NCBI GenBank assembly: GCA_943328505.2
Contig: CALQAH020000003.1
Span: 27,600 to 91,599 of the forward strand
Reading direction: 5' to 3'
DNA from: Rhizobium sp. Q54
GTDB taxonomy: Bacteria; Bacteroidota; Bacteroidia; Flavobacteriales; Flavobacteriaceae
Length of the DNA: 64,000 nucleotides
Of the stretch, positions 1 through 64,000 are shown in pieces; the stretch's first letter is position 1, and each line of letters opens with the position of its first letter. The position numbers and the translations under genes were made by a program. The notes beneath the pieces are model-generated. The model saw only the letters and a list, made by a program, of their open reading frames with translations. It had not been told where the DNA came from and searched no databases.

Positions 1-231
1 ATCGTTGGTGATATCAACCGTCGTAGAGGTCAAGTGAATGACATGGGAGACAGAGCTGGTGCTAAAACCATTAAAGCCGATGTGCCTTTATCAGAAATGT
101 TTGGTTATGTAACAACTTTAAGAACTTTATCTTCTGGTCGTGCAACATCAACAATGGAATTTTCACATTACGCTGAAACACCTGCAAACATTTCGGAAGC
201 AGTTATTAAAAAAGCAAAAGGAAACGCATAA
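1..231 (+). CDS. fusA: Elongation factor G, C-terminal end (partial)
   Basis: This is the last 76 codons of translation elongation factor G, the GTPase that moves tRNAs and mRNA through the ribosome. The window opens in frame, so the GTPase domain and start lie to the left. Visible are the end of domain IV ([14 protein letters not shown]) and domain V, with a typical [20 protein letters not shown] stretch. The stop is 12 bases before rpsJ, the usual str/S10 junction, so the two genes are probably co-transcribed. The family call is certain; a paralog cannot be excluded from the tail alone, but the position supports the housekeeping copy. Confidence 0.96.
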
Positions 232-243
232 TTTTTATCAACT

Positions 244-549
244 ATGAGTCAAAAAATTAGAATAAAATTGAAATCTTACGATCACATGTTGGTAGACAAA
301 TCTGCTGAAAAGATTGTAAAAACTGTAAAAAGTACAGGAGCTGTTGTTACTGGTCCAATTCCATTACCAACACATAAAAAGATATTTACTGTATTGCGTT
401 CTCCACACGTTAATAAAAAAGCGAGAGAGCAATTTGAAGTAAGTTCGTATAAAAGATTGTTAGACATTTATTCTTCATCTTCAAAAACTATTGACGCTCT
501 AATGAAATTGGAGTTGCCAAGCGGTGTTGAAGTTGAAATTAAAGTATAA
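244..549 (+). CDS. rpsJ: 30S ribosomal protein S10
   Basis: S10 (101 aa, normal length) sits in the 30S head and also acts as NusE in transcription antitermination. The [21 protein letters not shown] start and the [26 protein letters not shown] core are diagnostic. It follows fusA by 12 bases and heads the S10 cluster. A 106-base gap with possible RNA structure separates it from rplC, which is unusual in a run where most gaps are under 20 bases. Confidence 0.98.
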
Positions 550-566
550 TACTTCTTTAAAAGTTT

Positions 567-607
567 AAGATTTAAGTATTAGAAATTTGAAAATCTTTTT
601 AATACTT
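567..607 (+). promoter_or_regulatory. Two mutually exclusive hairpins in the rpsJ-rplC gap
   Basis: AAGATTT (567-573) can pair with AAATCTT (591-597), and the adjacent AAGTATTA (574-581) can pair with TAATACTT (600-607). The arms interleave and the connecting loops look too short for a pseudoknot, so the two helices probably compete. An 8-codon open frame (616-642) follows before rplC. A role in expression of rplC and later genes is inference; the A/T-rich arms could also be chance. Confidence 0.35.
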
Positions 608-655
608 ATTTCTTTATGAATAAAAAAAAATTTATTAATTAATAATTAGTTTAAT

Positions 656-1273
656 ATGTCTGGGTTAATAGGAAGAAAAATCGGCATGACTAGCATTTTC
701 GACGAGAACGGGAAAAATATTCCTTGTACGGTAATCGAAGCTGGACCTTGTGTCGTTACCCAAGTCAGAACCACAGCGGTCGACGGGTACGAAGCGTTGC
801 AACTTGGTTTCGATGACAAAACAGAAAAACACGCTACTAAAGCTGACTTAGGTCACTTTAAAAAAGCGGGAACTTCTGCTAAGAAAAAAGTCGTTGAATT
901 TCAAGAGTTTGCAAGCGAACAAAAATTAGGTGACGTTATTGACGTTTCTATTTTTCAAGAAGGAGAATTTGTAGATGTACAAGGTGTATCTAAAGGTAAA
1001 GGTTTCCAAGGAGTAGTGAAACGTCACGGTTTTGGTGGTGTTGGACAAGCAACTCACGGACAACACAACCGATTAAGAGCGCCAGGATCTGTAGGAGCTT
1101 CATCTTATCCATCACGTGTATTCAAAGGAATGCGTATGGCGGGAAGAATGGGAGGCGATAATGTAAAAGTTCAAAACCTTAGAGTTTTAAAAGTAGTAGC
1201 TGAAAAGAACCTACTTGTTATCAAAGGATGTGTTCCTGGATGTAACAACTCTTATGTAATCATTCACAAGTAA
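656..1273 (+). CDS. rplC: 50S ribosomal protein L3
   Basis: L3 (205 aa) is an early-assembling 50S protein near the peptidyl transferase centre. The [20 protein letters not shown] start and the loop with [16 protein letters not shown] and [15 protein letters not shown] are typical. Its TAA stop shares a base with the rplD start (TAATG), so translation is probably coupled. It is the first gene after the structured gap behind rpsJ. Confidence 0.98.
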
Positions 1274-1902
1274 TGGAAGTAAAAGTTTTAGATAAAACCG
1301 GAAAAGATACTGGAAGAAAAGTTCAACTTTCTGATTCAGTATTCGCAATTGAGCCAAATAATCACGCAGTATATCTTGATGTTAAACAATATTTAGCAAA
1401 TCAAAGACAAGGAACGCACAAAGCAAAAGAAAGAGCTGAAGTAGCAGGAAGTACTCGTAAGATTAAAAAGCAAAAAGGAACAGGTACAGCTCGTGCTGGT
1501 AGTGCAAAAAACCCATTATTCAAAGGAGGAGGAACTGTTTTTGGTCCAAGACCAAGAAGTTATTCTTTCAAATTGAATAAAACGGTAAAGAGATTAGCAA
1601 GAAAATCTGCGTTCTCTATAAAAGCAAAAGAATCAAATATTGTAGTAGTTGAAGATTTTACATTTGATACACCAAACACTAAAAATTTCATCCATGTTTT
1701 GAAAGCTTTAGGATTGGAGAATAAAAAATCTTTATTTGTGTTGGGTGATTCAAATAAAAATGTATATTTGTCGTCACGTAATTTAAAGGCTTCTAGCGTA
1801 GTAAGTAACTCAGAATTAAGTACTTACGCTATTTTAAACGCAAATAACTTGGTGCTATTAGAGGGTTCGTTAGAAGGAATTGAAGAAAATTTAAGTAAAT
1901 AA
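1273..1902 (+). CDS. rplD: 50S ribosomal protein L4
   Basis: L4 (209 aa) binds 23S rRNA and lines the exit tunnel; in Escherichia coli it also represses its own operon. The conserved loop is visible (KQKGTGTARAGSAKNPLFKGGG, then FGPRPRSYSFKLNKTVKRLA). The start overlaps the rplC stop by one base, and rplW follows after 6 bases. Nothing in the sequence shows whether L4 autoregulates here. Confidence 0.98.
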   Translation: MEVKVLDKTGKDTGRKVQLSDSVFAIEPNNHAVYLDVKQYLANQRQGTHKAKERAEVAGSTRKIKKQKGTGTARAGSAKNPLFKGGGTVFGPRPRSYSFKLNKTVKRLARKSAFSIKAKESNIVVVEDFTFDTPNTKNFIHVLKALGLENKKSLFVLGDSNKNVYLSSRNLKASSVVSNSELSTYAILNANNLVLLEGSLEGIEENLSK

Positions 1903-1908
1903 CAGACC

Positions 1909-2199
1909 ATGAGTATCATAATTAAACCTATCATAACTGAGAAAATCACTAAACAAAGTGAAGTTCTAAATCGTTTTGGTTTTGTTGTTGACAATAAAGC
2001 TAATAAGGTTCAAATAAGAAAAGCTGTTGAAGCTGCTTATGGAATAACTGTTGTTAGCGTTAACACGATGAATGTAAGACCGGATAGAACTACTAAATAT
2101 ACAAAAAGTGGTTTGATAAGCGGTAAAACAAATGCTTACAAAAAAGCAGTTGTTCAAGTAAAAGAAGGAGAAACAATAGATTTTTATAATAATATCTAA
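1909..2199 (+). CDS. rplW: 50S ribosomal protein L23
   Basis: L23 (96 aa) sits at the tunnel exit and docks trigger factor and SRP. The IIKPIITEKITKQSEVLNRFGF start and the NKVQIRKAVEAAYGITVVSVNT segment are characteristic. It lies 6 bases after rplD and 6 before rplB, in the standard S10 order. Confidence 0.98.
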   Translation: MSIIIKPIITEKITKQSEVLNRFGFVVDNKANKVQIRKAVEAAYGITVVSVNTMNVRPDRTTKYTKSGLISGKTNAYKKAVVQVKEGETIDFYNNI

Positions 2200-2205
2200 T
2201 AGAAA

Positions 2206-3030
2206 ATGTCAGTTAGAAAATTAAAACCTATTACCCCGGGTCAGCGTTTTAGAGTTGTGAATGGTTTTGACGCCATCACGACTGATAAGCCGGAGCGATC
2301 ATTGATTGCACCGATAAAAAACTCAGGCGGTAGAAATAGTCAAGGAAAAATGACCATGCGTTATACAGGCGGTGGTCACAAACAAAGGTATCGTATGATC
2401 GATTTCAAAAGAACTAAAGACGGAATTCCGGCTTCAGTGAAATCAATAGAATACGATCCAAATCGTACTGCGTTTATCGCTTTATTAGCGTATGCTGATG
2501 GAGAAAAAACGTATATTGTTGCTCAAAATGGATTGCAAGTTGGACAAACTGTTGTTTCAGGTTCAGAAGCATCTCCAGAAATTGGTAACACCTTACCATT
2601 AAGTAAAGTTCCGCTAGGAACTGTAATTTCTTGTATTGAGTTGCGTCCAGGTCAAGGAGCCGTTATTGCTCGTTCTGCTGGAACATTTGCTCAATTAATG
2701 GCAAGAGATGGTAAATATGCAACTATTAAAATGCCATCAGGTGAAACAAGATTAATCTTGCTAACTTGTTCGGCTACTATAGGAGCTGTATCAAATTCTG
2801 ATCATCAATTAATTGTATCTGGTAAAGCAGGTAGAACAAGATGGTTAGGTAGAAGACCAAGAACAAGACCAGTTGCAATGAACCCTGTCGATCACCCAAT
2901 GGGTGGTGGTGAAGGTCGTTCTTCAGGAGGTCATCCACGTTCTAGAAACGGAATACCTGCTAAAGGTTATAGAACCCGTTCTAAAAAGAACCCGAGTAAC
3001 AAGTATATCGTAGAACGTAGAAAGAAATAA
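2206..3030 (+). CDS. rplB: 50S ribosomal protein L2
   Basis: L2 (274 aa, normal length) is needed for subunit joining and peptidyl transfer. The RNA-binding domain ([20 protein letters not shown]) and the C-terminal motif [20 protein letters not shown] are both intact, including the conserved histidine near the catalytic centre ([10 protein letters not shown]). It is tightly spaced with rplW and rpsS. Confidence 0.99.
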
Positions 3031-3036
3031 TAAGAT

Positions 3037-3315
3037 ATGGCACGTTCATTAAAAAAAGGACCTTTTGTACACTATAAATTAGATAAAAAAGTTCAAGAAA
3101 ATATTGAGAAAGGTAACAAAGGAGTTGTAAAGACATGGTCTAGAGCTTCAATGATTACTCCAGATTTTGTTGGTCAAACAATCGCAGTACACAATGGTCG
3201 TCAATTTGTTCCGGTTTATGTAACTGAGAACATGGTAGGTCACAAATTAGGAGAATTTTCGCCAACAAGATCGTTTAGAGGTCACGCTGGAGCAAAAAAC
3301 AAAGGTAAAAAATAA
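3037..3315 (+). CDS. rpsS: 30S ribosomal protein S19
   Basis: S19 (92 aa) is a 30S head protein that contacts S13 and the A-site tRNA. The [19 protein letters not shown] start and the [18 protein letters not shown] tail are diagnostic. The gaps to rplB and rplV are 6 bases each. Confidence 0.98.
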
Positions 3316-3321
3316 GAAGCA

Positions 3322-3732
3322 ATGGGAGTTCGTAAAAGAGAAACAGCAGATGCAAGAAAAGAGGCCAATAAGTCTCTTGCCTTCGCAAAATTGAATAACT
3401 GCCCTACTTCACCTAGAAAAATGCGCTTAGTAGCGGACTTGGTAAGAGGTCAGAAAGTGGAAAGAGCACTAAATATTTTAAGATTTAGTTCTAAAGAAGC
3501 TTCTAGAAAATTAGAGAAATTGGTTTTATCTGTTATTGCCAACTGGCAAGCAAAAAACCCAGACGCTAATATGGAAGAAGCTCAACTATTTGTTAAAGAG
3601 ATCCGTGTAGATGGTGGAATGATGTTAAAAAGACTTCGTCCAGCTCCACAAGGAAGAGCACACAGAATAAGAAAACGTTCTAATCACGTTACAATCGTAT
3701 TAGGACAATTAGATAACACACAAGCAAATTAA
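3322..3732 (+). CDS. rplV: 50S ribosomal protein L22
   Basis: L22 (136 aa) has a globular domain and a beta-hairpin that reaches into the exit tunnel. The [21 protein letters not shown] core and the tunnel hairpin ending in [20 protein letters not shown] are intact. The N-terminus has a charged extension of about 20 residues ([18 protein letters not shown]) relative to shorter homologs. It lies 5 bases before rpsC. Confidence 0.97.
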
Positions 3733-3737
3733 TTAAG

Positions 3738-4499
3738 ATGGGACAAAAGACAAATCCAATAGGAAACAGACTTGGTATCATCAGAGGATGGGATTCAAAC
3801 TGGTATGGTGGAAATGATTATGGTGATAAAATCGCTGAAGATTATAAAATCAGAAAGTATATCCATGCTCGTTTATCAAAAGCTAGTGTATCAAAAGTAA
3901 TTATCGAGAGAACTTTGAAACTTGTAACCGTTACTATCACTACTGCTAGACCTGGTATTATTATCGGAAAAGGTGGCCAAGAGGTAGACAAGTTGAAAGA
4001 AGAACTTAAGAAAGTTACTGACAAAGAGGTTCAAATTAACATCTTTGAAATCAAAAGACCTGAATTAGATGCTTATCTAGTTGCGACTAGCATCTGTCGT
4101 CAAATTGAAAGTCGTATTTCTTACAGAAGAGCGATTAAAATGGCTATTGCTGCTGCAATTCGTATGAATGCAGAAGGAATTAAAGTTTTAATTTCTGGTC
4201 GTTTGAATGGCGCTGAAATGGCACGTTCAGAAGGTTTCAAAGAAGGTAGAGTTCCTCTATCAACTTTCAGAGCAGACATTGATTATGCACTTGCTGAAGC
4301 ACATACTACTTATGGTAGAATGGGTATCAAAGTGTGGATCATGAAAGGTGAAGTTTATGGAAAGAGAGATCTTTCTCCACTTGTAGGTATGGATAAAAAA
4401 CAATCCGGTACTGGTGGTGGTAAAGGTGGCGATTCTCCTAGAGGAGACAGAAAGCCTTTTAATAAAGATAGAAAACCAGACGCTCGTAAGAGAAAGTAA
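3738..4499 (+). CDS. rpsC: 30S ribosomal protein S3
   Basis: S3 (253 aa) sits at the mRNA entry channel. [20 protein letters not shown] opens the protein; the KH domain [14 protein letters not shown] and the C-terminal domain with [23 protein letters not shown] are present. The tail after about residue 220 is a glycine-, lysine- and arginine-rich extension of the kind common in Bacteroidota. The gap to rplP is 20 bases. Confidence 0.98.
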
Positions 4500-4519
4500 A
4501 ATTTTTAAACTAAAGAAAA

Positions 4520-4945
4520 ATGTTACAGCCTAAAAGAACAAAATACCGTAAGGTACAAAAAGGTAAAATGAAAGGAAATGCACAAAGAGGGCATGAACTT
4601 TCTAGTGGAATGTTTGGGATTAAGTCAGTTCATGAAGAAGGAATGTTTCTTACTTCTCGTCAAATAGAAGCGGCTCGTATTGCTGCTACTCGTTTTATGA
4701 AAAGAGAGGGGCAATTATGGATTAATATATTTCCAGATAAACCAATCACAAAGAAACCTCTTGAAGTACGTATGGGTAAAGGTAAAGGTGCAGTAGAATA
4801 CTGGGCTGCTATTGTGAAACCAGGAAGAATAATGTTTGAAGTTGGTGGAGTTCCTCTATCAGTGGCTAAAGAAGCTTTGCGTCTTGCTGCACAAAAACTT
4901 CCGGTTAAAACAAAATTTGTCGTTGCTAGAGATTTCGAAGCATAA
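4520..4945 (+). CDS. rplP: 50S ribosomal protein L16
   Basis: L16 (141 aa) organises the A-site side of the 50S subunit. The [20 protein letters not shown] start and the [23 protein letters not shown] core are diagnostic. The next gene, rpmC, starts 13 bases later. Confidence 0.98.
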
Positions 4946-4958
4946 TCTAATAAATATT

Positions 4959-5150
4959 ATGAAACAATCAGAAATTATAAATCTATCTGCAGTTGAATTA
5001 CAAGAAAAGCTAAGTCAACTTAAGAAAGCGTATAGCGACTTAAAGCAAGCTCACGCTATCTCACCAATTGCAAATCCACTTCAAATTAGAAGTGCTAGAA
5101 GAGCCGTTGCTAGAGTAGCAACTGAACTTACAAAAAGAGAGTTACAATAA
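4959..5150 (+). CDS. rpmC: 50S ribosomal protein L29
   Basis: L29 (63 aa) is a two-helix protein at the tunnel exit, next to L23. I placed the start at ATG 4959, giving MKQSEIINLSAVELQEKLSQ, the normal L29 N-terminus. An in-frame ATG at 4836 would add 41 residues that overlap rplP in another frame, so it is rejected. The LQIRSARRAVARVATELTKREL ending is typical. Confidence 0.96.
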   Translation: MKQSEIINLSAVELQEKLSQLKKAYSDLKQAHAISPIANPLQIRSARRAVARVATELTKRELQ

Positions 5151-5167
5151 TTGTATTCTACTGAAAG

Positions 5168-5428
5168 ATGGAAGATAAAAGAAATTTAAGAAAAGAAAGA
5201 GTTGGTGTTGTAACTAGCGACAAAATGGATAAGTCTATTGTAGTTGCCGAAGTTAGAAAAGTAAAACACCCATTATACGGTAAGTTCGTGTTGAAAACTA
5301 AAAAGTATCACGCACACGACGAAAAAAATGACTGTAACGTTGGAGACACAGTAAGGATAAGTGAAACTCGTCCTTTGAGTAAAACCAAATGTTGGAGATT
5401 AGTTGAAATCTTAGAAAGAGCTAAATAA
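5168..5428 (+). CDS. rpsQ: 30S ribosomal protein S17
   Basis: S17 (86 aa) is an OB-fold primary-binding protein of the 30S body. [22 protein letters not shown] at the start and [22 protein letters not shown] at the end match the family. It is 2 bases from rplN, which suggests translational coupling. Confidence 0.98.
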
Positions 5429-5430
5429 TT

Positions 5431-5799
5431 ATGGTACAACAAGAGTCAAGATTAAAAGTAGCAGATAACACAGGAGCTAAAGAAGTTTTAACTATCCGTG
5501 TTTTAGGAGGTACCAAAAGAAGGTATGCCTCTGTTGGTGACAAAATTGTAGTTTCTATTAAAGATACTGCTCCTAACGGAAGCGTTAAAAAAGGAGCTGT
5601 TTCAACTGCAGTTGTGGTACGTACCAAAAAAGAAGTGAGAAGAGCCGACGGTTCTTATATCCGTTTCGATGACAATGCATGTGTTCTTTTGAATGCTGAA
5701 GGAGAGATGAGAGGAACTCGTGTTTTTGGTCCAGTAGCAAGAGAACTTCGTGAAAAACAATTCATGAAGATTGTATCATTAGCACCAGAGGTGCTTTAA
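5431..5799 (+). CDS. rplN: 50S ribosomal protein L14
   Basis: L14 (122 aa, canonical length) lies at the subunit interface. [19 protein letters not shown] and the [18 protein letters not shown] and [13 protein letters not shown] motifs are fully conserved. Confidence 0.99.
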
Positions 5800-5811
5800 T
5801 TAGTTAGTAAG

Positions 5812-6126
5812 ATGATAAAGCTAAAAATAAAATCAGGAGATATTGTAAGAGTTATTGCTGGAGACCATAAAGGCTCAGAAGGTAAAGTTCTTAAAGTAGA
5901 CCGTGAGAAAAATAAAGCGATTGTTGAAGGTGTAAACATGGTTTCAAAACATACGAAACCAAGTGCAAAAAGCCCTCAAGGAGGAATCGTTAAGAAAGAA
6001 GCTCCAATACAAATATCTAATATCTCTCTTATAGATCCAAAAACTAAGGAAACTACAAGAACAGGCGTTAGAGTAGAAGGAGATAAAAAAGTGAGATTTT
6101 CAAAAAAATCTAATCAAGTACTATAG
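5812..6126 (+). CDS. rplX: 50S ribosomal protein L24
   Basis: L24 (104 aa) is an assembly initiator with an N-terminal KOW motif ([20 protein letters not shown]). The stop TAG (6124-6126) is 2 bases from the rplE ATG, so the genes are probably coupled. Confidence 0.98.
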
Positions 6127-6128
6127 TG

Positions 6129-6680
6129 ATGGCTTATATACCTAGACTAAAAGATGAATATAAGAACAGAGTAATCTCTGCTCTAAAAGAAGAATTCGGA
6201 TACAAAAACGTAATGCAAGTTCCAAAATTGGAAAAAATCGTTTTGAGTAAAGGAGTTGGTGCAGCAGTATCTGATAAAAAATTAATCGACTATGCAGTTG
6301 AAGAATTAACAAAGATTACTGGACAAAAAGCCGTTTCTACTATTTCAAAGAAAGACGTTGCGTCATTCAAATTGAGAAAAGGAATGCCAATTGGTGCAAA
6401 AGTTACTTTGCGTGGAGAAAAAATGTATGAGTTTCTAGATAGATTAGTGACTTCATCATTGCCACGTGTTAGAGATTTCAGTGGAATTAAAGCTACTGGT
6501 TTTGACGGAAGAGGAAACTATAACCTTGGGGTTTTAGAACAAATCATTTTTCCAGAAATTGATATTGATAAAGTAAACAAAATTTCAGGGATGGATATCA
6601 CTTTTGTAACCTCTGCCAAAACAGATAAGGAAGCAAAGTCGTTATTAGCAGAATTGGGATTACCTTTTAAAAAGAATTAA
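6129..6680 (+). CDS. rplE: 50S ribosomal protein L5
   Basis: L5 (183 aa) binds 5S rRNA in the central protuberance. I chose ATG 6129 ([20 protein letters not shown]); an in-frame GTG at 6126 would overlap the rplX stop and add one residue. Later motifs [21 protein letters not shown] and [12 protein letters not shown] are standard. Confidence 0.97.
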
Positions 6681-6683
6681 GAC

Positions 6684-6953
6684 ATGGCTAAAGAATCAAT
6701 GAAAGCCCGCGAGGTTAAGAGAGAAAAAACTGTAGCGAAATATGCCGACAAAAGAAAAGCTTTATTAAAAGCTGGAGATTATGAAGGCTTGCAAAAATTA
6801 CCTAAAAATGCTTCTCCTGTGCGTTTACACAATCGTTGTAAATTAACTGGAAGACCAAGAGGGTATATGCGTCAATTCGGTCTTTCACGTGTAACATTCC
6901 GTGAAATGGCTAACCAAGGATTGATACCAGGAGTTAAAAAAGCTTCTTGGTAA
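6684..6953 (+). CDS. rpsN: 30S ribosomal protein S14 (zinc-free form)
   Basis: S14 (89 aa) is a 30S head protein. In place of the two CxxC pairs of the zinc form it has [20 protein letters not shown], so this is the long C-minus type. A 75-base gap to rpsH follows; I see no clear structure in it. Confidence 0.98.
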
Positions 6954-7028
6954 TTTAAAGAATTATAAATTGGTTAAAGGTTCATTTGATGAGTATCTCT
7001 TGAAAACCATAGCCGCAAATTAATACAC

Positions 7029-7427
7029 ATGTATACAGATCCAATTGCAGATTATTTAACAAGAGTTAGAAACGCCGTGGCTGCAAACCACAAAGTTGTC
7101 GAAATTCCTGCTTCTAATCTAAAAAAAGAAATTACCAAGATCTTATTTGATCAAGGGTATATCTTAAGTTACAAATTTGAAGACAACGCTGTTCAGGGTT
7201 CAATCAAAATTGCTTTGAAGTATGATAAAGATACTAAAGAGCCTGTAATAAAAGACATCCAAAGAATTAGTAAACCAGGTTTGCGTAAATATGCTGGTTC
7301 TTCAAAAATCCCAAGAATCCTTAACGGATTAGGAATTGCTATTGTTTCTACATCAAAAGGTTTGATGACTGGAAAACAAGCTAAGCAATTAAATGTTGGT
7401 GGAGAAGTAATCTGTTACGTATACTAA
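7029..7427 (+). CDS. rpsH: 30S ribosomal protein S8
   Basis: S8 (132 aa) binds helix 21 of 16S rRNA and in enterics represses the spc operon. [13 protein letters not shown] at the start and the C-terminal [20 protein letters not shown] and GGEVICYVY are conserved. Confidence 0.98.
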
Positions 7428-7446
7428 TTAATTAAAGTTAAGTAAG

Positions 7447-7989
7447 ATGTCAAGAATAGGTAAAAATCCCGTTGTAATCCCTGCTGGTGTAACTGTTGAA
7501 GTTGCAGATAGTATCATTACAGTTAAAGGAAAATTAGGTCAACTAACACAAGATTACGCTGATGTAACTGTAAAAGTTGAAGAAGGTCAAGTATTAGTAG
7601 AAAGACCAACTGATAGTAAAGATCACAGAGCAAAACATGGATTGTATAGATCATTAATCAATAATATGGTTATTGGTGTTTCTGAAGGTTTTACAAAAGA
7701 ATTAGAATTGGTGGGAGTTGGTTATAGAGCTTCAAATCAAGGACAAAAATTAGATTTAGCGCTTGGTTTTTCTCATAATATTGTTTTAGAAGTTGCTCAA
7801 GAAGTAATTCTAGAAACAATATCTGAAAAAGGAAAAAACCCAATTGTTAAACTAACATCATATGACAAACAACTTATTGGAATGATTGCTGCGAAAATCA
7901 GAAGCTTCCGTAAACCTGAGCCTTACAAAGGAAAAGGAGTTAAGTTTGTTGGTGAAGTATTAAGAAGAAAAGCAGGTAAATCAGCTTAA
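7447..7989 (+). CDS. rplF: 50S ribosomal protein L6
   Basis: L6 (180 aa) is a duplicated-fold protein near the sarcin-ricin loop. [19 protein letters not shown], the mid-protein GVGYRAS and the C-terminal [13 protein letters not shown] motif are all present. The length is normal. Confidence 0.98.
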
Positions 7990-8000
7990 AAAATAACATT

Positions 8001-8354
8001 ATGTCATTAACAAAAACTGAAAGAAGACAAAGAATTAGATTCAGAATCAGAAAAATTGTAAGCGGTACTGCTGCAAATCCAAGACTTTCTGTATTCAGAA
8101 GTAATAAAGAAATCTATGCACAGCTCATTGACGATGTGAATGGTGTTACTTTATTGGCAGCTTCATCTAAAGATAAAGGTGTAGATATTAAAGGTACTAA
8201 CGTAGAAATTGCAACAGCAGTTGGAAAACTAGTTGCAGAAAAAGCGTTAAAATCTGGAATTGAAACAGTAACCTTTGATAGAGGTGGTTATTTATATCAC
8301 GGCCGTATTAAATCATTAGCAGAAGGCGCAAGAGCAGCTGGACTTAAATTCTAA
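8001..8354 (+). CDS. rplR: 50S ribosomal protein L18
   Basis: L18 (117 aa) carries 5S rRNA into the 50S subunit with L5. The [21 protein letters not shown] start and the [20 protein letters not shown] ending are diagnostic. rpsE follows after 6 bases. Confidence 0.98.
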
Positions 8355-8360
8355 TAAGAT

Positions 8361-8885
8361 ATGTATAATAAATACAAAAACGTAGAGTTAGTAAAACCTA
8401 GCGGTCTTGAATTAAAAGATCGTTTGGTAAGTGTAAATCGTGTAACTAAAGTTACAAAAGGAGGAAGAGCTTTCGGTTTTTCTGCCATTGTAGTGGTTGG
8501 TGATGAAAATGGTGTTGTTGGACACGGATTAGGAAAATCTAAAGATGTTTCTGAAGCTATTGCTAAAGCAGTAGAAGATGCAAAGAAAAATTTAGTAAAA
8601 ATTCCTTTGAGTGGTCAATCAGTACCTCACGAACAAAAAGGTAAATTTGGTGGAGCTAATGTATTTTTGATGCCTGCATCACATGGTACAGGAGTTATTG
8701 CTGGCGGTGCTGTTCGTTCAGTACTTGAATCAGTTGGAATCCATGATGTATTATCAAAATCTCAAGGATCATCAAACCCTCACAATGTGGTAAAAGCTAC
8801 ATTTGATGCATTATTACAAATGAGAAGTGCTCATACTGTTGCAAAACAGAGAGGTATTTCTTTAGAGAAAGTTTTTAAAGGTTAA
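8361..8885 (+). CDS. rpsE: 30S ribosomal protein S5
   Basis: S5 (174 aa) is an accuracy determinant of the 30S subunit. The double-stranded RNA-binding part ([20 protein letters not shown]) and the C-terminal [19 protein letters not shown] motif are intact. The gene ends 12 bases before the short rpmD. Confidence 0.98.
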
Positions 8886-8897
8886 TTCAAGGAAATT

Positions 8898-9077
8898 ATG
8901 GCTAAATTATTAGTAAAACAAGTAAGAAGCAAAATCAACTGTCCACTTACACAAAAAAGAGGATTAGAAGCTTTAGGTCTTCGTAAAATGGGTCAAGTTG
9001 TAGAACATGATTCCAATCCAACTATCCTTGGAATGATAAATAAAGTAAAACACTTAGTTTCTGTTGAAACTAAATAA
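8898..9077 (+). CDS. rpmD: 50S ribosomal protein L30
   Basis: This short gene (59 aa) begins at ATG 8898 and ends at TAA 9075-9077. The protein reads [20 protein letters not shown] and then [19 protein letters not shown], the family signature. It fills exactly the expected slot between rpsE and rplO, with 12-base gaps on both sides. Confidence 0.96.
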
Positions 9078-9089
9078 CAAATTATAGTT

Positions 9090-9542
9090 ATGAATTTAAG
9101 TAACTTACAGCCAGCTGAAGGTTCAACGCACAACCAAAACAAAAGGTTAGGTAGAGGAGAAGGTTCTGGTAAAGGTGGTACCTCTGCAAGAGGTCACAAA
9201 GGAGCAAAATCTCGTTCTGGTTATTCTAAAAAGATTGGTTTTGAAGGTGGTCAAATGCCATTGCAAAGACGTGTGCCTAAATTTGGTTTCACAAACGTCA
9301 ATCGTATCGATTATCAAGGGATTAATCTTGACACACTTCAAGGATTAGTAGATAATGGAATTGTAACCGATACTGTCGATTTTTCAGTAATTGTTTCCAA
9401 CCGTTTAGCTACTAAAAATGAAGTAGTGAAAATTTTAGGTAGAGGTGAACTAAAATCTAAATTAAAAGTAACCGCTCATAAATTTACTGCTACTGCAAAA
9501 GCTGCTATCGAAGCTGCTGGTGGAGAAGCTGTAATATTGTAA
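9090..9542 (+). CDS. rplO: 50S ribosomal protein L15
   Basis: L15 (150 aa) is a late 50S assembly protein with a glycine-rich extended N-terminus (RLGRGEGSGKGGTSARGHKG) and a globular end. The FEGGQMPLQRRVPKFGF motif is conserved. It precedes secY by 11 bases, the spc order. Confidence 0.98.
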   Translation: MNLSNLQPAEGSTHNQNKRLGRGEGSGKGGTSARGHKGAKSRSGYSKKIGFEGGQMPLQRRVPKFGFTNVNRIDYQGINLDTLQGLVDNGIVTDTVDFSVIVSNRLATKNEVVKILGRGELKSKLKVTAHKFTATAKAAIEAAGGEAVIL

Positions 9543-9553
9543 TTCAAATAAAA

Positions 9554-10897
9554 ATGAAGAAATTTTTTGAATCTTTAGTTAATGTTTGGAAAATAGAAGA
9601 ACTAAAAAATAGAATTCTAGTAACTCTAGGTCTTTTAGTAGTTTACAGATTTGGAGCGCATATTACGCTTCCAGGTATTGATGCAACACAATTAAACAGT
9701 TTAGCGGGTCAAACAAAAGATGGAATTGGTTCAATTCTAGATATGTTTACTGGTGGAGCGTTTTCTAAAGCATCCGTATTTGCGTTGGGTATTATGCCTT
9801 ATATCTCTGCTTCTATTGTGGTACAATTAATGGGAATAGCAATTCCTTATTTACAAAAACTGCAAAAAGATGGTGAAAGTGGTAGAAAGAAAATTAATCA
9901 AATTACACGTTGGTTAACAATCCTAATTACTTTAGTTCAAGGTCCAGGTTATATCTATAACTTATACAGAACTTTACCTGGTAACGCATTCCTTTTAGGC
10001 TTTGATTCTTTCTCATTCCTATTTTCTTCTGTATTAATTCTTACTACAGGAACAATATTCGCTATGTGGTTAGGAGAAAAAATAACTGATAAAGGAATTG
10101 GAAATGGTATTTCACTTTTAATTATGGTGGGTATTATTGCAAGATTACCCCAGGCATTACTTCAAGAATTTACTTCTAAAGTTACCAATAATAACGGTGG
10201 ACCAATGTTGTTGGTAATTGAAATCATTGTTTGGTTATTAGTAATTATTGCATGTATCCTATTAGTAATGGCAGTTAGAAAAATTCCAGTACAATACGCT
10301 CGTCGAACAACTACTGGAGATTTTGAAGAAGATATGATGGGAGGAAATAGACAATGGATTCCTTTAAAATTAAACGCAGCTGGTGTAATGCCAATCATTT
10401 TTGCTCAGGCGATTATGTTTATTCCTGCAGCAGTTGCTGGTCTGTCAAAATCTGATGCATCACAATCTATTGCTGGAGAGTTTAGTAATATGTTTGGTTT
10501 TTGGTACAATTTTGTTTTTGCAACTTTAATAATCGTATTTACATTCTTTTATACTGCTATTACAGTTCCAACAAATAAAATGTCGGATGATTTAAAAAGA
10601 AGCGGTGGATTTATCCCAGGTGTAAAACCAGGAATTGAAACAGCCGATTTTTTAGATAGAATAATGTCATTAATAACATTTCCAGGATCTTTATTCCTTG
10701 CATTACTAGCTGTGTTCCCAGCAATTGTAGTTAGCATGGATGTACAACAATCTTGGGCTATGTTTTATGGAGGTACTTCATTAATCATTATGGTTGGTGT
10801 TGCTATCGATACAATTCAACAGATAAATTCTTATCTATTGAATAAACATTATGATGGGTTGATGAAAAGTGGTAAAAATAGAAAAGCAGTAGCTTAA
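9554..10897 (+). CDS. secY: Protein translocase subunit SecY
   Basis: SecY (447 aa) is the inner-membrane channel of the Sec translocon and works with SecA (54352-57687) for export. About ten hydrophobic segments are visible. GIMPYISASIVVQLM (plug and TM2 region), the cytoplasmic loop with MAVRKIPVQYARR, and SGGFIPGVKPGIETADFLDR are standard. infA follows 6 bases later, a Bacteroidota arrangement without adk or map between them. Confidence 0.98.
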   Translation: MKKFFESLVNVWKIEELKNRILVTLGLLVVYRFGAHITLPGIDATQLNSLAGQTKDGIGSILDMFTGGAFSKASVFALGIMPYISASIVVQLMGIAIPYLQKLQKDGESGRKKINQITRWLTILITLVQGPGYIYNLYRTLPGNAFLLGFDSFSFLFSSVLILTTGTIFAMWLGEKITDKGIGNGISLLIMVGIIARLPQALLQEFTSKVTNNNGGPMLLVIEIIVWLLVIIACILLVMAVRKIPVQYARRTTTGDFEEDMMGGNRQWIPLKLNAAGVMPIIFAQAIMFIPAAVAGLSKSDASQSIAGEFSNMFGFWYNFVFATLIIVFTFFYTAITVPTNKMSDDLKRSGGFIPGVKPGIETADFLDRIMSLITFPGSLFLALLAVFPAIVVSMDVQQSWAMFYGGTSLIIMVGVAIDTIQQINSYLLNKHYDGLMKSGKNRKAVA

Positions 10898-10903
10898 TTT
10901 TTT

Positions 10904-11119
10904 ATGGCAAAACAATCAGCAATAGAACAAGACGGATCCATAATTGAAGCATTATCAAATGCTATGTTTCGTGTTGAGTTAGAAAACGGACACATTGTAA
11001 TTGCACATATTTCTGGAAAAATGCGTATGCATTATATTAAATTATTACCTGGTGATAAAGTAAAACTAGAAATGAGCCCTTACGATTTGTCGAAAGCAAG
11101 AATTACCTATAGATATTAA
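10904..11119 (+). CDS. infA: Translation initiation factor IF-1
   Basis: IF-1 (71 aa) is a single OB-fold that occupies the 30S A site during initiation. [40 protein letters not shown] and the [14 protein letters not shown] tail are canonical. It lies between secY and rpmJ. Confidence 0.98.
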
Positions 11120-11131
11120 AGATATTCCAAA

Positions 11132-11248
11132 ATGAAAGTAAGAACATCAGTTAAAAAGAGAAGTGCCGAGTGCAAGATTGTACGAAGAAACGGCGTATTA
11201 TATGTGATCAACAAAAAGAATCCTAGATTTAAACAAAGACAAGGATAG
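11132..11248 (+). CDS. rpmJ: 50S ribosomal protein L36
   Basis: This 38-residue gene begins [20 protein letters not shown] and ends with [10 protein letters not shown], the L36 signature. Only one cysteine of the usual C-C-C-H zinc knuckle is present (AECKIV) and the usual histidine is an asparagine (KNPRFKQ), so this is a zinc-free form. It sits 2 bases before rpsM, as expected. Confidence 0.95.
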
Positions 11249-11250
11249 TT

Positions 11251-11625
11251 ATGGCAAGAATAGCAGGGGTCGATATCCCAAAAAACAAAAGAGGAGTTAT
11301 CGCTTTAACCTACATCTTCGGAGTGGGCAGAAGTAGAGCAATTGAGGTTTTAGAAAAATCCCAAGTAAGCCAAGATAAAAAAGTTCAAGATTGGAATGAT
11401 GATGAAATCGGAGCAATTCGTGAAGCAGTATCATACTATAAAATTGAAGGTGAACTTCGTTCTGAAGTATCTTTACACATCAAACGTTTGATGGATATTG
11501 GTTGCTACAGAGGAATTCGTCATAGATCGGGTCTTCCATTAAGAGGACAAAGAACTAAAAACAATTCTAGAACTAGAAAAGGTAAAAGAAAAACTGTTGC
11601 TAACAAGAAAAAAGCAACTAAATAA
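11251..11625 (+). CDS. rpsM: 30S ribosomal protein S13
   Basis: S13 (124 aa) is a head protein that contacts P-site t[23 protein letters not shown] and the C-terminal [20 protein letters not shown] are diagnostic. It begins the alpha-operon part of the run. Confidence 0.98.
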
Positions 11626-11633
11626 TAAGTAAT

Positions 11634-12017
11634 ATGGCAAAAGCAACTGCAAAAAAACGTAAAGTTATCGTTGAGTCAACTGGTGAAGCTCATATTAGCG
11701 CAACTTTTAATAACATCATTATTTCTTTAACCAACAAGAAAGGTGAAGTTATATCTTGGTCTTCAGCTGGTAAAATGGGTTTTAGAGGTTCTAAAAAGAA
11801 TACTCCATACGCAGCTCAAATGGCAGCAGAAGATTGTTCAAAAGTAGCTCTTGAAGCTGGTTTGAAAAAAGTAAAAGTATATGTTAAAGGTCCAGGTAAT
11901 GGAAGAGAATCTGCTATCAGATCTTTGCATAATGGTGGAATTGAAGTAACTGAAATCATTGACGTTACACCAATGCCTCACAACGGATGTCGTCCTCCTA
12001 AAAGACGTAGAGTTTAA
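11634..12017 (+). CDS. rpsK: 30S ribosomal protein S11
   Basis: S11 (127 aa) lies on the 30S platform near the mRNA exit. [21 protein letters not shown] and the end [18 protein letters not shown] are conserved. A 94-base gap with a predicted stem-loop follows, before rpsD. Confidence 0.98.
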
Positions 12018-12039
12018 TAAGTAATAATAGTATAACAAA

Positions 12040-12095
12040 AAGATAGATACTGTAGATTATCGAAGGATATGACCTGAATTCATAATCTCTATCTT
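12040..12095 (+). promoter_or_regulatory. Structured leader upstream of rpsD (candidate S4 autoregulatory element)
   Basis: AAGATAG (12040-12046) pairs perfectly with CTATCTT (12089-12095), and AGATTAT (12054-12060) with ATAATCT (12082-12088). This gives a long bulged stem with seven unpaired bases on the left side only and a 21-base apical loop containing GGATATGACC. It ends 16 bases before the rpsD ATG. S4 is known to autoregulate its operon in several bacteria, so this is a reasonable S4-binding leader; that role is inference. Confidence 0.55.
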
Positions 12096-12111
12096 AACTT
12101 AAATTTTTAAA

Positions 12112-12717
12112 ATGGCAAGATATACTGGTCCAAGTACAAGAATAGCGCGTAAATTTGGCGAAGCTATATTCGGAGATGATAAATCATTCGAAAAAAGAAA
12201 TTACCCTCCAGGACAACATGGAATGTCCAAAAAAAGAGGAAAAAAATCTGAATATGCAGTTCAGTTGATGGAAAAGCAAAAAGCGAAGTACAGCTACGGA
12301 ATTCTAGAGAAACAATTCAGAAACTTATTTAAAAAAGCAGCAGCTTCTAAAGGTGTAACAGGTGAAATCCTTTTACAATTATGTGAAGCACGTTTAGACA
12401 ACGTTGTTTTTAGAATGGGTATTGCTCCAACAAGAAGAGCAGCAAGACAAATCGTTTCTCACCGACATATTACCGTTAACGGTGAATTAGTAAACATCCC
12501 ATCTTTCCACTTAAAAGCGGGAGATAAAGTGGCTGTTCGTGAAAAATCAAAATCTGTTGAAGCTATCGAGCGTTCATTAGCCAATTCATCTCATGTATAT
12601 GAGTGGATTACATGGAATAATGACACTATGGAAGGAACTTTCGTTTCTGTTCCTGCTAGATTGCAAATTCCAGAAAATATCAAAGAACAATTAATCGTAG
12701 AGTTGTACAACAAATAA
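12112..12717 (+). CDS. rpsD: 30S ribosomal protein S4
   Basis: S4 (201 aa) is a primary 16S rRNA binder. The N-terminal [20 protein letters not shown] and the S4 RNA-binding fold ([20 protein letters not shown], then [20 protein letters not shown]) are complete. The zinc-binding cysteines of some S4 proteins are absent. The preceding hairpin may be its feedback site. Confidence 0.98.
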
Positions 12718-12738
12718 TAATTGACATTCGTCTAAATT

Positions 12739-13731
12739 ATGGCAATATTTAATTTTCAGAAGCCCGATAAAGTTATCATGATCGATTCAACCGATTTTGA
12801 AGGTAAGTTTGAATTCAGACCTTTAGAACCTGGTTACGGATTGACCGTAGGTAATGCACTTAGAAGAGTTTTACTTTCTGCTTTAGAAGGTTATGCTATT
12901 ACATCTATCCGTATGGATGGTGTTGAGCATGAGTTTTCTACAATTTCAGGAGTAGTTGAAGACGTTACAGAAATTATCCTAAATCTTAAACAAGTACGTT
13001 TCAAACGTCAAATAGAAGATGTAGATAATGAAACTGTTACGATTTCAATTTCAGGTAAAAACCAAATTACTGCAGGTGATTTTCAAAAATTCATCTCTGG
13101 TTTTCAAGTTTTAAATCCAGATTTAGTGATTTGTAATTTAGATAGCAAAGTAAATCTAAACCTTGAATTAACTATCGAAAAAGGTAGAGGTTACGTTCCT
13201 GCTGAAGAAAACAAAAAGCAAAACGCTGCCATTGGTACAATATTTACAGACTCTATTTTTACTCCGGTAAAAAATGTAAAATACACCATTGAAAACTTCC
13301 GTGTTGAGCAAAAAACAGATTATGAAAAATTAGTTTTTGAAATCAAAACTGATGGTTCAATCAATCCAAAAGATGCCCTTACCGAAGCTGCAAAAGTTTT
13401 AATTCATCACTTCATGTTATTCTCAGATGAGAGAATTACATTAGAAGCTGACGAAATAGCTCAAACAGAATCTTACGACGAAGAATCATTACACATGAGA
13501 CAATTGCTTAAAACGAAGCTTGTCGATATGGATTTATCAGTAAGAGCTTTAAACTGTTTGAAAGCAGCAGAAGTTGATACTTTGGGAGATTTAGTATCTT
13601 TCAATAAAAACGACCTTATGAAATTCCGTAATTTCGGTAAAAAATCTTTAACAGAACTTGATGAACTTGTTGCTGTAAAGAACTTAACCTTCGGAATGGA
13701 TTTAGGTAAATACAAATTAGATAAAGAATAA
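12739..13731 (+). CDS. rpoA: DNA-directed RNA polymerase subunit alpha
   Basis: RNA polymerase alpha (330 aa) dimerises to nucleate the enzyme. The N-terminal domain ([20 protein letters not shown], about residues 1-230) is followed by a linker and a C-terminal helix-hairpin-helix domain ([20 protein letters not shown] to about 320) that binds UP elements and activators. Length and domain order are normal. It sits between rpsD and rplQ. Confidence 0.98.
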
Positions 13732-13771
13732 ATAACTTCATATTTTGCTCTCCAAAGAGGATTGTAGCAAG

Positions 13772-13798
13772 ATGAAAGTTTTAAAAAACACGTCATGA
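13772..13798 (+). other. Eight-codon leader ORF overlapping the rplQ start
   Basis: ATG 13772 opens a frame encoding MKVLKNTS that stops at TGA 13796-13798, overlapping the rplQ start codon (ATGA at 13795). A small hairpin (TTGCT 13745-13749 with AGCAA 13766-13770) lies just before it. Translational coupling to rplQ is plausible but there is no proof that the peptide is made. Confidence 0.3.
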
Positions 13799-14463
13799 GA
13801 CACGGAAAAAAATTCAATCACCTTAGCAGACAGACTGGACATAGAAAATCTATGTTAGCCAATATGGCTTGTTCATTAATTGAGCACAAACGTATCAATA
13901 CTACTGTTGCTAAAGCAAAAGCGCTTAAACAATTTGTTGAGCCATTAATAACAAAATCAAAAGAAGATACTACGCACAACAGACGTATCGTGTTCGCTAA
14001 CCTAAGAAGCAAATATGCCGTAACTGATTTGTTCAGAGACGTAGCAGCTAAAGTAGGAGATCGTCCAGGTGGATATACTCGTATCATCAAAGTTGGAAAC
14101 CGTTTGGGAGACAACGCCGATATGGCAATGATCGAGCTAGTAGATTTTAACGAACTATACAACGGAGGTAAAAAAGAAGAGAAAAAAGGAAGAACACGTC
14201 GTGCTAAGAAAACGAGTGCGCCAGTTGCAACTCCTGCAGCTCCTGCTCCAGTTGTAGAAGAAGTTGTTGACTCGAGCGAAAGCGAACAGGCGGAGCAAAC
14301 TCCAGTTGCTGAAGTGGAAACTCCTGCTGCAGAAGTAGAAACTCCAGAAGTTGTTGAAGAAACTCCAGTTGCAGAAGTTGAAGAGACTCCAGCTGATGAA
14401 GTTGAAGAGACTCCAGCGGACGAAGCTCCAGCTGACGAAGAATCTAAAGAAGAAAAAGAATAA
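13795..14463 (+). CDS. rplQ: 50S ribosomal protein L17 with acidic C-terminal extension
   Basis: The first 120 or so residues are ordinary L17 ([20 protein letters not shown], then [20 protein letters not shown]). The protein then continues to 222 aa. After a basic patch ([14 protein letters not shown]), about 80 residues are Ala/Pro/Val/Glu-rich and repetitive, with units like EETPVAEVE and EETPADEVE. Bacterial L17 is usually 115-130 aa; extended versions occur in Bacteroidota. The tail is probably disordered and solvent-exposed. It is the last gene of the ribosomal run and is followed by a strong terminator. Confidence 0.97.
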
Positions 14464-14484
14464 TGAATTCGATTTCATGAATAT

Positions 14485-14519
14485 AAAAGGATAAGCTATT
14501 TAGTTTATCCTTTTTTTTT
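14485..14519 (+). terminator. Intrinsic terminator of the ribosomal protein run
   Basis: AAAAGGATAAGCTA pairs with TAGTTTATCCTTTT (one G-U pair, very short loop) and runs into nine Ts. It lies 21 bases after the rplQ stop. Confidence 0.9.
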
Positions 14520-14598
14520 GCTCAAAATCGAAAACTCAATTTTTAAAGAATGTTTATAAACTATTATAAATCTTTTCTAAAATTAAAGAGTAAATAAA

Positions 14599-14606
14599 TA
14601 AATTTG
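14599..14606 (+). promoter_or_regulatory. Probable -7 box of the carA promoter (TAAATTTG)
   Basis: TAAATTTG matches the Bacteroidota -7 consensus TAnnTTTG. No TTG is seen 17-23 bases upstream, so the -33 half is weak. Transcription from here would include the repeated leader at 14623-14715. Confidence 0.5.
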
Positions 14607-14622
14607 CAACACATAACTAACT

Positions 14623-14715
14623 ACAAATGACTTGAGCGAAGCGACTGCAAGAGACCATTAAAAAACAATAACTACAACAAATGACTTGAGCTTGCGAAAG
14701 CATGACTCAATATAA
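14623..14715 (+). repeat. Duplicated leader segment with start-stop mini-ORFs before carA
   Basis: ACAAATGACTTGAGC occurs at 14623-14637 and 14677-14691, 54 bases apart, each embedding ATG-ACT-TGA. Each copy can fold: CTTG..CAAG in the first; in the second GCTT-GCGA-AAGC nested inside TTGAG..CTCAA. Together they occupy most of the carA 5' leader. The role is unknown; attenuation or a translational decoy is possible. Confidence 0.5.
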
Positions 14716-14727
14716 ATATAAACTGGA

Positions 14728-15849
14728 ATGAAATACACGACACGACCACAAGCCATTTTACTACTCGCTGACGGAACCCTTTTTTACGGAAAATCTATTG
14801 GAATCTCAGGAACTACCTTTGGAGAAGTTTGTTTTAATACAGGAATGACAGGTTATCAAGAGATATTCACTGATCCATCCTATTTTGGTCAAATTATGGT
14901 AGCCACTAATCCTCACATTGGGAATTACGGTGTAAACGCTGATGAAGTAGAATCAGATAAAATAATGATATCGGGTTTAGTATGTAAAAACTTTAGCTTT
15001 AATCATTCCAGAGCCAATTCCGAAGGGAATCTGTATGACTATTTTGAGAAACAAAACCTAGTTTGTATATCTGATGTGGATACACGTGCCTTGGTAAGTT
15101 ACATCCGCGATAACGGTGCGCAAAATGCAGTCATTTGTACCGACGGAACTTCTGTGGAAGAATTAAAAAAACAACTAGAAATCGTTCCCGAAATGAATGG
15201 TTTGGAATTGGCTTCTAAAGTTTCTACAACCATACCTTATTTCTTTGGAAATGAAAATGCCAAATACAAAATTGCCGCACTCGATTTAGGTATCAAAATA
15301 AACATATTGAGAAATCTTGCCAAAAGAGACTGCTACATCAAAGTGTTTCCCTATAACACACCTTTCGAAGATTTAAAAGCATTTCATCCAGATGGCTATT
15401 TTCTATCCAATGGTCCTGGAGATCCCGAACCTTTATTTGGTGTTCAGGAAGTAGCAAAACAATTGATTGCAAGTGACAAACCGGTATTCGGGATTTGTTT
15501 AGGGCATCAAATTATTGGATTAGCCAACGGAATTTCAACCTATAAAATGTTTAACGGACACAGAGGCATCAATCATCCTGTAATGAATGTATTGACTGGA
15601 AAAGGCGAAATCACTTCGCAAAACCACGGATTTGCTGTCAGCAGAGAGGAGTTAGAAAAACATCCTGATCTAGAAATTACCCATTATCATATTAATGACA
15701 ATACTGTGGCTGGAATGAAAATGAAATCTAAAAATTGTTTCTCGGTGCAATACCATCCGGAAGCAAGTCCTGGACCACATGATTCAAGTTATTTGTTTGA
15801 TGAATTTATAGAAAATATTACGAATGCAAAAAAAACGCAAGCGGTTTAA
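14728..15849 (+). CDS. carA: Carbamoyl-phosphate synthase small subunit (glutaminase)
   Basis: CarA (373 aa) hydrolyses glutamine and passes ammonia to CarB to make carbamoyl phosphate for pyrimidines and arginine. The N-terminal domain (LADGTLFYGKSIG, FNTGMTGYQEIFTDPSYFGQ) is followed by a class I glutamine amidotransferase domain. The catalytic cysteine is in GICLGHQI, and the His-Glu pair is in YHPEASPGPHDS near the C-terminus. No carB is present in this window. The long repeated leader suggests post-initiation control. Confidence 0.97.
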   Translation: MKYTTRPQAILLLADGTLFYGKSIGISGTTFGEVCFNTGMTGYQEIFTDPSYFGQIMVATNPHIGNYGVNADEVESDKIMISGLVCKNFSFNHSRANSEGNLYDYFEKQNLVCISDVDTRALVSYIRDNGAQNAVICTDGTSVEELKKQLEIVPEMNGLELASKVSTTIPYFFGNENAKYKIAALDLGIKINILRNLAKRDCYIKVFPYNTPFEDLKAFHPDGYFLSNGPGDPEPLFGVQEVAKQLIASDKPVFGICLGHQIIGLANGISTYKMFNGHRGINHPVMNVLTGKGEITSQNHGFAVSREELEKHPDLEITHYHINDNTVAGMKMKSKNCFSVQYHPEASPGPHDSSYLFDEFIENITNAKKTQAV

Positions 15850-15892
15850 GACACTAAAACGTTATCGTTGATAACATTTATAGTTTTCATTA

Positions 15893-15920
15893 TTGCAACA
15901 ATTCAGATAGAATATCTTTG
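15893..15920 (+). promoter_or_regulatory. eno promoter (TTG-N17-TATCTTTG)
   Basis: TTG at 15893-15895 and TATCTTTG at 15913-15920 are separated by 17 bases, a full match to the Bacteroidota promoter consensus. The eno ATG is 64 bases downstream. A small hairpin (GTTATC-GTT-GATAAC, 15861-15875) lies between carA and the promoter. Confidence 0.8.
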
Positions 15921-15942
15921 TAATAATAAACCTTTTTGTTAA

Positions 15943-17277
<1,335 letters not shown>

Positions 17278-17298
17278 TAGTATTTCTGTGAATAAAAA

Positions 17299-17320
17299 AA
17301 CCTTTGAATTTTCAAAGGTT
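17299..17320. terminator. Bidirectional terminator between eno and the convergent lipoprotein gene
   Basis: AACCTTTGAA and TTCAAAGGTT form a 10-bp stem with a TT loop. A T-rich run follows on the plus strand and an A-run precedes it, so it can stop transcription from both sides. Confidence 0.85.
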
Positions 17321-17333
17321 CTTTATTTTTTAA

Positions 17334-17837
17334 TTATTCTTTCTTAGCGTCTTTGGGTAAGTTAGATGCTGCCATATCTCTAACACAATAGTATTTACTG
17401 CCTACTTTTTTGAATACACTGATGTAATTACCGCTTCTTTGTAGTGTATTGGTGGAATCTACAATTCTGTAGGCGCCAATTTCTACCACTTGATTGCCAT
17501 CATTGGAAACGTGCACTTCATTGGTTGTATTTGTAAGTTTAAAGCCTTTCGGAAACGCCGCAATATCCTGTCGAATAGAATTGTCAATGGCTGTTTTTCC
17601 TACCAAAGCCGATGCGTTTTGAGAATAGGTAATGGCGTCTTTATCATAATATTCTAACGACTCCATGTTTCCCGAATTATAGGCTGCAGTAAAGGCATTT
17701 TCCATACTTTGAATTTCTTTCTTAATTTGATCGTTGTCAACAACGACAACTTCAAGTTCTTCCTTTTTTGGATTACAAGCAATCATCAAAGTCGCAATGC
17801 TAGCGAATACCATACTTTTTACAATCTTGTTTTTCAT
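17334..17837 (-). CDS. SnoaL/DUF4440-like lipoprotein
   Basis: A 167-residue exported lipoprotein: a short positive start, a hydrophobic stretch and a lipobox ending at Cys21 (TLMIAC). The mature part resembles the NTF2-like DUF4440 fold (MENAFTAAYNSGNMESLEYY, ITYSQNASALVGKTAI, ISVFKKVGSKYYCVRDMAAS), a cone-shaped pocket domain used by varied enzymes and binding proteins. No catalytic residues can be assigned. It is transcribed alone, convergent with eno. Function unknown beyond the fold. Confidence 0.75.
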   Translation of the reverse strand: MKNKIVKSMVFASIATLMIACNPKKEELEVVVVDNDQIKKEIQSMENAFTAAYNSGNMESLEYYDKDAITYSQNASALVGKTAIDNSIRQDIAAFPKGFKLTNTTNEVHVSNDGNQVVEIGAYRIVDSTNTLQRSGNYISVFKKVGSKYYCVRDMAASNLPKDAKKE

Positions 17838-17993
17838 AATTATAGTGATTAAAAGTTATAAATAATGAATGTTAAGTCAGATTGGGAATTTAAATTTACT
17901 TATAATTTATTGAAAATCAGTAGTAATTTTTATTTTTTTGAAATGACAAAGTGTTTCTAATAGTAGTTAAAGATTAAAAAAATTAAATGTTGA

Positions 17994-19121
17994 CTATAGT
18001 TTCAATACTCTTTCCACAGCATTTTGAAGCGTCGTATCCTCTTTGGCAAAACAAAATCGGATGCATAGTGTTTGTTTGGCATCAGCATAAAAGGGCGATA
18101 ACGGAATCGTAGCCACACCAAATTCGGTAACCAATCGTTTGGTGAATTCTAAATCGTTTTCATTGGAAATAGCGGCATACGATGCCAATTGAAAATAAGA
18201 ACCTTCACAAGGCAATAACTCAAATCTAGTTTCTTGAAGTAAGCCACGAAAAAAATCTCTTTTTTGTTGGTAAAAAGTACGTAGGTCAGAAACCTTAACA
18301 CTATCCAAATAATCATTAATAGCATATTGCGCAACGCTATTCACACTGAAAACCAAATACTGATGCACTTTCTTAATCTCTTGCATCAACTGTTCGGGAG
18401 CGATAAGATAGCCCATTTTCCAACCCGTGATGTGAAAGGATTTTCCAAACGAAGAAACTGCGATACTTCTATTCCAAAGTTTTGGTCGATGGTGTATCGA
18501 AATATGTTGGTGCTCAAACGTAATGTATTCATAAACTTCATCCGAAAGCACAATCACATTAGGATACAAATCCAATAGTTGCTCCAATTGAACAAAGTCA
18601 TTTTCATTCCAAATTCTACCCGAAGGATTATGCGGATTGTTGGTGATAATCATTCGGGTTTTGGCATTCATGGCATTGCTAATAGCTTCCCAATTCGGGG
18701 TAAAATCATCCTTCAAGTTGATACGAATGGGTTTGGCATGGCACAAAACCACTGGCGTTTCATAACAATCGTAACTTGGATCCAAAATAATCACTTCTTC
18801 ATTTTGATGCACCAAGGCTTGAATGGCTGCAAAAATCCCTTCGGTAGCGCCAGCAGTAATTAAAATATCGGTATCTGGATTTACTTTTCTAGAATAAGAT
18901 TTTTGGGTAAGTGTTGCAATTTTTTCCAATAAAGGAGGAAAACCTGCCATGGGTAAATATTGATGCACTTCTTCCAATGCCCATTTAGCCAAACTGTTTT
19001 TCAACGGTTTGTCTACAGGGAAATTTGGAAAACCTTGGGAAAGATTGATGGCATTGTACTCTTTTGCCATTTGTGACATTAGGGTAAAGATAGTCGTGCT
19101 TACATTTGGAAATTTGGACAT
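17994..19121 (-). CDS. PLP-dependent aminotransferase (methionine/aromatic type, YbdL-like)
   Basis: A 375-residue fold-type I aminotransferase, class I/II. INLSQGFPNFPVD near the start is typical of the YbdL / kynurenine-oxoglutarate transaminase branch. The PLP-binding aspartate is in VLSDEVYEY (D194), the Schiff-base lysine in SSFGKSFHITGWKMGY (K227), and the C-terminal arginine in LCIRFCFAK. The likely role is transamination of methionine or aromatic amino acids; the exact substrate cannot be read. It stands alone. Confidence 0.9.
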   Translation of the reverse strand: MSKFPNVSTTIFTLMSQMAKEYNAINLSQGFPNFPVDKPLKNSLAKWALEEVHQYLPMAGFPPLLEKIATLTQKSYSRKVNPDTDILITAGATEGIFAAIQALVHQNEEVIILDPSYDCYETPVVLCHAKPIRINLKDDFTPNWEAISNAMNAKTRMIITNNPHNPSGRIWNENDFVQLEQLLDLYPNVIVLSDEVYEYITFEHQHISIHHRPKLWNRSIAVSSFGKSFHITGWKMGYLIAPEQLMQEIKKVHQYLVFSVNSVAQYAINDYLDSVKVSDLRTFYQQKRDFFRGLLQETRFELLPCEGSYFQLASYAAISNENDLEFTKRLVTEFGVATIPLSPFYADAKQTLCIRFCFAKEDTTLQNAVERVLKL

Positions 19122-19245
19122 TATAAAGAAGGATCTTGATTTTGTTCAAATTTATGAAAATCAAGGCAACTTTCAATAAAGGAGTGTTTTAAGTAGTAAA
19201 TTTTAATTAAGAATATTAAAAATCTATTTGGTATGTTTTATAAAC

Positions 19246-20268
19246 TTATATAGAAGTAACCGTTGGACTCGCTATAGCACTATTGACGGAAGCTGTAATT
19301 TCAGCTATAAGTTTGGACAGTACTTTATTGTCTTTTCCTTTAGTCATTATGGTTAGCAAATAGGATTTGTTATTCAAGTAAATAATGGCCGATTCATGCA
19401 GTTGTATTTCTTGTGGATTCCCTGATTCTCCAAATTTATGAATCAGTTTGGTGTTTTTAGGCAGTCCTTTTACAATACCGTCTTTAAATTCACACTTACT
19501 CAGTAACTCAGCTGCAAATTCCGAGTTGTCTCTGTTTAAATAACTAGCATTATACAACGTTCTCATAAAAAGGGAATACTGTTGCACATTAAAAAAATAC
19601 TGTTGCGCATTAACTACTGGTTCCTCTAATCCTAAATCAGAAAATAATTTTTTAAAAATTGTAACATCCAAACTGGTAAACAAAAGTGCTGTTGCATTGT
19701 TATCTGAATATTCAATCATGTATTTTAAAAGCTCCCGAATTTTGTATTTCTTGCCAATTTGAATGCTTTTAGCAGTAAAAGCTACGTCTTTATTGATGGC
19801 AAATGGTTTTGAATAGGTTAACTCTTTGTCTAAAGATCCGGGTTTTTCTTCATTCATTCGCAAATAAGCAATTAATACAGGTACTTTGAATAAAGAACCC
19901 GGTTCATATTGCACGACTTCATTTACTACTGTCCAATCATTATATTCATAATCTCTAACATACACTGATGCTGCAGTTACATTTTGAAATTTGGTATAGT
20001 TAGCGATGATGTCTTGAATCGTGTTTTTCACATCACTCAAACGTTCGGATGGGCAATCTTCGTCTGTAAAAAGTATGGGTTTGATAAACTGATAGCCTTC
20101 CATTCTTTTAATGGTAGTAGCACAAGATGGTGAAGTAGCGTTGTTTTTAGATAAGGTATCTGAATTTTTTTTAAAAGAAAGGGTTATAAATAAAGTTACT
20201 GCAATAGTTATCACAAATAAACCAATAGTATAGTAAAAAGGAATTTTCTTTAAAATTATAGATTTCAT
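19246..20268 (-). CDS. Membrane-anchored class A beta-lactamase-fold serine hydrolase
   Basis: A 340-residue protein with one N-terminal membrane segment (about residues 11-31). An extracytoplasmic domain carries an SxxK nucleophile motif (PGSLFK, S125/K128) and an SDN motif (188-190), in the spacing of class A beta-lactamases. The third motif is HKFGES rather than KTG. No omega-loop ExxLN is evident, so efficient deacylation of penicillins looks doubtful. It may be a beta-lactamase-related peptidase or penicillin-binding protein. A -7 promoter box lies upstream (20297-20304). Confidence 0.75.
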   Translation of the reverse strand: MKSIILKKIPFYYTIGLFVITIAVTLFITLSFKKNSDTLSKNNATSPSCATTIKRMEGYQFIKPILFTDEDCPSERLSDVKNTIQDIIANYTKFQNVTAASVYVRDYEYNDWTVVNEVVQYEPGSLFKVPVLIAYLRMNEEKPGSLDKELTYSKPFAINKDVAFTAKSIQIGKKYKIRELLKYMIEYSDNNATALLFTSLDVTIFKKLFSDLGLEEPVVNAQQYFFNVQQYSLFMRTLYNASYLNRDNSEFAAELLSKCEFKDGIVKGLPKNTKLIHKFGESGNPQEIQLHESAIIYLNNKSYLLTIMTKGKDNKVLSKLIAEITASVNSAIASPTVTSI

Positions 20269-20296
20269 AAAAATATATGATTAAATTTAGGGATTA

Positions 20297-20304
20297 CAAA
20301 TATA
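20297..20304 (-). promoter_or_regulatory. -7 box (TATATTTG) for the serine hydrolase gene
   Basis: On the minus strand TATATTTG matches TAnnTTTG, 28 bases upstream of the start codon. The best TTG is 24 bases further upstream, slightly beyond the usual spacing. Confidence 0.5.
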
Positions 20305-20418
20305 TGTATTCATTATCTAAGAAATGAGCAATATTGTTTATGTAAATGTTAAATTTTATAGTAATTTAATAATCAAGTTACTAAAGTATTTCCCATTACT
20401 GATTTTAAATCACCTACC

Positions 20419-20437
20419 TTGACAAAATACTTGTCAA
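20419..20437 (+). promoter_or_regulatory. Perfect 7-bp hairpin just upstream of the 2OG oxygenase gene
   Basis: TTGACAA (20419-20425), AATAC loop, TTGTCAA (20431-20437), ending 19 bases before the ATG. It could be an operator or a 5' UTR hairpin; there is no T-run, so it is not a terminator. Confidence 0.35.
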
Positions 20438-20456
20438 ATCAAGTTGTGCCTGTGTG

Positions 20457-21047
20457 ATGGATGCTAGTTTTGAAACCTTGATTGCGAGTTATATTGAAAA
20501 CAAAGTGGGAATTTCCAACCATTTTTTGAGTGATGGGTTATGCCAACACCTGAAAGCCAATTTAGAAACTTTAAACGCCAACAATTTGCTACTAAAAGCA
20601 GGCGTTGGTAACGACAGTAAGCTACAACACAATAGCCTTATTCGAAGCGATACCATTTATTGGCTAGATAAAAAGCACAACAACATTCATGAAAATGAAT
20701 TCTTTGAAAAGATAGAAGCGTTTATACTTTACTTAAACCAGAGTTGCTATGCCGGAATTACCGATTATGAATTTCATTATTCGTTGTATGAAGCGGGCGA
20801 TTTTTACAAAAAACACCTCGACCAATTTCAAGACAACTCCAGCCGACAGTACTCCATGATTAGCTACCTCAATGCCGATTGGGAAACCAAAGACGGTGGC
20901 GAATTGCAAATTTACCAAACCAACAACAACCAAACCATTGCGCCCACACAAGGGAAAACGGTTTTCTTTAAAAGCAACGAATTGGAACACGAGGTTTTGG
21001 TTACCAATGAGCGACGGATGAGTGTTACGGGGTGGTTGAAGCGGTAG
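20457..21047 (+). CDS. 2OG-Fe(II) oxygenase, SM-20/prolyl-hydroxylase type
   Basis: A 196-residue non-heme iron dioxygenase. The facial triad is visible as HLD (H120, D122) and the distal histidine in ELEHEV (H178). The 2-oxoglutarate-binding arginine is in ERRMSVTGW near the end. YNADWETKDGGELQIY-like strands (SYLNADW, GGELQIY) fit the double-stranded beta-helix of prolyl 4-hydroxylase-like proteins. ATG 20457 is preferred over the adjacent GTG 20454. The target is unknown. It stands alone between genes on the other strand. Confidence 0.88.
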   Translation: MDASFETLIASYIENKVGISNHFLSDGLCQHLKANLETLNANNLLLKAGVGNDSKLQHNSLIRSDTIYWLDKKHNNIHENEFFEKIEAFILYLNQSCYAGITDYEFHYSLYEAGDFYKKHLDQFQDNSSRQYSMISYLNADWETKDGGELQIYQTNNNQTIAPTQGKTVFFKSNELEHEVLVTNERRMSVTGWLKR

Positions 21048-21082
21048 AGAAAAGTTATGAATTATTTTAAAATCAATCCATA

Positions 21083-23239
21083 TTAATCCCCAATCAAAAC
21101 CTCCAAAATACTAATAGCGGCTTCGCTTATCTTAGTTCCTGGTCCAAAAACTGCAACGGCTCCGGCATCAAACAAAAATTGGTAATCCTGCGCAGGAATA
21201 ACACCGCCCACGATGACCATAATATCTTGTCGGCCGTATTTTTTGAGTTCCTCAATTACTTGGGGCACTAGGGTTTTGTGTCCGGCAGCTAGTGAGGAAA
21301 CGCCCAAAATGTGCACGTCGTTTTCCACCGCTTGCTTAGCGGCTTCGGCTGGCGTTTGAAAAAGCGGACCAATATCCACATCAAAACCTACGTCGGCATA
21401 ACCCGTTGCGACAACTTTGGCACCACGGTCGTGACCGTCCTGTCCCATTTTGGCAATCATAATGCGGGGACGACGCCCTTCTTTTTTAGCGAAGGCATCT
21501 GCTAATTGTTTTGCTTTTTCAAAGCTTTCGTCGTTCTTAATTTCTTTACTATACACGCCACTAAAAGATCTAATTTGTGCTTTGTACCTGCCAAAAACTT
21601 CCTCGAGTGCATCACTAATTTCTCCTAATGTGGCTCGGTTTCGGGCAGCTTCTATGGCTAAAGATAATAAATTTTCATTTTGATGACTATCAGAATCTGT
21701 TGAATTGTTTAGCGAGGCTCTAGCACAATCTGTTAATCTTGTCAAACTGGCTTTTACTTTTTCACTATCTCGTGCCGCTTTTATTTGGTTAAGGCGTTCA
21801 ATTTGTTGCTTGCGCACCATATCGTTATCGACATCCAAAATCTGTAATGGGTCTTCTTTGTCCAAACGGTATTTGTTCACACCTACAATAATATCTTGAC
21901 TGCTGTCAATACGCGCTTGCTTTCTGGCTGCGGCTTCTTCGATACGCAATTTTGGAATTCCCGCTTCGATGGCTTTGGTCATGCCACCGAGTTCTTCTAC
22001 TTCTTCAATGAGTTTCCAGGCACTTTGAGCAATGTCATTCGTCAAACTTTCTACATAATAACTGCCTGCCCATGGGTCGACGGTTTTGCAAATTTTGGTC
22101 TCTTCCTGTAAAAAGATTTGGGTATTTCGGGCAATTCGTGCCGAGAAATCGGTGGGTAATGCGATGGCTTCGTCCAACGCATTAGTATGTAACGATTGTG
22201 TTCCTCCAAAGGCTGCGGCAGCCGCTTCAATGCAGGTTCGTGCTACGTTATTAAAAGGATCTTGTTCGGTTAAACTCCAACCCGAAGTTTGGCAATGCGT
22301 TCGCAAGGCCAAAGATTTTTCGTCTTTAGGATTGAATTGTTTGAGCAATTTGGCCCATAACATTCGAGCGGCACGCATCTTGGCAATTTCCATAAAATGA
22401 TTCATACCAATCGCCCAGAAAAACGAAAGGCGAGGAGCGAACTCGTCAATTTTCATTCCGGTGGCTAAACCTGTTCGTATGTATTCTAAACCGTCGGCTA
22501 AAGTGTACGCCAATTCAATATCGGCGGTAGCTCCTGCTTCCTGCATGTGATAACCTGAAATAGAAATAGAGTTGAATTTAGGCATTTTTTTGCTCGTATA
22601 TTCAAATATATCCGCAATGATTTTCATGGAAGGCGTTGGCGGATAGATGTAGGTATTTCGCACCATGAACTCCTTCAAAATATCGTTTTGTATGGTTCCA
22701 GAAAGCAATTCCACCGCAACGCCTTGTTCTTCGGCAGCGACTATGTAAAATGCTAATATGGGCAACACCGCACCGTTCATGGTCATGGAAACTGACATTT
22801 CATCCAGGGGAATTTGGTCGAAAAGGATTTTCATATCTTCTACCGAATCGATGGCAACTCCCGCTTTTCCCACATCGCCAAACACACGTTCGTGATCCGA
22901 ATCGTACCCGCGATGTGTGGCTAAATCAAACGCTACGGAAAGTCCTTTTTGTCCAGCAGCAAGATTTCTTCTGTAAAAGGCATTGCTTTCTTCGGCGGTG
23001 GAAAATCCTGCGTATTGGCGGACGGTCCAAGGTCGACGTACAAACATTGTGGAATAAGGTCCGCGTAAATTGGGTGCAAAACCGGCTGCGAAATCGAGGT
23101 GTTCTAATGCTGCAACGTCTTCTTCGGAGTAAAGGGGTTTTAGCTCAATATTCTCGGCAGTATGGAAGGTTTCTTTATTGGAAACTTCTAACTTCTGACT
23201 TCCTGCTTCTAGCTTTATATGTTGGATATTTTTTCTCAC
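21083..23239 (-). CDS. mutB: Methylmalonyl-CoA mutase, large (catalytic) subunit
   Basis: A 718-residue adenosylcobalamin enzyme that interconverts methylmalonyl-CoA and succinyl-CoA. The catalytic TIM barrel contains [20 protein letters not shown] and [18 protein letters not shown]. The C-terminal B12 domain has the DxHxxG motif in [10 protein letters not shown] (His603). The start codon is GTG. Residues 9-21 ([13 protein letters not shown]) are encoded by a word-like repeat (23183-23214) and look like an inserted low-complexity N-terminus. It is the last gene of the udk-ftsB-mutA-TA-mutB operon. Confidence 0.96.
23183..23214 (-). repeat. Word-like repeat inside the mutB N-terminus
   Basis: On the minus strand the stretch reads as variations of one word (AAGCTAGAAGC, AGGAAGTCAGAAG, TTAGAAGT). 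It has the same style as the intergenic word repeats elsewhere in this window, but here it lies in frame inside a coding region. Confidence 0.6.
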
Positions 23240-23259
23240 TTTAAAATGAAATTACATTT

Positions 23260-23550
23260 TTAGATTGGATATTTTTTCGGATTTTTTGAAGTATGAAAGC
23301 ATGATAAAATGTAAACTATCTTATTCTCTTCATCAATTTCAAAAAATAGTAAATAGGGGAATTTTGATACTGAAATTGCGTGATAGTTTTTATAACGAAT
23401 ACTAAAAAACGGATTTGTTTCTAATAAAAAACGGATTTCAGAAATTGTATCAATAAATTGATCTGAAACTTTTTGAGAAATTTTAGAATAGTAAAATTCG
23501 GCAGTTTCTATATCTTCTTGTGCATTTAAAGAAACAAAAATTTTATACAC
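23260..23550 (-). CDS. RelE/ParE-family toxin
   Basis: A 96-residue protein with the compact alpha-beta layout of RelE/ParE toxins: a helical hairpin (EDIETAEFYYSKISQKVSDQF) followed by beta strands (RYKNYHAISVSKFPYLLFFEI, IVYILSCFHTSKNPKK). Such toxins cleave mRNA on ribosomes or poison gyrase; which applies cannot be read. Its start overlaps the end of the antitoxin by 8 bases, the usual antitoxin-first order. The pair sits between mutA and mutB. Confidence 0.85.
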   Translation of the reverse strand: MYKIFVSLNAQEDIETAEFYYSKISQKVSDQFIDTISEIRFLLETNPFFSIRYKNYHAISVSKFPYLLFFEIDEENKIVYILSCFHTSKNPKKYPI

Positions 23551-23851
23551 CTTTTCTATTTTTTAATCTAGCTATAGATTCTTCTGCAGATATAAATGTT
23601 GATTTATCTTCTTTTGAACGTTTGTTTAATATTGATTCTAAAGATTCATCAATGTCTAGAGTTATTGATGGATCTTTTAAATATTCGGCACTTCGTTCTC
23701 TAACTTGATCTATTTGCCATTGAGGAATTGAAACATCAATATTTTGAGAAGGCATGATAATCACATCAACTTCTTCGGCATTAAAATCTTCAGGAAGAGT
23801 AATGCTTATTTTGTGATTTTTAACTTTTACGGTTTGTCTTATTGCTTCCAT
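23543..23851 (-). CDS. Antitoxin partner of the RelE/ParE toxin
   Basis: A 102-residue protein encoded immediately upstream of, and overlapping, the toxin. The N-terminal 35 residues (RQTVKVKNHKISITLPEDFN, then VDVIIMP) look like a small beta domain. The C-terminal part (IPQWQIDQVRERSAEYLKDP, then LDIDESLESI) resembles addiction-module antitoxin helices that wrap the toxin. The antitoxin role rests mainly on the gene pairing; exact family uncertain. It begins 26 bases after mutA, so it is probably read through from the mut operon. Confidence 0.75.
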   Translation of the reverse strand: MEAIRQTVKVKNHKISITLPEDFNAEEVDVIIMPSQNIDVSIPQWQIDQVRERSAEYLKDPSITLDIDESLESILNKRSKEDKSTFISAEESIARLKNRKGV

Positions 23852-23877
23852 TGTTTCTTTTTGATAAAGTTATGAAA

Positions 23878-25275
23878 TTATTCATTTGCTAATCGTTCCT
23901 GTTCCATTTTCTCCGCCAATCGTTTTTCAATAATGGGGACAATTAATGTTTTGCGGGGATTTTGTTTTACAAACGGATACAATTCCAAATCGTGTTTCAT
24001 GCGGTCGTTTTTGTTGGGATATTTGTTGGTGCCCAACAAGGTTTCCTTTCCGCTGTTGAATAATTCCTGTTCTTTTTGAGCGCTTTCTGCAATTTTTCTT
24101 TGGATAGTTCCTTCGATTAATTGGGTAATGAATCCTCCTTTTTCTTCAATGTCTTTAAACAATAACAGGGCTTTTTCGGCTAGTTGTTCGGTAAGACTTT
24201 CAATGTAATAGGTTCCGTCGGCAGGATTATTTACCGCATCGAAATAGCTTTCTTTTTTTAAAATCAACAGTTGATTTCTGGAAATTCTATCGCCAAACTC
24301 ATTGTCTTTGTGGTACAAATTGTCATACGCCAAATTAGAAATCGCATTGGCACCACCCAAAATGGCACTCATGCATTCCGTTGTAGTTCGAAGCATATTG
24401 ACATTGTAATCGTATAAAGTTTTGTTGCGTTTGGTAGGCGTTGCGATGATATGGCAATCAAAATTGTGATGGTATTCTTTGGCTAAAGTGGCAAACAATA
24501 AACGCAAAGCGCGCATTTTTGCAATTTCAAAAAAGTAATTGGTGCCAATCGAAACCTCGAGGGTTATAGGATGTCCTATAGCTAAATTACGGTTGAAATA
24601 TTCATTGACATGAGCTAAAGTATACGCCAATTGTTGTACCATATTGGCACCAGCATTTTGATAAATTCCTGATTGGATATTTATAAAAGGAACTATAGGC
24701 ATTTCATTGTCAGGGTCTTCAGCTGATGGTGCAAATCCTTTTACTTTTTCTAACCCTCCAAAATCGGTCTCTAAATTAGAAAACCAATTGCCCTCTTTCA
24801 CTAATTGACCTATTGGATCTACTTGAATTATGAATTTGGAATTATCATTTCTGTAGGCATAATTCATAATAGCAAGCTGCATATAATCAATGTCCAAAAA
24901 TGGAAGATTAAAATAATAAACCGTATTTTCTATCGGAAGTCCTTGCATTAATTCTTCGATGGAAACATCCTTGTTTTCAATCGTAAAGCGAATACTTTCG
25001 GCACCGCGATTTAACGTATCTAAAGCACGTTCGTTTGATTTTTTAACATCGTGAACGAAGATATTTTGTAAAATAGAAAACGGATGTTCGGGCGTTTTTA
25101 TATTGAGTTTGGCGCGCGCTTCATCACTGTGGTAAAAGGGTTTTACTTTAATGCCTTCTGGACTTTCCCAAACTAAAGTTTCATTGTAATCGGCGCCTTT
25201 TAGTTCGTATTGAATTTGTTGTTTCCATTGTTTGGAAGACACAGGTTCGAACTCTTTGAATAATGAATCGTCCAT
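23878..25275 (-). CDS. mutA: Methylmalonyl-CoA mutase, small subunit
   Basis: A 465-residue homolog of the MutB barrel and the non-catalytic partner in the heterodimeric enzyme. Visible segments are SSKQWKQQIQYELKGADYNE, the barrel motif LEVSIGTNYFFEIAKMRALR and DGTYYIESLTEQLAEKAL. It ends before any B12-binding domain, shorter than the roughly 600-residue small subunits of many bacteria. It lies 12 bases after ftsB/divIC and is separated from mutB by a toxin-antitoxin pair. Confidence 0.93.
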   Translation of the reverse strand: MDDSLFKEFEPVSSKQWKQQIQYELKGADYNETLVWESPEGIKVKPFYHSDEARAKLNIKTPEHPFSILQNIFVHDVKKSNERALDTLNRGAESIRFTIENKDVSIEELMQGLPIENTVYYFNLPFLDIDYMQLAIMNYAYRNDNSKFIIQVDPIGQLVKEGNWFSNLETDFGGLEKVKGFAPSAEDPDNEMPIVPFINIQSGIYQNAGANMVQQLAYTLAHVNEYFNRNLAIGHPITLEVSIGTNYFFEIAKMRALRLLFATLAKEYHHNFDCHIIATPTKRNKTLYDYNVNMLRTTTECMSAILGGANAISNLAYDNLYHKDNEFGDRISRNQLLILKKESYFDAVNNPADGTYYIESLTEQLAEKALLLFKDIEEKGGFITQLIEGTIQRKIAESAQKEQELFNSGKETLLGTNKYPNKNDRMKHDLELYPFVKQNPRKTLIVPIIEKRLAEKMEQERLANE

Positions 25276-25287
25276 TTTGTAATGATT

Positions 25288-25635
25288 TTATAAAGATTTT
25301 GACTTTTCATCCGGAATGCTATCGTCTTCAAACTCGATGATATAAATATCTTCGCTATCTTTTTTCATGAAGTATTTTTCGCGCGCGTATTTTTCTATCT
25401 GATCTGGGTTTTTAAGATTTTTGATATTTTCCTGGTCTTTTCTAATTTCGTCTTGATAGTACTTTTTATTGTCCTCCAGTTCATCCAATTGTTTGTCCAA
25501 AACACGGTGTTCTAAATAGGAATAATTGTCTAAAAAAAGCATCCAAATAGTAAAAAAAGCCAACACGATAACGTATCTATTGCCTAGAATTTTTAGGATA
25601 GGATAGCTTTCGGATAGTTTTTTAAAATTACTCAT
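25288..25635 (-). CDS. FtsB/DivIC-type septum formation initiator
   Basis: A 115-residue bitopic protein: a short cytoplasmic start, one membrane helix (about residues 22-38, YVIVLAFFTIWMLFLDN) and a coiled coil (LDKQLDELEDNKKYYQDEIR) with the family motif NPDQIEKYAREKYFMKKDSE. Members bridge early and late division proteins with FtsL and FtsQ at the septum. It lies between udk and mutA with gaps of 21 and 12 bases, an arrangement that suggests co-transcription. Confidence 0.88.
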   Translation of the reverse strand: MSNFKKLSESYPILKILGNRYVIVLAFFTIWMLFLDNYSYLEHRVLDKQLDELEDNKKYYQDEIRKDQENIKNLKNPDQIEKYAREKYFMKKDSEDIYIIEFEDDSIPDEKSKSL

Positions 25636-25656
25636 AGGTTACTTTGTTTTGTAAAT

Positions 25657-26265
25657 TTATGTAATTCTTTGATTAATTACCGCACGAACCACGTCAATTG
25701 CAACAGTGTTGTATTTATCGTTTGGAATGATAATATCAGCATAGGCTTTAGTTGGTTCAATAAACTGTTGGTGCATTGGTTTTAATGTGGTTTGATATCG
25801 GTTAAGCACTTCTTCCATATCACGACCGCGTTCGGCAATGTCTCTTTTTAATCTTCGAATTAATCGCTCATCAGAATCGGCATGAACAAAAACTTTTACA
25901 TCAAACAAATCGCGTAATTCGGGATTGGCTAAGATTAGAATTCCTTCAACAATCATTACTTTCCGAGGATGTGTTTTGATGGTATCATCGGTTCTATTGT
26001 GTGTAACAAAGGAATAAACAGGTTGTTCAATGGTTTTGCCGTCTTTCAAATCTTTCAAATGTTGAACTAAAAGTTCAAAGTCGATAGCACGAGGATGATC
26101 AAAATTAATTAAAGATCTTTCCTCAAAACTTAGGTTGTGGTTTTCCTTGTAGTACGAGTCTTGTGAAATAATACCCACTTCGGTTTGTGGTAATTCATTC
26201 ATGATTTGATGTACAACGGTTGTTTTGCCGCTACCTGTTCCACCTGCAATTCCAATAATGAGCAT
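25657..26265 (-). CDS. udk: Uridine kinase
   Basis: A 202-residue P-loop kinase that phosphorylates uridine and cytidine in pyrimidine salvage. Walker A is GGTGSGKTT (residues 8-16). ISQDSYYKENHNLSFEERSL, NFDHPRAIDFELL and the lid FVHADSDERLIRRLKRDIAERGR are family hallmarks. It is the first gene of the minus-strand operon leading to the mutase; a -7 box lies 27 bases upstream. Confidence 0.95.
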   Translation of the reverse strand: MLIIGIAGGTGSGKTTVVHQIMNELPQTEVGIISQDSYYKENHNLSFEERSLINFDHPRAIDFELLVQHLKDLKDGKTIEQPVYSFVTHNRTDDTIKTHPRKVMIVEGILILANPELRDLFDVKVFVHADSDERLIRRLKRDIAERGRDMEEVLNRYQTTLKPMHQQFIEPTKAYADIIIPNDKYNTVAIDVVRAVINQRIT

Positions 26266-26291
26266 AAATAGATGTATTTTTTTGGTTGGAA

Positions 26292-26299
26292 CAAAAATA
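26292..26299 (-). promoter_or_regulatory. -7 box (TATTTTTG) upstream of udk
   Basis: On the minus strand TATTTTTG matches TAnnTTTG, 27 bases before the udk start. No clear TTG at the -33 spacing. Confidence 0.45.
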
Positions 26300-26363
26300 G
26301 GAATTTTATTGAGAGTGAATTTTATTTTTTTTGGAAATGTTATAAATGAAAAGACTTTTGTTT

Positions 26364-26390
26364 GGGTGGCAGGATTACTTCGTGATCCTG
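26364..26390 (+). repeat. tRNA-Pro 3'-end lookalike fused to a hairpin
   Basis: GGGTGGCAGGATT (26364-26376) is identical to the complement of the tRNA-Pro 3' region (26536-26548). It runs into CAGGATTAC-TTC-GTGATCCTG (26370-26390), a 9-bp stem with one wobble. It may be a decayed tRNA fragment, a word-type repeat or part of a small RNA ending at the terminator at 26419. Confidence 0.4.
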
Positions 26391-26418
26391 AGTTTGGGCT
26401 CTATTACCTATAAATCCT

Positions 26419-26446
26419 ATTGCGTTTGTCAACGCAATTATTTTTT
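26419..26446 (+). terminator. Terminator-like hairpin with no obvious plus-strand gene upstream
   Basis: ATTGCGTT, TGTC loop, AACGCAAT, then TATTTTTT. The neighbouring coding gene (udk) points away, so this may end an unannotated short plus-strand transcript of roughly 100 bases. Confidence 0.5.
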
Positions 26447-26499
26447 ATTGGAAAAAAATAGGCTACAATGAATTTTGCCTATTTTTTTCCAATAAAAAA
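26441..26499. repeat. Perfect 23-bp inverted repeat between udk and tRNA-Pro
   Basis: Bases 26441-26463 are the exact reverse complement of 26477-26499, with a 13-base loop (TACAATGAATTTT). The core of each arm is ATTGGAAAAAAATAGGC or its complement. It can form a very stable hairpin from either strand and overlaps the two flanking terminators. Possible roles are a symmetric transcription barrier or a remnant of a mobile palindrome. Confidence 0.75.
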
Positions 26500-26524
26500 T
26501 CCCTTCTGTTTTCACAGAAGGGAT
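26491..26524 (-). terminator. tRNA-Pro terminator
   Basis: On the minus strand, ATCCCTTCTGT and ACAGAAGGGAT form an 11-bp stem with a 4-base loop followed by TTTTTTATT, 8 bases beyond the mature tRNA 3' end. Confidence 0.85.
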
Positions 26525-26531
26525 TTATCGG

Positions 26532-26606
26532 TCGGGGTGGCAGGATTCGAACCTGCGGCCTCCTGCTCCCAAAGCAGGCGCGATAACCGAGCTACGCTAC
26601 ACCCCG
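26532..26606 (-). tRNA. tRNA-Pro (anticodon UGG)
   Basis: On the minus strand a 75-base cloverleaf is complete: acceptor CGGGGTG/CACCCCG with discriminator A, a D arm around AGCTCGG, anticodon stem CCTGC/GCAGG with loop TTTGGGA (anticodon TGG), and T arm CGCAGGTTCGAATCCTGC. The 3' CCA is not encoded. Its own terminator follows. Confidence 0.97.
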
Positions 26607-26726
26607 AAAGCGATTGCAAATATAACATTATATTTTATTATATAAAATTAATTGAAAGAATAACTCGGATTTATAAGTGAATAGTTTTTTCTAATTTTTT
26701 CTCAAGTTATTTTTCACTTAAAAGTT

Positions 26727-26734
26727 TACCTTTG
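26727..26734 (+). promoter_or_regulatory. trxB -7 box (TACCTTTG)
   Basis: TACCTTTG matches TAnnTTTG, 33 bases upstream of ATG 26768. Because it overlaps an in-frame TTG at 26732, that upstream codon cannot be the start. Confidence 0.65.
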
Positions 26735-26767
26735 CCACAAATTAAAAATAATCTTATTTTAGAATAT

Positions 26768-27715
26768 ATGTCGGATACAATTGAAAAAGTAAAATGCTTA
26801 ATTATAGGCTCCGGACCTGCCGGATATACCGCTGCCATTTATGCCGCTAGAGCGAATATGAATCCTGTTTTATATCAAGGAACTCAACCTGGGGGACAAT
26901 TAACGACAACGAATGAAGTTGAAAATTGGCCAGGGAATCCAGAAGGAATAACGGGTCCAGAAATGATGGTGCAAATACAAGAGCAAGCACAACGATTTGG
27001 AACCGATGTACGTGATGGTTGGGCAACTAAAGTTGATTTTTCAGGTTCCGTGCATAAAGTATGGATAAATGATACTAAAGAAATTCATGCTGAAACAGTC
27101 ATTATTTCAACAGGCGCAACAGCCAAATATTTAGGAATTCCTTCAGAGCAGCATTATTTGCAAACGGGTGGTGGTGTTTCTGCTTGTGCGGTTTGCGATG
27201 GTTTTTTCTATAGAAATCAGGAAGTGGTGATTGTAGGTGCTGGAGATTCGGCTTGTGAAGAAGCTCATTATTTATCCAAACTTTGTAAAAAAGTGACGAT
27301 GCTTGTTCGTAGCGAAAAATTCAGAGCTTCCAAAATCATGGAAGAGCGCGTTAAAAAAACAGAAAATATTACGATTTTGATGAATCATGATACGGTAGAA
27401 GTGCTTGGTGATGGTCAAGTGGTGACTTCGGTAACGGCTAAAAATAAAACTACGGGTGACATTTTTGGAATTCCTGCTACGGGATTTTTTGTAGCGATTG
27501 GACACAAACCCAACACCGATATTTTTGCGGACTATTTGACACTTGATGAAACAGGTTATATTGTAAATATTCCAGGAACCTCTAAAACCAATGTGGCTGG
27601 AGTTTTTGTAGGAGGAGATGCTGCGGACCATGTTTACAGACAAGCGATAACGGCTGCTGGAACGGGATGTATGGCTGCTTTAGATGCCGAAAGGTATTTG
27701 GCTTCTTTGGAATAA
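26768..27715 (+). CDS. trxB: Thioredoxin-disulfide reductase
   Basis: A 315-residue NADPH-dependent flavoenzyme that keeps thioredoxin reduced. FAD-binding GSGPAGYTAAIYAARA is at about residue 15, the redox-active CAVC at 140-143 (SACAVCDG), NADPH-binding VGAGDSACEEAHYLS after that, and the second FAD motif GVFVGGDAADHVYRQAITAA near the end. The start at ATG 26768 (MSDTIEKVKC) is set by the promoter position. It ends at a bidirectional terminator. Confidence 0.96.
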   Translation: MSDTIEKVKCLIIGSGPAGYTAAIYAARANMNPVLYQGTQPGGQLTTTNEVENWPGNPEGITGPEMMVQIQEQAQRFGTDVRDGWATKVDFSGSVHKVWINDTKEIHAETVIISTGATAKYLGIPSEQHYLQTGGGVSACAVCDGFFYRNQEVVIVGAGDSACEEAHYLSKLCKKVTMLVRSEKFRASKIMEERVKKTENITILMNHDTVEVLGDGQVVTSVTAKNKTTGDIFGIPATGFFVAIGHKPNTDIFADYLTLDETGYIVNIPGTSKTNVAGVFVGGDAADHVYRQAITAAGTGCMAALDAERYLASLE

Positions 27716-27731
27716 GTAAAATTATTGATAT

Positions 27732-27769
27732 AAAAATCCCGTCTAGTTTTATAACTTGACGGGATTTTT
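27732..27769. terminator. Bidirectional terminator after trxB
   Basis: AAAAATCCCGTC (27732-27743) pairs with GACGGGATTTTT (27758-27769). The A-run and T-run on the two sides serve trxB and the converging DUF2807 gene. Confidence 0.85.
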
Positions 27770-28603
27770 TTATTTAGAAGGTTTTTTAGTTAAAACCGCA
27801 CTTTCGGTAAAGCGTTTTAATTCAATTTTAGGTTCGCCATATAACTGTATTTCTGATTTTCCAGAGGCATCGATGCTTACTTTAGTTGCGACCATGATTT
27901 TTGCAGTGGAATAACCTTCGGCTTTAATTTCGGCATTTTTAGCTATTAATTTTTCGCCATCTAAGGATGCGTTATTGTCTAAGGTTAAGTCGAGATCTAT
28001 AATGTCGCCTTCAATGTCTCCTTTTGATTTTTGATAGAGGTCAAATTTCATGGATGTTGAAGAAATCAAAGCTTTTAATTGAGCGCTTTTACTTAAGTCA
28101 ATTGTCGTTTTTTCTGATTTTAGATTGAGTTCCACTTTTGATTTGTCATTAGCCATTAAAGTGAACATTTTTGTTTTTGCATTCAAAAACAGTTTGGCAT
28201 AATCATAGGTTTTAAAAGTAATATTATCTAAAGTTATATCGGATAAAGCTGTTATGTTGGTTTCGTTTTTGGCAATTAACATTTTAAAGTCGTCGGTATA
28301 GGTTACTCGAACGCTTAGTTTTTTTGAACTTGTGATGTCTCTTGAGGTTGATAATTTTAGTGTATTTCCAGCCGATTTATATTCTACATATTCAATTAGA
28401 TTGTCATCGGCTTCAATTTCGATGGCACATTCATTTCCTTTTACTAAAAAGATTTCCAAGTTGTCTTCAACTTCTAAATTTTGAAAATTTTCAACTTCTT
28501 TTTGTTCCATTTTTACGATTTTGGAACCTTTTACTTTTTCTTTCTTTTGGGCGAAAGAAAGAAAAGAGCATAAAATGAAAGTAAGTGTAATTATTTTTTT
28601 CAT
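27770..28603 (-). CDS. Exported DUF2807 (GIN-domain) protein
   Basis: A 277-residue secreted protein with a signal peptide ending near SFAQ (residue 19). It then has the putative auto-transporter adhesin head / GIN domain DUF2807: EVENFQNLEVEDNLEIFLVK, repeated beta strands such as IDLSKSAQLKALISS, and KAEGYSTAKIMVATKVSIDA. These right-handed beta-helix-like proteins are common at the Bacteroidota surface and their role is not established. It lies near another DUF2807 gene but has its own upstream terminator, so it is probably a separate unit. Confidence 0.8.
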   Translation of the reverse strand: MKKIITLTFILCSFLSFAQKKEKVKGSKIVKMEQKEVENFQNLEVEDNLEIFLVKGNECAIEIEADDNLIEYVEYKSAGNTLKLSTSRDITSSKKLSVRVTYTDDFKMLIAKNETNITALSDITLDNITFKTYDYAKLFLNAKTKMFTLMANDKSKVELNLKSEKTTIDLSKSAQLKALISSTSMKFDLYQKSKGDIEGDIIDLDLTLDNNASLDGEKLIAKNAEIKAEGYSTAKIMVATKVSIDASGKSEIQLYGEPKIELKRFTESAVLTKKPSK

Positions 28604-28639
28604 AAAATGGTCATATAGGTTTTGTCAAAAATATAAAAA

Positions 28640-28665
28640 AAAACATCCCAATTGGCATTGGGATG
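28640..28665 (-). terminator. Terminator of the PadR-PspC-DUF2807 operon
   Basis: CATCCCAAT/ATTGGGATG stem with a 4-base loop, followed on the minus strand by a run of Ts (28635-28643 region). Confidence 0.8.
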
Positions 28666-28675
28666 CTTTATTAAC

Positions 28676-29416
28676 TTATTCTTTTGAAATGCTACCGCCA
28701 GAACTTTCTTCTTTGATAAGAGTTTTTGGAGCATGATTGTATTCAATTGAGCCACCACTGGAGGCTTTTGCTTTCAATAGTTCAATTGGATGTACCATTG
28801 TAGAACTTCCACTAGTTGATTCAGAAGTAATTTCGTTAACCATTAAATCTCCAGCTTTTATTTCACTGCCGCTTGATGACGATGAGGTTAAACTTAATGC
28901 TTTACCTTTTATCGTGATGGCGCTTCCACTCGTTGTTTCACAATCTACTGCGTCAATTTCAACTTCTATATCAATTTCACTTCCACTACTGCTTTTTACA
29001 TTTAAATTGGTTCCAAGAAATGTATTTTGTCCTGTAATATCTGCGCCACTTGTAGTTTCTAGACTTGTAATGGTTGGCATTTTTACTCGAATTGTTTTCG
29101 ACTCACATTCATCAATGTTTTCGTCAGTTGTAATAATAAGTGTGCCATTTTCAACTTTGGTAGTAATGTGTTCCAATAAATTTTCATCGGCTTTAACTTC
29201 TACAAAATAGGATTTAGATTGTTCCACTTCAACATTCAAACCACGACTTGCTTCAATTTTTGTAAAACTACCTTCAACATCACGTTTTTCAGTTCTTACA
29301 TCGCCATTACCATCGATGCCATTGCCAAAATTAAAGTTGGCGTGACAGGAAGTGAATAATATAGCCATTATTGTTGCAATAACGATTTTTGTACAAAAAA
29401 CTATAAATTTTACCAT
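28676..29416 (-). CDS. DUF2807 lipoprotein of the PspC operon
   Basis: A 246-residue lipoprotein: hydrophobic start and lipobox LFTSC (Cys24), then a DUF2807 domain (GSFTKIEASRGLNVEVEQSK). The latter half is rich in Ser-Ser-Gly and Thr-Ser-Gly turns (TTSGADITG, SSSGSEIDIE, SSSSSGSEIKAG, STSGSSTM, ASSGGSIEYN), typical of a beta-helix. It starts 2 bases after the PspC gene ends, so it is translationally linked to it. Probably an envelope-stress output protein; inference. Confidence 0.8.
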   Translation of the reverse strand: MVKFIVFCTKIVIATIMAILFTSCHANFNFGNGIDGNGDVRTEKRDVEGSFTKIEASRGLNVEVEQSKSYFVEVKADENLLEHITTKVENGTLIITTDENIDECESKTIRVKMPTITSLETTSGADITGQNTFLGTNLNVKSSSGSEIDIEVEIDAVDCETTSGSAITIKGKALSLTSSSSSGSEIKAGDLMVNEITSESTSGSSTMVHPIELLKAKASSGGSIEYNHAPKTLIKEESSGGSISKE

Positions 29417-29418
29417 GA

Positions 29419-31176
29419 TTAGTTCGTTTTAATGATTTTTCCGTTAGCGTCTGTGGTTAATCTTCCTGGTTTTGATGATTTTAGTTTTGAAGTTTCGTTA
29501 ATAATGACAGATTCACCATTTACTTTTACAGTAGTTGTAGTTATACTATCCTTATTTTCTTCATTGGTTTGAATATCGATTGACTCAACATCATTAAATT
29601 CATTTTCATCGGATGGACAGTTTAAACATTTAACCTGAGAATCAGTCACTTTGTAAACGTAACTTTTATCGCTGAAATGCAAATTAAAGAACTCGTTATT
29701 AGATCTGTCATAATGCTGTACACTATCATCCGTCATGAATATCGTTCCTTCTGGTAAATAAAGATAGATTTCAACATTTTGATTTCTAAATTTACTGGAC
29801 ATTTCTGTCAATAAATAATTGTCTAAAATTAACTGATTTGCAACAATTTTGAAACCGTATTTGATTTTTTCTGCTCTTTGATTGGCTTCTGAGAATGATT
29901 TTCCTTCAGCTAATTTTTCAATTTGAATATAGGGTGTAAGTTTATCTGTGCTTTTCAATTGTATGGTTACATTGTTAGAATAAATCACTTCGTTTTTTGT
30001 TGAGTCTTGCTCAAATCTAAAATCATCAGTATCATAAATGCTTTTTGAAAAATAATCATTGTATACAAATTTAATTTTCAGCGTATCTGTTGCTTGTAAA
30101 GGAATATTTTCTTTTTGAACAATTTTACCATGATAAGCTCTTTCTGTCGATTGCTGAATTCCAATAACTATTAATGCTCCAACTGCAAATATCCAAATGG
30201 CTAACAAGCTATATTTTACAATACTACCAACAGATTTTAGATTAGCTACTAATAATTTTAATCCTAAGATGAAGAAGAAAAACAATGGTATTCCAACGGC
30301 TAAGAAGGTTAAAACTCCAAATACCCATAATGGAATGTTGGTGTAATTAACGGCTTCAACATATTTTTGCCAAGGAGCATTCATAAAAGAAGTAGATCCA
30401 AAAGTAAACATCCCTATAAATAGCCCAATTAATGAAATTATTGAAAAAACAACTATAATTGACCCTAACACTTTTGCAAATACTTTGAAGATACTCATAA
30501 ATATGTCTCCAATTCCACCCGCAATTTTTTCAGCACCTGTTTTTACTTGGTTGCCCATTTTGTCATAATCAGCACCTTTAAATTTATTAGTAACACTGTC
30601 AAACTCTTCTCTAACTTTCTTTTCAATATTAGAAATGGTAACTGGTTCACCAGTCATTTCTAATTTTTCAGATGTTGTTATGGCCTTTGGCATAGCTACC
30701 CAAAGAACAATATAAGCAATGAAACCAGTTCCAAATCCAAAGAATAATATCAAGAACAGAATTTTTAACCATACAGCGTCAATTCCAAAATAATGACCTA
30801 AACCAGTACAAACACCAGCAATAGTTCCTCTGTCTTTATCACGATACAGTTTTCTCGATTTTGTGTAGGGATAGTAGGGTTCTTTTGAGCTTGTTGTTGT
30901 GTCATTATCGTCATCAATTCTGTAATCTTCTGGTTGACCCATTACCACAATGACTTCATCAACATCTTTGTTATTGATTACATGTTTGTCGCTTTTTTGT
31001 TTTTCTATTAACAATTCTGCTACACGCATTTCAATGTCTTTCATGATTTCATCTTTACCAGAAGAGTTAGAAAGAGAACGTTTTATAGCGTCAAAATAAC
31101 GTGTTAATTTTTGGTATGCATCTTCATCTATGTGAAAGATTAAACCACCTATATTAATATTTACTGTTTTGTTCAT
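29419..31176 (-). CDS. PspC-domain membrane protein
   Basis: A 585-residue membrane protein. An N-terminal cytoplasmic segment (MNKTVNINIGGLIFHIDEDA) is followed by a PspC domain at about 105-170 (KLYRDKDRGTIAGVCTGLGH, then GTGFIAYIVLWVAMPKA). Several membrane helices (about 235-350) and a C-terminal extracytoplasmic region follow. PspC proteins sense envelope stress in phage-shock systems; no PspA or PspB is nearby. It lies between PadR and the DUF2807 lipoprotein with 2-base gaps, so the three are one operon. Confidence 0.88.
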   Translation of the reverse strand: MNKTVNINIGGLIFHIDEDAYQKLTRYFDAIKRSLSNSSGKDEIMKDIEMRVAELLIEKQKSDKHVINNKDVDEVIVVMGQPEDYRIDDDNDTTTSSKEPYYPYTKSRKLYRDKDRGTIAGVCTGLGHYFGIDAVWLKILFLILFFGFGTGFIAYIVLWVAMPKAITTSEKLEMTGEPVTISNIEKKVREEFDSVTNKFKGADYDKMGNQVKTGAEKIAGGIGDIFMSIFKVFAKVLGSIIVVFSIISLIGLFIGMFTFGSTSFMNAPWQKYVEAVNYTNIPLWVFGVLTFLAVGIPLFFFFILGLKLLVANLKSVGSIVKYSLLAIWIFAVGALIVIGIQQSTERAYHGKIVQKENIPLQATDTLKIKFVYNDYFSKSIYDTDDFRFEQDSTKNEVIYSNNVTIQLKSTDKLTPYIQIEKLAEGKSFSEANQRAEKIKYGFKIVANQLILDNYLLTEMSSKFRNQNVEIYLYLPEGTIFMTDDSVQHYDRSNNEFFNLHFSDKSYVYKVTDSQVKCLNCPSDENEFNDVESIDIQTNEENKDSITTTTVKVNGESVIINETSKLKSSKPGRLTTDANGKIIKTN

Positions 31177-31178
31177 GA

Positions 31179-31511
31179 TTACTTCTTTTTAGTTGTGATA
31201 ATGTTAACGGCATCTGACAATTCGGTCCAAGTACCGGTTAATTCGTTTAAAAATGTTTTTCCTAATTCGGTCAATTCGTAATATTTTCTTGGTGGACCTG
31301 AAGTAGATTCCTCCCAACGGTAGTTGAGTAAACCGTCATTTTTTAATCTTGTCAATAGCGGATAAATTGTACCCTCAACTACAAGCAATTTTGCGTTTTT
31401 TAAAGTGTCTAATATTTCAGAAGTGTAGGCTTCTTTGTCTTTTAAGACAGATAAGATACAAAATTCTAAAACACCTTTACGCATCTGTGCTTTTGTGTTT
31501 TCGATGTTCAT
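31179..31511 (-). CDS. PadR-family transcriptional regulator
   Basis: A 110-residue winged-helix protein: KGVLEFCILSVLKDKEAYTS (helix 1), the LVVEGTIYPLLTRLKNDGLL recognition region, and the wing SGPPRKYYELTELGKTFL are textbook PadR. Members usually repress their own operon and respond to small ligands. As the first gene of the PadR-PspC-DUF2807 operon it probably controls that operon. Confidence 0.93.
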   Translation of the reverse strand: MNIENTKAQMRKGVLEFCILSVLKDKEAYTSEILDTLKNAKLLVVEGTIYPLLTRLKNDGLLNYRWEESTSGPPRKYYELTELGKTFLNELTGTWTELSDAVNIITTKKK

Positions 31512-31607
31512 AATTTTCTTTTAATTTTTTTGATTACTATTCGTTTTTTGATTGATGATGATTATGCTTTTTAAATGATACTATTGATAGGCTATTAATT
31601 TCTTATA

Positions 31608-31615
31608 CAAAGATA
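31608..31615 (-). promoter_or_regulatory. -7 box (TATCTTTG) for the PadR-PspC operon
   Basis: On the minus strand TATCTTTG is a perfect TAnnTTTG, about 97 bases before the PadR start. Just upstream are two similar words, AAAGTATTA (31627-31635) and AAAGTACTAA (31643-31652), which could be PadR contacts. Both assignments are inference. Confidence 0.5.
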
Positions 31616-31732
31616 CGGCCTAAAAAAAGTATTATGTAATGCAAAGTACTAATATTTAACATTAATTTAACATTTTAATTTTTAATGTAAAACTGTATTT
31701 ATTTTGTACTTTTATAGCAAAATCAACTGTTT

Positions 31733-32188
31733 ATGGAATTTTCTCCTTCAAAATTAAACGCTTTTTTATTCTTAAAATTACCATCCGCTTTTTGGTGTGG
31801 TGTTAGAGTTATTGAAATAAAACCGGAGAAATGCGTTGCCACAGTCACCCATAAATGGTTCAATCAGAATCCATTCAAATCGATGTATTTTGCAGTACAA
31901 GCTATGGCTGCTGAATTAACAACAGGAGCATTAGTGATGTATCAAATTAAAAAAAGTGGAAAGAGCATATCCATGTTGGTTGCCAATAATAAAGGGAATT
32001 TTTCTAAAAAAGCAACGGGAAAAATAATTTTTACTTGTACTGATGGACATCTCATTGAAGAAGCAATTTTCAAAACAATTGCAACTGGAGAAGGACAAAC
32101 CATTTGGCTAAAGTCTATTGGTAAGGACTCAAAAGGGGATCAAGTTTCTGAAATGGATTTTGAATGGAGTGTTAAACTTAAGGGATAA
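31733..32188 (+). CDS. DUF4442 hotdog-fold protein
   Basis: A 151-residue soluble protein resembling DUF4442, a thioesterase-like hotdog family (KLNAFLFLKLPSAFWCGVRV, HKWFNQNPFKSMYFAVQAMA, ELTTGALVMYQIKK). Related proteins act on acyl-CoA or acyl carrier protein, but no catalytic residue can be named. Divergent from the PadR operon across a 221-base gap. Confidence 0.75.
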   Translation: MEFSPSKLNAFLFLKLPSAFWCGVRVIEIKPEKCVATVTHKWFNQNPFKSMYFAVQAMAAELTTGALVMYQIKKSGKSISMLVANNKGNFSKKATGKIIFTCTDGHLIEEAIFKTIATGEGQTIWLKSIGKDSKGDQVSEMDFEWSVKLKG

Positions 32189-32238
32189 ACAAAAGTTAAA
32201 CCTGCAACAATTAACTATTATTTATAGGCCTTTGGTTG

Positions 32239-32246
32239 TAGTTTTG
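32239..32246 (+). promoter_or_regulatory. -7 box (TAGTTTTG) for the epimerase gene
   Basis: TAGTTTTG fits TAnnTTTG, 17 bases before the ATG at 32264. No TTG at the expected -33 distance. Confidence 0.45.
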
Positions 32247-32263
32247 TAGTAAAGAATCTCAAA

Positions 32264-33169
32264 ATGAAAATACTTATTACAGGTGCTACGGGTTTGATTG
32301 GAACCGAATTGGTCAAATTATTTTTAGAAAATGGCAATACCATCAACTATTTAACTACTTCAAAAGATAAAGTTCAAGATAAACCCAATTACTTTGGATA
32401 CTACTGGAATCCCGAAAATGGGAAAATTGATGAAAATAGTTTAATTGGTGTAGATGTTATCGTTCATTTGGCTGGAGCCAATATTGCAAAGCGTTGGACC
32501 AATGCCTATAAAAAAGAAATTATAGAAAGCAGAACACTATCTTCTGAATTACTCTTTAACGTTTTAAAAAATAATCCACACCAAGTAAAACAAATCGTTT
32601 CCGCTTCAGGAACGGCTATTTATCCCGAGAGTCATTCAAAAATTTACGATGAAACGGATACTGAAATTGATAATAGTTTTTTAGCAAATGTTGTTTTGAA
32701 GTGGGAGGAAAGCGTAGATAGATTCCAAACTTTAGGGCTAAAAGTTGTCAAACTAAGAACTGGAGTTGTATTTGCTAAAAATGGTGGCGCATTACCCGAA
32801 ATGGTAAAACCTATAAAAATGGGCATTGGTGCTGCTATGGGAAATGGTAAACAAATACAATCATGGATACATATTACAGATTTGGTTGCCTTATATTATT
32901 TTGTTGTTAAAAATCAATTGGAAGGTGTTTTTAATGCGGTTTCACCCAATCCAATTAGCAATGCAGATTTAACAAAAGCAATTGCTAAAACTTTGCACAA
33001 ACCACTTTTTATGCCCAATATACCAGAGTTTGTTATGAAAATAATTCTCGGAGAAATGAGTATACTCCTTTTTTCAAGTAAAAATTTAAGTTCAAAAAAA
33101 ATAGAAGAGTGTGGCTTTAAATTTAAGTTTCCAGAGATTCAAAAAGCACTCAATAACTTGTATCAATAA
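32264..33169 (+). CDS. TIGR01777-type NAD-dependent epimerase/dehydratase family protein
   Basis: A 301-residue Rossmann protein. GATGLIG at residue 7 is the dinucleotide motif; VHLAGANIAKRWTNAYKKEI, SASGTAIYP, KLRTGVVFAKNGGALPEM and IQSWIHITDLVALYYFV mark the TIGR01777 (YfcH/SDR39U1-like) group, whose substrate is unknown. Its last codons and stop lie in the first unit of a 30-bp tandem duplication (33141-33200). Confidence 0.9.
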   Translation: MKILITGATGLIGTELVKLFLENGNTINYLTTSKDKVQDKPNYFGYYWNPENGKIDENSLIGVDVIVHLAGANIAKRWTNAYKKEIIESRTLSSELLFNVLKNNPHQVKQIVSASGTAIYPESHSKIYDETDTEIDNSFLANVVLKWEESVDRFQTLGLKVVKLRTGVVFAKNGGALPEMVKPIKMGIGAAMGNGKQIQSWIHITDLVALYYFVVKNQLEGVFNAVSPNPISNADLTKAIAKTLHKPLFMPNIPEFVMKIILGEMSILLFSSKNLSSKKIEECGFKFKFPEIQKALNNLYQ

Positions 33170-33210
33170 AAAAAAGCACTCAATAACTTGTATCAATAAA
33201 AAAAAGCACT
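33141..33210 (+). repeat. Perfect 30-bp tandem duplication across the epimerase stop codon
   Basis: Bases 33141-33170 and 33171-33200 are identical, and the first ten bases of the unit (AAAAAGCACT) recur at 33201-33210. The first unit encodes the C-terminal residues KALNNLYQ and the stop; the second is untranslated; the third partial copy is the left arm of the terminator. Confidence 0.95.
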
Positions 33211-33236
33211 ATCGATTTTATAGTGCTTTTTTTTAT
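33201..33236 (+). terminator. Terminator of the epimerase gene
   Basis: AAAAAGCACTAT pairs perfectly with ATAGTGCTTTTT around a 7-base loop, followed by more Ts. Confidence 0.9.
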
Positions 33237-33413
33237 AAAGATTGTTGAATTAATAATTATTTAAAGCTTTCTAGCTAACCTTGAGAAACGAATTATTTAA
33301 AATAATAAGAACAAAATTAATTAAAACGAAAACGTAATAGTCACAAAATTATATTAAAATTTCAATTTATTTTAAAGCGAAATTTATTTATTTTTAATAA
33401 AAAGTGTGACAAT

Positions 33414-33445
33414 TTGACATTATTAAACAAATGGCAATACTTTTG
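33414..33445 (+). promoter_or_regulatory. grpE-dnaJ promoter (TTG-N21-TACTTTTG)
   Basis: TTG at 33414-33416 and TACTTTTG at 33438-33445, 21 bases apart, match the housekeeping Bacteroidota consensus. The grpE ATG is 20 bases downstream. No CIRCE element (the HrcA operator) is visible. Confidence 0.75.
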
Positions 33446-33465
33446 CAATTCAAGAGAAAAATAAA

Positions 33466-34041
33466 ATGTTTAAAAAAATATTCAAAAATACAAGTAAAAT
33501 GACTACCGAGAATACCGAAATAGACAAAGAATTAGAAGATACGATTTTAGAGAATAATGCAAATGGAGAACAACTAATTGTTGAAGAATTAACTATTGAA
33601 GAGCAATTAACCAAAGACTTAGCTGTAGAGAAAGATAAATTTTTACGTCTTTTTGCTGAATTTGAAAATTATAAAAGACGAACTGCCAAAGAAAGAATGG
33701 AGTTGTTTAAAACTGCCAATCAAGAAGTCATGCAAGCCATGTTGCCAGTAATGGATGACTTTGATAGAGCTTTAACAGAAATTAAAAAAACAGACGATTC
33801 TATCTTAATTCAAGGTGTAGAGCTCATACAAGAAAAATTAAGAAACACATTAATATCAAAAGGATTGGAGGAAGTTGAAATAAAAGTTGGAGATATTTTT
33901 AATGCCGATTTTGCAGAAGCTATTACTCAAATCCCAGCTCCTTCTCCAAATTTGAAAGGAAAAATTGTAGATGTAATTGAAAAAGGGTACAAGTTGGGTG
34001 ACAAAATAATCCGTTTTCCAAAAGTGGTTATTGGAAATTAA
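33466..34041 (+). CDS. grpE: Nucleotide exchange factor GrpE
   Basis: A 191-residue dimeric cofactor that releases ADP from DnaK. An acidic, flexible start (to about 45) leads into the long coiled coil (KDLAVEKDKFLRLFAEFENY, RRTAKERMELFKTANQEVMQ) and the C-terminal beta domain (GDIFNADFAEAITQIPAPSP, KGYKLGDKIIRFPKVVIG). An internal ATG at 33499 is possible, but 33466 is adjacent to the promoter. It is co-transcribed with dnaJ (13-base gap). Confidence 0.94.
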   Translation: MFKKIFKNTSKMTTENTEIDKELEDTILENNANGEQLIVEELTIEEQLTKDLAVEKDKFLRLFAEFENYKRRTAKERMELFKTANQEVMQAMLPVMDDFDRALTEIKKTDDSILIQGVELIQEKLRNTLISKGLEEVEIKVGDIFNADFAEAITQIPAPSPNLKGKIVDVIEKGYKLGDKIIRFPKVVIGN

Positions 34042-34054
34042 TTCTTAATTGAAA

Positions 34055-35173
34055 ATGAAAAAAGATTTTTACGAAATATTAGGAATATCTAAAAATGCCT
34101 CTGAAGCCGAAATAAAAAAGGCCTACAGAAAGAAAGCAATAGAATTTCACCCTGACAAAAACCCAGGAAATGCTGAAGCCGAAGAAAATTTCAAAACAGC
34201 TGCCGAAGCCTATGAAGTATTAAGCGATCCTCAAAAGAAAGCCAAATACGATCAATACGGTCACCAAGCTTTTGATAATGGCGGCGGTGGCGGTTACAGT
34301 ACTGGCGGTATGAATATGGATGATATTTTCAGTCAATTTGGAGATATTTTTGGAAGTGCTTTCGGTGGCGGTGCCGGTTTCGGTGGAAATAATGGTGGTC
34401 AACGTAGAACTAAAGGGAGCAATCTTCGTATAAAAGTTAAATTAACTTTGGAAGAAGTAGCCAATGGAGTTGAGAAAAAAGTTAAAGTAAAACGGAAAAT
34501 ACAAGCTCAAGGTGTTAAATATAAAACCTGTTCTACCTGCAATGGACAAGGTCAAGTTTTAAGAGTTACCAATACAATTTTAGGCAGAATGCAATCCGCC
34601 TCTACATGTCCAACCTGCGGCGGTGCTGGACAAATGATTGAAAGTAAACCGAATGATGCCGATTCACAAGGAATGGTTATGGCTGACGAAACAGTCTCTA
34701 TAAAAATTCCAGCTGGTGTTGTTGACGGTATGCAATTAAAAGTTTCAAACAAAGGGAATGATGCTCCAGGAAATGGTGTGCCGGGAGATTTAATTGTAGC
34801 GATTGAAGAACAAGAACATGAATTTTTGAAACGTGAAGGTGAAAATCTTCATTATGATTTATATATCAGTTTTCCAGAAGCTGCCCTAGGAATTTCGAAA
34901 GATATTGAAGCAGTTAATGGAAAAGTAAGAATCAAACTTGAAGAAGGAATCCAATCAGGTAAGATTTTACGCTTAAAAGGAAAAGGTATTCCAAGTTTAA
35001 ATGGGTATGGAAGTGGCGATTTATTAGTTCATGTAAATGTCTGGACTCCAAAGACTTTATCTAAAGAGCAAAAGCAATTCTTCGAAAACTCAATGAGTAA
35101 CGAGAATTTTATTCCTAGTCCAGAAAAAAGTGATAAATCTTTTTTCGAAAAAGTAAAAGATATGTTTTCGTAG
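34055..35173 (+). CDS. dnaJ: Chaperone DnaJ with a reduced zinc region
   Basis: A 372-residue Hsp40. The J domain (KKDFYEILGISKNASEAEIK; HPD at 32-34) is followed by a Gly-rich linker (75-115). The cysteine region has only two CxxCxGxG motifs, CSTCNGQG (159-166) and CPTCGGAG (185-192), instead of the usual four. Substrate-binding domains complete the protein (VDGMQLKVSNKGNDAPGNGV; GSGDLLVHVNVWTPK). It can therefore form one zinc centre rather than two, a form I believe occurs in other Flavobacteriia. ATG 34055 is chosen over an in-frame TTG at 34049. Confidence 0.95.
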   Translation: MKKDFYEILGISKNASEAEIKKAYRKKAIEFHPDKNPGNAEAEENFKTAAEAYEVLSDPQKKAKYDQYGHQAFDNGGGGGYSTGGMNMDDIFSQFGDIFGSAFGGGAGFGGNNGGQRRTKGSNLRIKVKLTLEEVANGVEKKVKVKRKIQAQGVKYKTCSTCNGQGQVLRVTNTILGRMQSASTCPTCGGAGQMIESKPNDADSQGMVMADETVSIKIPAGVVDGMQLKVSNKGNDAPGNGVPGDLIVAIEEQEHEFLKREGENLHYDLYISFPEAALGISKDIEAVNGKVRIKLEEGIQSGKILRLKGKGIPSLNGYGSGDLLVHVNVWTPKTLSKEQKQFFENSMSNENFIPSPEKSDKSFFEKVKDMFS

Positions 35174-35199
35174 TTTAAATTATTTTATTACATTTGAAT

Positions 35200-35226
35200 A
35201 TTACTTGGAAACAAGTAATTTCTTTT
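35200..35226 (+). terminator. First terminator after dnaJ
   Basis: ATTACTTG-GAAA-CAAGTAAT, then TTCTTTTT. Confidence 0.75.
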
Positions 35227-35240
35227 TCATAGCAATTTTT

Positions 35241-35282
35241 CCCATCCTTGTTTTTTAAACATTATAAGGGTGGGTTTTTTTT
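35241..35282 (+). terminator. Second terminator after dnaJ
   Basis: CCCATCCTT and AAGGGTGGG form a 9-bp stem with one wobble, followed by at least ten Ts. The two terminators in tandem seal grpE-dnaJ from the ABC genes. Confidence 0.85.
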
Positions 35283-35427
35283 GTAACAAATATTCCTGTT
35301 ATACTACTAATTCTCTACCTTTACCAAATGCAATAACAACTTCAAAAATCAATTGCAATACCAATTTTATATTGTTTTTGAAATTGACATTGCTATAGAA
35401 TTTGTAATTGATATTTAAAATAAATTT

Positions 35428-36348
35428 ATGAGTAATATACTTGAAGTGAAAAATGTAGTCAAACAATATGGCGATTACACAGCACTTAACAGCGTTTCAT
35501 TGACTGTCCCAAAAGGAAGTATTTATGGGCTTTTAGGTCCAAATGGAGCAGGAAAAACTTCTTTAATTAGAATTATCAATCAAATCACAATGCCGGATAG
35601 TGGTGAAATTATTTTAGATGGTGAAATACTCCAGCCTAAACACATCCAATCTATTGGTTATATGCCCGAAGAACGAGGTTTGTATAAAAACATGAAAGTC
35701 GGTGAGCAATGTTTATACCTTGCTCAACTAAAGGGTTTGACCCAACAAGAAGCTAAAAAAGAATTGGATTATTGGTTTGAACGTTTGGAAATTCAAGGTT
35801 GGTGGAATAAAAAAATCCAAGAACTTTCTAAAGGAATGGCACAAAAAATCCAGTTTGTAGTAACGGTTTTGCACAAACCAAAATTGCTTATTCTTGATGA
35901 ACCTTTTTCTGGTTTTGATCCTGTCAATGCCAATTTGATTAAAGATGAAATCATCGAGTTGAACAAACAAGGAACTTCAGTTATTTTTTCTACACACCGA
36001 ATGGAAAGCGTAGAAGAAATGTGTGATCATATTGCGCTAATACACAAATCCAATAAACTAATAGAAGGAAAATTAAGTGATGTAAAAAAACAATTTCGAA
36101 CCAACAGTTATGAAGTCGGAATTTTATCTAACAACATCGAAGGTTTGATGTTTGATTTGTCACAAAAATTCACGCTGTCTCAAACCGATTTCAAATCGTT
36201 AAACGATGAATTGAAATTAGAAGTGCAATTGGGTACAGCAACACCAAATGAATTATTGAATACCTTGATTCAAAGAGGTCAAGTAACCCATTTTGTTGAG
36301 AAAATTCCAAGTGTAAACGATATATTCATTAAAACGGTAACTGAATAA
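35428..36348 (+). CDS. ABC-2 type exporter, ATP-binding subunit
   Basis: A 306-residue ABC ATPase: Walker A GPNGAGKTS (about 37-45), a signature written as LSKGMAQKIQ, Walker B LLILDEPFSGFDP and the switch histidine in FSTHRME. A C-terminal extension of about 80 residues follows, as in NatA-type ATPases. The stop overlaps the permease start (TAATG), so the two are translated together. Likely exports sodium, a drug or a peptide; the substrate cannot be read. Confidence 0.92.
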   Translation: MSNILEVKNVVKQYGDYTALNSVSLTVPKGSIYGLLGPNGAGKTSLIRIINQITMPDSGEIILDGEILQPKHIQSIGYMPEERGLYKNMKVGEQCLYLAQLKGLTQQEAKKELDYWFERLEIQGWWNKKIQELSKGMAQKIQFVVTVLHKPKLLILDEPFSGFDPVNANLIKDEIIELNKQGTSVIFSTHRMESVEEMCDHIALIHKSNKLIEGKLSDVKKQFRTNSYEVGILSNNIEGLMFDLSQKFTLSQTDFKSLNDELKLEVQLGTATPNELLNTLIQRGQVTHFVEKIPSVNDIFIKTVTE

Positions 36349-37652
36349 TGAGCAAACTAATACTTATCATAAAAAGAGAATTTATTTCCAAAGTCCGAAA
36401 TAAATCATTCATTGTAATGACATTTTTAAGTCCGTTACTATTTGTTGGAATTGGCGTTTTTGTGGGTTATTTAAGCACCATGAAAGCCGATATGAAAACC
36501 ATTGCTATTCATGACGAATCTGGAATGTTTAGCAATGAGTTTAAAAATGATGAAGAATACAAATATGTAAATTTAACTTCAGTTCCATTACAAACCTTAA
36601 AAGACAGCATCGTCAGCGAAAGCTATGAAGGATTGTTGTTTATCCCAAAATCGGAGGATAGCAAAGTATTGCAAAATAAAATTCAATACATTTCCAATGA
36701 TAGCCCAAGTGTTATGTTTATTGAAAATTTGGAAGACGTTATCGCCCAAAAACTAACCGCCGAGAATTTCCAAAAAGCGCGCCTCGACACTTTAGCCATT
36801 AAAAATGCTAAAGCCGAAGTTTCCATTAATTTAGCAAAAGCTTCTGGCGAACAAGCGCTCAAAGGATTAAACGAAATAAAAATTGGTATTGGTGGATTGT
36901 TTGGCTATTTGATTATGATGTTTATTGTAATTTATGGTAATATGGTCATGCGAAGTGTTATCGAAGAAAAAACCAGTCGTATTATCGAAATCATCATATC
37001 CTCGGTAAAACCCTTCCAATTAATGATGGGGAAAATTATCGGAACCTCATTAGCAGGAATATTGCAATTTTTAATTTGGGCCATTCTTGGTATGACAGCC
37101 ATGTTTGTTATGTCCTCTATTTTTGGAGTCCAAATGGGTGCAAGTTCTGGAATGAAAGACCAAGTTGTCCAAACAGCACAAACTGAAATGGCAGGAACCA
37201 TTCAATTGTATATTAAAGAATTATGGAATTTACCCATTGCAACCATCTTATTATCCTTCATCATATACTTTATTGGGGGTTACTTTTTATATAGTTCTTT
37301 TTACGCCGCTATTGGCGCCGCCGTTGATAACGAAACCGATTCACAGCAATTTCTATTACCAATCATTATGCCTTTAATTCTTGGTGTATATATCGGTTTT
37401 TTCACGGTCATGAATGACCCAAATGGTGCAGTAGCAACCGTATTTTCCATGATTCCGTTAACATCACCCATCGTTATGATGATGCGAATTCCATTTGGTG
37501 TACCATGGTGGCAAATTGCTATTTCTATGACACTATTGTTCGCCACTTTCCTAGGAGTAGTATGGTTTGCAGCAAAAATATACCGCGTTGGAATTTTAAT
37601 GTATGGCAAAAAACCAACATGGAAAGAATTGTATAAATGGCTAAAGTATTAA
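36348..37652 (+). CDS. ABC-2 type exporter, permease subunit (NatB-like)
   Basis: A 434-residue membrane protein. One N-terminal helix (KSFIVMTFLSPLLFVGIGVF) is followed by a large extracytoplasmic domain (about 45-175) and six or so further helices. The VIEEKTSRIIEIIISSVKPF loop is the hallmark of the NatB/ABC-2 family. Partner of the preceding ATPase. Confidence 0.9.
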   Translation: MSKLILIIKREFISKVRNKSFIVMTFLSPLLFVGIGVFVGYLSTMKADMKTIAIHDESGMFSNEFKNDEEYKYVNLTSVPLQTLKDSIVSESYEGLLFIPKSEDSKVLQNKIQYISNDSPSVMFIENLEDVIAQKLTAENFQKARLDTLAIKNAKAEVSINLAKASGEQALKGLNEIKIGIGGLFGYLIMMFIVIYGNMVMRSVIEEKTSRIIEIIISSVKPFQLMMGKIIGTSLAGILQFLIWAILGMTAMFVMSSIFGVQMGASSGMKDQVVQTAQTEMAGTIQLYIKELWNLPIATILLSFIIYFIGGYFLYSSFYAAIGAAVDNETDSQQFLLPIIMPLILGVYIGFFTVMNDPNGAVATVFSMIPLTSPIVMMMRIPFGVPWWQIAISMTLLFATFLGVVWFAAKIYRVGILMYGKKPTWKELYKWLKY

Positions 37653-37728
37653 AAGGTTATTTGGTTATTCGGTTATTTGTTTAAGGATATTACAAATTAC
37701 CAAATCCACAAATCCACAAATGAACACA
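37652..37728 (+). repeat. Word-like repeat, GGTTATTCG family, copy 1
   Basis: The stretch repeats GGTTATTTGGTTATTCGG, then ACAAATTACCAAAT and CACAAATCCACAAAT, with small changes. A second copy in the same orientation is at 58828-58904. It fills the entire gap before the NtrC-like gene. Confidence 0.75.
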
Positions 37729-37729
37729 A

Positions 37730-38893
37730 ATGAGTAAAATACTAATCATAGAAGACGAAGCCTCAATCCGAAGAGTATTGACCAAAATACTTTCCGAGGA
37801 GAGCGATTCCTACAGAGTCGAAGATGCCGAAGATGGAATTCAAGGTCTTGAAAAAATAAAGAACAACGACTACGACTTAGTTTTGTGCGATATCAAAATG
37901 CCAAAAATGGACGGTGTTGAGGTTCTTGAAGCGGTTAAAAAAATCAAACCCGAAATTCCTATAGTCATGATTTCTGGTCATGGTGACATGGAAACAGCCA
38001 TTCAAACCATGCGTTTAGGCGCTTTTGATTACATTTCAAAACCACCCGATTTGAACCGACTTTTAAATACAGTTCGTAACGCTTTAGACAGAAAACAACT
38101 CGTTGTTGAAAATAAAATTCTAAAGAAAAAAGTCAGCAAGAATTATGAAATGGTTGGCGAATCTGAAGCTTTAAACATCATTAAAGCCATGGTCGAAAAA
38201 GTGGCGCAAACCGATGCTAGAGTTTTAATTACTGGACCCAACGGAACTGGAAAGGAACTTGTTGCGCATCAACTTCATGAAAAAAGCGCGCGTGCATCGT
38301 TTCCTTTAATTGAAGTGAATTGTGCTGCCATACCCTCTGAATTGATAGAAAGCGAATTGTTTGGTCACGTAAAAGGTGCCTTTACGTCAGCAGTAAAAGA
38401 CAGAGCTGGAAAATTTGAAGCTGCCGATGGAGGAACTATTTTCCTAGATGAAATTGGCGATATGAGTTTAGCAGCACAAGCCAAAGTATTACGTGCTTTA
38501 CAAGAAAATTTGATACAACGAGTAGGTGCTGATAAAGACATTAAAGTCAATGTTCGTGTCGTGGCAGCAACCAATAAAGATTTGAAAAAAGAAATAGCCG
38601 AAGGCCGTTTCCGAGAAGATTTGTACCACCGATTGGCAGTTATTTTAATCAAAGTGCCAGCTTTAAACGATAGACGTGATGACATTCCGTTATTGATTGA
38701 GCATTTTGCAACAAAAATTGCAGAAGAGCAAGGAAACGCCCAAAAGGAATTCTCCAAAGCTGCTATTAATTTATTACAAGAATACGATTGGACCGGAAAT
38801 ATCAGAGAACTGAGAAATGTAGTGGAACGATTGATTATTCTTGGAGGAAGTGAAATATCAGAAAGTGATGTGAAGCTTTTTGCAAGTAAATAA
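37730..38893 (+). CDS. NtrC-type response regulator lacking a DNA-binding domain
   Basis: A 387-residue protein: receiver domain (phospho-acceptor D54 in LVLCDIKMPKMDG) and AAA+ domain (Walker A GPNGTGKE at 169-176; Walker B GGTIFLDEIG at 234-243; the sensor arginine region GNIRELRNVVER near the end). The sigma-54 contact loop reads GAFTSA (216-221) rather than GAFTGA. The protein stops at VKLFASK without a Fis-type helix-turn-helix. It may activate from solution, dimerise with a DNA-binding partner or regulate by other means. Confidence 0.92.
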   Translation: MSKILIIEDEASIRRVLTKILSEESDSYRVEDAEDGIQGLEKIKNNDYDLVLCDIKMPKMDGVEVLEAVKKIKPEIPIVMISGHGDMETAIQTMRLGAFDYISKPPDLNRLLNTVRNALDRKQLVVENKILKKKVSKNYEMVGESEALNIIKAMVEKVAQTDARVLITGPNGTGKELVAHQLHEKSARASFPLIEVNCAAIPSELIESELFGHVKGAFTSAVKDRAGKFEAADGGTIFLDEIGDMSLAAQAKVLRALQENLIQRVGADKDIKVNVRVVAATNKDLKKEIAEGRFREDLYHRLAVILIKVPALNDRRDDIPLLIEHFATKIAEEQGNAQKEFSKAAINLLQEYDWTGNIRELRNVVERLIILGGSEISESDVKLFASK

Positions 38894-38929
38894 AACTATT
38901 ACACGGTTATAATGAAATACCTCAGTGAA

Positions 38930-38967
38930 TCTCATTTTCACTCTGTGTATCTCTGTGAAACAAAGAA
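38930..38967 (+). repeat. Word-like repeat, CTCTGTG family, copy 1
   Basis: TCTCATTTTCACTCTGTG and TATCTCTGTGAAACAAAG echo one another and match the family copy at 61562-61652. It ends just before the next start codon. Confidence 0.65.
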
Positions 38968-38970
38968 AAA

Positions 38971-39603
38971 ATGAAACTAAAAAAAATAAACGAAAACCTC
39001 CAAAAAGCCTTAGTGGAAAACGGTTTAACCGAAGCCAATGTAATGCAACTGGAAACATTTTCTACCATCAAAAGTGGTAAAGATGCTGTGATACAATCGG
39101 CAAAAGGTTCTGGAAAATCAACCACAATAATCATGAACGTGATACAACGAATGGAGAAATCCTTTGGCGAAAGCACCCGTGTTTTGGTGCTTGTTGAGAA
39201 TAAAGAACGCGTTTTAGAAATGGAGGAAATGTTTTTGAAATATGGAACCTATCACGATTTAAGTATACTCGGTGTTCACGAAAAAGGCGATATCGATTAT
39301 GATAAAAATATCATATCCATGGGATTGGATGTTTTAATTGGAACTCCCAACAAGATAAATGCCATGTTTTCGTCAGCTGGTTTTAACATCAATACCATAA
39401 AAATGTTTGTGGTAGATGATGCTGATGTACTTTTTAGAAACCGAATGGACGCTGTTGTCTTACGTTTATCCAATAGTATTGAAAAAACGCAACGTATTTT
39501 CTTTTGCACCACTTTAACCGAAAGAGTAGAAACATTGGCGGATAAAATCATGATAGAGCCAACTTTCTTTGAAATTGATGAAATGAATAACGAACAACAA
39601 TAA
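38971..39603 (+). CDS. DEAD-box helicase-like protein, N-terminal RecA domain only
   Basis: A 210-residue protein matching the first RecA-like domain of DEAD-box RNA helicases, with altered motifs: motif I AKGSGKST (44-51), Ib GTPNK (124-128), motif II VDDAD (148-152) in place of DEAD, and motif III CTT (179-181) in place of SAT. It ends before a second RecA domain and no remnant is seen downstream, where DUF2007 starts 10 bases later. It may be a stand-alone RNA-binding or ATPase protein rather than a helicase. No frameshift was seen. Confidence 0.8.
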   Translation: MKLKKINENLQKALVENGLTEANVMQLETFSTIKSGKDAVIQSAKGSGKSTTIIMNVIQRMEKSFGESTRVLVLVENKERVLEMEEMFLKYGTYHDLSILGVHEKGDIDYDKNIISMGLDVLIGTPNKINAMFSSAGFNINTIKMFVVDDADVLFRNRMDAVVLRLSNSIEKTQRIFFCTTLTERVETLADKIMIEPTFFEIDEMNNEQQ

Positions 39604-39612
39604 AATAGCAAA

Positions 39613-39828
39613 ATGGGATTAATGAAAATATTTTCTGGAAGCGAAACATTAGCACTGTCACTTCAAAATAAAATCGAAGCCATCGGCGTTACTACCGTTA
39701 TTCGAAATAACAACCAAGCGAACGTACTACCAAGTATTCAAACAGAAAAAGCAGTTGAATTATTTATTCAAGAAGTCGATTTTGGAAAAGCAAGCCCAGT
39801 AATTGAGGAATTTCGATTGAGTATTTAA
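39613..39828 (+). CDS. DUF2007-type small protein
   Basis: A 71-residue protein with the ferredoxin-like DUF2007 pattern (MKIFSGSETLALSLQNKIEA, then an ELFIQEVDFGKASPVIEEF half). The family is called putative signal-transducing protein but has no proven role. It starts 10 bases after the helicase-like gene and is probably co-transcribed. Confidence 0.8.
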   Translation: MGLMKIFSGSETLALSLQNKIEAIGVTTVIRNNNQANVLPSIQTEKAVELFIQEVDFGKASPVIEEFRLSI

Positions 39829-39858
39829 AATTTGTATTATGGATTCTAAAATAATAGC

Positions 39859-39987
39859 ATGTACGGTAATGGTTTACCAATAGATAAGGAAACCTGTAGA
39901 GATTTAATTAAAGAAACTGACAGCAGGATTTCTTCTGTGGATTATACGACTATTGAAGAATTAGAAAAAGAGATAGCTAATTGGTAA
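39859..39987 (+). CDS. Possible 42-residue ORF or gene remnant
   Basis: ATG 39859 to TAA 39987 encodes MYGNGLPIDKETCRDLIKET plus a predicted helix ending EELEKEIANW. The composition is protein-like, but I recognise no family. It could be the 3' fragment of a larger lost gene or a genuine small protein. It is the only coding candidate in the gap 39829-40148; the rest is word-like repeats and a promoter. Confidence 0.35.
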   Translation: MYGNGLPIDKETCRDLIKETDSRISSVDYTTIEELEKEIANW

Positions 39988-40037
39988 ATACAAAAATCAA
40001 TAAATATATTTGAAATAATCAACTTAAACTATATAAA

Positions 40038-40080
40038 ATTAATTTTCAAATTTTCAAATTGCCTCATTTCCAAATTAACC
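40038..40080 (+). repeat. Word-like repeat, TTTTCAAATT family, with embedded promoter
   Basis: ATTTTCAAATTTTCAAATTG and CATTTCCAAATTAACC are variations on one word. The TTG of the following promoter (40059-40061) lies inside the repeat. Confidence 0.65.
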
Positions 40081-40088
40081 TATCTTTG
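40059..40088 (+). promoter_or_regulatory. ABC-F promoter (TTG-N19-TATCTTTG)
   Basis: TTG at 40059-40061 and TATCTTTG at 40081-40088 with a 19-base spacer, a perfect consensus. It drives the ABC-F gene starting at 40149. The -33 half sits in a word repeat. Confidence 0.8.
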
Positions 40089-40101
40089 CACTTTTTTAAA
40101 A

Positions 40102-40148
40102 CGGTTTGGAAACTAAACTTCTAAACTCTTAAACATTCTAAACTTCTA
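40102..40148 (+). repeat. Word-like repeat, TTCTAAACT family, in the ABC-F leader
   Basis: GAAACTAAACTTCTAAACTC, TTAAACATTCTAAACTTC repeat one short word up to the start codon. If the upstream promoter is used, this is the 5' UTR. Confidence 0.65.
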
Positions 40149-41783
40149 ATGATTACAGTTAACGATATCTCCGTTCATTTTGGCGGAACCACACTTTTTA
40201 GCGATGTTTCTTTTGCTATTAATGAAAATGACAAAATTGCCTTGATGGGTAAAAATGGCGCAGGAAAATCTACATTATTAAAGATTATTGCAGGCGAAGC
40301 GAGGCCTTCAACCGGAAACATTTCGGCTCCAAAAGAAGCGGTTATTGCTTATTTGCCACAACATTTATTGGCTTCTGATGGTGCCACTGTGATGGAAGAA
40401 GCTTGTAAAGCGTTTGGAGAAATCTTTAAAATGAAAGCCGAAATCGATGCAATCAACGAGCAATTAACGATTCGAACCGATTATGAAAGTGATGCCTATA
40501 TGCAACTTATTGAACGAGTTTCCGATTTGAGCGAGAAGTTCTATGCAATTGAAGAAATTAATTATGAAGCGGAAGTAGAGAAAATTTTAATGGGTTTGGG
40601 TTTTGAAAGAGAAGATTTCACGCGTCAAACCTCAGAGTTTTCTGGAGGTTGGAGAATGCGAATTGAGTTGGCGAAAATTTTGTTACAAAAACCCGATTTG
40701 ATTTTACTCGATGAGCCAACCAATCACATGGATATCGAAAGTATCCAATGGTTAGAAGATTTCTTAATCAATTCAGCCAAAGCTGTTGTAGTCATTTCAC
40801 ACGATAGAGCGTTTGTAGATAATATTACCAACCGAACTATTGAAGTGACCATGGGAAGAATTTACGACTATAAAGCCAAGTATTCTCATTACCTCGAACT
40901 TCGAAAAGACCGACGTGTGCACCAACAAAAAGCGTACGACGAACAGCAACGAATGATTGCGGACAATAGAACTTTTATTGATCGTTTTAAAGGAACATTC
41001 TCCAAAACAGATGCCGTTCAGTCGCGTGTTAAAATGTTAGAAAAATTAGTCATTGTACAAGTGGATGAGGTGGATACTTCGGCATTAAAATTGAAATTTC
41101 CACCAGCCATTCGGTCAGGTCAATATCCTGTCGTGGTTAAAGATTTAGAGAAATCCTATGGGGATCATTTGATTTTTAAAGACGCCAATATTGTTATTGA
41201 ACGTGGCGATAAAGTTGCTTTTGTTGGTAAAAATGGTGAAGGAAAATCGACGATGATTAAAGCCATTATGAAAGAAATTGATATCAATGGCGGCAGTGTT
41301 GAAATTGGACACAACGCTCAAATTGGTTATTTTGCTCAAAATCAAGCCTCATTATTGGATGAAAATGGAACCATATTTTCAACTATTGACGATATTGCTG
41401 TGGGAGATGTGCGTACTAAAATAAAAGACATTTTGGGTGCTTTTATGTTTCATGGGGATGATATCACGAAGAAAGTAAAAGTACTTTCGGGTGGCGAAAA
41501 AACACGTTTGGCCATGATCAAATTATTATTGGAACCTGTGAATTTGTTGATTCTCGATGAGCCTTCGAATCACCTAGATATGAAAACCAAAGACATTATA
41601 AAAGATGCGTTGCGCGATTTTGATGGTACTTTGATTTTAGTTTCTCACGATAGGGATTTCCTGGACGGATTGGCTACCAAAGTTTTCGAATTTGGGCATA
41701 AGCGCGTAAAAGAACATTTTGAAGATATTAAAGGATTCTTAGCGCATAAGAGAATGGAATCGCTTAGAGAAATTGAAAAATAA
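40149..41783 (+). CDS. ABC-F family ATPase (ribosome-associated)
   Basis: A 544-residue protein with two ABC cassettes and no membrane domain. Cassette 1 has Walker A GKNGAGKST, signature FSGGWRMR and Walker B LILLDEPTNHMD. The linker (about 240-310, AYDEQQRMIADNRTFIDRFK) would reach the ribosomal P site. Cassette 2 has GKNGEGKST, signature LSGGEKTRL and LLILDEPSNHLD. Members of this shape (EttA/YbiT branch) rescue or tune ribosomes; the exact subgroup is not settled. Confidence 0.93.
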   Translation: MITVNDISVHFGGTTLFSDVSFAINENDKIALMGKNGAGKSTLLKIIAGEARPSTGNISAPKEAVIAYLPQHLLASDGATVMEEACKAFGEIFKMKAEIDAINEQLTIRTDYESDAYMQLIERVSDLSEKFYAIEEINYEAEVEKILMGLGFEREDFTRQTSEFSGGWRMRIELAKILLQKPDLILLDEPTNHMDIESIQWLEDFLINSAKAVVVISHDRAFVDNITNRTIEVTMGRIYDYKAKYSHYLELRKDRRVHQQKAYDEQQRMIADNRTFIDRFKGTFSKTDAVQSRVKMLEKLVIVQVDEVDTSALKLKFPPAIRSGQYPVVVKDLEKSYGDHLIFKDANIVIERGDKVAFVGKNGEGKSTMIKAIMKEIDINGGSVEIGHNAQIGYFAQNQASLLDENGTIFSTIDDIAVGDVRTKIKDILGAFMFHGDDITKKVKVLSGGEKTRLAMIKLLLEPVNLLILDEPSNHLDMKTKDIIKDALRDFDGTLILVSHDRDFLDGLATKVFEFGHKRVKEHFEDIKGFLAHKRMESLREIEK

Positions 41784-41802
41784 ATTGTTTACATTGTACC
41801 TC

Positions 41803-41956
41803 TTGGGTGTAATTATTAAAAACGAAACTCCATACACGTCACTTCGTATGCATAGGATAAAGACCCGATCGAAGCGAACGGTGCGAAGCTAGAAGTTTTG
41901 TTTCGTTTCACTGAATAAAAAACAGTTGAATTTACTTTTTTACCAATTACACCCAA
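41803..41956. repeat. 154-bp inverted-repeat element (MITE-like or structured RNA)
   Basis: TTGGGTGTAATT (41803-41814) is the exact reverse complement of AATTACACCCAA (41945-41956), and the match extends inwards to about 20 bp with two mismatches. Nested pairs include AAACGAAAC with GTTTCGTTT and CTTCG with CGAAG. A run of eight Ts follows on the plus strand. No target-site duplication is evident. It occupies part of the 646-base gap 41784-42429, which otherwise holds only the boxes at 42325-42377 and a promoter. Confidence 0.55.
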
Positions 41957-42324
41957 CGATTTTTTTTCTATTTTTATGAATAAAGAGGCGGTTTGGTGTT
42001 GCATTTCATCGAATTTAGCACATCTTTTTTTTGTTCGTATCATCAAATAAGTGTTTCGTAACATTTTTTTAATTCATTGAAAATATTTTCTTAGTATTGC
42101 CTGTGATTTTAGAAAAATTTATTCCGAAGTACACAAGATTTCTAATTTTATTTTTTTCTGGAATTTCATAAGTGAAAAACTAACAAATTTTCACAAAAAA
42201 GAATACACTTTACTATACTATTCCAAAATTGTAATAAGCCTAAAGTTTATACTTTTTTAGTGCCTTATGGTTACTAATTAGTTATGTTTTTGGTGTAAGG
42301 AATTTGTTTTACTTTAAATAATTG

Positions 42325-42377
42325 AACCCAACGGGTTATTAAATTAATTATTAAAAATTAATTATACCCAACGGATT
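42325..42377 (+). promoter_or_regulatory. Repeated ACCCAACGG boxes upstream of the sensor kinase
   Basis: AACCCAACGGGTT (42325-42337, itself an inverted repeat) and ACCCAACGGATT (42366-42377) lie 41 bases apart and directly upstream of the -7 box. ACCCAACG also ends the inverted-repeat element at about 41951-41958. This arrangement resembles operator sites for an unknown regulator. Confidence 0.45.
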
Positions 42378-42384
42378 ATATTTG
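42377..42384 (+). promoter_or_regulatory. -7 box (TATATTTG) for the sensor kinase gene
   Basis: TATATTTG matches TAnnTTTG, 45 bases before the ATG. It touches the proximal ACCCAACGG box. Confidence 0.6.
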
Positions 42385-42429
42385 CAACAAAAATAATAGT
42401 TTTGGCTATTAAAAAAAATAAAGAGATTT

Positions 42430-43512
42430 ATGAGTAAGGCTGACACGAATGATTTAGAAATTTCAAGATTTGAACTTCACAAAGTAGCGGATTTTTTACC
42501 TTACCCCTTTATTATAGCGGAAGTTATAGATGGGATACATTACAATACCTATTTGAATGAAAAATTTCTTTTAGAAATTGGCTATACTCTCGAAGAAATC
42601 CCAACTATTGAAAAGTGGTATGAGCACGCCTATCCCGATCAATTTAACAGGGATAGAGTTATAAGTGCGTGGGAGCAAGAACAAATTAAATCTCAAAATC
42701 AAGGTAAAGTTTTTGTTAAAAACAAATCGCAAGTAGTTTGTAAAAATGGGACTAAGCGCTGGTATGAAATAAAGGCTTCCGTTATTGATAAAATTCATGT
42801 GGTTGCTTTTGTCGATTTGGATAAAGAGATTATTTTGCAGGAAGAATTGAAAAGCATCAATCAAAATAATGACAGAATGCTTTCTGTTTTAGGTCACGAT
42901 TTGCGTAGTCCAATCGCTAATTTAACTTCCATTTCCGAAATGGCTTTGGGCAATGAAATTTCACAAAGTGAATTTGTCAATTTTATTCACTTGATAAATA
43001 ATCAGTCCAATCAAGTTTTAGAGATGTTGGAAACAACGCTAAATTGGGCCAAATTAAATTTCAATAGCTTACAGCAAAACGATATAAATATTGATGTTAA
43101 AACTTTAATTACAACTATTTTGGAGCTATATGAAACTGCATATAAATCCAAAGGAATTATTGTAAATATTGATGTAGACCATTCAAATACAATACATTCG
43201 GATATAGAAATTGTTACAGTTATTGTTAGAAATATTATTTCAAACGCTATTAAATTTACTCCACAAAATGGGATGATTACTATTAAACTCATTCAAAACC
43301 AGTTAACTATTATTGATAATGGAATTGGAATGACAGAAGCGATGATTAATGCTATTTGGAATAGTAATTACGCATCAAGAAGAGGTACTGATAACGAAAT
43401 TGGGATGGGAATGGGAATGCAATTGGTCTTAAGTTTATCCAGAAAAATTAAGGCTGCAATAACAATCCAAAGCGAACTTTCAAAAGGGACTTCTATAGTT
43501 TTGATTTTCTAA
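42430..43512 (+). CDS. PAS-domain sensor histidine kinase
   Basis: A 360-residue soluble kinase with no membrane segments. A PAS-like domain (about 15-130, LNEKFLLEIGYTLEEIPTIE) is followed by a HisKA dimerisation domain with phospho-acceptor H156 (LSVLGHDLRSPIANL). The HATPase domain has N box NIISNAIKFTP, G1 IDNGIGM and a glycine lid MGMGMGMQL. The input is probably cytoplasmic. No cognate response regulator is adjacent; the NtrC-like protein at 37730 is a candidate only by proximity. The 3' end overlaps the convergent gene by 4 bases. Confidence 0.92.
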   Translation: MSKADTNDLEISRFELHKVADFLPYPFIIAEVIDGIHYNTYLNEKFLLEIGYTLEEIPTIEKWYEHAYPDQFNRDRVISAWEQEQIKSQNQGKVFVKNKSQVVCKNGTKRWYEIKASVIDKIHVVAFVDLDKEIILQEELKSINQNNDRMLSVLGHDLRSPIANLTSISEMALGNEISQSEFVNFIHLINNQSNQVLEMLETTLNWAKLNFNSLQQNDINIDVKTLITTILELYETAYKSKGIIVNIDVDHSNTIHSDIEIVTVIVRNIISNAIKFTPQNGMITIKLIQNQLTIIDNGIGMTEAMINAIWNSNYASRRGTDNEIGMGMGMQLVLSLSRKIKAAITIQSELSKGTSIVLIF

Positions 43513-44339
43513 AACCAAAAATTAGTTTCTAGCTTTAACAGATAAATATCAGTTTTCATTACCTCATTATCATTATCTTCACAAAGCAGAAATTCCATTT
43601 GAGTTGCTGTTTTTTTATGCAATGTCAGCCCTTCAAATTTATTTGTGTCTGAAATTTTTTCAGTAAAATCAACTGCCATTGTTTGGAGGTTCATCCTTCC
43701 AATAAGGCTTCCCAATATTTCGCCATCATCATAGGTTGAGAGAGTGTCTTCGGCAGCAGCTAGGAAAAATATTTTGTCTTCAACCAAAATGGCGTCGGTA
43801 AAAGTGGCTGCTACTCCTTTAAGTTTTGGAAGTGTAATTAATTTAAATTGAACCGTTTTACTTTTGTTATCATAGCAAAAAACACCATTTTGTGCGTTTG
43901 CACCATTGCCTCGTTGAAAGAAATAGGTTAGTTCCTCAGTACTAATTACGCCTTCTATGTTTAGTTCATCAGCAGCAATTGAAATAGTATCTGCAAGTCT
44001 CTTGTAAATTCTAGTTAGATTTTTTTCTTTTACTTCCTTGTTTTCTAGATTATAAGTAACTCGCGTGTTTCTTATTTTGCTTGATCCCGAACCAAATAGG
44101 TAGAGTTTGTTATCGAATAAGGTTAGGGCTTCAAAATCGGCTTTGTCTTTTTTGGGACTAATTTCTGGACGGTTTTCAAAGAGCTTTATCTTTTCGAGTG
44201 ACTTTTCAGTTATTCTATATTGATAAAGGAAGTTGCTATTATCCGACACTATAAATAGAGAATTGTCTAGATAAACTATTCCTGATGCGGCACCAATTCC
44301 TTCGATGGTTATGAAAGGCAAAAGTTGAATTTTTTCCAT
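43509..44339 (-). CDS. Beta-propeller-like protein (DUF6929-type)
   Basis: A 276-residue protein with no signal peptide. Repeating beta blades are suggested by short segments such as GIVYLDNSLFIVSDNSNFLYQY, FEALTLFDNKLYLFGSGSSK, GVISTEELTYFFQRG and FEGLTLHK. I associate this layout with DUF6929, a propeller family of unknown function, but that recall is uncertain. It starts 27 bases from the divergent ppk2 remnant. Confidence 0.6.
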   Translation of the reverse strand: MEKIQLLPFITIEGIGAASGIVYLDNSLFIVSDNSNFLYQYRITEKSLEKIKLFENRPEISPKKDKADFEALTLFDNKLYLFGSGSSKIRNTRVTYNLENKEVKEKNLTRIYKRLADTISIAADELNIEGVISTEELTYFFQRGNGANAQNGVFCYDNKSKTVQFKLITLPKLKGVAATFTDAILVEDKIFFLAAAEDTLSTYDDGEILGSLIGRMNLQTMAVDFTEKISDTNKFEGLTLHKKTATQMEFLLCEDNDNEVMKTDIYLLKLETNFWF

Positions 44340-44366
44340 AAGTTTACAAATATAAATAGTTACTGT

Positions 44367-44632
44367 ATGAAAAGCATAAACCCAGATGATTTTAAAGTAG
44401 TAAATTCCATTTCATTGTCCAAATTGCCAACCGATTTAAAAAATGGTGCCGATGATGATAAAAAAGAAGAGAAGTTGGATGAGGTACAAGAGAAGCTAAG
44501 CAAGCTGCACGTTATATAGTAGCGAAAATTATTTGGGAAGAAATGCAAAAACACACGGATATTAAAGAACCTGAGTTGGATGAAAAAGTGAAGAAAGATA
44601 TTGAGCTATATAAAAATTATTTGAGAGGATAA
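44367..44632 (+). pseudogene. ppk2: Polyphosphate kinase 2 pseudogene with an internal deletion
   Basis: The first part (44367-44519) encodes a PPK2-like N-terminus (MKSINPDDFKVVNSISLSKL, then EKLDEVQEKLSKL) and stops at TAG. Shifted to another frame, 44490-44632 encodes a PPK2-like C-terminus (ARYIVAKIIWEEMQKHTDIK, EPELDEKVKKDIELYKNYL) and stops at TAA. PPK2 proteins have about 270-300 residues; here about 190 middle codons, including both Walker motifs, are missing and the frames differ. The gene cannot make an active kinase. Confidence 0.85.
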
Positions 44633-44671
44633 AGAATAGATAAGTCAATTTGTTCTATTTGATATTAATTT

Positions 44672-44702
44672 TTGCCATTGCCATTGCCATCAGCTATCTT
44701 TG
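44672..44702 (+). promoter_or_regulatory. MATE promoter (TTG-N20-TATCTTTG)
   Basis: TTG at 44672-44674 and TATCTTTG at 44695-44702, 20 bases apart. The spacer repeats GCCATT three times. Because the -7 box covers the in-frame TTG at 44700, the true start of the MATE gene must be downstream. Confidence 0.75.
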
Positions 44703-44720
44703 TGCTTTATAAAAAATAAA

Positions 44721-46103
44721 GTGAAACTATCTCAATATACAAAAGAGTTCTCCTATAATATTAAACTGGCTTATCCAGTAATCCTTGGTATGCTTGGTCA
44801 TACCTTGATTGGTATAGTCGATAATTTTATGGTTGGAAATCTCGGTTCAACAGAGTTGGCAGCCGTCTCTTTAGGGAATAGTTTTATATTTATTGGAATG
44901 TCAATTGGAATTGGTTTTTCAACCGCTATTACGCCTTTAATCGCAGAAGCCGATGCAGAAAAAGACGATAAAAAAATCCGTACCACATTTCATCACGGCT
45001 TGTTGCTGAGTACTATTTTAGGCATTGCCATTTTTATGTTGATTGTTTTGGCAAAGCCAATAATGCTTTTAATGAATCAACCCGCAGCAGTTGTTGATTT
45101 GGCGGCACCGTATATTGACTGGGTTGCTTTTTCTTTAATACCGGTGATTATTTTTCAAGGCTATAAACAATTTGCCGATGGATTGTCAGAGACTAAATAC
45201 TCGATGTATGCTATTTATTTGGCGAATGTAGTTCACATATTTTTTAACTATGTTTTGATTTACGGAATTTGGTTTTTCCCAAAGTTAGGAATCATAGGAG
45301 CCGCATTGGGGACAGTGATCTCAAGAATTATGATGGTGGTTTTTTTACATTATTTATTGAGTCGAAATGAAAAATTTAAACACTATTTTAATAATTTTAG
45401 TTTTCAAGAAATTAAAAAATCTATTTTAAAAAAAATCATCAATCTAGGATTGCCTTCGGCTATGCAAATGTTGTTTGAAGTAACCCTTTTTACTGCGGCA
45501 ATTTGGCTTTCGGGTTCCATAAGTAAAAACAGTCAAGCGGGCAATCAAATTGCATTAACGTTAGCAACTACTACTTTTATGTTTGCTATGGGATTGAATG
45601 TAACAGCAATGATTCGAGTGGGTAATCAAAAGGGAATTAATGATTTTAAAAATCTTATAGTAGTTGCGCGATCTATATTTTTATTAGCGATTGTTTTTGA
45701 AACTTTTTTTGCGCTTTTATTTGTCGTTTTTCATAATTATTTGCCTCATTTATTTTTAAACATGACCGATGCAAGTCAAACTATTGACAATGCAGAAATA
45801 ATAGCGATAACTTCTAAACTATTATTAGTTGCAGCGGTTTTTCAAATTTCTGATGGTATTCAAGTGGTTGTACTTGGTGCCTTGCGTGGCCTACAAGATG
45901 TAAAAATTCCCATGTATATTACTTTTGTTGCCTATTGGTTAATTGGATTTCCAATATCGTATTATCTTGGAAAATACACTTCTCTTGAGGCAACAGGTAT
46001 ATGGATTGGCCTTTTAGCTGGATTGTCTGCAGCCGCATTATTTTTATACATTCGTTTTCATAATTTGACAAAAAAGTTATTGCATGAAAATAAACAAGAA
46101 TAA
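44721..46103 (+). CDS. MATE-family multidrug efflux transporter
   Basis: A 460-residue protein with 12 hydrophobic helices that exports drugs or metabolites by sodium or proton antiport. The duplicated MATE pattern is visible: YPVILGMLGHTLIGIVDNFM in the first half, and GLPSAMQMLFEVTLFTAAIW with ALRGLQDVKIPMYIT in the second. The start is set at GTG 44721 (then KLSQYTKEF), because upstream TTG 44700 lies in the promoter. The 5' UTR would be only about 12 bases. Confidence 0.92.
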   Translation: MKLSQYTKEFSYNIKLAYPVILGMLGHTLIGIVDNFMVGNLGSTELAAVSLGNSFIFIGMSIGIGFSTAITPLIAEADAEKDDKKIRTTFHHGLLLSTILGIAIFMLIVLAKPIMLLMNQPAAVVDLAAPYIDWVAFSLIPVIIFQGYKQFADGLSETKYSMYAIYLANVVHIFFNYVLIYGIWFFPKLGIIGAALGTVISRIMMVVFLHYLLSRNEKFKHYFNNFSFQEIKKSILKKIINLGLPSAMQMLFEVTLFTAAIWLSGSISKNSQAGNQIALTLATTTFMFAMGLNVTAMIRVGNQKGINDFKNLIVVARSIFLLAIVFETFFALLFVVFHNYLPHLFLNMTDASQTIDNAEIIAITSKLLLVAAVFQISDGIQVVVLGALRGLQDVKIPMYITFVAYWLIGFPISYYLGKYTSLEATGIWIGLLAGLSAAALFLYIRFHNLTKKLLHENKQE

Positions 46104-46170
46104 AGTAACACAACTGTAACTATTATTTCATAGTTGCGTATAATCATGGAATAATAAAAAATAAATAAAA

Positions 46171-47076
46171 ATGATACTACTAATTATTATTGGGGTTTTT
46201 TTAATTATGGCGGGATTTTCACTAAGAGCAAATGACAATCCGCTTTCAAAGTTTTCAAGTATTTTTAAAATTTTTGGGTTTGTTTTGATTCTATTGGCTC
46301 TTTTTTCATCAATGTTCAAACAAATTGACGCAGGTAAAGTGGGTGTAAAATCCCTTTATGGAAATGTAGAACCCGATGTTTTACAAAGCGGTTTGCATAT
46401 CATAAATCCATTATTAGATGTTACAATTTTTGATGCTCAAACTCAAAATTACACCATGTCAGCTATTCATAATGAAGGCGCACAAGAAGGTGATGATGCG
46501 ATTCGCGTTTTATCCAACGATGGTTTGGAAGTTGTAATCGATTTAACGGTTTTATACCGAGTAATTCCAAATGATGCTCCAAAAATTCTAAAAGGAATTG
46601 GGGAAAATTACAACGATAAAATTGTAAGGCCAGTAACCAGAACCCGTATTCGTGACAACGCGGTTTATTATGATGCAGTTGCCCTATATTCAACAAAAAG
46701 AGAAGAGTTTCAACAACGAATTTTTAAAAGTATTGAAGCCGATTTTAAAGCGAGAGGTTTGGTTTTAGAGCAATTGTTAATTAGAAATATTAACCTTCCA
46801 GCTTCCGTAAAAACAACCATTGAAAGTAAAATTAATGCCGAACAAGATGCTCAAAAAATGACTTTTGTACTTCAAAAAGAAAAACAAGAAGCCGAACGAA
46901 AAAGAGTAGAAGCTCAAGGGATAGCCGATTATCAAAAGATTATCTCTACAGGTTTAACCGATAAACAATTACAATACGAACAAATAAAAGCACAGAAAGA
47001 AATTGCAACCTCTCCAAACACCAAAATTATTTTTATGGGAAAAGGGAGTGCGCCAGTGATACTTTCAGATAAATAA
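46171..47076 (+). CDS. Prohibitin/SPFH-domain membrane protein
   Basis: A 301-residue protein with two N-terminal membrane helices (about 1-17 and 28-46), an SPFH/band-7 domain (AGKVGVKSLYGNVEPDVLQS to about 225) and a coiled coil (AEQDAQKMTFVLQKEKQEAE). Such proteins form membrane microdomain scaffolds and can control FtsH-type proteases. It stands between the MATE gene and the small acidic gene. Confidence 0.88.
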   Translation: MILLIIIGVFLIMAGFSLRANDNPLSKFSSIFKIFGFVLILLALFSSMFKQIDAGKVGVKSLYGNVEPDVLQSGLHIINPLLDVTIFDAQTQNYTMSAIHNEGAQEGDDAIRVLSNDGLEVVIDLTVLYRVIPNDAPKILKGIGENYNDKIVRPVTRTRIRDNAVYYDAVALYSTKREEFQQRIFKSIEADFKARGLVLEQLLIRNINLPASVKTTIESKINAEQDAQKMTFVLQKEKQEAERKRVEAQGIADYQKIISTGLTDKQLQYEQIKAQKEIATSPNTKIIFMGKGSAPVILSDK

Positions 47077-47096
47077 TTAAAAAGAAAGATATATAA

Positions 47097-47175
47097 TAGA
47101 CTTATAGATGATAGATTTCTTAAATAAAACTCATCACTGTCCATTATCTATTTGTCCATAATCTAACATCTAAAA
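47097..47175 (+). repeat. Word-like repeat, ATAGATGATAGAT / CATTATCTAT family
   Basis: The gap between the SPFH gene and the next consists of variations such as CTTATAGATGATAGATTT and CCATTATCTATTTGTCCATA. No -7 box is obvious in it. Confidence 0.5.
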
Positions 47176-47178
47176 AAA

Positions 47179-47409
47179 ATGGAATTACCAAAATTTTTAC
47201 TAGGAGACAACACCGATTTTCCCGAAGATATTTTTATCATTCACCTAGATTATCCTAGATTTATAATCAATCTAAAAGACGATGAGGTGGAATTTATGGA
47301 AGAAGCCGAAGATCTTGATGAAAGCGAATTAAATGCCGAAATGGAAGGTTTGATTGTGCTGGCGAATGATTTCTATGACAGAGAGATGGAACGTTACGAA
47401 AAGGAATAG
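47179..47409 (+). CDS. Small acidic protein of unknown function
   Basis: A 76-residue protein, strongly acidic (EVEFMEEAEDLDESELNAEM), with a hydrophobic first half (LLGDNTDFPEDIFIIHLDYP) and a helical end. It has no signal peptide. I believe similar short acidic proteins are conserved in Flavobacteriia but recognise no named family. It abuts meaB tail to tail. Confidence 0.7.
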   Translation: MELPKFLLGDNTDFPEDIFIIHLDYPRFIINLKDDEVEFMEEAEDLDESELNAEMEGLIVLANDFYDREMERYEKE

Positions 47410-48492
47410 TTACTTAAAGTATTTTTTCAACAAAATCTGAGCAGCTGCAAAAGGGGATATTTCATCGTTTTGCACTGCTTTTTTGTTTGCCTCTAGTTCT
47501 TTTATGATTTCTGGATGATTGTAGAAATTGGATTTCAATTGCTCGTTAATGGTTTCCATCATCCAATATTGGTTTTGCTCTTTACGCTTTTCTGTGAAAT
47601 AGGTATTGGAAGTAGTTAAGACTAAATAATCCGAAATGGTTTGCCACACCGCATCAATTCCTGTATTTTCCATCGCACTACAAGTGGATACTGTAGGTGT
47701 CCAACCCGAATTTTTAGCTGGAAATAAATGTAACGCTCGATTGAACTCTGTTTTGGTCAATTTGGCTTTGGCTACATTATCGCCATCGGCCTTATTGATA
47801 ACAATAGCATCGGCCATTTCCATAATGCCACGTTTGATGCCTTGTAATTCATCGCCAGCACCAGAAATTTTTAGCAACAAAAAGAAATCCACCATACTGT
47901 GAACCGCAGTTTCACTTTGTCCTACACCAACCGTTTCTATTATAATCGTGTCAAAACCTGCTGCTTCACAAAGGATAATCGCTTCACGTGTTTTTCGAGC
48001 CACACCTCCTAAAGTTTCCCCCGAAGCCGATGGTCGGATGTAAGCGTTTTTGTCTTTCACCAATTCTTCCATACGGGTTTTGTCGCCCAAAATGCTGCCG
48101 TGAGAAATAGTACTACTCGGGTCAACCGCAAGCACGGCAACTTTTTTTCCACTACTCGTTAAATAGTTTCCAAATGCTTCAATAAAAGTACTTTTTCCAA
48201 CTCCGGGAACTCCTGTAATCCCTATTCGAACAGATTGGTTAGCATGAGGTAAACAAGCGTTGATTACTTCGTTCGCTTTCTCTAAATGGGAAACATTGGT
48301 GCTTTCCACTAAGGTAATTGCACGACTTAAAGCAGCAATATTTCCGGATAAAATCCCCTCAACCAATTCATTTGAAGACGGTAAAACCTTTCGAGATTGC
48401 TGTATTTTTATAACAGAATTGGTATTGACACTTTCGGGTTGTTCAATACCTTTGTTTTCGGTTAATGCTGATTTTTTTGATTGGTTTCCCAA
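47410..48492 (-). CDS. meaB: Methylmalonyl-CoA mutase-associated GTPase MeaB
   Basis: A 360-residue G3E GTPase that guards cofactor loading of methylmalonyl-CoA mutase. Walker A is GVPGVGKST (94-102), followed by VLAVDPSSTISHGSILGDKTRME, FDTIIIETVGVGQSE and the NKADGDN guanine-specificity motif. The N-terminus has about 40 variable residues. It is 22 kb from mutA/mutB and 10 kb from the PduO-type adenosyltransferase, so the pathway is dispersed. Confidence 0.95.
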   Translation of the reverse strand: MGNQSKKSALTENKGIEQPESVNTNSVIKIQQSRKVLPSSNELVEGILSGNIAALSRAITLVESTNVSHLEKANEVINACLPHANQSVRIGITGVPGVGKSTFIEAFGNYLTSSGKKVAVLAVDPSSTISHGSILGDKTRMEELVKDKNAYIRPSASGETLGGVARKTREAIILCEAAGFDTIIIETVGVGQSETAVHSMVDFFLLLKISGAGDELQGIKRGIMEMADAIVINKADGDNVAKAKLTKTEFNRALHLFPAKNSGWTPTVSTCSAMENTGIDAVWQTISDYLVLTTSNTYFTEKRKEQNQYWMMETINEQLKSNFYNHPEIIKELEANKKAVQNDEISPFAAAQILLKKYFK

Positions 48493-48570
48493 AGTTGGAT
48501 TTTTAGTAAATAAAATTATGCTAATACAAACTTACACAAAAAAAATTCTTTGTGAACTTTGATAAAAACT

Positions 48571-48603
48571 TTGCTTTAGAACCGTTTAAAAAAAGTACTT
48601 TTG
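48571..48603 (+). promoter_or_regulatory. MFS promoter (TTG-N22-TACTTTTG)
   Basis: TTG at 48571-48573 and TACTTTTG at 48596-48603, spacer 22. It lies downstream of the longest possible start (GTG 48552) and 20 bases before GTG 48624, so it decides the start. Confidence 0.65.
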
Positions 48604-48623
48604 GAACATCAAAATTCATCATT

Positions 48624-49832
48624 GTGTCAACAGCAAATTCTATTATAGAAAATAAAACTGATGTACTACAGAAAACAGTTTTTTCAATCCTATTTTCAAT
48701 TAGTTTTGCGCATTTACTCAACGATTTAATTCAAGCCATAATTCCTTCAGTCTATCCAATTTTGAAGCAAAATTATGGACTTACGTTTACTCAAATTGGA
48801 CTAATTACCTTTGCATTTCAATTCTCGGCATCCATATTGCAGCCTTTTATTGGTTACTATACCGATAAACATCCCAAACCTTTTTCTCAAGTGTACGGCA
48901 TGCTATTTTCATTATTGGGGATCGTTTGCTTGGCTTTTGCAGATAGTTTTAATTGGATTATACTTTCGGTTATGCTTATAGGAACCGGTTCTGCAATATT
49001 TCATCCTGAGTCGGCTCGAATTTCTAATTTAGCATCGGGAGGAAAACGAGGTTTAGCACAATCTATTTTTCAAGTAGGTGGCAATTTAGGCACCGCACTT
49101 GGACCCTTATTAGTGGCTTTAATTGTAGTTCCCAATTCTCAAAAATATATTTTATGGTTTGTAATAGCGGCTGTAATAGGATTGGGTATTATCTCAAAAA
49201 TTGCATTTTGGTACAGAGACCATTTAATTCTAAGAAACAACAAAAAAGGAGAGTTTATCAATTTCCATAGTCTGTCTAAAAGCAAAGTCAAATTTGCGAT
49301 TGCGGTATTGTTAACACTCATTTTTTCTAAGTTTTTCTATTCGGCAAGTTTGTCTACGTATTATATTTTTTATGTTATGGACAGGTTTCATCTTTCTATT
49401 CAACAAGCTCAATATCATATGTTTATTTATCTTTTTGCCTATGCTTTAGGAACCATTTTAGGTGGTCCATTAGGCGATAAATTTGGACGTAAATACATCA
49501 TTTGGTTTTCGGTTTTTGGAGCAACACCTTTTGCATTGCTGTTGCCTTATGCCAATCTTTTTTATACCGATGTATTGATGATTATTATTGGAGTGATTAT
49601 TTCTTCAGCTTTTCCTGCCATCATTGTTTATGCTCAAGAATTATTGCCTAAAAAACTTGGAATGGTTTCTGGTCTTTTCTATGGTTTTGCCTTTGGAATG
49701 GGAGCATTAGGTTCTGCATTATTGGGAATCCTTGCCGATTACACTTCCATACAATTTGTATATAAAATTTGTTCATTCCTACCCATAATTGGTGCCATTT
49801 GTTATTTTCTCCCTAATCTTAAGAAGAAATAA
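48624..49832 (+). CDS. MFS transporter, fosmidomycin-resistance (Fsr) type
   Basis: A 402-residue, 12-helix permease. FSISFAHLLNDLIQAIIPSV, YPILKQNYGLTFTQIGLITF and the loop GYYTDKHPKP are typical of the Fsr branch. GTG 48624 is chosen because a consensus promoter sits just upstream; GTG 48552 would add 24 residues that precede the promoter. Likely a drug or metabolite exporter; substrate unknown. It is divergent from meaB. Confidence 0.88.
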   Translation: MSTANSIIENKTDVLQKTVFSILFSISFAHLLNDLIQAIIPSVYPILKQNYGLTFTQIGLITFAFQFSASILQPFIGYYTDKHPKPFSQVYGMLFSLLGIVCLAFADSFNWIILSVMLIGTGSAIFHPESARISNLASGGKRGLAQSIFQVGGNLGTALGPLLVALIVVPNSQKYILWFVIAAVIGLGIISKIAFWYRDHLILRNNKKGEFINFHSLSKSKVKFAIAVLLTLIFSKFFYSASLSTYYIFYVMDRFHLSIQQAQYHMFIYLFAYALGTILGGPLGDKFGRKYIIWFSVFGATPFALLLPYANLFYTDVLMIIIGVIISSAFPAIIVYAQELLPKKLGMVSGLFYGFAFGMGALGSALLGILADYTSIQFVYKICSFLPIIGAICYFLPNLKKK

Positions 49833-49838
49833 ACTACT

Positions 49839-49891
49839 TCAGATTATTAAGTAAGATTTATTACTCTTAATCGCTAAAGGTCTTAATCTGA
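49839..49891 (+). other. Possible structured RNA after the MFS gene
   Basis: TCAGATTA (49839-49846) pairs with TAATCTGA (49884-49891), with TTAAG/CTTAA and AGTAA/TTACT possible inside. There is no T-run, so it is not a simple terminator. It might be a 3' stabiliser or belong to the leader of the amylase gene. Confidence 0.3.
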
Positions 49892-50031
49892 TGTAATAGT
49901 TTTTAACACTATAACGTTTTCGTTGATGATTTTTAAGATATAGGTGGTTATTTCTCATGTAAATTTTGTTAATTTAAAATTAATATATGATTGATATTAA
50001 AATAAAAACCATATACCCAAACTTTTTAATC

Positions 50032-51474
50032 ATGACCAGAACCAGACTTATTAAATGTTTTTTATTCTTGTTTTTTATCGGATTTAATTCCTGTAATACA
50101 ATTGAAAGCGCAGATAATCAAATATCCGATCAAAAAAAAGAAATTAAAGTAGTTAATGTTACGCAGCATGATGGTCGTCCATTTAGTACTGGTCAATCAA
50201 CATCAATTGCTGCTGCAAAATATGTTGCCAATCCAGGTGGTGGTGTAATGATGCAAGCCTTTTATTGGGATGTTCCATCGGGTGGAAATTGGTGGAATAC
50301 AGTTAATTCAAAAATAACAGATTGGGGTAATGCCGGCATAGGCTCTATTTGGCTTCCACCAGTATCTAAAGGTCAAAATGGGCCTTTTTCTATGGGATAT
50401 GATCCTTGTGATTATTTTGATTTTGGTGACTTTAATCAAAATGGATCTACTGAAACCCGATTTGGTTCCCGTACAGAATTAGTAAGTTTAATAACCAAAG
50501 CACATACTGAAAATATGCAGGTCTATGCGGATATTGTTATTAATCACTGCTCTGGTGGAAAATCTGAAGCTAATCCTTTTACGGGAGGAAATACCTATAC
50601 AAATTTTACAACTATAGCTTCAGGAAAATTTAAAAGAACGTATTCCGATTTCTATAAAAACTCTTTTGGAAACAACGATGAAGGTTCATTTGGGGGTTAT
50701 CCTGATTTATGTCATCAAGCTCAAAATGTTAAAGATTGGCTATGGTTACGAACCGATGGCGTTGGGAAATTTTATAAAAACACTATGAAATTTGACGGCT
50801 GGCGTTTTGATTATGTAAAAGGATATGCTGCAGGGGTTGTTAATCAATGGAAAACCAATGTTGGAGGATTTTCTATCGGAGAATATTGGGATGCTAATGT
50901 CAATTTGTTAGAAGCATGGGCAAACGCTGCCAATAGTTCTGTTTTTGATTTTGCTTGCTATTATAAGATGCACGATGCTTTTGATGGCAATAATTTAGCC
51001 CTTTTAAATGATGATATGATGTGGAAACGGAATCCATATAAAGCAGTTACTTTTGTTTCTAACCATGATACCAACCTAATTTGGAATAAAAATTTAGCGT
51101 ATGCTTATATTCTAACTGCGGAGGGTTATCCAACAATTTTCTACAGAGATTATGAAGAATGGTTGGACAAAGCCAAACTAAATAATCTGATATGGATTCA
51201 CAATAATAAAGCTACTGGAACTACCTCAATTCTTTATGCTGACAACGATGAATATGTTGCCAGAAGAAATGGTTATAATGGTAATCCCGGTTTGATAGTT
51301 TACCTCAATAATTCTTCATCTTGGCTAGAAAGATGGGTGCCAACCAACTGGTCAAATACTCAAATTAAGGATTTTACTGGTAATTCAAATTGGTATCCAA
51401 CCACTCAAGCCGGCACTTGGGTGAAAATTCAATGTCCTCCAAATAGCTATACCGTATGGTCAGTCAATATGTAA
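50032..51474 (+). CDS. Secreted GH13 alpha-amylase (lipoprotein)
   Basis: A 480-residue alpha-amylase. An N-terminal signal with Cys21 (FIGFNSC) suggests a lipoprotein. The four GH13 regions are intact: I VYADIVINHC, II FDGWRFDYVKGY (Asp nucleophile), III FSIGEYWD (Glu acid/base) and IV FVSNHDTN. A C-terminal beta domain (from about 400) ends in SYTVWSVNM. It cleaves alpha-1,4-glucans outside the cell or in the periplasm. ATG 50032 is preferred over 49987 because it begins the signal peptide. No SusC/SusD genes are near, so it is not in a starch locus here. Confidence 0.93.
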   Translation: MTRTRLIKCFLFLFFIGFNSCNTIESADNQISDQKKEIKVVNVTQHDGRPFSTGQSTSIAAAKYVANPGGGVMMQAFYWDVPSGGNWWNTVNSKITDWGNAGIGSIWLPPVSKGQNGPFSMGYDPCDYFDFGDFNQNGSTETRFGSRTELVSLITKAHTENMQVYADIVINHCSGGKSEANPFTGGNTYTNFTTIASGKFKRTYSDFYKNSFGNNDEGSFGGYPDLCHQAQNVKDWLWLRTDGVGKFYKNTMKFDGWRFDYVKGYAAGVVNQWKTNVGGFSIGEYWDANVNLLEAWANAANSSVFDFACYYKMHDAFDGNNLALLNDDMMWKRNPYKAVTFVSNHDTNLIWNKNLAYAYILTAEGYPTIFYRDYEEWLDKAKLNNLIWIHNNKATGTTSILYADNDEYVARRNGYNGNPGLIVYLNNSSSWLERWVPTNWSNTQIKDFTGNSNWYPTTQAGTWVKIQCPPNSYTVWSVNM

Positions 51475-51494
51475 AATAATAATTTTAAAAAATA

Positions 51495-51535
51495 ACGAAG
51501 CTGTTCAGAGAAAATTTGGGCAGCTTTTTGTTTTG
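51495..51535 (+). terminator. Terminator of the alpha-amylase gene
   Basis: AAGCTG (51498-51503) pairs with CAGCTT (51521-51526), extended by wobble pairs, then TTTGTTTT. Confidence 0.65.
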
Positions 51536-51578
51536 TAATAATTAAACAATACTTACTTTTACGTTTCAATTTTTAACT

Positions 51579-52982
51579 ATGCAAATCACTCCTGAAATAC
51601 TTCAAAAATTAACTGACATACTAGGAGCAGCATTCGTTTTTACCGATCAAGAAACTCGAAATCATTATGGTCACGATGAAACCGAAGATTATGTGTTTCC
51701 GCCAAATGTGGTTTTAAAACCTGCCAATGCTCAGGAGATTGCGGCGATTTTAAAAGTAGCCAACGATTATAAAATCCCAACTACGCCAATTGGCGCAAGA
51801 ACGGGTTTGAGTGGTGGTGCTTTGTGCATTTATCAAGGTATTGGAGTTTCGACGGAACGATTGAATAAAATTATTACAATCGATGAACAAAACCTTCAAG
51901 TTGTTGTAGAACCTGCTGTAATCACTCAAGTTTTACGTGAAGCTGTTGCCGAAAAAGGATTGTTTTATCCACCCGATCCAAGTAGCCAAGGAAGTTGTTG
52001 GATAGGCGGTAACGTCGCCGAAAATGCTGGTGGCGCTCGTGCAGTGAAATATGGTGTGACCAAAGATTATGTTTTAAACCTTGAAGTGGTTTTGCCAACA
52101 GGCGAAATTATATGGACTGGTGCCAATACTTTAAAAAATTCTACAGGTTATAATCTCACTCAATTGATGGTAGGAAGCGAAGGAACACTAGGAATCATTA
52201 CAAAAATTGTGATGAAACTTTTACCAAAAGTGAATCACAATGTCTTGATGTTAGTTCCTTTTTACAATGCAACACAAGCCTGTGAAGCGGTTTCTGCTAT
52301 TTTTAGAGCAGGAATTGTTCCAAGTGCGTTAGAGTTCATGGAACGTGATGCGATTGATTGGACCTTGAAATACAATAGCAATATAAACGTCAATGTCAAT
52401 GAAAAAGTTCAAGCACATTTGTTGATAGAGGTAGATGGAAATTATCCTGAAATTCTCATGCAAGAAGCGGAAAAAATTATGACCGTTTTAGAACAATTTG
52501 AAATAGATGAGGTGCTTTTTGCCGACACGGAAGATCAAAAAAATGCACTTTGGAAAATGCGTCGTTCCGTAGCTGAAGCAGTGAAAGCCAATTCTATTTA
52601 TAAAGAAGAAGATACCGTTGTGCCAAGATATGAATTGCCAAAATTACTTAAAGGGATTAAAGAAATAGGTGCTAAATATGGTTTTAAATCCGTTTGTTAT
52701 GGTCATGCTGGCGATGGAAATCTGCATGTAAACATTATAAAAGGCACTATGTCTGATGAGGATTGGAATACGAAAGTTACCAATGGTATTCGTGAAATAT
52801 TTGAATTAACAGTTGCTTTAAAAGGAACTTTATCCGGAGAACATGGAATTGGTTTGGTTCAAAAAAATTATATGGATATTGCCTTTTCAAAAGTACATTT
52901 GGAACTTTTAGAAAGGATTAAGTTTGTTTTTGATCCCAATAATATTTTAAATCCTGGGAAGATTTTTCCGGACGGTTTATAA
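51579..52982 (+). CDS. FAD-linked oxidase, GlcD / D-lactate dehydrogenase type
   Basis: A 467-residue FAD enzyme of the vanillyl-alcohol oxidase fold. The FAD domain has PTTPIGARTGLSGGALCIY-like (RTGLSGGA) and YPPDPSSQGSCWIGGNVAEN motifs. The cap domain has ALEFMERDAIDWT, and the C-terminal histidine motif is VCYGHAGDGNLHVNI with SGEHGIG. It likely oxidises glycolate or D-lactate; the substrate cannot be read. No GlcE/GlcF partners are adjacent. Confidence 0.92.
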   Translation: MQITPEILQKLTDILGAAFVFTDQETRNHYGHDETEDYVFPPNVVLKPANAQEIAAILKVANDYKIPTTPIGARTGLSGGALCIYQGIGVSTERLNKIITIDEQNLQVVVEPAVITQVLREAVAEKGLFYPPDPSSQGSCWIGGNVAENAGGARAVKYGVTKDYVLNLEVVLPTGEIIWTGANTLKNSTGYNLTQLMVGSEGTLGIITKIVMKLLPKVNHNVLMLVPFYNATQACEAVSAIFRAGIVPSALEFMERDAIDWTLKYNSNINVNVNEKVQAHLLIEVDGNYPEILMQEAEKIMTVLEQFEIDEVLFADTEDQKNALWKMRRSVAEAVKANSIYKEEDTVVPRYELPKLLKGIKEIGAKYGFKSVCYGHAGDGNLHVNIIKGTMSDEDWNTKVTNGIREIFELTVALKGTLSGEHGIGLVQKNYMDIAFSKVHLELLERIKFVFDPNNILNPGKIFPDGL

Positions 52983-52992
52983 ACAAAAAATA

Positions 52993-53021
52993 CCCCCAAA
53001 TAGTGTCTAACTTTTTGGGGG
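52993..53021 (-). terminator. Terminator of the small Lys-rich gene
   Basis: CCCCCAAA and TTTGGGGG form an 8-bp stem; on the minus strand it is followed by TATTTTTTG. The plus side has no T-run, so it serves the minus-strand gene. Confidence 0.65.
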
Positions 53022-53043
53022 CAGTCTAAATTGGAGGATTTTT

Positions 53044-53154
53044 TTAATCCCTTTTCGGACTATTTTTCTTGTCTCGCTTTTCAGCTTTTTTTTCTTTAGC
53101 CGTTTTTAATGGCTCTTTTTTTACGGTTTTTTTTGCGTCTTGACTTTTTGCCAT
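53044..53154 (-). CDS. 36-residue lysine-rich microprotein
   Basis: ATG at 53154 (minus) to TAA at 53044 encodes MAKSQDAKKTVKKEPLKTAK followed by EKKAEKRDKKNSPKRD. More than a third of the residues are lysine. A terminator directly follows, which supports a real transcript. I believe similar short basic proteins recur in Flavobacterium genomes. It may bind nucleic acid; inference only. Confidence 0.65.
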   Translation of the reverse strand: MAKSQDAKKTVKKEPLKTAKEKKAEKRDKKNSPKRD

Positions 53155-53213
53155 GATATGAGTGTTTTAGGTTAGTTTTCCGAATTTATTGTAGTAAAGG
53201 TAAAAAATAAATA

Positions 53214-53795
53214 TTACAGACCCAATTCTTTTTTTATACTTTCGTTAAAAATTGTATCAAAAATTTGCTTTTGATTAGGGTCATCCAAATTGAAAAATTT
53301 CCATTGATTATTTGTGGTTTCATCAAAAACAGCTAAGTAAGTTGACATTTTTTTTACATTAAAACTGTTTCTTTTGGGCTCAAAAATCACAACTTTGGTA
53401 TTATTAATTTCTTGTAACCAAGTGGTTTTTTCAACTACTTTTTCAGGTGATAATTTGTTTTCAAAAAAGTAGCGCATAGGATTGCGGAAGGTAACCACAC
53501 AAAATGATTTTTCCTCTATTTTTCGAATAGGTCCAAATTGAAACGGCACCATTTCCAATTGCAATCGCAAACGGAATTCTTCATTTTGGTGTCTTAAATC
53601 TAGTTTTTCTAACAGTGATTCTTTTCCAATAATTTCTTCTATTTTTGGATAGGAGAGAAGAGCAATGGTCTCAAAATCCATAGTGTAATTGGCTTGGTAA
53701 AGCTGTCGGGTTGCTAACATTAAATTTTCTATAGATTGGCTAAAACCAAACGAAATGGATACAAAAAATAAAATAGCACAGAGTTTTATTTTCAT
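53214..53795 (-). CDS. Exported protein of unknown function
   Basis: A 193-residue protein with a clear signal peptide (MKIKLCAILFFVSISFGFSQ, cleavage near residue 19). The mature part has segments such as ATRQLYQANYTMDFETIALL and DDPNQKQIFDTIFNESIKKE. I recognise no family. The next gene upstream (53807-54196) is 11 bases away, so they are probably co-transcribed. Confidence 0.7.
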   Translation of the reverse strand: MKIKLCAILFFVSISFGFSQSIENLMLATRQLYQANYTMDFETIALLSYPKIEEIIGKESLLEKLDLRHQNEEFRLRLQLEMVPFQFGPIRKIEEKSFCVVTFRNPMRYFFENKLSPEKVVEKTTWLQEINNTKVVIFEPKRNSFNVKKMSTYLAVFDETTNNQWKFFNLDDPNQKQIFDTIFNESIKKELGL

Positions 53796-53806
53796 TAGAT
53801 ATTTTT

Positions 53807-54196
53807 TTATTGAGCTAAATAGTCTTTCAAAACCGGATCTGAATTTTTAAATGTTGGAGATTGTTCTGTAATGTTAGCGATACGCTTTTTGTTAAGTTTC
53901 AGGGTTACATCTGCTTCTGTAGTGAATAATAATGCAGATAGAAACGGATTATTGATATAGGTTGTTAAAATAGTAAAAGCTTCATCAATGCTGTGATTTT
54001 CGATTATTTCTTCTTGTTGGAATTTGAATTTTAAATTGAATAAAAGTTCATTATCCACTACAATCGTTCTCGTATAAATGTTCATCAATTGGGTGTTTCC
54101 TATCGTTTTTGCCAAGGTTAATTTTGCAAAGGTACCATCGGCTATACTTGCTTTAACACGATTAAAGAAAAGGGTAAAGGTTGGACTATTTGGCAT
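53807..54196 (-). CDS. Hypothetical protein
   Basis: A 129-residue soluble protein, MPNSPTFTLFFNRVKASIAD, with central strands (NIYTRTIVVDNELLFNLKFK) and a helical middle. There is no signal peptide. The family is not recognised. It is located between secA and the exported protein gene. Confidence 0.6.
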   Translation of the reverse strand: MPNSPTFTLFFNRVKASIADGTFAKLTLAKTIGNTQLMNIYTRTIVVDNELLFNLKFKFQQEEIIENHSIDEAFTILTTYINNPFLSALLFTTEADVTLKLNKKRIANITEQSPTFKNSDPVLKDYLAQ

Positions 54197-54254
54197 TTTT
54201 AAGTAGATTTAGTATCGAAGCAAATTTAGAATTTGTTTTTGAAATTCAATCAAA

Positions 54255-54284
54255 AATCCCCAATTGCTTTCACAATCGGGGATT
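54255..54284 (-). terminator. secA terminator
   Basis: AATCCCCAATTG and CAATCGGGGATT pair with a single mismatch; on the minus strand a TTTTT tract follows. Confidence 0.75.
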
Positions 54285-54299
54285 ATATTTATTTGTAAT

Positions 54300-54350
54300 G
54301 AAGCACTTCGACAAGCTCAGTGTGACAAAACTGTGAACTGACCACTGAAA
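54300..54350. repeat. Word-like repeat, CTTCGACAAGCTCAGTGTGAC type
   Basis: ACTTCGACAAGCTCAGTGTG, then ACTGTGAACTGACCACTGAA, just past the secA stop. The words (CAGTG, ACTGAAC) match the repeat pair at 58112-58253. Confidence 0.5.
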
Positions 54351-54351
54351 A

Positions 54352-57300
54352 CTAAATTAGTACCCATTCGCCATTAGCAATCATGCTCTCGGCTTTTTTG
54401 AATTTCATCGTTTCGGTTTTTCCACTCATTAAGTGTTTAATAGTCACGGTATCGTTACGATTAATTTTGGGTTGATCGCGAACAATGGTTTCTGTAACTT
54501 GACGTTGCTGGGTTTGTCCTGCTTCACGGTTGTCATTTTCACTACTGTGAATTTCGTCTTTACTTTCGGTATAATTCTCTTTTTGACGTACTTGTTTCGC
54601 TTCTTGAATGGTGTTGTTTTGTTGTGGTAAATCGCCTTTAAACAAGAACGAAATCACTTCTTTATTCACACCATTTAGCATATTGCTAAACAATTTAAAA
54701 GCTTCTAATTTATAGATAAGCAATGGATCTTTTTGCTCGTGAACTGCCAATTGCACCGATTGTTTTAGTTCGTCCATTTTGCGTAAATGTTTCTTCCAAG
54801 CTTCATCAACAATGGCTAACGTGATGTTTTTTTCAAAATCGGCAACGAGTTGTTGTCCATTGGAATCGTATGCTTTTTTCAAATCGGTTACCACATTTAA
54901 CGATTTTATTCCATCTGAAAAAGGAACAATAATACGCTCAAATTTGTTGCCTTCTTTTTTATAAACATCGGTTATGATAGGCAGTGCTTCGCGGGCACTT
55001 CTTTCTGTTTTTTCACTATAGTAATCTAGGGCAGCTTTATACACTTTACCCGTGATTTCCATTTCAGAATTTTTTATAAAATCGTTTTCCGAAATGGGAG
55101 AAGTGATGGAGAAATAACGAATTAACTCGAATTCAAAATTTTTGAAATCATTAGAACCTTTATTTTCTTCAACGATCAATTCGCAAGTATCGTACATCAT
55201 GTTGGCGATGTCTAATTTCAAACGCTCACCGTGTAAGGCATGACGACGACGTTTGTAGATTACTTCACGTTGTGCATTCATTACATCGTCATATTCCAAT
55301 AATCGTTTACGGGTTCCGAAGTTGTTTTCTTCTACTTTTTTCTGTGCTCGCTCAATCGATTTTGTCATCATCGAATGTTGGATAACCTCACCTTCTTTTA
55401 AGCCCATTCGGTCCATTATTTTGGCTACTCTGTCCGAACCAAACAAACGCATTAAATTATCTTCAAGAGAAACATAAAATTGAGAACTTCCAGGATCACC
55501 TTGACGACCTGCACGACCTCGTAACTGACGGTCAACACGACGTGAATCATGACGTTCCGTGCCAATAATTGCCAAGCCACCAGCTGCTTTTACTTCTGGG
55601 GAAAGTTTGATATCGGTTCCACGACCTGCCATGTTGGTTGCAATGGTTACCACTCCCGATTTTCCAGCTTCTTCAACTATTTGTGCTTCTTGCTTGTGCA
55701 TTTTGGCATTCAAAACATTGTGAGCTACGCCACGCATTTTCAACATTCGGCTTAACAATTCTGAAATTTCTACCGATGTGGTTCCAATTAAAACAGGTCT
55801 TCCTGCTTGCGATAATTGTGTAACATCTTCGATAACAGCGTTGAATTTTTCACGAACCGAACGGTAAATTAAATCTTCTTTATCAATTCTAGACATACCA
55901 CGATTGGTCGGAATTTCTACAACATCTAATTTGTAAATTTGCCAAAGTTCACCCGCTTCTGTTACCGCAGTTCCTGTCATACCAGCCAATTTGCTGTACA
56001 TACGGAAATAGTTTTGAAGCGTTATAGTGGCAAAGGTTTGTGTTGCCGCTTCAATAGTAACTTGCTCTTTTGCTTCAATAGCTTGATGCAATCCGTCTGA
56101 ATAACGACGACCGTCCATGATACGTCCCGTTTGCTCATCTACAATAAGAATTTTATTGTCCATGATTACATATTCTACATCTTTTTCAAAAAGCGTATAG
56201 GCTTTTAAAAGTTGTGTTAGCGTGTGTATTCTTTCGCTTTTGATACCAAAATCTTGGAATAATTTTTCTTTGGCATCCGCTTCTTTATCTTTTTCAAGGT
56301 TTTGTTTTTCGATTATGGCAATTTCTGTTCCAATATCTGGAAGTACGAAGAAATTTTCATCGGTATCTTGAGACAAGAATTTAATTCCGTTATCGGACAA
56401 TTCCACTTGATTATTTTTTTCTTCAATAACAAAATACAAAGCTTCGTCTACTTCCGGCATTTTACGGTTGTTGTCCGACATGTATTCATTTTCAGTTTTT
56501 TGTAGTAATTGCTTAACGCCTTCTTCACTCAAAAATTTGATTAGCGCTTTGTTTTTAGGCAAACTTCTGTAAGCTCTCAACAATTGAAAACCACCGTCTT
56601 TGGTGTTGCCTTCTTTGATTAATCGCTTGGCTTCCGTTAAAAATCCATTGGATAGCTGGCGTTGTAAATTAACAAGATTTTCAATTTTCGGTTTCAATTC
56701 GTTAAACTCGTGACGATCCCCTTGTGGCACCGGACCAGAAATAATTAAAGGTGTTCTGGCATCATCAATTAAAACCGAATCCACTTCATCCACAATCGCA
56801 TAATTATGTTTTCGTTGCACTAAATCGTCTGGAGAATGGGCCATATTATCTCTCAAGTAGTCAAAACCAAATTCGTTATTGGTGCCATAAGTAATATCTG
56901 CCTCGTAGGCTTTTCTTCTGGCATCCGAATTGGGTTGGTGATTGTCTATACAATCCACTGTCAATCCATGAAATTCAAATAATGGCGCTTTCCAGGTGCT
57001 ATCACGTTTTGCCAAGTAGTCATTCACGGTAACAAGGTGAACGCCATTTCCTGTCAAAGCATTTAAATACAAAGGCAATGTTGCAACCAACGTTTTTCCT
57101 TCACCTGTTTGCATTTCAGAAATTTTTCCTTCGTGCAATACAATTCCGCCAATTAACTGAACATCATAATGTATCATGTCCCAAGTGATTTCTTTACCTG
57201 CGGCATTCCATGTATTAGCCCAATTGGCCTCGTCTCCAACTAAAGTGATGTAGGATTTGGTAGCCGAAAGCTCTCTGTCTTTTGGTGTTGCAGTAACCGT

Positions 57301-57687
57301 AATGGAAGTGTTTTCTTTGAATCGTCTTGCGGTTTCTTTAACAACGGCAAAAGCTTCAGGGAGAATTTCTAAGAGCACTTTTTCCGAAATTTCGTAAGCG
57401 TCTTTTTCTAATGCGTCAATGGCATTATAAATTTCTTCTCTTTGATCGATATCAGACGTGTTTTCGGCTTCTGCTTTTTTAGCGGCAATTTCCTCATCTT
57501 GTTTGGATCTTGCTTGCTTTATTTTTTCTTTAAACGCTCCAGTTTTAGCTCTCAATTCATCGTGAGAAAGTGCGGCAATTGTTGGTTCTAAAGCTTTTAT
57601 TTTAGTAATGTAAGGTTGAGTTGCTTTAACGTCTTTTTGAGATTTATCGCCTACAAAAGCTTTTAGGATACTATTTATGAAACTCAT
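54352..57687 (-). CDS. secA: Preprotein translocase ATPase SecA
   Basis: SecA (1111 aa, longer than the 900 or so of Escherichia coli, as is usual in Bacteroidota) drives proteins through SecYEG. Walker A is MQTGEGKT and Walker [24 protein letters not shown]2 has [17 protein letters not shown] and [20 protein letters not shown]. There is no C-terminal zinc-binding CxCx8CH motif; the end is [14 protein letters not shown] and GEWVLI. A small hairpin lies in the leader (57714-57729). Confidence 0.97.
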
Positions 57688-57713
57688 AATGGTTTATTTA
57701 TATTTTTTTAAAG

Positions 57714-57729
57714 TCCCGAAACTTCGGGA
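57714..57729 (-). promoter_or_regulatory. Perfect 7-bp hairpin in the secA leader
   Basis: TCCCGAA-AC-TTCGGGA, located 27-42 bases before the secA ATG. No SecM-like arrest ORF is evident. It might control secA translation or be the tail of the upstream terminator region. Confidence 0.4.
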
Positions 57730-57748
57730 TGCAAATTTAAACAAAAAA

Positions 57749-57767
57749 AAAGCCCCAATAGGACTTT
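57749..57767 (-). terminator. Terminator of the DUF2795 gene
   Basis: AAAGCCCC and GGACTTT pair with one wobble; on the minus strand a run of nine Ts follows. It separates DUF2795 from secA. Confidence 0.75.
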
Positions 57768-57790
57768 TCTCTGTTGTTGTAATTTATTTT

Positions 57791-58012
57791 TTAATATTCA
57801 TCCTCGTTCCAAAGATAATCTTCGTCTGTAGGATAATCTGGCCAAATTTCTTCCATTGATTCATATATTTCTCCTTCATCTTCTATTGATTGAAGATTTT
57901 CAACAACTTCAAGTGGCGCACCAGCTCGAATTGCGTAGTCAATAAGTTCATCTTTGGTTGCTGGCCAAGGGGCATCACTTAAATAGGATGCTAATTCTAA
58001 TGTCCAATACAT
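57791..58012 (-). CDS. DUF2795 small protein
   Basis: A 73-residue protein whose core fits DUF2795 (LASYLSDAPWPATKDELIDY, AIRAGAPLEVVENLQSI) with an acidic tail. The fold is small and helical; the role is unknown. It has its own terminator. Confidence 0.8.
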   Translation of the reverse strand: MYWTLELASYLSDAPWPATKDELIDYAIRAGAPLEVVENLQSIEDEGEIYESMEEIWPDYPTDEDYLWNEDEY

Positions 58013-58111
58013 CTGCTTAGATTTTTAATTCAATGCAAAAATAAATTTATTACTTAAAAAGTCAAGTTTTTTTTGAATTATTTTCAATTATGTTTAAGAA
58101 CGTTTTTTTTT

Positions 58112-58253
58112 TAGTGTTCAGTGTTCAGCAATTAGTGCTCAGTATTGTTTATAAAACAACTAGTTACTTCATGAAATTGAAATTCAAAATAATGTTTTAA
58201 ATTCTTATTTTTTTACTGATCACTGAATACTGATCACTGAACACTGAACACTA
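58112..58253. repeat. 17-bp inverted repeat of the CAGTGTTCAGTG word family
   Basis: TAGTGTTCAGTGTTCAG (58112-58128) is the exact reverse complement of 58237-58253. Each arm continues with further CAGT/ACTG words. The stop codon of the adenosyltransferase gene is the last three bases of the right arm. The 108-base loop holds no ORF. Confidence 0.8.
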
Positions 58254-58820
58254 TTTCCTCGGAATCCACTTCACTTCCTCAGCGTTCAGGTCAAATGACA
58301 ACTTCCGTGCCAAGACAAAAAGATAGTCAGAAAGTCGGTTTAAGTATTTAATTACCATTTCATCCGTTGGGTCAATTTCATGTAAATGTACTGCTAATCG
58401 CTCTGCTCTGCGGCAAACGCATCTTGCAATATGACAATATGACACGGTAGTATGTCCGCCAGGCAAAACAAAATGTGTCATTTGCGGAAGAGATTCTTCC
58501 ATAGTGTCAATTTCTTTTTCAAGCAATTCAATATCACTTTCAATGATTCCTAGTTTTTGTAAACGAGGTTGCCCATTTTTTAATTTTTCTTTTTCGGGTG
58601 GCGTTGCTAAAATAGCGCCAACGGTAAACAATCGGTCTTGAATTTCGATTAATATATTTTTATACAAAACATTCATATTTTGGTCACGAATAAGTCCAAT
58701 GTATGAATTTAATTCATCAACAGTTCCATAACTTTCGATACGAATATGGTTTTTTGCAACCCGTGTGCCGCCAAATAGAGAGGTTGTTCCTGTATCGCCA
58801 GTTTTTGTATATACTTTCAT
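58251..58820 (-). CDS. PduO-type cob(I)alamin adenosyltransferase
   Basis: A 189-residue ATP:cobalamin adenosyltransferase that makes the coenzyme used by methylmalonyl-CoA mutase. The ATP-binding start KVYTKTGDTGTTSLFGGTRV, SYGTVDELNSYIGLIR and the helical RCVCRRAERLAVHL and VIKYLNRLSDYLFVLAR motifs are diagnostic. Its stop codon lies inside a word-like inverted repeat and its 5' side abuts another repeat. Confidence 0.95.
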   Translation of the reverse strand: MKVYTKTGDTGTTSLFGGTRVAKNHIRIESYGTVDELNSYIGLIRDQNMNVLYKNILIEIQDRLFTVGAILATPPEKEKLKNGQPRLQKLGIIESDIELLEKEIDTMEESLPQMTHFVLPGGHTTVSYCHIARCVCRRAERLAVHLHEIDPTDEMVIKYLNRLSDYLFVLARKLSFDLNAEEVKWIPRK

Positions 58821-58827
58821 TTTAAAG

Positions 58828-58904
58828 TTTTTTTGGTTATTCGGTTATTCGGTTATTTGTTAATTTGATTATCGAATAACCAAATTAACAAATTACCAAA
58901 TTAA
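58828..58904. repeat. Word-like repeat, GGTTATTCG family, copy 2
   Basis: GGTTATTCGGTTATTCGG, TTATTTGTTAATTTG, then CGAATAACCAAATTAAC, ACAAATTACCAAAT. GGTTATTCG pairs with CGAATAACC and TTTGTTAATTTG with CAAATTAACAAA, so it can fold. It matches copy 1 at 37652-37728. Confidence 0.75.
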
Positions 58905-59591
58905 CTATTTTGAAGTATCACTTTCAATCATTCCATCTTTTAAACGAATAATTCTGTGGGCATATTTTGCAATGTCTTCTTCGTGAGTTACAAGAATTAC
59001 AGTATTTCCATTGGCATGAATATCGCCAAAAAGCTTCATGATTTCTACCGAAGTTTTACTGTCTAAATTTCCTGTAGGTTCATCGGCAAGGATGATAGAG
59101 GGTTTGTTTACCAATGCTCTAGCAATAGCAACACGTTGACGTTGTCCACCAGAAAGCTGATTCGGTTGGTGATCCATTCTGTCGTCAAGACCAACCTGAG
59201 TAAGCACTTCGGTCGCTCTTATACTTCTTTCCGATTTGGAATAACCAGCATAAATCATGGGTAGGGCAACATTGTCTAAAGCAGTTGTTCTAGGCAATAA
59301 ATTAAAGGTTTGAAAAACGAAACCAATTTCTTTATTTCGAATTTCTGCCAAATCATCATCGTGCATTTGACTCACATCTTTGTTGTTTAAAATATAAGTT
59401 CCCGATGTAGGAGTGTCTAAACAACCTAAAAGGTTCATCAATGTTGATTTTCCAGAACCTGATGGTCCCATTAAGGCTACATATTCTCCTTTATTGATTT
59501 CTAAATCGATGCCTTTTAACACATAAACGATTTCATTTCCTAGAATAAAATCTCGTTTAATGTTGCTTATTTTGATTAATGGATTTGCCAT
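58905..59591 (-). CDS. LolD/MacB-type ABC transporter ATP-binding protein
   Basis: A 228-residue ATPase: Walker [11 protein letters not shown]-loop [19 protein letters not shown], signature [16 protein letters not shown], Walker [13 protein letters not shown]. The type works with FtsX-fold permeases in lipoprotein release or efflux, but no such permease is next to it. It lies 40 bases after the multi-spanning gene at 59632. Confidence 0.9.
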
Positions 59592-59631
59592 TTTGATGGT
59601 ATGATAGTATTAAAATAGTAATTTTTTTAAG

Positions 59632-60702
59632 CTAAATCATAAGTAGTGTAAAAGTATTTTTTGTTACAGTTTTTACGATGATTTCTTGAGTCTTAGCGGG
59701 TAAGACCACCCTTTTTATGATCGCTTTAATAGTGGTTATGTTTAGTGGAAATTCCAAGAAAACATGAAGCATACTCAAGAAAAACAAAGCGGACAATCCG
59801 ACTTTATAATCATACCAATATAAAAACACACTTGAGGACCAAATGATTAAAATTATGGCGATTCTTGTTTTTGAAATATTTCTATTCCAGCCAATTATCG
59901 ATGTTTTGGAGAACCAATTCAAATAATGATACGTATAACAAAAGGCAATAAATATTTGAATTTTTATACCACTCGATGAAATTAAATGAAACTGACTACT
60001 ATTCACATCATTAAATAAATTGGAAATAGAATAATTTAAATTAACCATTCCAGAGGCAACATAATATTCTTGAATTGTTGTTGAAAATAGATAGGAGTCG
60101 GCATTAATATTTAAAAACGCAATTACAAAAGGGCAAAGAATCATTAAACCTATTGCAATACTACCAAATTTGTTTTTGGAACCCATGGTCCCGAAAATCA
60201 TGAATAAAAGGGCGAACACATAAACGTGAATAATTGTTGGTAAAAAAATACCCACCATAATTACTGAAAAGGTAAACTGAGTTAAAATAAAATTAGCGAT
60301 TGCAATGCAAAAAAGTAAATAGATAATTAGGGTCTTTACTTTTTGAATGTATATCAAACCTATGGATAAAAGAAAAGTAATGAGTACAATATTGTTTTTG
60401 TATTTTGAGATTGAAATGCCAAGTTTTTTGAAAAAAGCAATCTCATTGATGTGATTTAGATAGGGCAAGGTCAACAAAGAAGGAATAGAAATTAGGATAC
60501 AAAAAAGTAAAAAGAGCATGACCCATTTCTTGGTATGAACAAAGTATTTTTTTTTATCTAACCAACTAATTTCAGTTGCATAATGTAATGGTCCTAAAAC
60601 GGCATAAGAAAACAAAAACAATTCAAACGGCAGATAATACGCTACAACGAGTGAGATAAGTATCAAAAAAATATTTAAAGCATCAATGTTTTTGGCATTC
60701 AT
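59632..60702 (-). CDS. Multi-spanning membrane protein with intramembrane histidines
   Basis: A 356-residue protein with about ten hydrophobic segments. Histidines sit in or next to them at H40 (GPLHYATEISW), H159 (PTIIHVY), H259 (YHYLNWFSK) and H313 (MLHVFLEFPL). I know no family for certain. The spaced intramembrane histidines recall metal-binding membrane enzymes such as Brp/Blh-type carotene oxygenases, but that is inference. It is between a LolD-type ATPase and an O-methyltransferase. Confidence 0.7.
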   Translation of the reverse strand: MNAKNIDALNIFLILISLVVAYYLPFELFLFSYAVLGPLHYATEISWLDKKKYFVHTKKWVMLFLLFCILISIPSLLTLPYLNHINEIAFFKKLGISISKYKNNIVLITFLLSIGLIYIQKVKTLIIYLLFCIAIANFILTQFTFSVIMVGIFLPTIIHVYVFALLFMIFGTMGSKNKFGSIAIGLMILCPFVIAFLNINADSYLFSTTIQEYYVASGMVNLNYSISNLFNDVNSSQFHLISSSGIKIQIFIAFCYTYHYLNWFSKTSIIGWNRNISKTRIAIILIIWSSSVFLYWYDYKVGLSALFFLSMLHVFLEFPLNITTIKAIIKRVVLPAKTQEIIVKTVTKNTFTLLMI

Positions 60703-60773
60703 GAACTAATTCAATTTAAAGTTAGGTATAAATATATTAAAATATCTGAAAAGAGAAGGAAGTAAATTTAAAA

Positions 60774-61553
60774 TTACACTCGAATCACAAAATGATCTTT
60801 CTTTTGTTCCCTTCTAAAGAACACCAATCCCCATTGAAAAGTGTCAATAGTAACTTTAACTTTTGGATGGTTTTTTATGATTTCCCACGCTGCTTCCATG
60901 TCAGCCGACCAATGAATGTCGTCAAAAATCCAAATGGTTTCGTTAGAAATAGTTGGTAATAGTAATTCAAAATAGTCTAAGGTAGCTTTTTTGGAATGAT
61001 TGCCGTCAAAATAAATTAGTTGATAGTGCTCGGTGTTCGGTTGGCAGTTTTTGAGATACTTTGAAAATTCAGTGGTCACAAATTCAATGTTTTCAAGATT
61101 TTGCAATTGCAATTGATTTTTTGCAATTGACAGAGTATTTGAGCAACCTTCCAAAGTAATTATTTTGGATTTTGGATTTCCTAAGGAAAGGGCAGAAGTA
61201 GCTAATCCTAAAGAAGTTCCAATTTCTAAAATGGAAGTTGGTTGAAAATAAGTAACAATTCGATATAATAATTCAGCCCGTTTAGTAGAAATTCCAGCCG
61301 TTTTTGCAATTTTCGAGACTTGTCGGGTATTCGATTTGAACACTTTTGAACCAGCTCCAAAATCGGTAACTTCAATGGTGTTTTTATTTTCTAAAAGCGA
61401 GTTTCGATAGTTTTTTAGAAGGGTATATTCAGCATGCGATTTGGAATCGTAAAAGCATTTTGTCACCAAATCAAACACAAATGGCGAATGGACTCCGTGT
61501 TCGTTTTTGGAGTTCCAAAGGAATTTTATATAGGATTTTATGCTGTGTACCAT
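60774..61553 (-). CDS. SAM-dependent O-methyltransferase
   Basis: A 259-residue class I methyltransferase. ILEIGTSLGLATSALS is the SAM-binding motif I; ITLEGCSNTLSIAKNQLQ and LIYFDGNHSKKATLDYFELL match O-methyltransferase motifs, with WIFDDIHWSADMEAAW after. The substrate is unknown. The N-terminal 100 residues include a GAGSKVFKSNTRQVSKIAKT segment. A word-like repeat lies upstream (61562-61652). Confidence 0.82.
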   Translation of the reverse strand: MVHSIKSYIKFLWNSKNEHGVHSPFVFDLVTKCFYDSKSHAEYTLLKNYRNSLLENKNTIEVTDFGAGSKVFKSNTRQVSKIAKTAGISTKRAELLYRIVTYFQPTSILEIGTSLGLATSALSLGNPKSKIITLEGCSNTLSIAKNQLQLQNLENIEFVTTEFSKYLKNCQPNTEHYQLIYFDGNHSKKATLDYFELLLPTISNETIWIFDDIHWSADMEAAWEIIKNHPKVKVTIDTFQWGLVFFRREQKKDHFVIRV

Positions 61554-61561
61554 TTATTTTT

Positions 61562-61652
61562 TGTTACACAGAGATTAACGGAGTTTCAGTGGAAATTCAT
61601 GGAGTTTTTTTTCTGTGTATCTCTTTTTTCTCTGTGCGTCTCTGTGAAATAA
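61562..61652. repeat. Word-like repeat, CTCTGTG family, copy 2
   Basis: TTACACAGAGATTAACGGAG on the left is answered by TCTCTGTGCGTCTCTGTGAA on the right, with CTGTGTATCTCTTTTTTC between. The arms can pair (CACAGAGA with TCTCTGTG). The word CTGTGTATCTCTGTG is shared with 38930-38967. Confidence 0.65.
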
Positions 61653-61653
61653 T

Positions 61654-63516
61654 TTATCCTTCAATCTTAGCGGAAAGTTCAAACCAACGTTCCTCTTTGT
61701 CTTCTATTTTACGGATAATATTTTGTAATTCTTTGGCCTTGTTTGTGATTTCAGTATCGGCAACTTTTCCTTCTGAAAATAGCTTTTCAATTTCTCTTTT
61801 TTGATGCTCCAAGTCTTTAATTTCACGTTCAATTTTTTGAAATTCTTTTTGCTCGTTAAAACTTAAATTGGAAGTATTATTATTTTGTTTCCAATCTTTC
61901 TTTTCGGCTTTGTTTTCTTCTTTTTGAACTACATCTGCACTGTCTTCATAGGCTCTGAAATCGGAATAATTTCCTGGAAAATCTTCAATAACACCATCGC
62001 CACGAAACACAAATAAATGGTCCACAATTTTGTCCATAAAATACCTGTCGTGTGAAACCACAAGTAAACAACCAGGATAATCCAAAAGAAAACTTTCCAA
62101 AACATTTAGCGTGACAATATCCAAATCATTGGTAGGTTCATCAAGTATCAAAAAGTTAGGATTTTGAATCAAAACGGTACACAAGTACAAACGTTTTAAT
62201 TCACCACCACTTAGTTTTTCAACAAAATCGTGTTGCTTTTTTCTATCAAAAAGGAATCGTTCTAATAATTGACCTGCAGAAATAATTTTACCTTTTGTTA
62301 ATGGGATATATTCACCGTATTCTTTAATAATATCGATAACTTTTTGACCCGGTTTTGGGTTAATGCCGCTTTGGGTATAATAGCCAACTTTTATTGTGTC
62401 TCCGGTGATAACTTTTCCTCCATCAACAGGAATTGTTCCTGTGATTAAATTCAAAAAAGTTGATTTTCCAGTTCCATTTTTACCAATAATTCCAATACGT
62501 TCGCCACGTTGAAAATCGAAACTAAAATTGTCTAAAATCACTCGGTCTTTAAACTTTTTAGAGATTTTATGAAGTTCGATAATCTTGCTGCCCATTCGTT
62601 CCATATTGATTTCCAATTCAACCACATTTTCTCTACGGCGACTTTGGGCTTTCTCTTTAATAACATAAAAATCATCTTGGCGAGATTTGCTCTTACAAGT
62701 TCTTGCTTTGGGTTGTCTTCGCATCCATTCAAGCTCTTTTACAAATAAGTTTTGAGCTTTATCAACACTTGAATTTTCGGAAGCAATACGCTCTTCTTTT
62801 TTCTCTAAATAATACGAATAATTTCCTTTATATTGGTATAACTTCCCGTTGTCGAGTTCTATTATTTCATTGCAAACACGTTCCAAAAAGAAACGGTCGT
62901 GTGTTACCATAAAAAGCGTAATATTTTCTTTGGCAAAATAGCTTTCTAGCCATTCAATCATTTCTAAATCAAGATGATTTGTTGGTTCATCAAGGATTAA
63001 TAAATCGGGACGATTAATAAGAATGATAGCCAATGATAAACGTTTTTTCTGTCCGCCCGATAGATTTTTCACTTTTAATTTAAAATCTTCCAACTTTAGC
63101 TTGAATAATATCTGCTTGAATTGTGTTTCAAAATCCCAAGCGTTATGTTGGTCCATTTTGTCAAATGCTTTTTGGTAAGCATCTTCATCTTCAGGGTTTT
63201 CTAATGCTTTTTCGTATTCTTCAATAACTTTTAAAATTTCATTATCCGAAGCAAAAACACTTTCTTCTATGGTTAATTCATCTTGCAAATTTGAATCTTG
63301 TGACAAAAAAGCCATGTTAATACCCTTTCTCAAAACTACATTTCCAGTATCGGGTTCATCATCACCATTGATGATTTTCATGATGCATGTTTTTCCAGAA
63401 CCATTCTTGGCAATAAATGCAATTTTTTGATCTTTATTGATTCCAAAGGAAATGTTTTCGAACAAAGTTCTTTCTCCAAAGGATTTAGATATATTTTCTA
63501 CAGAAAGGTAATTCAC
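61654..63516 (-). CDS. ABC-F family ATPase (Uup-like)
   Basis: A 620-residue double-cassette ATPase without membrane helices. Cassette 1 has GKNGSGKTC, LSGGQKKRL and LLILDEPTNHLD; cassette 2 has GKNGTGKST, LSGGELKRLYL and FLILDEPTNDLD. A C-terminal coiled coil (FNEQKEFQKIEREIKDLEHQ) is typical of Uup-type proteins, which act on ribosomes or branched DNA. The start is GTG 63516 (then NYLSVENISKSFG); an in-frame TTG at 63534 lies in the -7 box. Confidence 0.92.
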   Translation of the reverse strand: MNYLSVENISKSFGERTLFENISFGINKDQKIAFIAKNGSGKTCIMKIINGDDEPDTGNVVLRKGINMAFLSQDSNLQDELTIEESVFASDNEILKVIEEYEKALENPEDEDAYQKAFDKMDQHNAWDFETQFKQILFKLKLEDFKLKVKNLSGGQKKRLSLAIILINRPDLLILDEPTNHLDLEMIEWLESYFAKENITLFMVTHDRFFLERVCNEIIELDNGKLYQYKGNYSYYLEKKEERIASENSSVDKAQNLFVKELEWMRRQPKARTCKSKSRQDDFYVIKEKAQSRRRENVVELEINMERMGSKIIELHKISKKFKDRVILDNFSFDFQRGERIGIIGKNGTGKSTFLNLITGTIPVDGGKVITGDTIKVGYYTQSGINPKPGQKVIDIIKEYGEYIPLTKGKIISAGQLLERFLFDRKKQHDFVEKLSGGELKRLYLCTVLIQNPNFLILDEPTNDLDIVTLNVLESFLLDYPGCLLVVSHDRYFMDKIVDHLFVFRGDGVIEDFPGNYSDFRAYEDSADVVQKEENKAEKKDWKQNNNTSNLSFNEQKEFQKIEREIKDLEHQKREIEKLFSEGKVADTEITNKAKELQNIIRKIEDKEERWFELSAKIEG

Positions 63517-63531
63517 AATGTTAATTTTTTG

Positions 63532-63539
63532 CAAAAATA
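63532..63539 (-). promoter_or_regulatory. -7 box (TATTTTTG) for the Uup-like gene
   Basis: On the minus strand TATTTTTG matches TAnnTTTG and lies 15 bases before the GTG start. There is no clear -33 TTG. Confidence 0.5.
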
Positions 63540-63611
63540 CAGTATTGTTTTAAGTTTAAAACTTTAATACTTGCGAATTATATTTTTTTTAATTAAAAAT
63601 GTAAAAAACCT

Positions 63612-63641
63612 TTGTAAAAGTGATAAATATTTTTACATTTG
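63612..63641 (+). promoter_or_regulatory. rRNA promoter P1 (TTG-N19-TACATTTG)
   Basis: TTG at 63612-63614 and TACATTTG at 63634-63641, spacer 19, followed by CACCCCGC. The spacing and the downstream CACCC are shared with P2. Confidence 0.8.
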
Positions 63642-63724
63642 CACCCCGCATAAGTGAATATGTTCTTATTTTTATTGTAAATGAGTTATTTAGAAATAGG
63701 GGTAAAAAATTATTTCAAAAAGGC

Positions 63725-63754
63725 TTGTTTAATAGAAAAGAATAATTACTTTTG
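63725..63754 (+). promoter_or_regulatory. rRNA promoter P2 (TTG-N19-TACTTTTG)
   Basis: TTG at 63725-63727 and TACTTTTG at 63747-63754, spacer 19, followed by CACCCGC. It is 113 bases after P1 and 190 before the 16S start. Confidence 0.85.
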
Positions 63755-63829
63755 CACCCGCTTTGAGAATGAAGGCGATTTAAAATAAATGATTAAGAAT
63801 ACGTTCCTAGACATATTGAATTGACAGCC

Positions 63830-63851
63830 GTTTTAGAAGAGATTCTAAAAC
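63830..63851 (+). other. Perfect hairpin in the rRNA leader
   Basis: GTTTTAGAA-GAGA-TTCTAAAAC, a 9-bp stem with a tetraloop, inside the 16S leader. It may be an antitermination or processing element; the rest of the gap 63535-63943 contains the two promoters and no ORF. Confidence 0.6.
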
Positions 63852-63943
63852 AAACAAAAAGAGAGTAAGATAATCGGAAGATTTGAATAAAGCTAGCATA
63901 TTCGTCTAAAATACGATGCAGAATTAATTCAGCATAACAATAT

Positions 63944-64000
63944 ACGATGAAGAGTTTGATCCTGGCTCAGGATGAACGCTAGCGGCAGGCTTAACACATG
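63944..64000 (+). rRNA. 16S ribosomal RNA, 5' end (partial)
   Basis: The universal 5' sequence AGAGTTTGATCCTGGCTCAG begins at 63951 and is followed by GATGAACGCTAGCGGCAGGC, typical of Bacteroidota 16S. The mature 5' end is estimated at 63944 by alignment to Escherichia coli numbering; the window ends after 57 bases. Confidence 0.97.

What the first reader, a model, noticed from the sequence alone, without database searches (positions are those of the whole stretch)
23246..23880. Toxin-antitoxin pair inserted between the two methylmalonyl-CoA mutase subunit genes
mutA and mutB encode one heterodimer and are normally adjacent. Here a RelE/ParE toxin and its antitoxin lie between them, in the same direction with gaps of only 20-26 bases, so the pair is probably read from the mut operon. 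A 9-bp direct repeat (ATGAAATTA) brackets the insertion and could be its footprint. Coupling an addiction module to a core operon could protect the operon from loss, or tie toxin levels to propionate metabolism.
Basis: partly seen in the sequence, partly recalled or inferred. Interest (0 to 1): 0.7.

Follow-up and report, generated by a model that had tools for sequence, protein, structure and literature searches.

The report
Swapping toxin-antitoxin slot inside mut operon
In Flavobacterium the gap between the two methylmalonyl-CoA mutase genes is a slot that species keep refilling with different small genes, and this window holds one filling: a ParE-type toxin with a patchwork antitoxin whose family was found almost only in this slot, which lets us see how such pairs move and change partners.

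Summary
In detail: an antitoxin (23543-23851) and a ParE-fold toxin (23260-23550) lie between mutA and mutB, same strand, gaps of 26 and 20 nt. The 9-bp ATGAAATTA repeat is chance-level (about 12%) and absent from all 91 empty sister sites, so it is not a footprint. The pair is not a one-off insertion: the mutA-mutB gap is a variable cargo slot. Of 151 readable Flavobacterium junctions 62 hold 195-3066 bp of cargo (TA pairs, lipoproteins, secreted proteins, DUF1016 nucleases, small membrane proteins); all clustered cargo families are on the mut strand. Sister species differ in cargo; neighbouring operon gaps are almost never filled. The antitoxin family is tied to the slot: 42 of 42 loci found in 84,980 genomes and the best 30 of 30 in 400 congeners lie there. 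Its N-terminus and leader stay constant while its C-terminus and toxin are exchanged; the window's antitoxin is a chimera of both C-terminal types. Fossil mutA and mutB ends between stacked cargo suggest that cargo travels as alleles of the mut operon by recombination. TA leaders carry a promoter-like element; other cargo mostly does not. Toxicity, neutralisation and transcription are untested.

The parts
23878..25275 (-). mutA, methylmalonyl-CoA mutase small subunit, upstream wall of the slot
   Evidence: Pfam MM_CoA_mutase E 9.5e-75; best NCBIfam match is the small-subunit model TIGR00642, below its cut-off
23852..23877 (-). 26-nt TA leader; TAACTTT (23872-23866) 21 nt before the antitoxin ATG resembles the Bacteroidota -7 promoter element
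   Evidence: TAnnTTT in 22 of 26 TA leaders against about 4 expected, 2 of 89 empty junctions, 3 of 27 other cargo
23543..23851 (-). antitoxin, 102 aa: constant N-terminus (residues 1-36), type-2 segment (37-70), type-1 segment (71-102), a chimera
   Evidence: segment scores; alignments; close family members found only in this slot
23260..23550 (-). ParE-fold toxin, 96 aa, GTG start, type-1 toxin group
   Evidence: Pfam ParE_toxin 27.5 bits; AlphaFold model pLDDT 90.5; Foldseek best hits ParE
21083..23239 (-). mutB, methylmalonyl-CoA mutase large subunit, downstream wall of the slot; starts 20 nt after the toxin stop
   Evidence: PRK09426 1318.7 bits
23246..23254 (+). ATGAAATTA copy 1, judged a chance repeat
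23872..23880 (+). ATGAAATTA copy 2: mutA stop codon plus TA leader, judged a chance repeat
25288..26265 (-). divIC (25288-25635) and udk (25657-26265), upstream genes whose gaps served as control junctions

Best explanation
The 20-26 nt gaps mark the edges of a variable cargo slot between mutA and mutB. The TA pair is one allele of that slot. Alleles of the mut operon carrying different cargo are exchanged between Flavobacterium species by recombination that uses mutA and mutB as anchors. Exchange of the whole interval replaces cargo. A join of the 5' end of one mutB to the 3' end of another mutA stacks cargo and leaves scars. The antitoxin leader and N-terminal domain stay at the site, probably as an autoregulatory unit, while the C-terminal neutralising segment and the toxin are swapped as a block. 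The window's antitoxin, with a type-2 and a type-1 segment in tandem before a type-1 toxin, is the product of such a swap. The pair probably works as an ordinary type II ParDE-like module, from its own weak promoter plus mut read-through. Shown by sequence: the slot, the turnover, site-fidelity, mosaicism and scars. Inferred: homologous or homology-assisted recombination as the route, autoregulation, ParE activity and the expression pattern.
For: 62 of 151 junctions hold cargo and 89 are empty, typically TAA + 2-3 nt + ATG; clustered cargo families are all co-directional. At least 39 empty/filled changes on a 155-species mut tree; near sisters hold different cargo. Control gaps in the same genomes: coding cargo in 0 of 29 (divIC-mutA) and 1 (udk-divIC), against 10 of 29. 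Antitoxin family in the slot in 30 of 30 and 42 of 42 loci. Antitoxin N-termini are 67-69% identical within and between types, while toxins are 49-54% within and 30% between. L008 and L134 (mutA 96%) share leader and about 60 antitoxin codons nearly letter for letter, then diverge; toxins 30% identical. Secreted-protein cargo 98% identical between species whose mutA is 81%, with raised identity reaching into the mutA end. Scars of mutB 5' and/or mutA 3' ends between stacked cargo in L133, L191, L203. Higher near-junction divergence when cargo differs (median ratio 1.6 against 0.9-1.15).
Against: Scars were found in only 3 of about 9 stacked junctions. Species pairs in the flank test are not independent, and the mutB N-terminus is variable anyway. 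Some patchiness could be loss from an ancestral cluster; parsimony cannot separate gain from loss. The mut tree may itself be distorted by recombination. Promoter evidence is a consensus match. No experiment shows toxicity or neutralisation.
Confidence: 0.74

Rival explanations
1. A single insertion of a small mobile TA unit into the mutA-mutB gap of this lineage, leaving a 9-bp target duplication.
For: The repeat is present at both edges, and the nearest relative by mutA/mutB tree (L088) has an empty junction.
Against: The repeat is chance-level and absent from 91 empty sites; the same antitoxin family sits at the same site in dozens of species; the left copy is stop codon plus conserved leader.
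Confidence: 0.04
2. An ancestral mutA-[several small genes including TA]-mutB cluster in Flavobacteriaceae, with repeated independent losses and vertical descent of what remains.
For: About half of the sampled genera hold cargo there, with some shared families, and one other genus (L259) has a homologous TA. Some TA pairs track mutA identity (L130/L147, L020/L027).
Against: Many cargo families each in few scattered species; 98% identical cargo with 81% mutA; cargo 36% identical with 95% mutA (L156/L157); scars with mut ends between modules; toxin replacement between near sisters.
Confidence: 0.15
3. The TA pair was recruited to regulate or protect the mut operon, so that toxin activity follows propionate or branched-chain amino acid metabolism.
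For: Co-directional packing without a terminator makes read-through likely, and the antitoxin family is site-specific.
Against: Most junctions lack a TA while mutA is nearly universal in the genus; unrelated cargo occupies the same slot; TA modules have a promoter-like element of their own.
Confidence: 0.07

Closest known systems
Chromosomal TA pairs in intercistronic gaps of Escherichia coli and Salmonella (relA-mazEF-mazG, dinB-yafNO-yafP, ccd in folA-apaH; PMC7167474)
   Same: A TA pair inside a host operon or gene pair that is undisturbed in other strains; one site can hold unrelated TA pairs or other elements.
   Different: Here the site spans a genus and family, holds many cargo kinds that stack, has an antitoxin family tied to the site, and keeps scars that suggest the route of movement, which that review calls unelucidated.
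HGT hotspots between core genes turned over by homologous recombination at the flanks (PMC5635113)
   Same: Fast cargo turnover between conserved genes, no integrase or transposase seen in the cargo read, flank signs of recombination.
   Different: The slot is a 2-nt gap inside one enzyme's operon, cargo is 0.2-3 kb and co-directional, and the comparison is across species.
Panacea (PanA) antitoxins with partner swapping (PMC8832971)
   Same: A conserved antitoxin part persists while toxin partners change.
   Different: No Panacea domain here; the antitoxin C-terminus changes with the toxin, both toxin groups are ParE-like, and the swap happens at one fixed locus with chimeric intermediates.
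ParDE type II toxin-antitoxin systems
   Same: Small overlapping antitoxin-toxin genes, ParE fold and Pfam match of the toxin.
   Different: The antitoxin is not recognised by any curated ParD model and has a distinct N-terminus (predicted beta hairpin, low confidence).

Membership tests
ParE toxin family (PF05016) | Profile match above the curated cut-off | tested here: met
   27.5 bits against cut-off 23
ParE toxin family (PF05016) | ParE/RelE fold closest to ParE | tested here: met
   AlphaFold pLDDT 90.5; ParE chains TM about 0.75-0.83, RelE/YoeB mostly 0.55-0.72
ParE toxin family (PF05016) | Inhibits DNA gyrase | not testable with these tools
   needs a biochemical assay
RelE mRNA interferases (TIGR02385) | Profile match above the curated cut-off | tested here: not met
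   14.5 bits against 27.9
Type II toxin-antitoxin system | Two small overlapping genes, antitoxin first, conserved as a pair | tested here: met
   8-nt overlap; paired in about 25 junctions with matched antitoxin C-terminus and toxin type
Type II toxin-antitoxin system | Antitoxin protein neutralises the toxin; autoregulation | not testable with these tools
   promoter-like element only
Unstab_antitox (PF09720) | Profile match above the curated cut-off | tested here: not met
   18.8 bits against 23.3, residues 39-69 only
Panacea (PanA) antitoxins | Panacea domain (DUF4065) | tested here: not met
   no such Pfam hit for the window antitoxin at E up to 1
Transposition-type insertion with target duplication | Direct repeat at the edges, single copy at empty sites | tested here: not met
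   0 of 91 empty sites; chance-level repeat
HGT hotspot maintained by homologous recombination | High cargo turnover between conserved genes | tested here: met
HGT hotspot maintained by homologous recombination | Recombination at flanking core genes | tested here: inconclusive
   scars, raised flank identity or divergence; no formal recombination test

The most novel reading that the evidence does not exclude
Tandem chimeric antitoxins, such as the window's, are stepping stones of toxin replacement: an incoming antitoxin tail plus toxin is fused in frame behind the resident antitoxin, giving one protein that neutralises both the old and the new toxin class, so partners can be exchanged at the resident, autoregulated site without killing the cell. 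Five cases were seen (window, L008/L296, L132/L298, L297, L300); L300 keeps a nearly complete type-2 antitoxin fused to a full type-1 tail.
Probability: 0.3. Interest if true: 0.78.

Novelty: new variant of a known kind. Interest (0 to 1): 0.62.

Why it matters
How chromosomal TA pairs move between hosts and settle into genomes is described as unelucidated (PMC7167474). This locus gives dozens of filled and empty alleles, sister species with different fillings, joins that keep pieces of the host genes, and chimeric antitoxins caught between two toxin types. It makes both the route of movement and the route of partner change testable at one site, in culturable Flavobacterium. It also warns against reading function into the neighbourhood: the mut operon is probably a landing place, not a partner.

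Tried and rejected
Footprint reading of ATGAAATTA: rejected. Sigma-70 and terminator scans of the region: no more than shuffles, uninformative for Bacteroidota. PADLOC on the TA pair: no match; only the DUF1016 nuclease and the Bro-N fragment from other junctions match candidate defence families well. Antitoxin structure prediction: low confidence (pLDDT 60.8), not used. Antitoxin profile against PDB sequences: chance hits only. Two antitoxin alignments held a mistyped row and were discarded; one search replaced them. In one search one of the four sequences (L132) was taken from the wrong strand and is ignored; the comparison used is L008 against L133/L134. A wider gap control with 20-kb loci gave few shared genes and did not list mutA-mutB itself, but repeated the udk-divIC (0 of 20 over 150 nt) and divIC-mutA (3 of 20, 206-295 nt) results. 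Literature search for mut plus TA plus Flavobacterium: no paper. A first Fisher count used 11 instead of 10 filled junctions; the corrected values are.

Full report
What is there. On the minus strand the order is udk, divIC, mutA (23878-25275), a 102-aa antitoxin (23543-23851), a 96-aa toxin (23260-23550) and mutB (21083-23239), with 26 nt between mutA and antitoxin, an 8-nt antitoxin-toxin overlap and 20 nt between toxin and mutB. The toxin passes the ParE_toxin cut-off. Its model is confident (pLDDT 90.5) and lies closest to ParE structures, not to RelE (sub-threshold). The antitoxin has no curated family match above cut-off. The genome is a Flavobacterium: the same-genus genome G032 has a contig of the same length (1,283,390 bases) as a named record of Flavobacterium cucumis DSM 18830.

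The footprint. ATGAAATTA occurs at both edges, but a shared word of 9 nt or more occurs in about 12% of left/right flank pairs taken from different junctions, and the distribution within junctions is similar (13 of 62 at 9 or more, including the window). None of the 91 empty junctions contains it. The left copy is the mutA stop followed by a leader that recurs in other species' TA modules.

The slot. I read the mutA-mutB junction in 155 Flavobacterium genomes, ranked by mutA similarity, so not a random sample. In 151 the state could be called: 89 empty, usually a stop codon, 2-3 nt and the mutB start, and 62 filled with 195-3066 bp. Fillings fall into families: 27 antitoxins with 25 toxins, large secreted proteins with a type IX sorting tail, about 208-aa lipoproteins, 150-aa exported proteins, 60-73-aa membrane proteins, DUF1016/YhcG nucleases, TonB-C proteins. 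Every member of a clustered family points the same way as mut. Fillings stack in about nine junctions. In the same genomes the divIC-mutA gap held no coding cargo in 29 and the udk-divIC gap one reverse ORF, against 10 of 29 for mutA-mutB (Fisher p 0.0008 and 0.005). Across about 100 other genera of the family, roughly half also have cargo-sized gaps there; in the 29 junctions read the cargo is mostly two lipoprotein families, and one other genus carries a homologous TA pair.

Turnover. On a tree of mutA plus the mutB start, filled/empty needs at least 39 changes (shuffled labels 39-56, mean 48). Near sisters differ: L161 lipoprotein, L164 TA, L172 empty; L132 TA, L135 secreted protein; L133/L134/L008 TA, L144 lipoprotein. 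The same secreted protein is 98% identical in L124 and L150 although their mutA proteins are 81% identical, and the same slot in L156 and L157 (mutA 95%) holds proteins 36% identical.

A slot-bound antitoxin with changing partners. The 30 best antitoxin matches in 400 congeners (the window's own among them) all lie between mutA and mutB, and so do all 42 loci found independently in a scan of 84,980 species genomes. That scan used short peptide patterns, so it reaches close relatives only; weaker antitoxin hits elsewhere exist, and at least one (G016, different contig from mutA) is outside the slot. Related toxins are also found elsewhere in genomes, with other antitoxins. Within the slot, antitoxins share an N-terminus (67-69% identity whether or not they share a C-terminal type) but have two C-terminal types, each with its own toxin group (toxins 49-54% identical within, 30% between). 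L008 and L134, with mutA 96% identical, share the leader and about 60 codons of the antitoxin almost exactly and then diverge completely, with toxins 30% identical. The window antitoxin is a chimera: residues 37-70 match only type 2, residues 71-102 only type 1, and its toxin is of the type-1 group. L008/L296, L132/L298 and L297 are similar; L300 joins a nearly complete type-2 antitoxin to a type-1 tail.

How cargo moves. Three stacked junctions keep pieces of the walls between modules: L133 has the last 35 nt of mutA (32 of 35 identical) between a membrane-protein gene and the antitoxin; L191 has 25 nt of the mutB start between a lipoprotein and a nuclease; L203 has a mutB start fragment (28 of 30) followed by a weaker mutA end fragment between the toxin and a nuclease. 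Such joins are expected if a donor segment mutA-cargo-mutB recombines with a recipient whose mutB start is joined to the donor's mutA end. In L124/L150 the identity rises over the last few hundred bases of mutA before the shared cargo and drops at its far end. Pairs with different cargo have more divergence within 120 bp of the junction than pairs with the same state, but those pairs are not independent. Homologous or homology-assisted recombination with imported mut DNA is my inference from these facts; no integrase or transposase was seen in the cargo annotated.

Expression. In 22 of 26 TA leaders a TAnnTTT motif stands 21-28 nt before the start (in some a second copy lies further up), against about 4 expected, 2 of 89 empty junctions and 3 of 27 other cargo. 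This resembles the Bacteroidota -7 element (established knowledge). Shared ancestry of the leaders inflates that count, but two leader types of different sequence (TAACTTT and TATATTTG) keep the motif at a similar distance. Other cargo begins mostly 0-12 nt after mutA and probably depends on the mut transcript. So a TA promoter plus read-through is likely, not tested.

Function. Nothing ties the pair to propionate metabolism: mutA is present in 333 of 335 good genomes with or without the pair, and unrelated genes use the slot. I take the pair to be an ordinary ParDE-like module whose interest lies in its site.

Relation to known things. TA pairs in intercistronic gaps are known (relA-mazG, dinB-yafP, folA-apaH), with the route of movement called unelucidated (PMC7167474). 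Hotspots turned over by recombination at core flanks are known (PMC5635113). Partner swapping of antitoxins is known for Panacea (PMC8832971). The combination here, a slot-bound antitoxin, chimeric intermediates and scars made of the host genes, is in none of the passages I read of these three papers.

Limits. Draft genomes and MAGs are included, but the arrangement recurs in isolates and single-contig genomes. Parsimony does not separate gain from loss. Five chimeras and three scars are small numbers.

Noticed in passing
window 23265-23278 and 23222-23235: An exact 14-bp direct repeat (GAAAAAATATCCAA on the minus strand) links the toxin's 3' end and the mutB 5' end; probably a coincidence of KKYP and RKNIQ codons, but a better microhomology than the 9-bp repeat.
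   Followed up: partly
L237-L265 (other Flavobacteriaceae genera): Two lipoprotein families of about 210-220 aa sit between mutA and mutB in many of the other genera read; function unknown.
   Followed up: partly
L034, L035, L040, L056, L071, L072, L079, L081, L082; L049, L061: Other ParE-type TA pairs of the genus also recur at fixed chromosomal sites, next to a dipeptidase-like gene and between a glnS-like and a folB-like gene.
   Followed up: no
L014, L335, L337: Junction antitoxins without a recognisable toxin, possible decayed pairs.
   Followed up: no
L009, L121, L170, L191, L203: DUF1016/YhcG nucleases (PADLOC candidate PDC-S02) occupy the same slot, so it may also serve as a place for phage-defence genes.
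   Followed up: partly
L300 2501-2848: A 115-aa antitoxin that joins a nearly complete type-2 antitoxin, with its conserved motif partly decayed, to a type-1 tail.
   Followed up: yes
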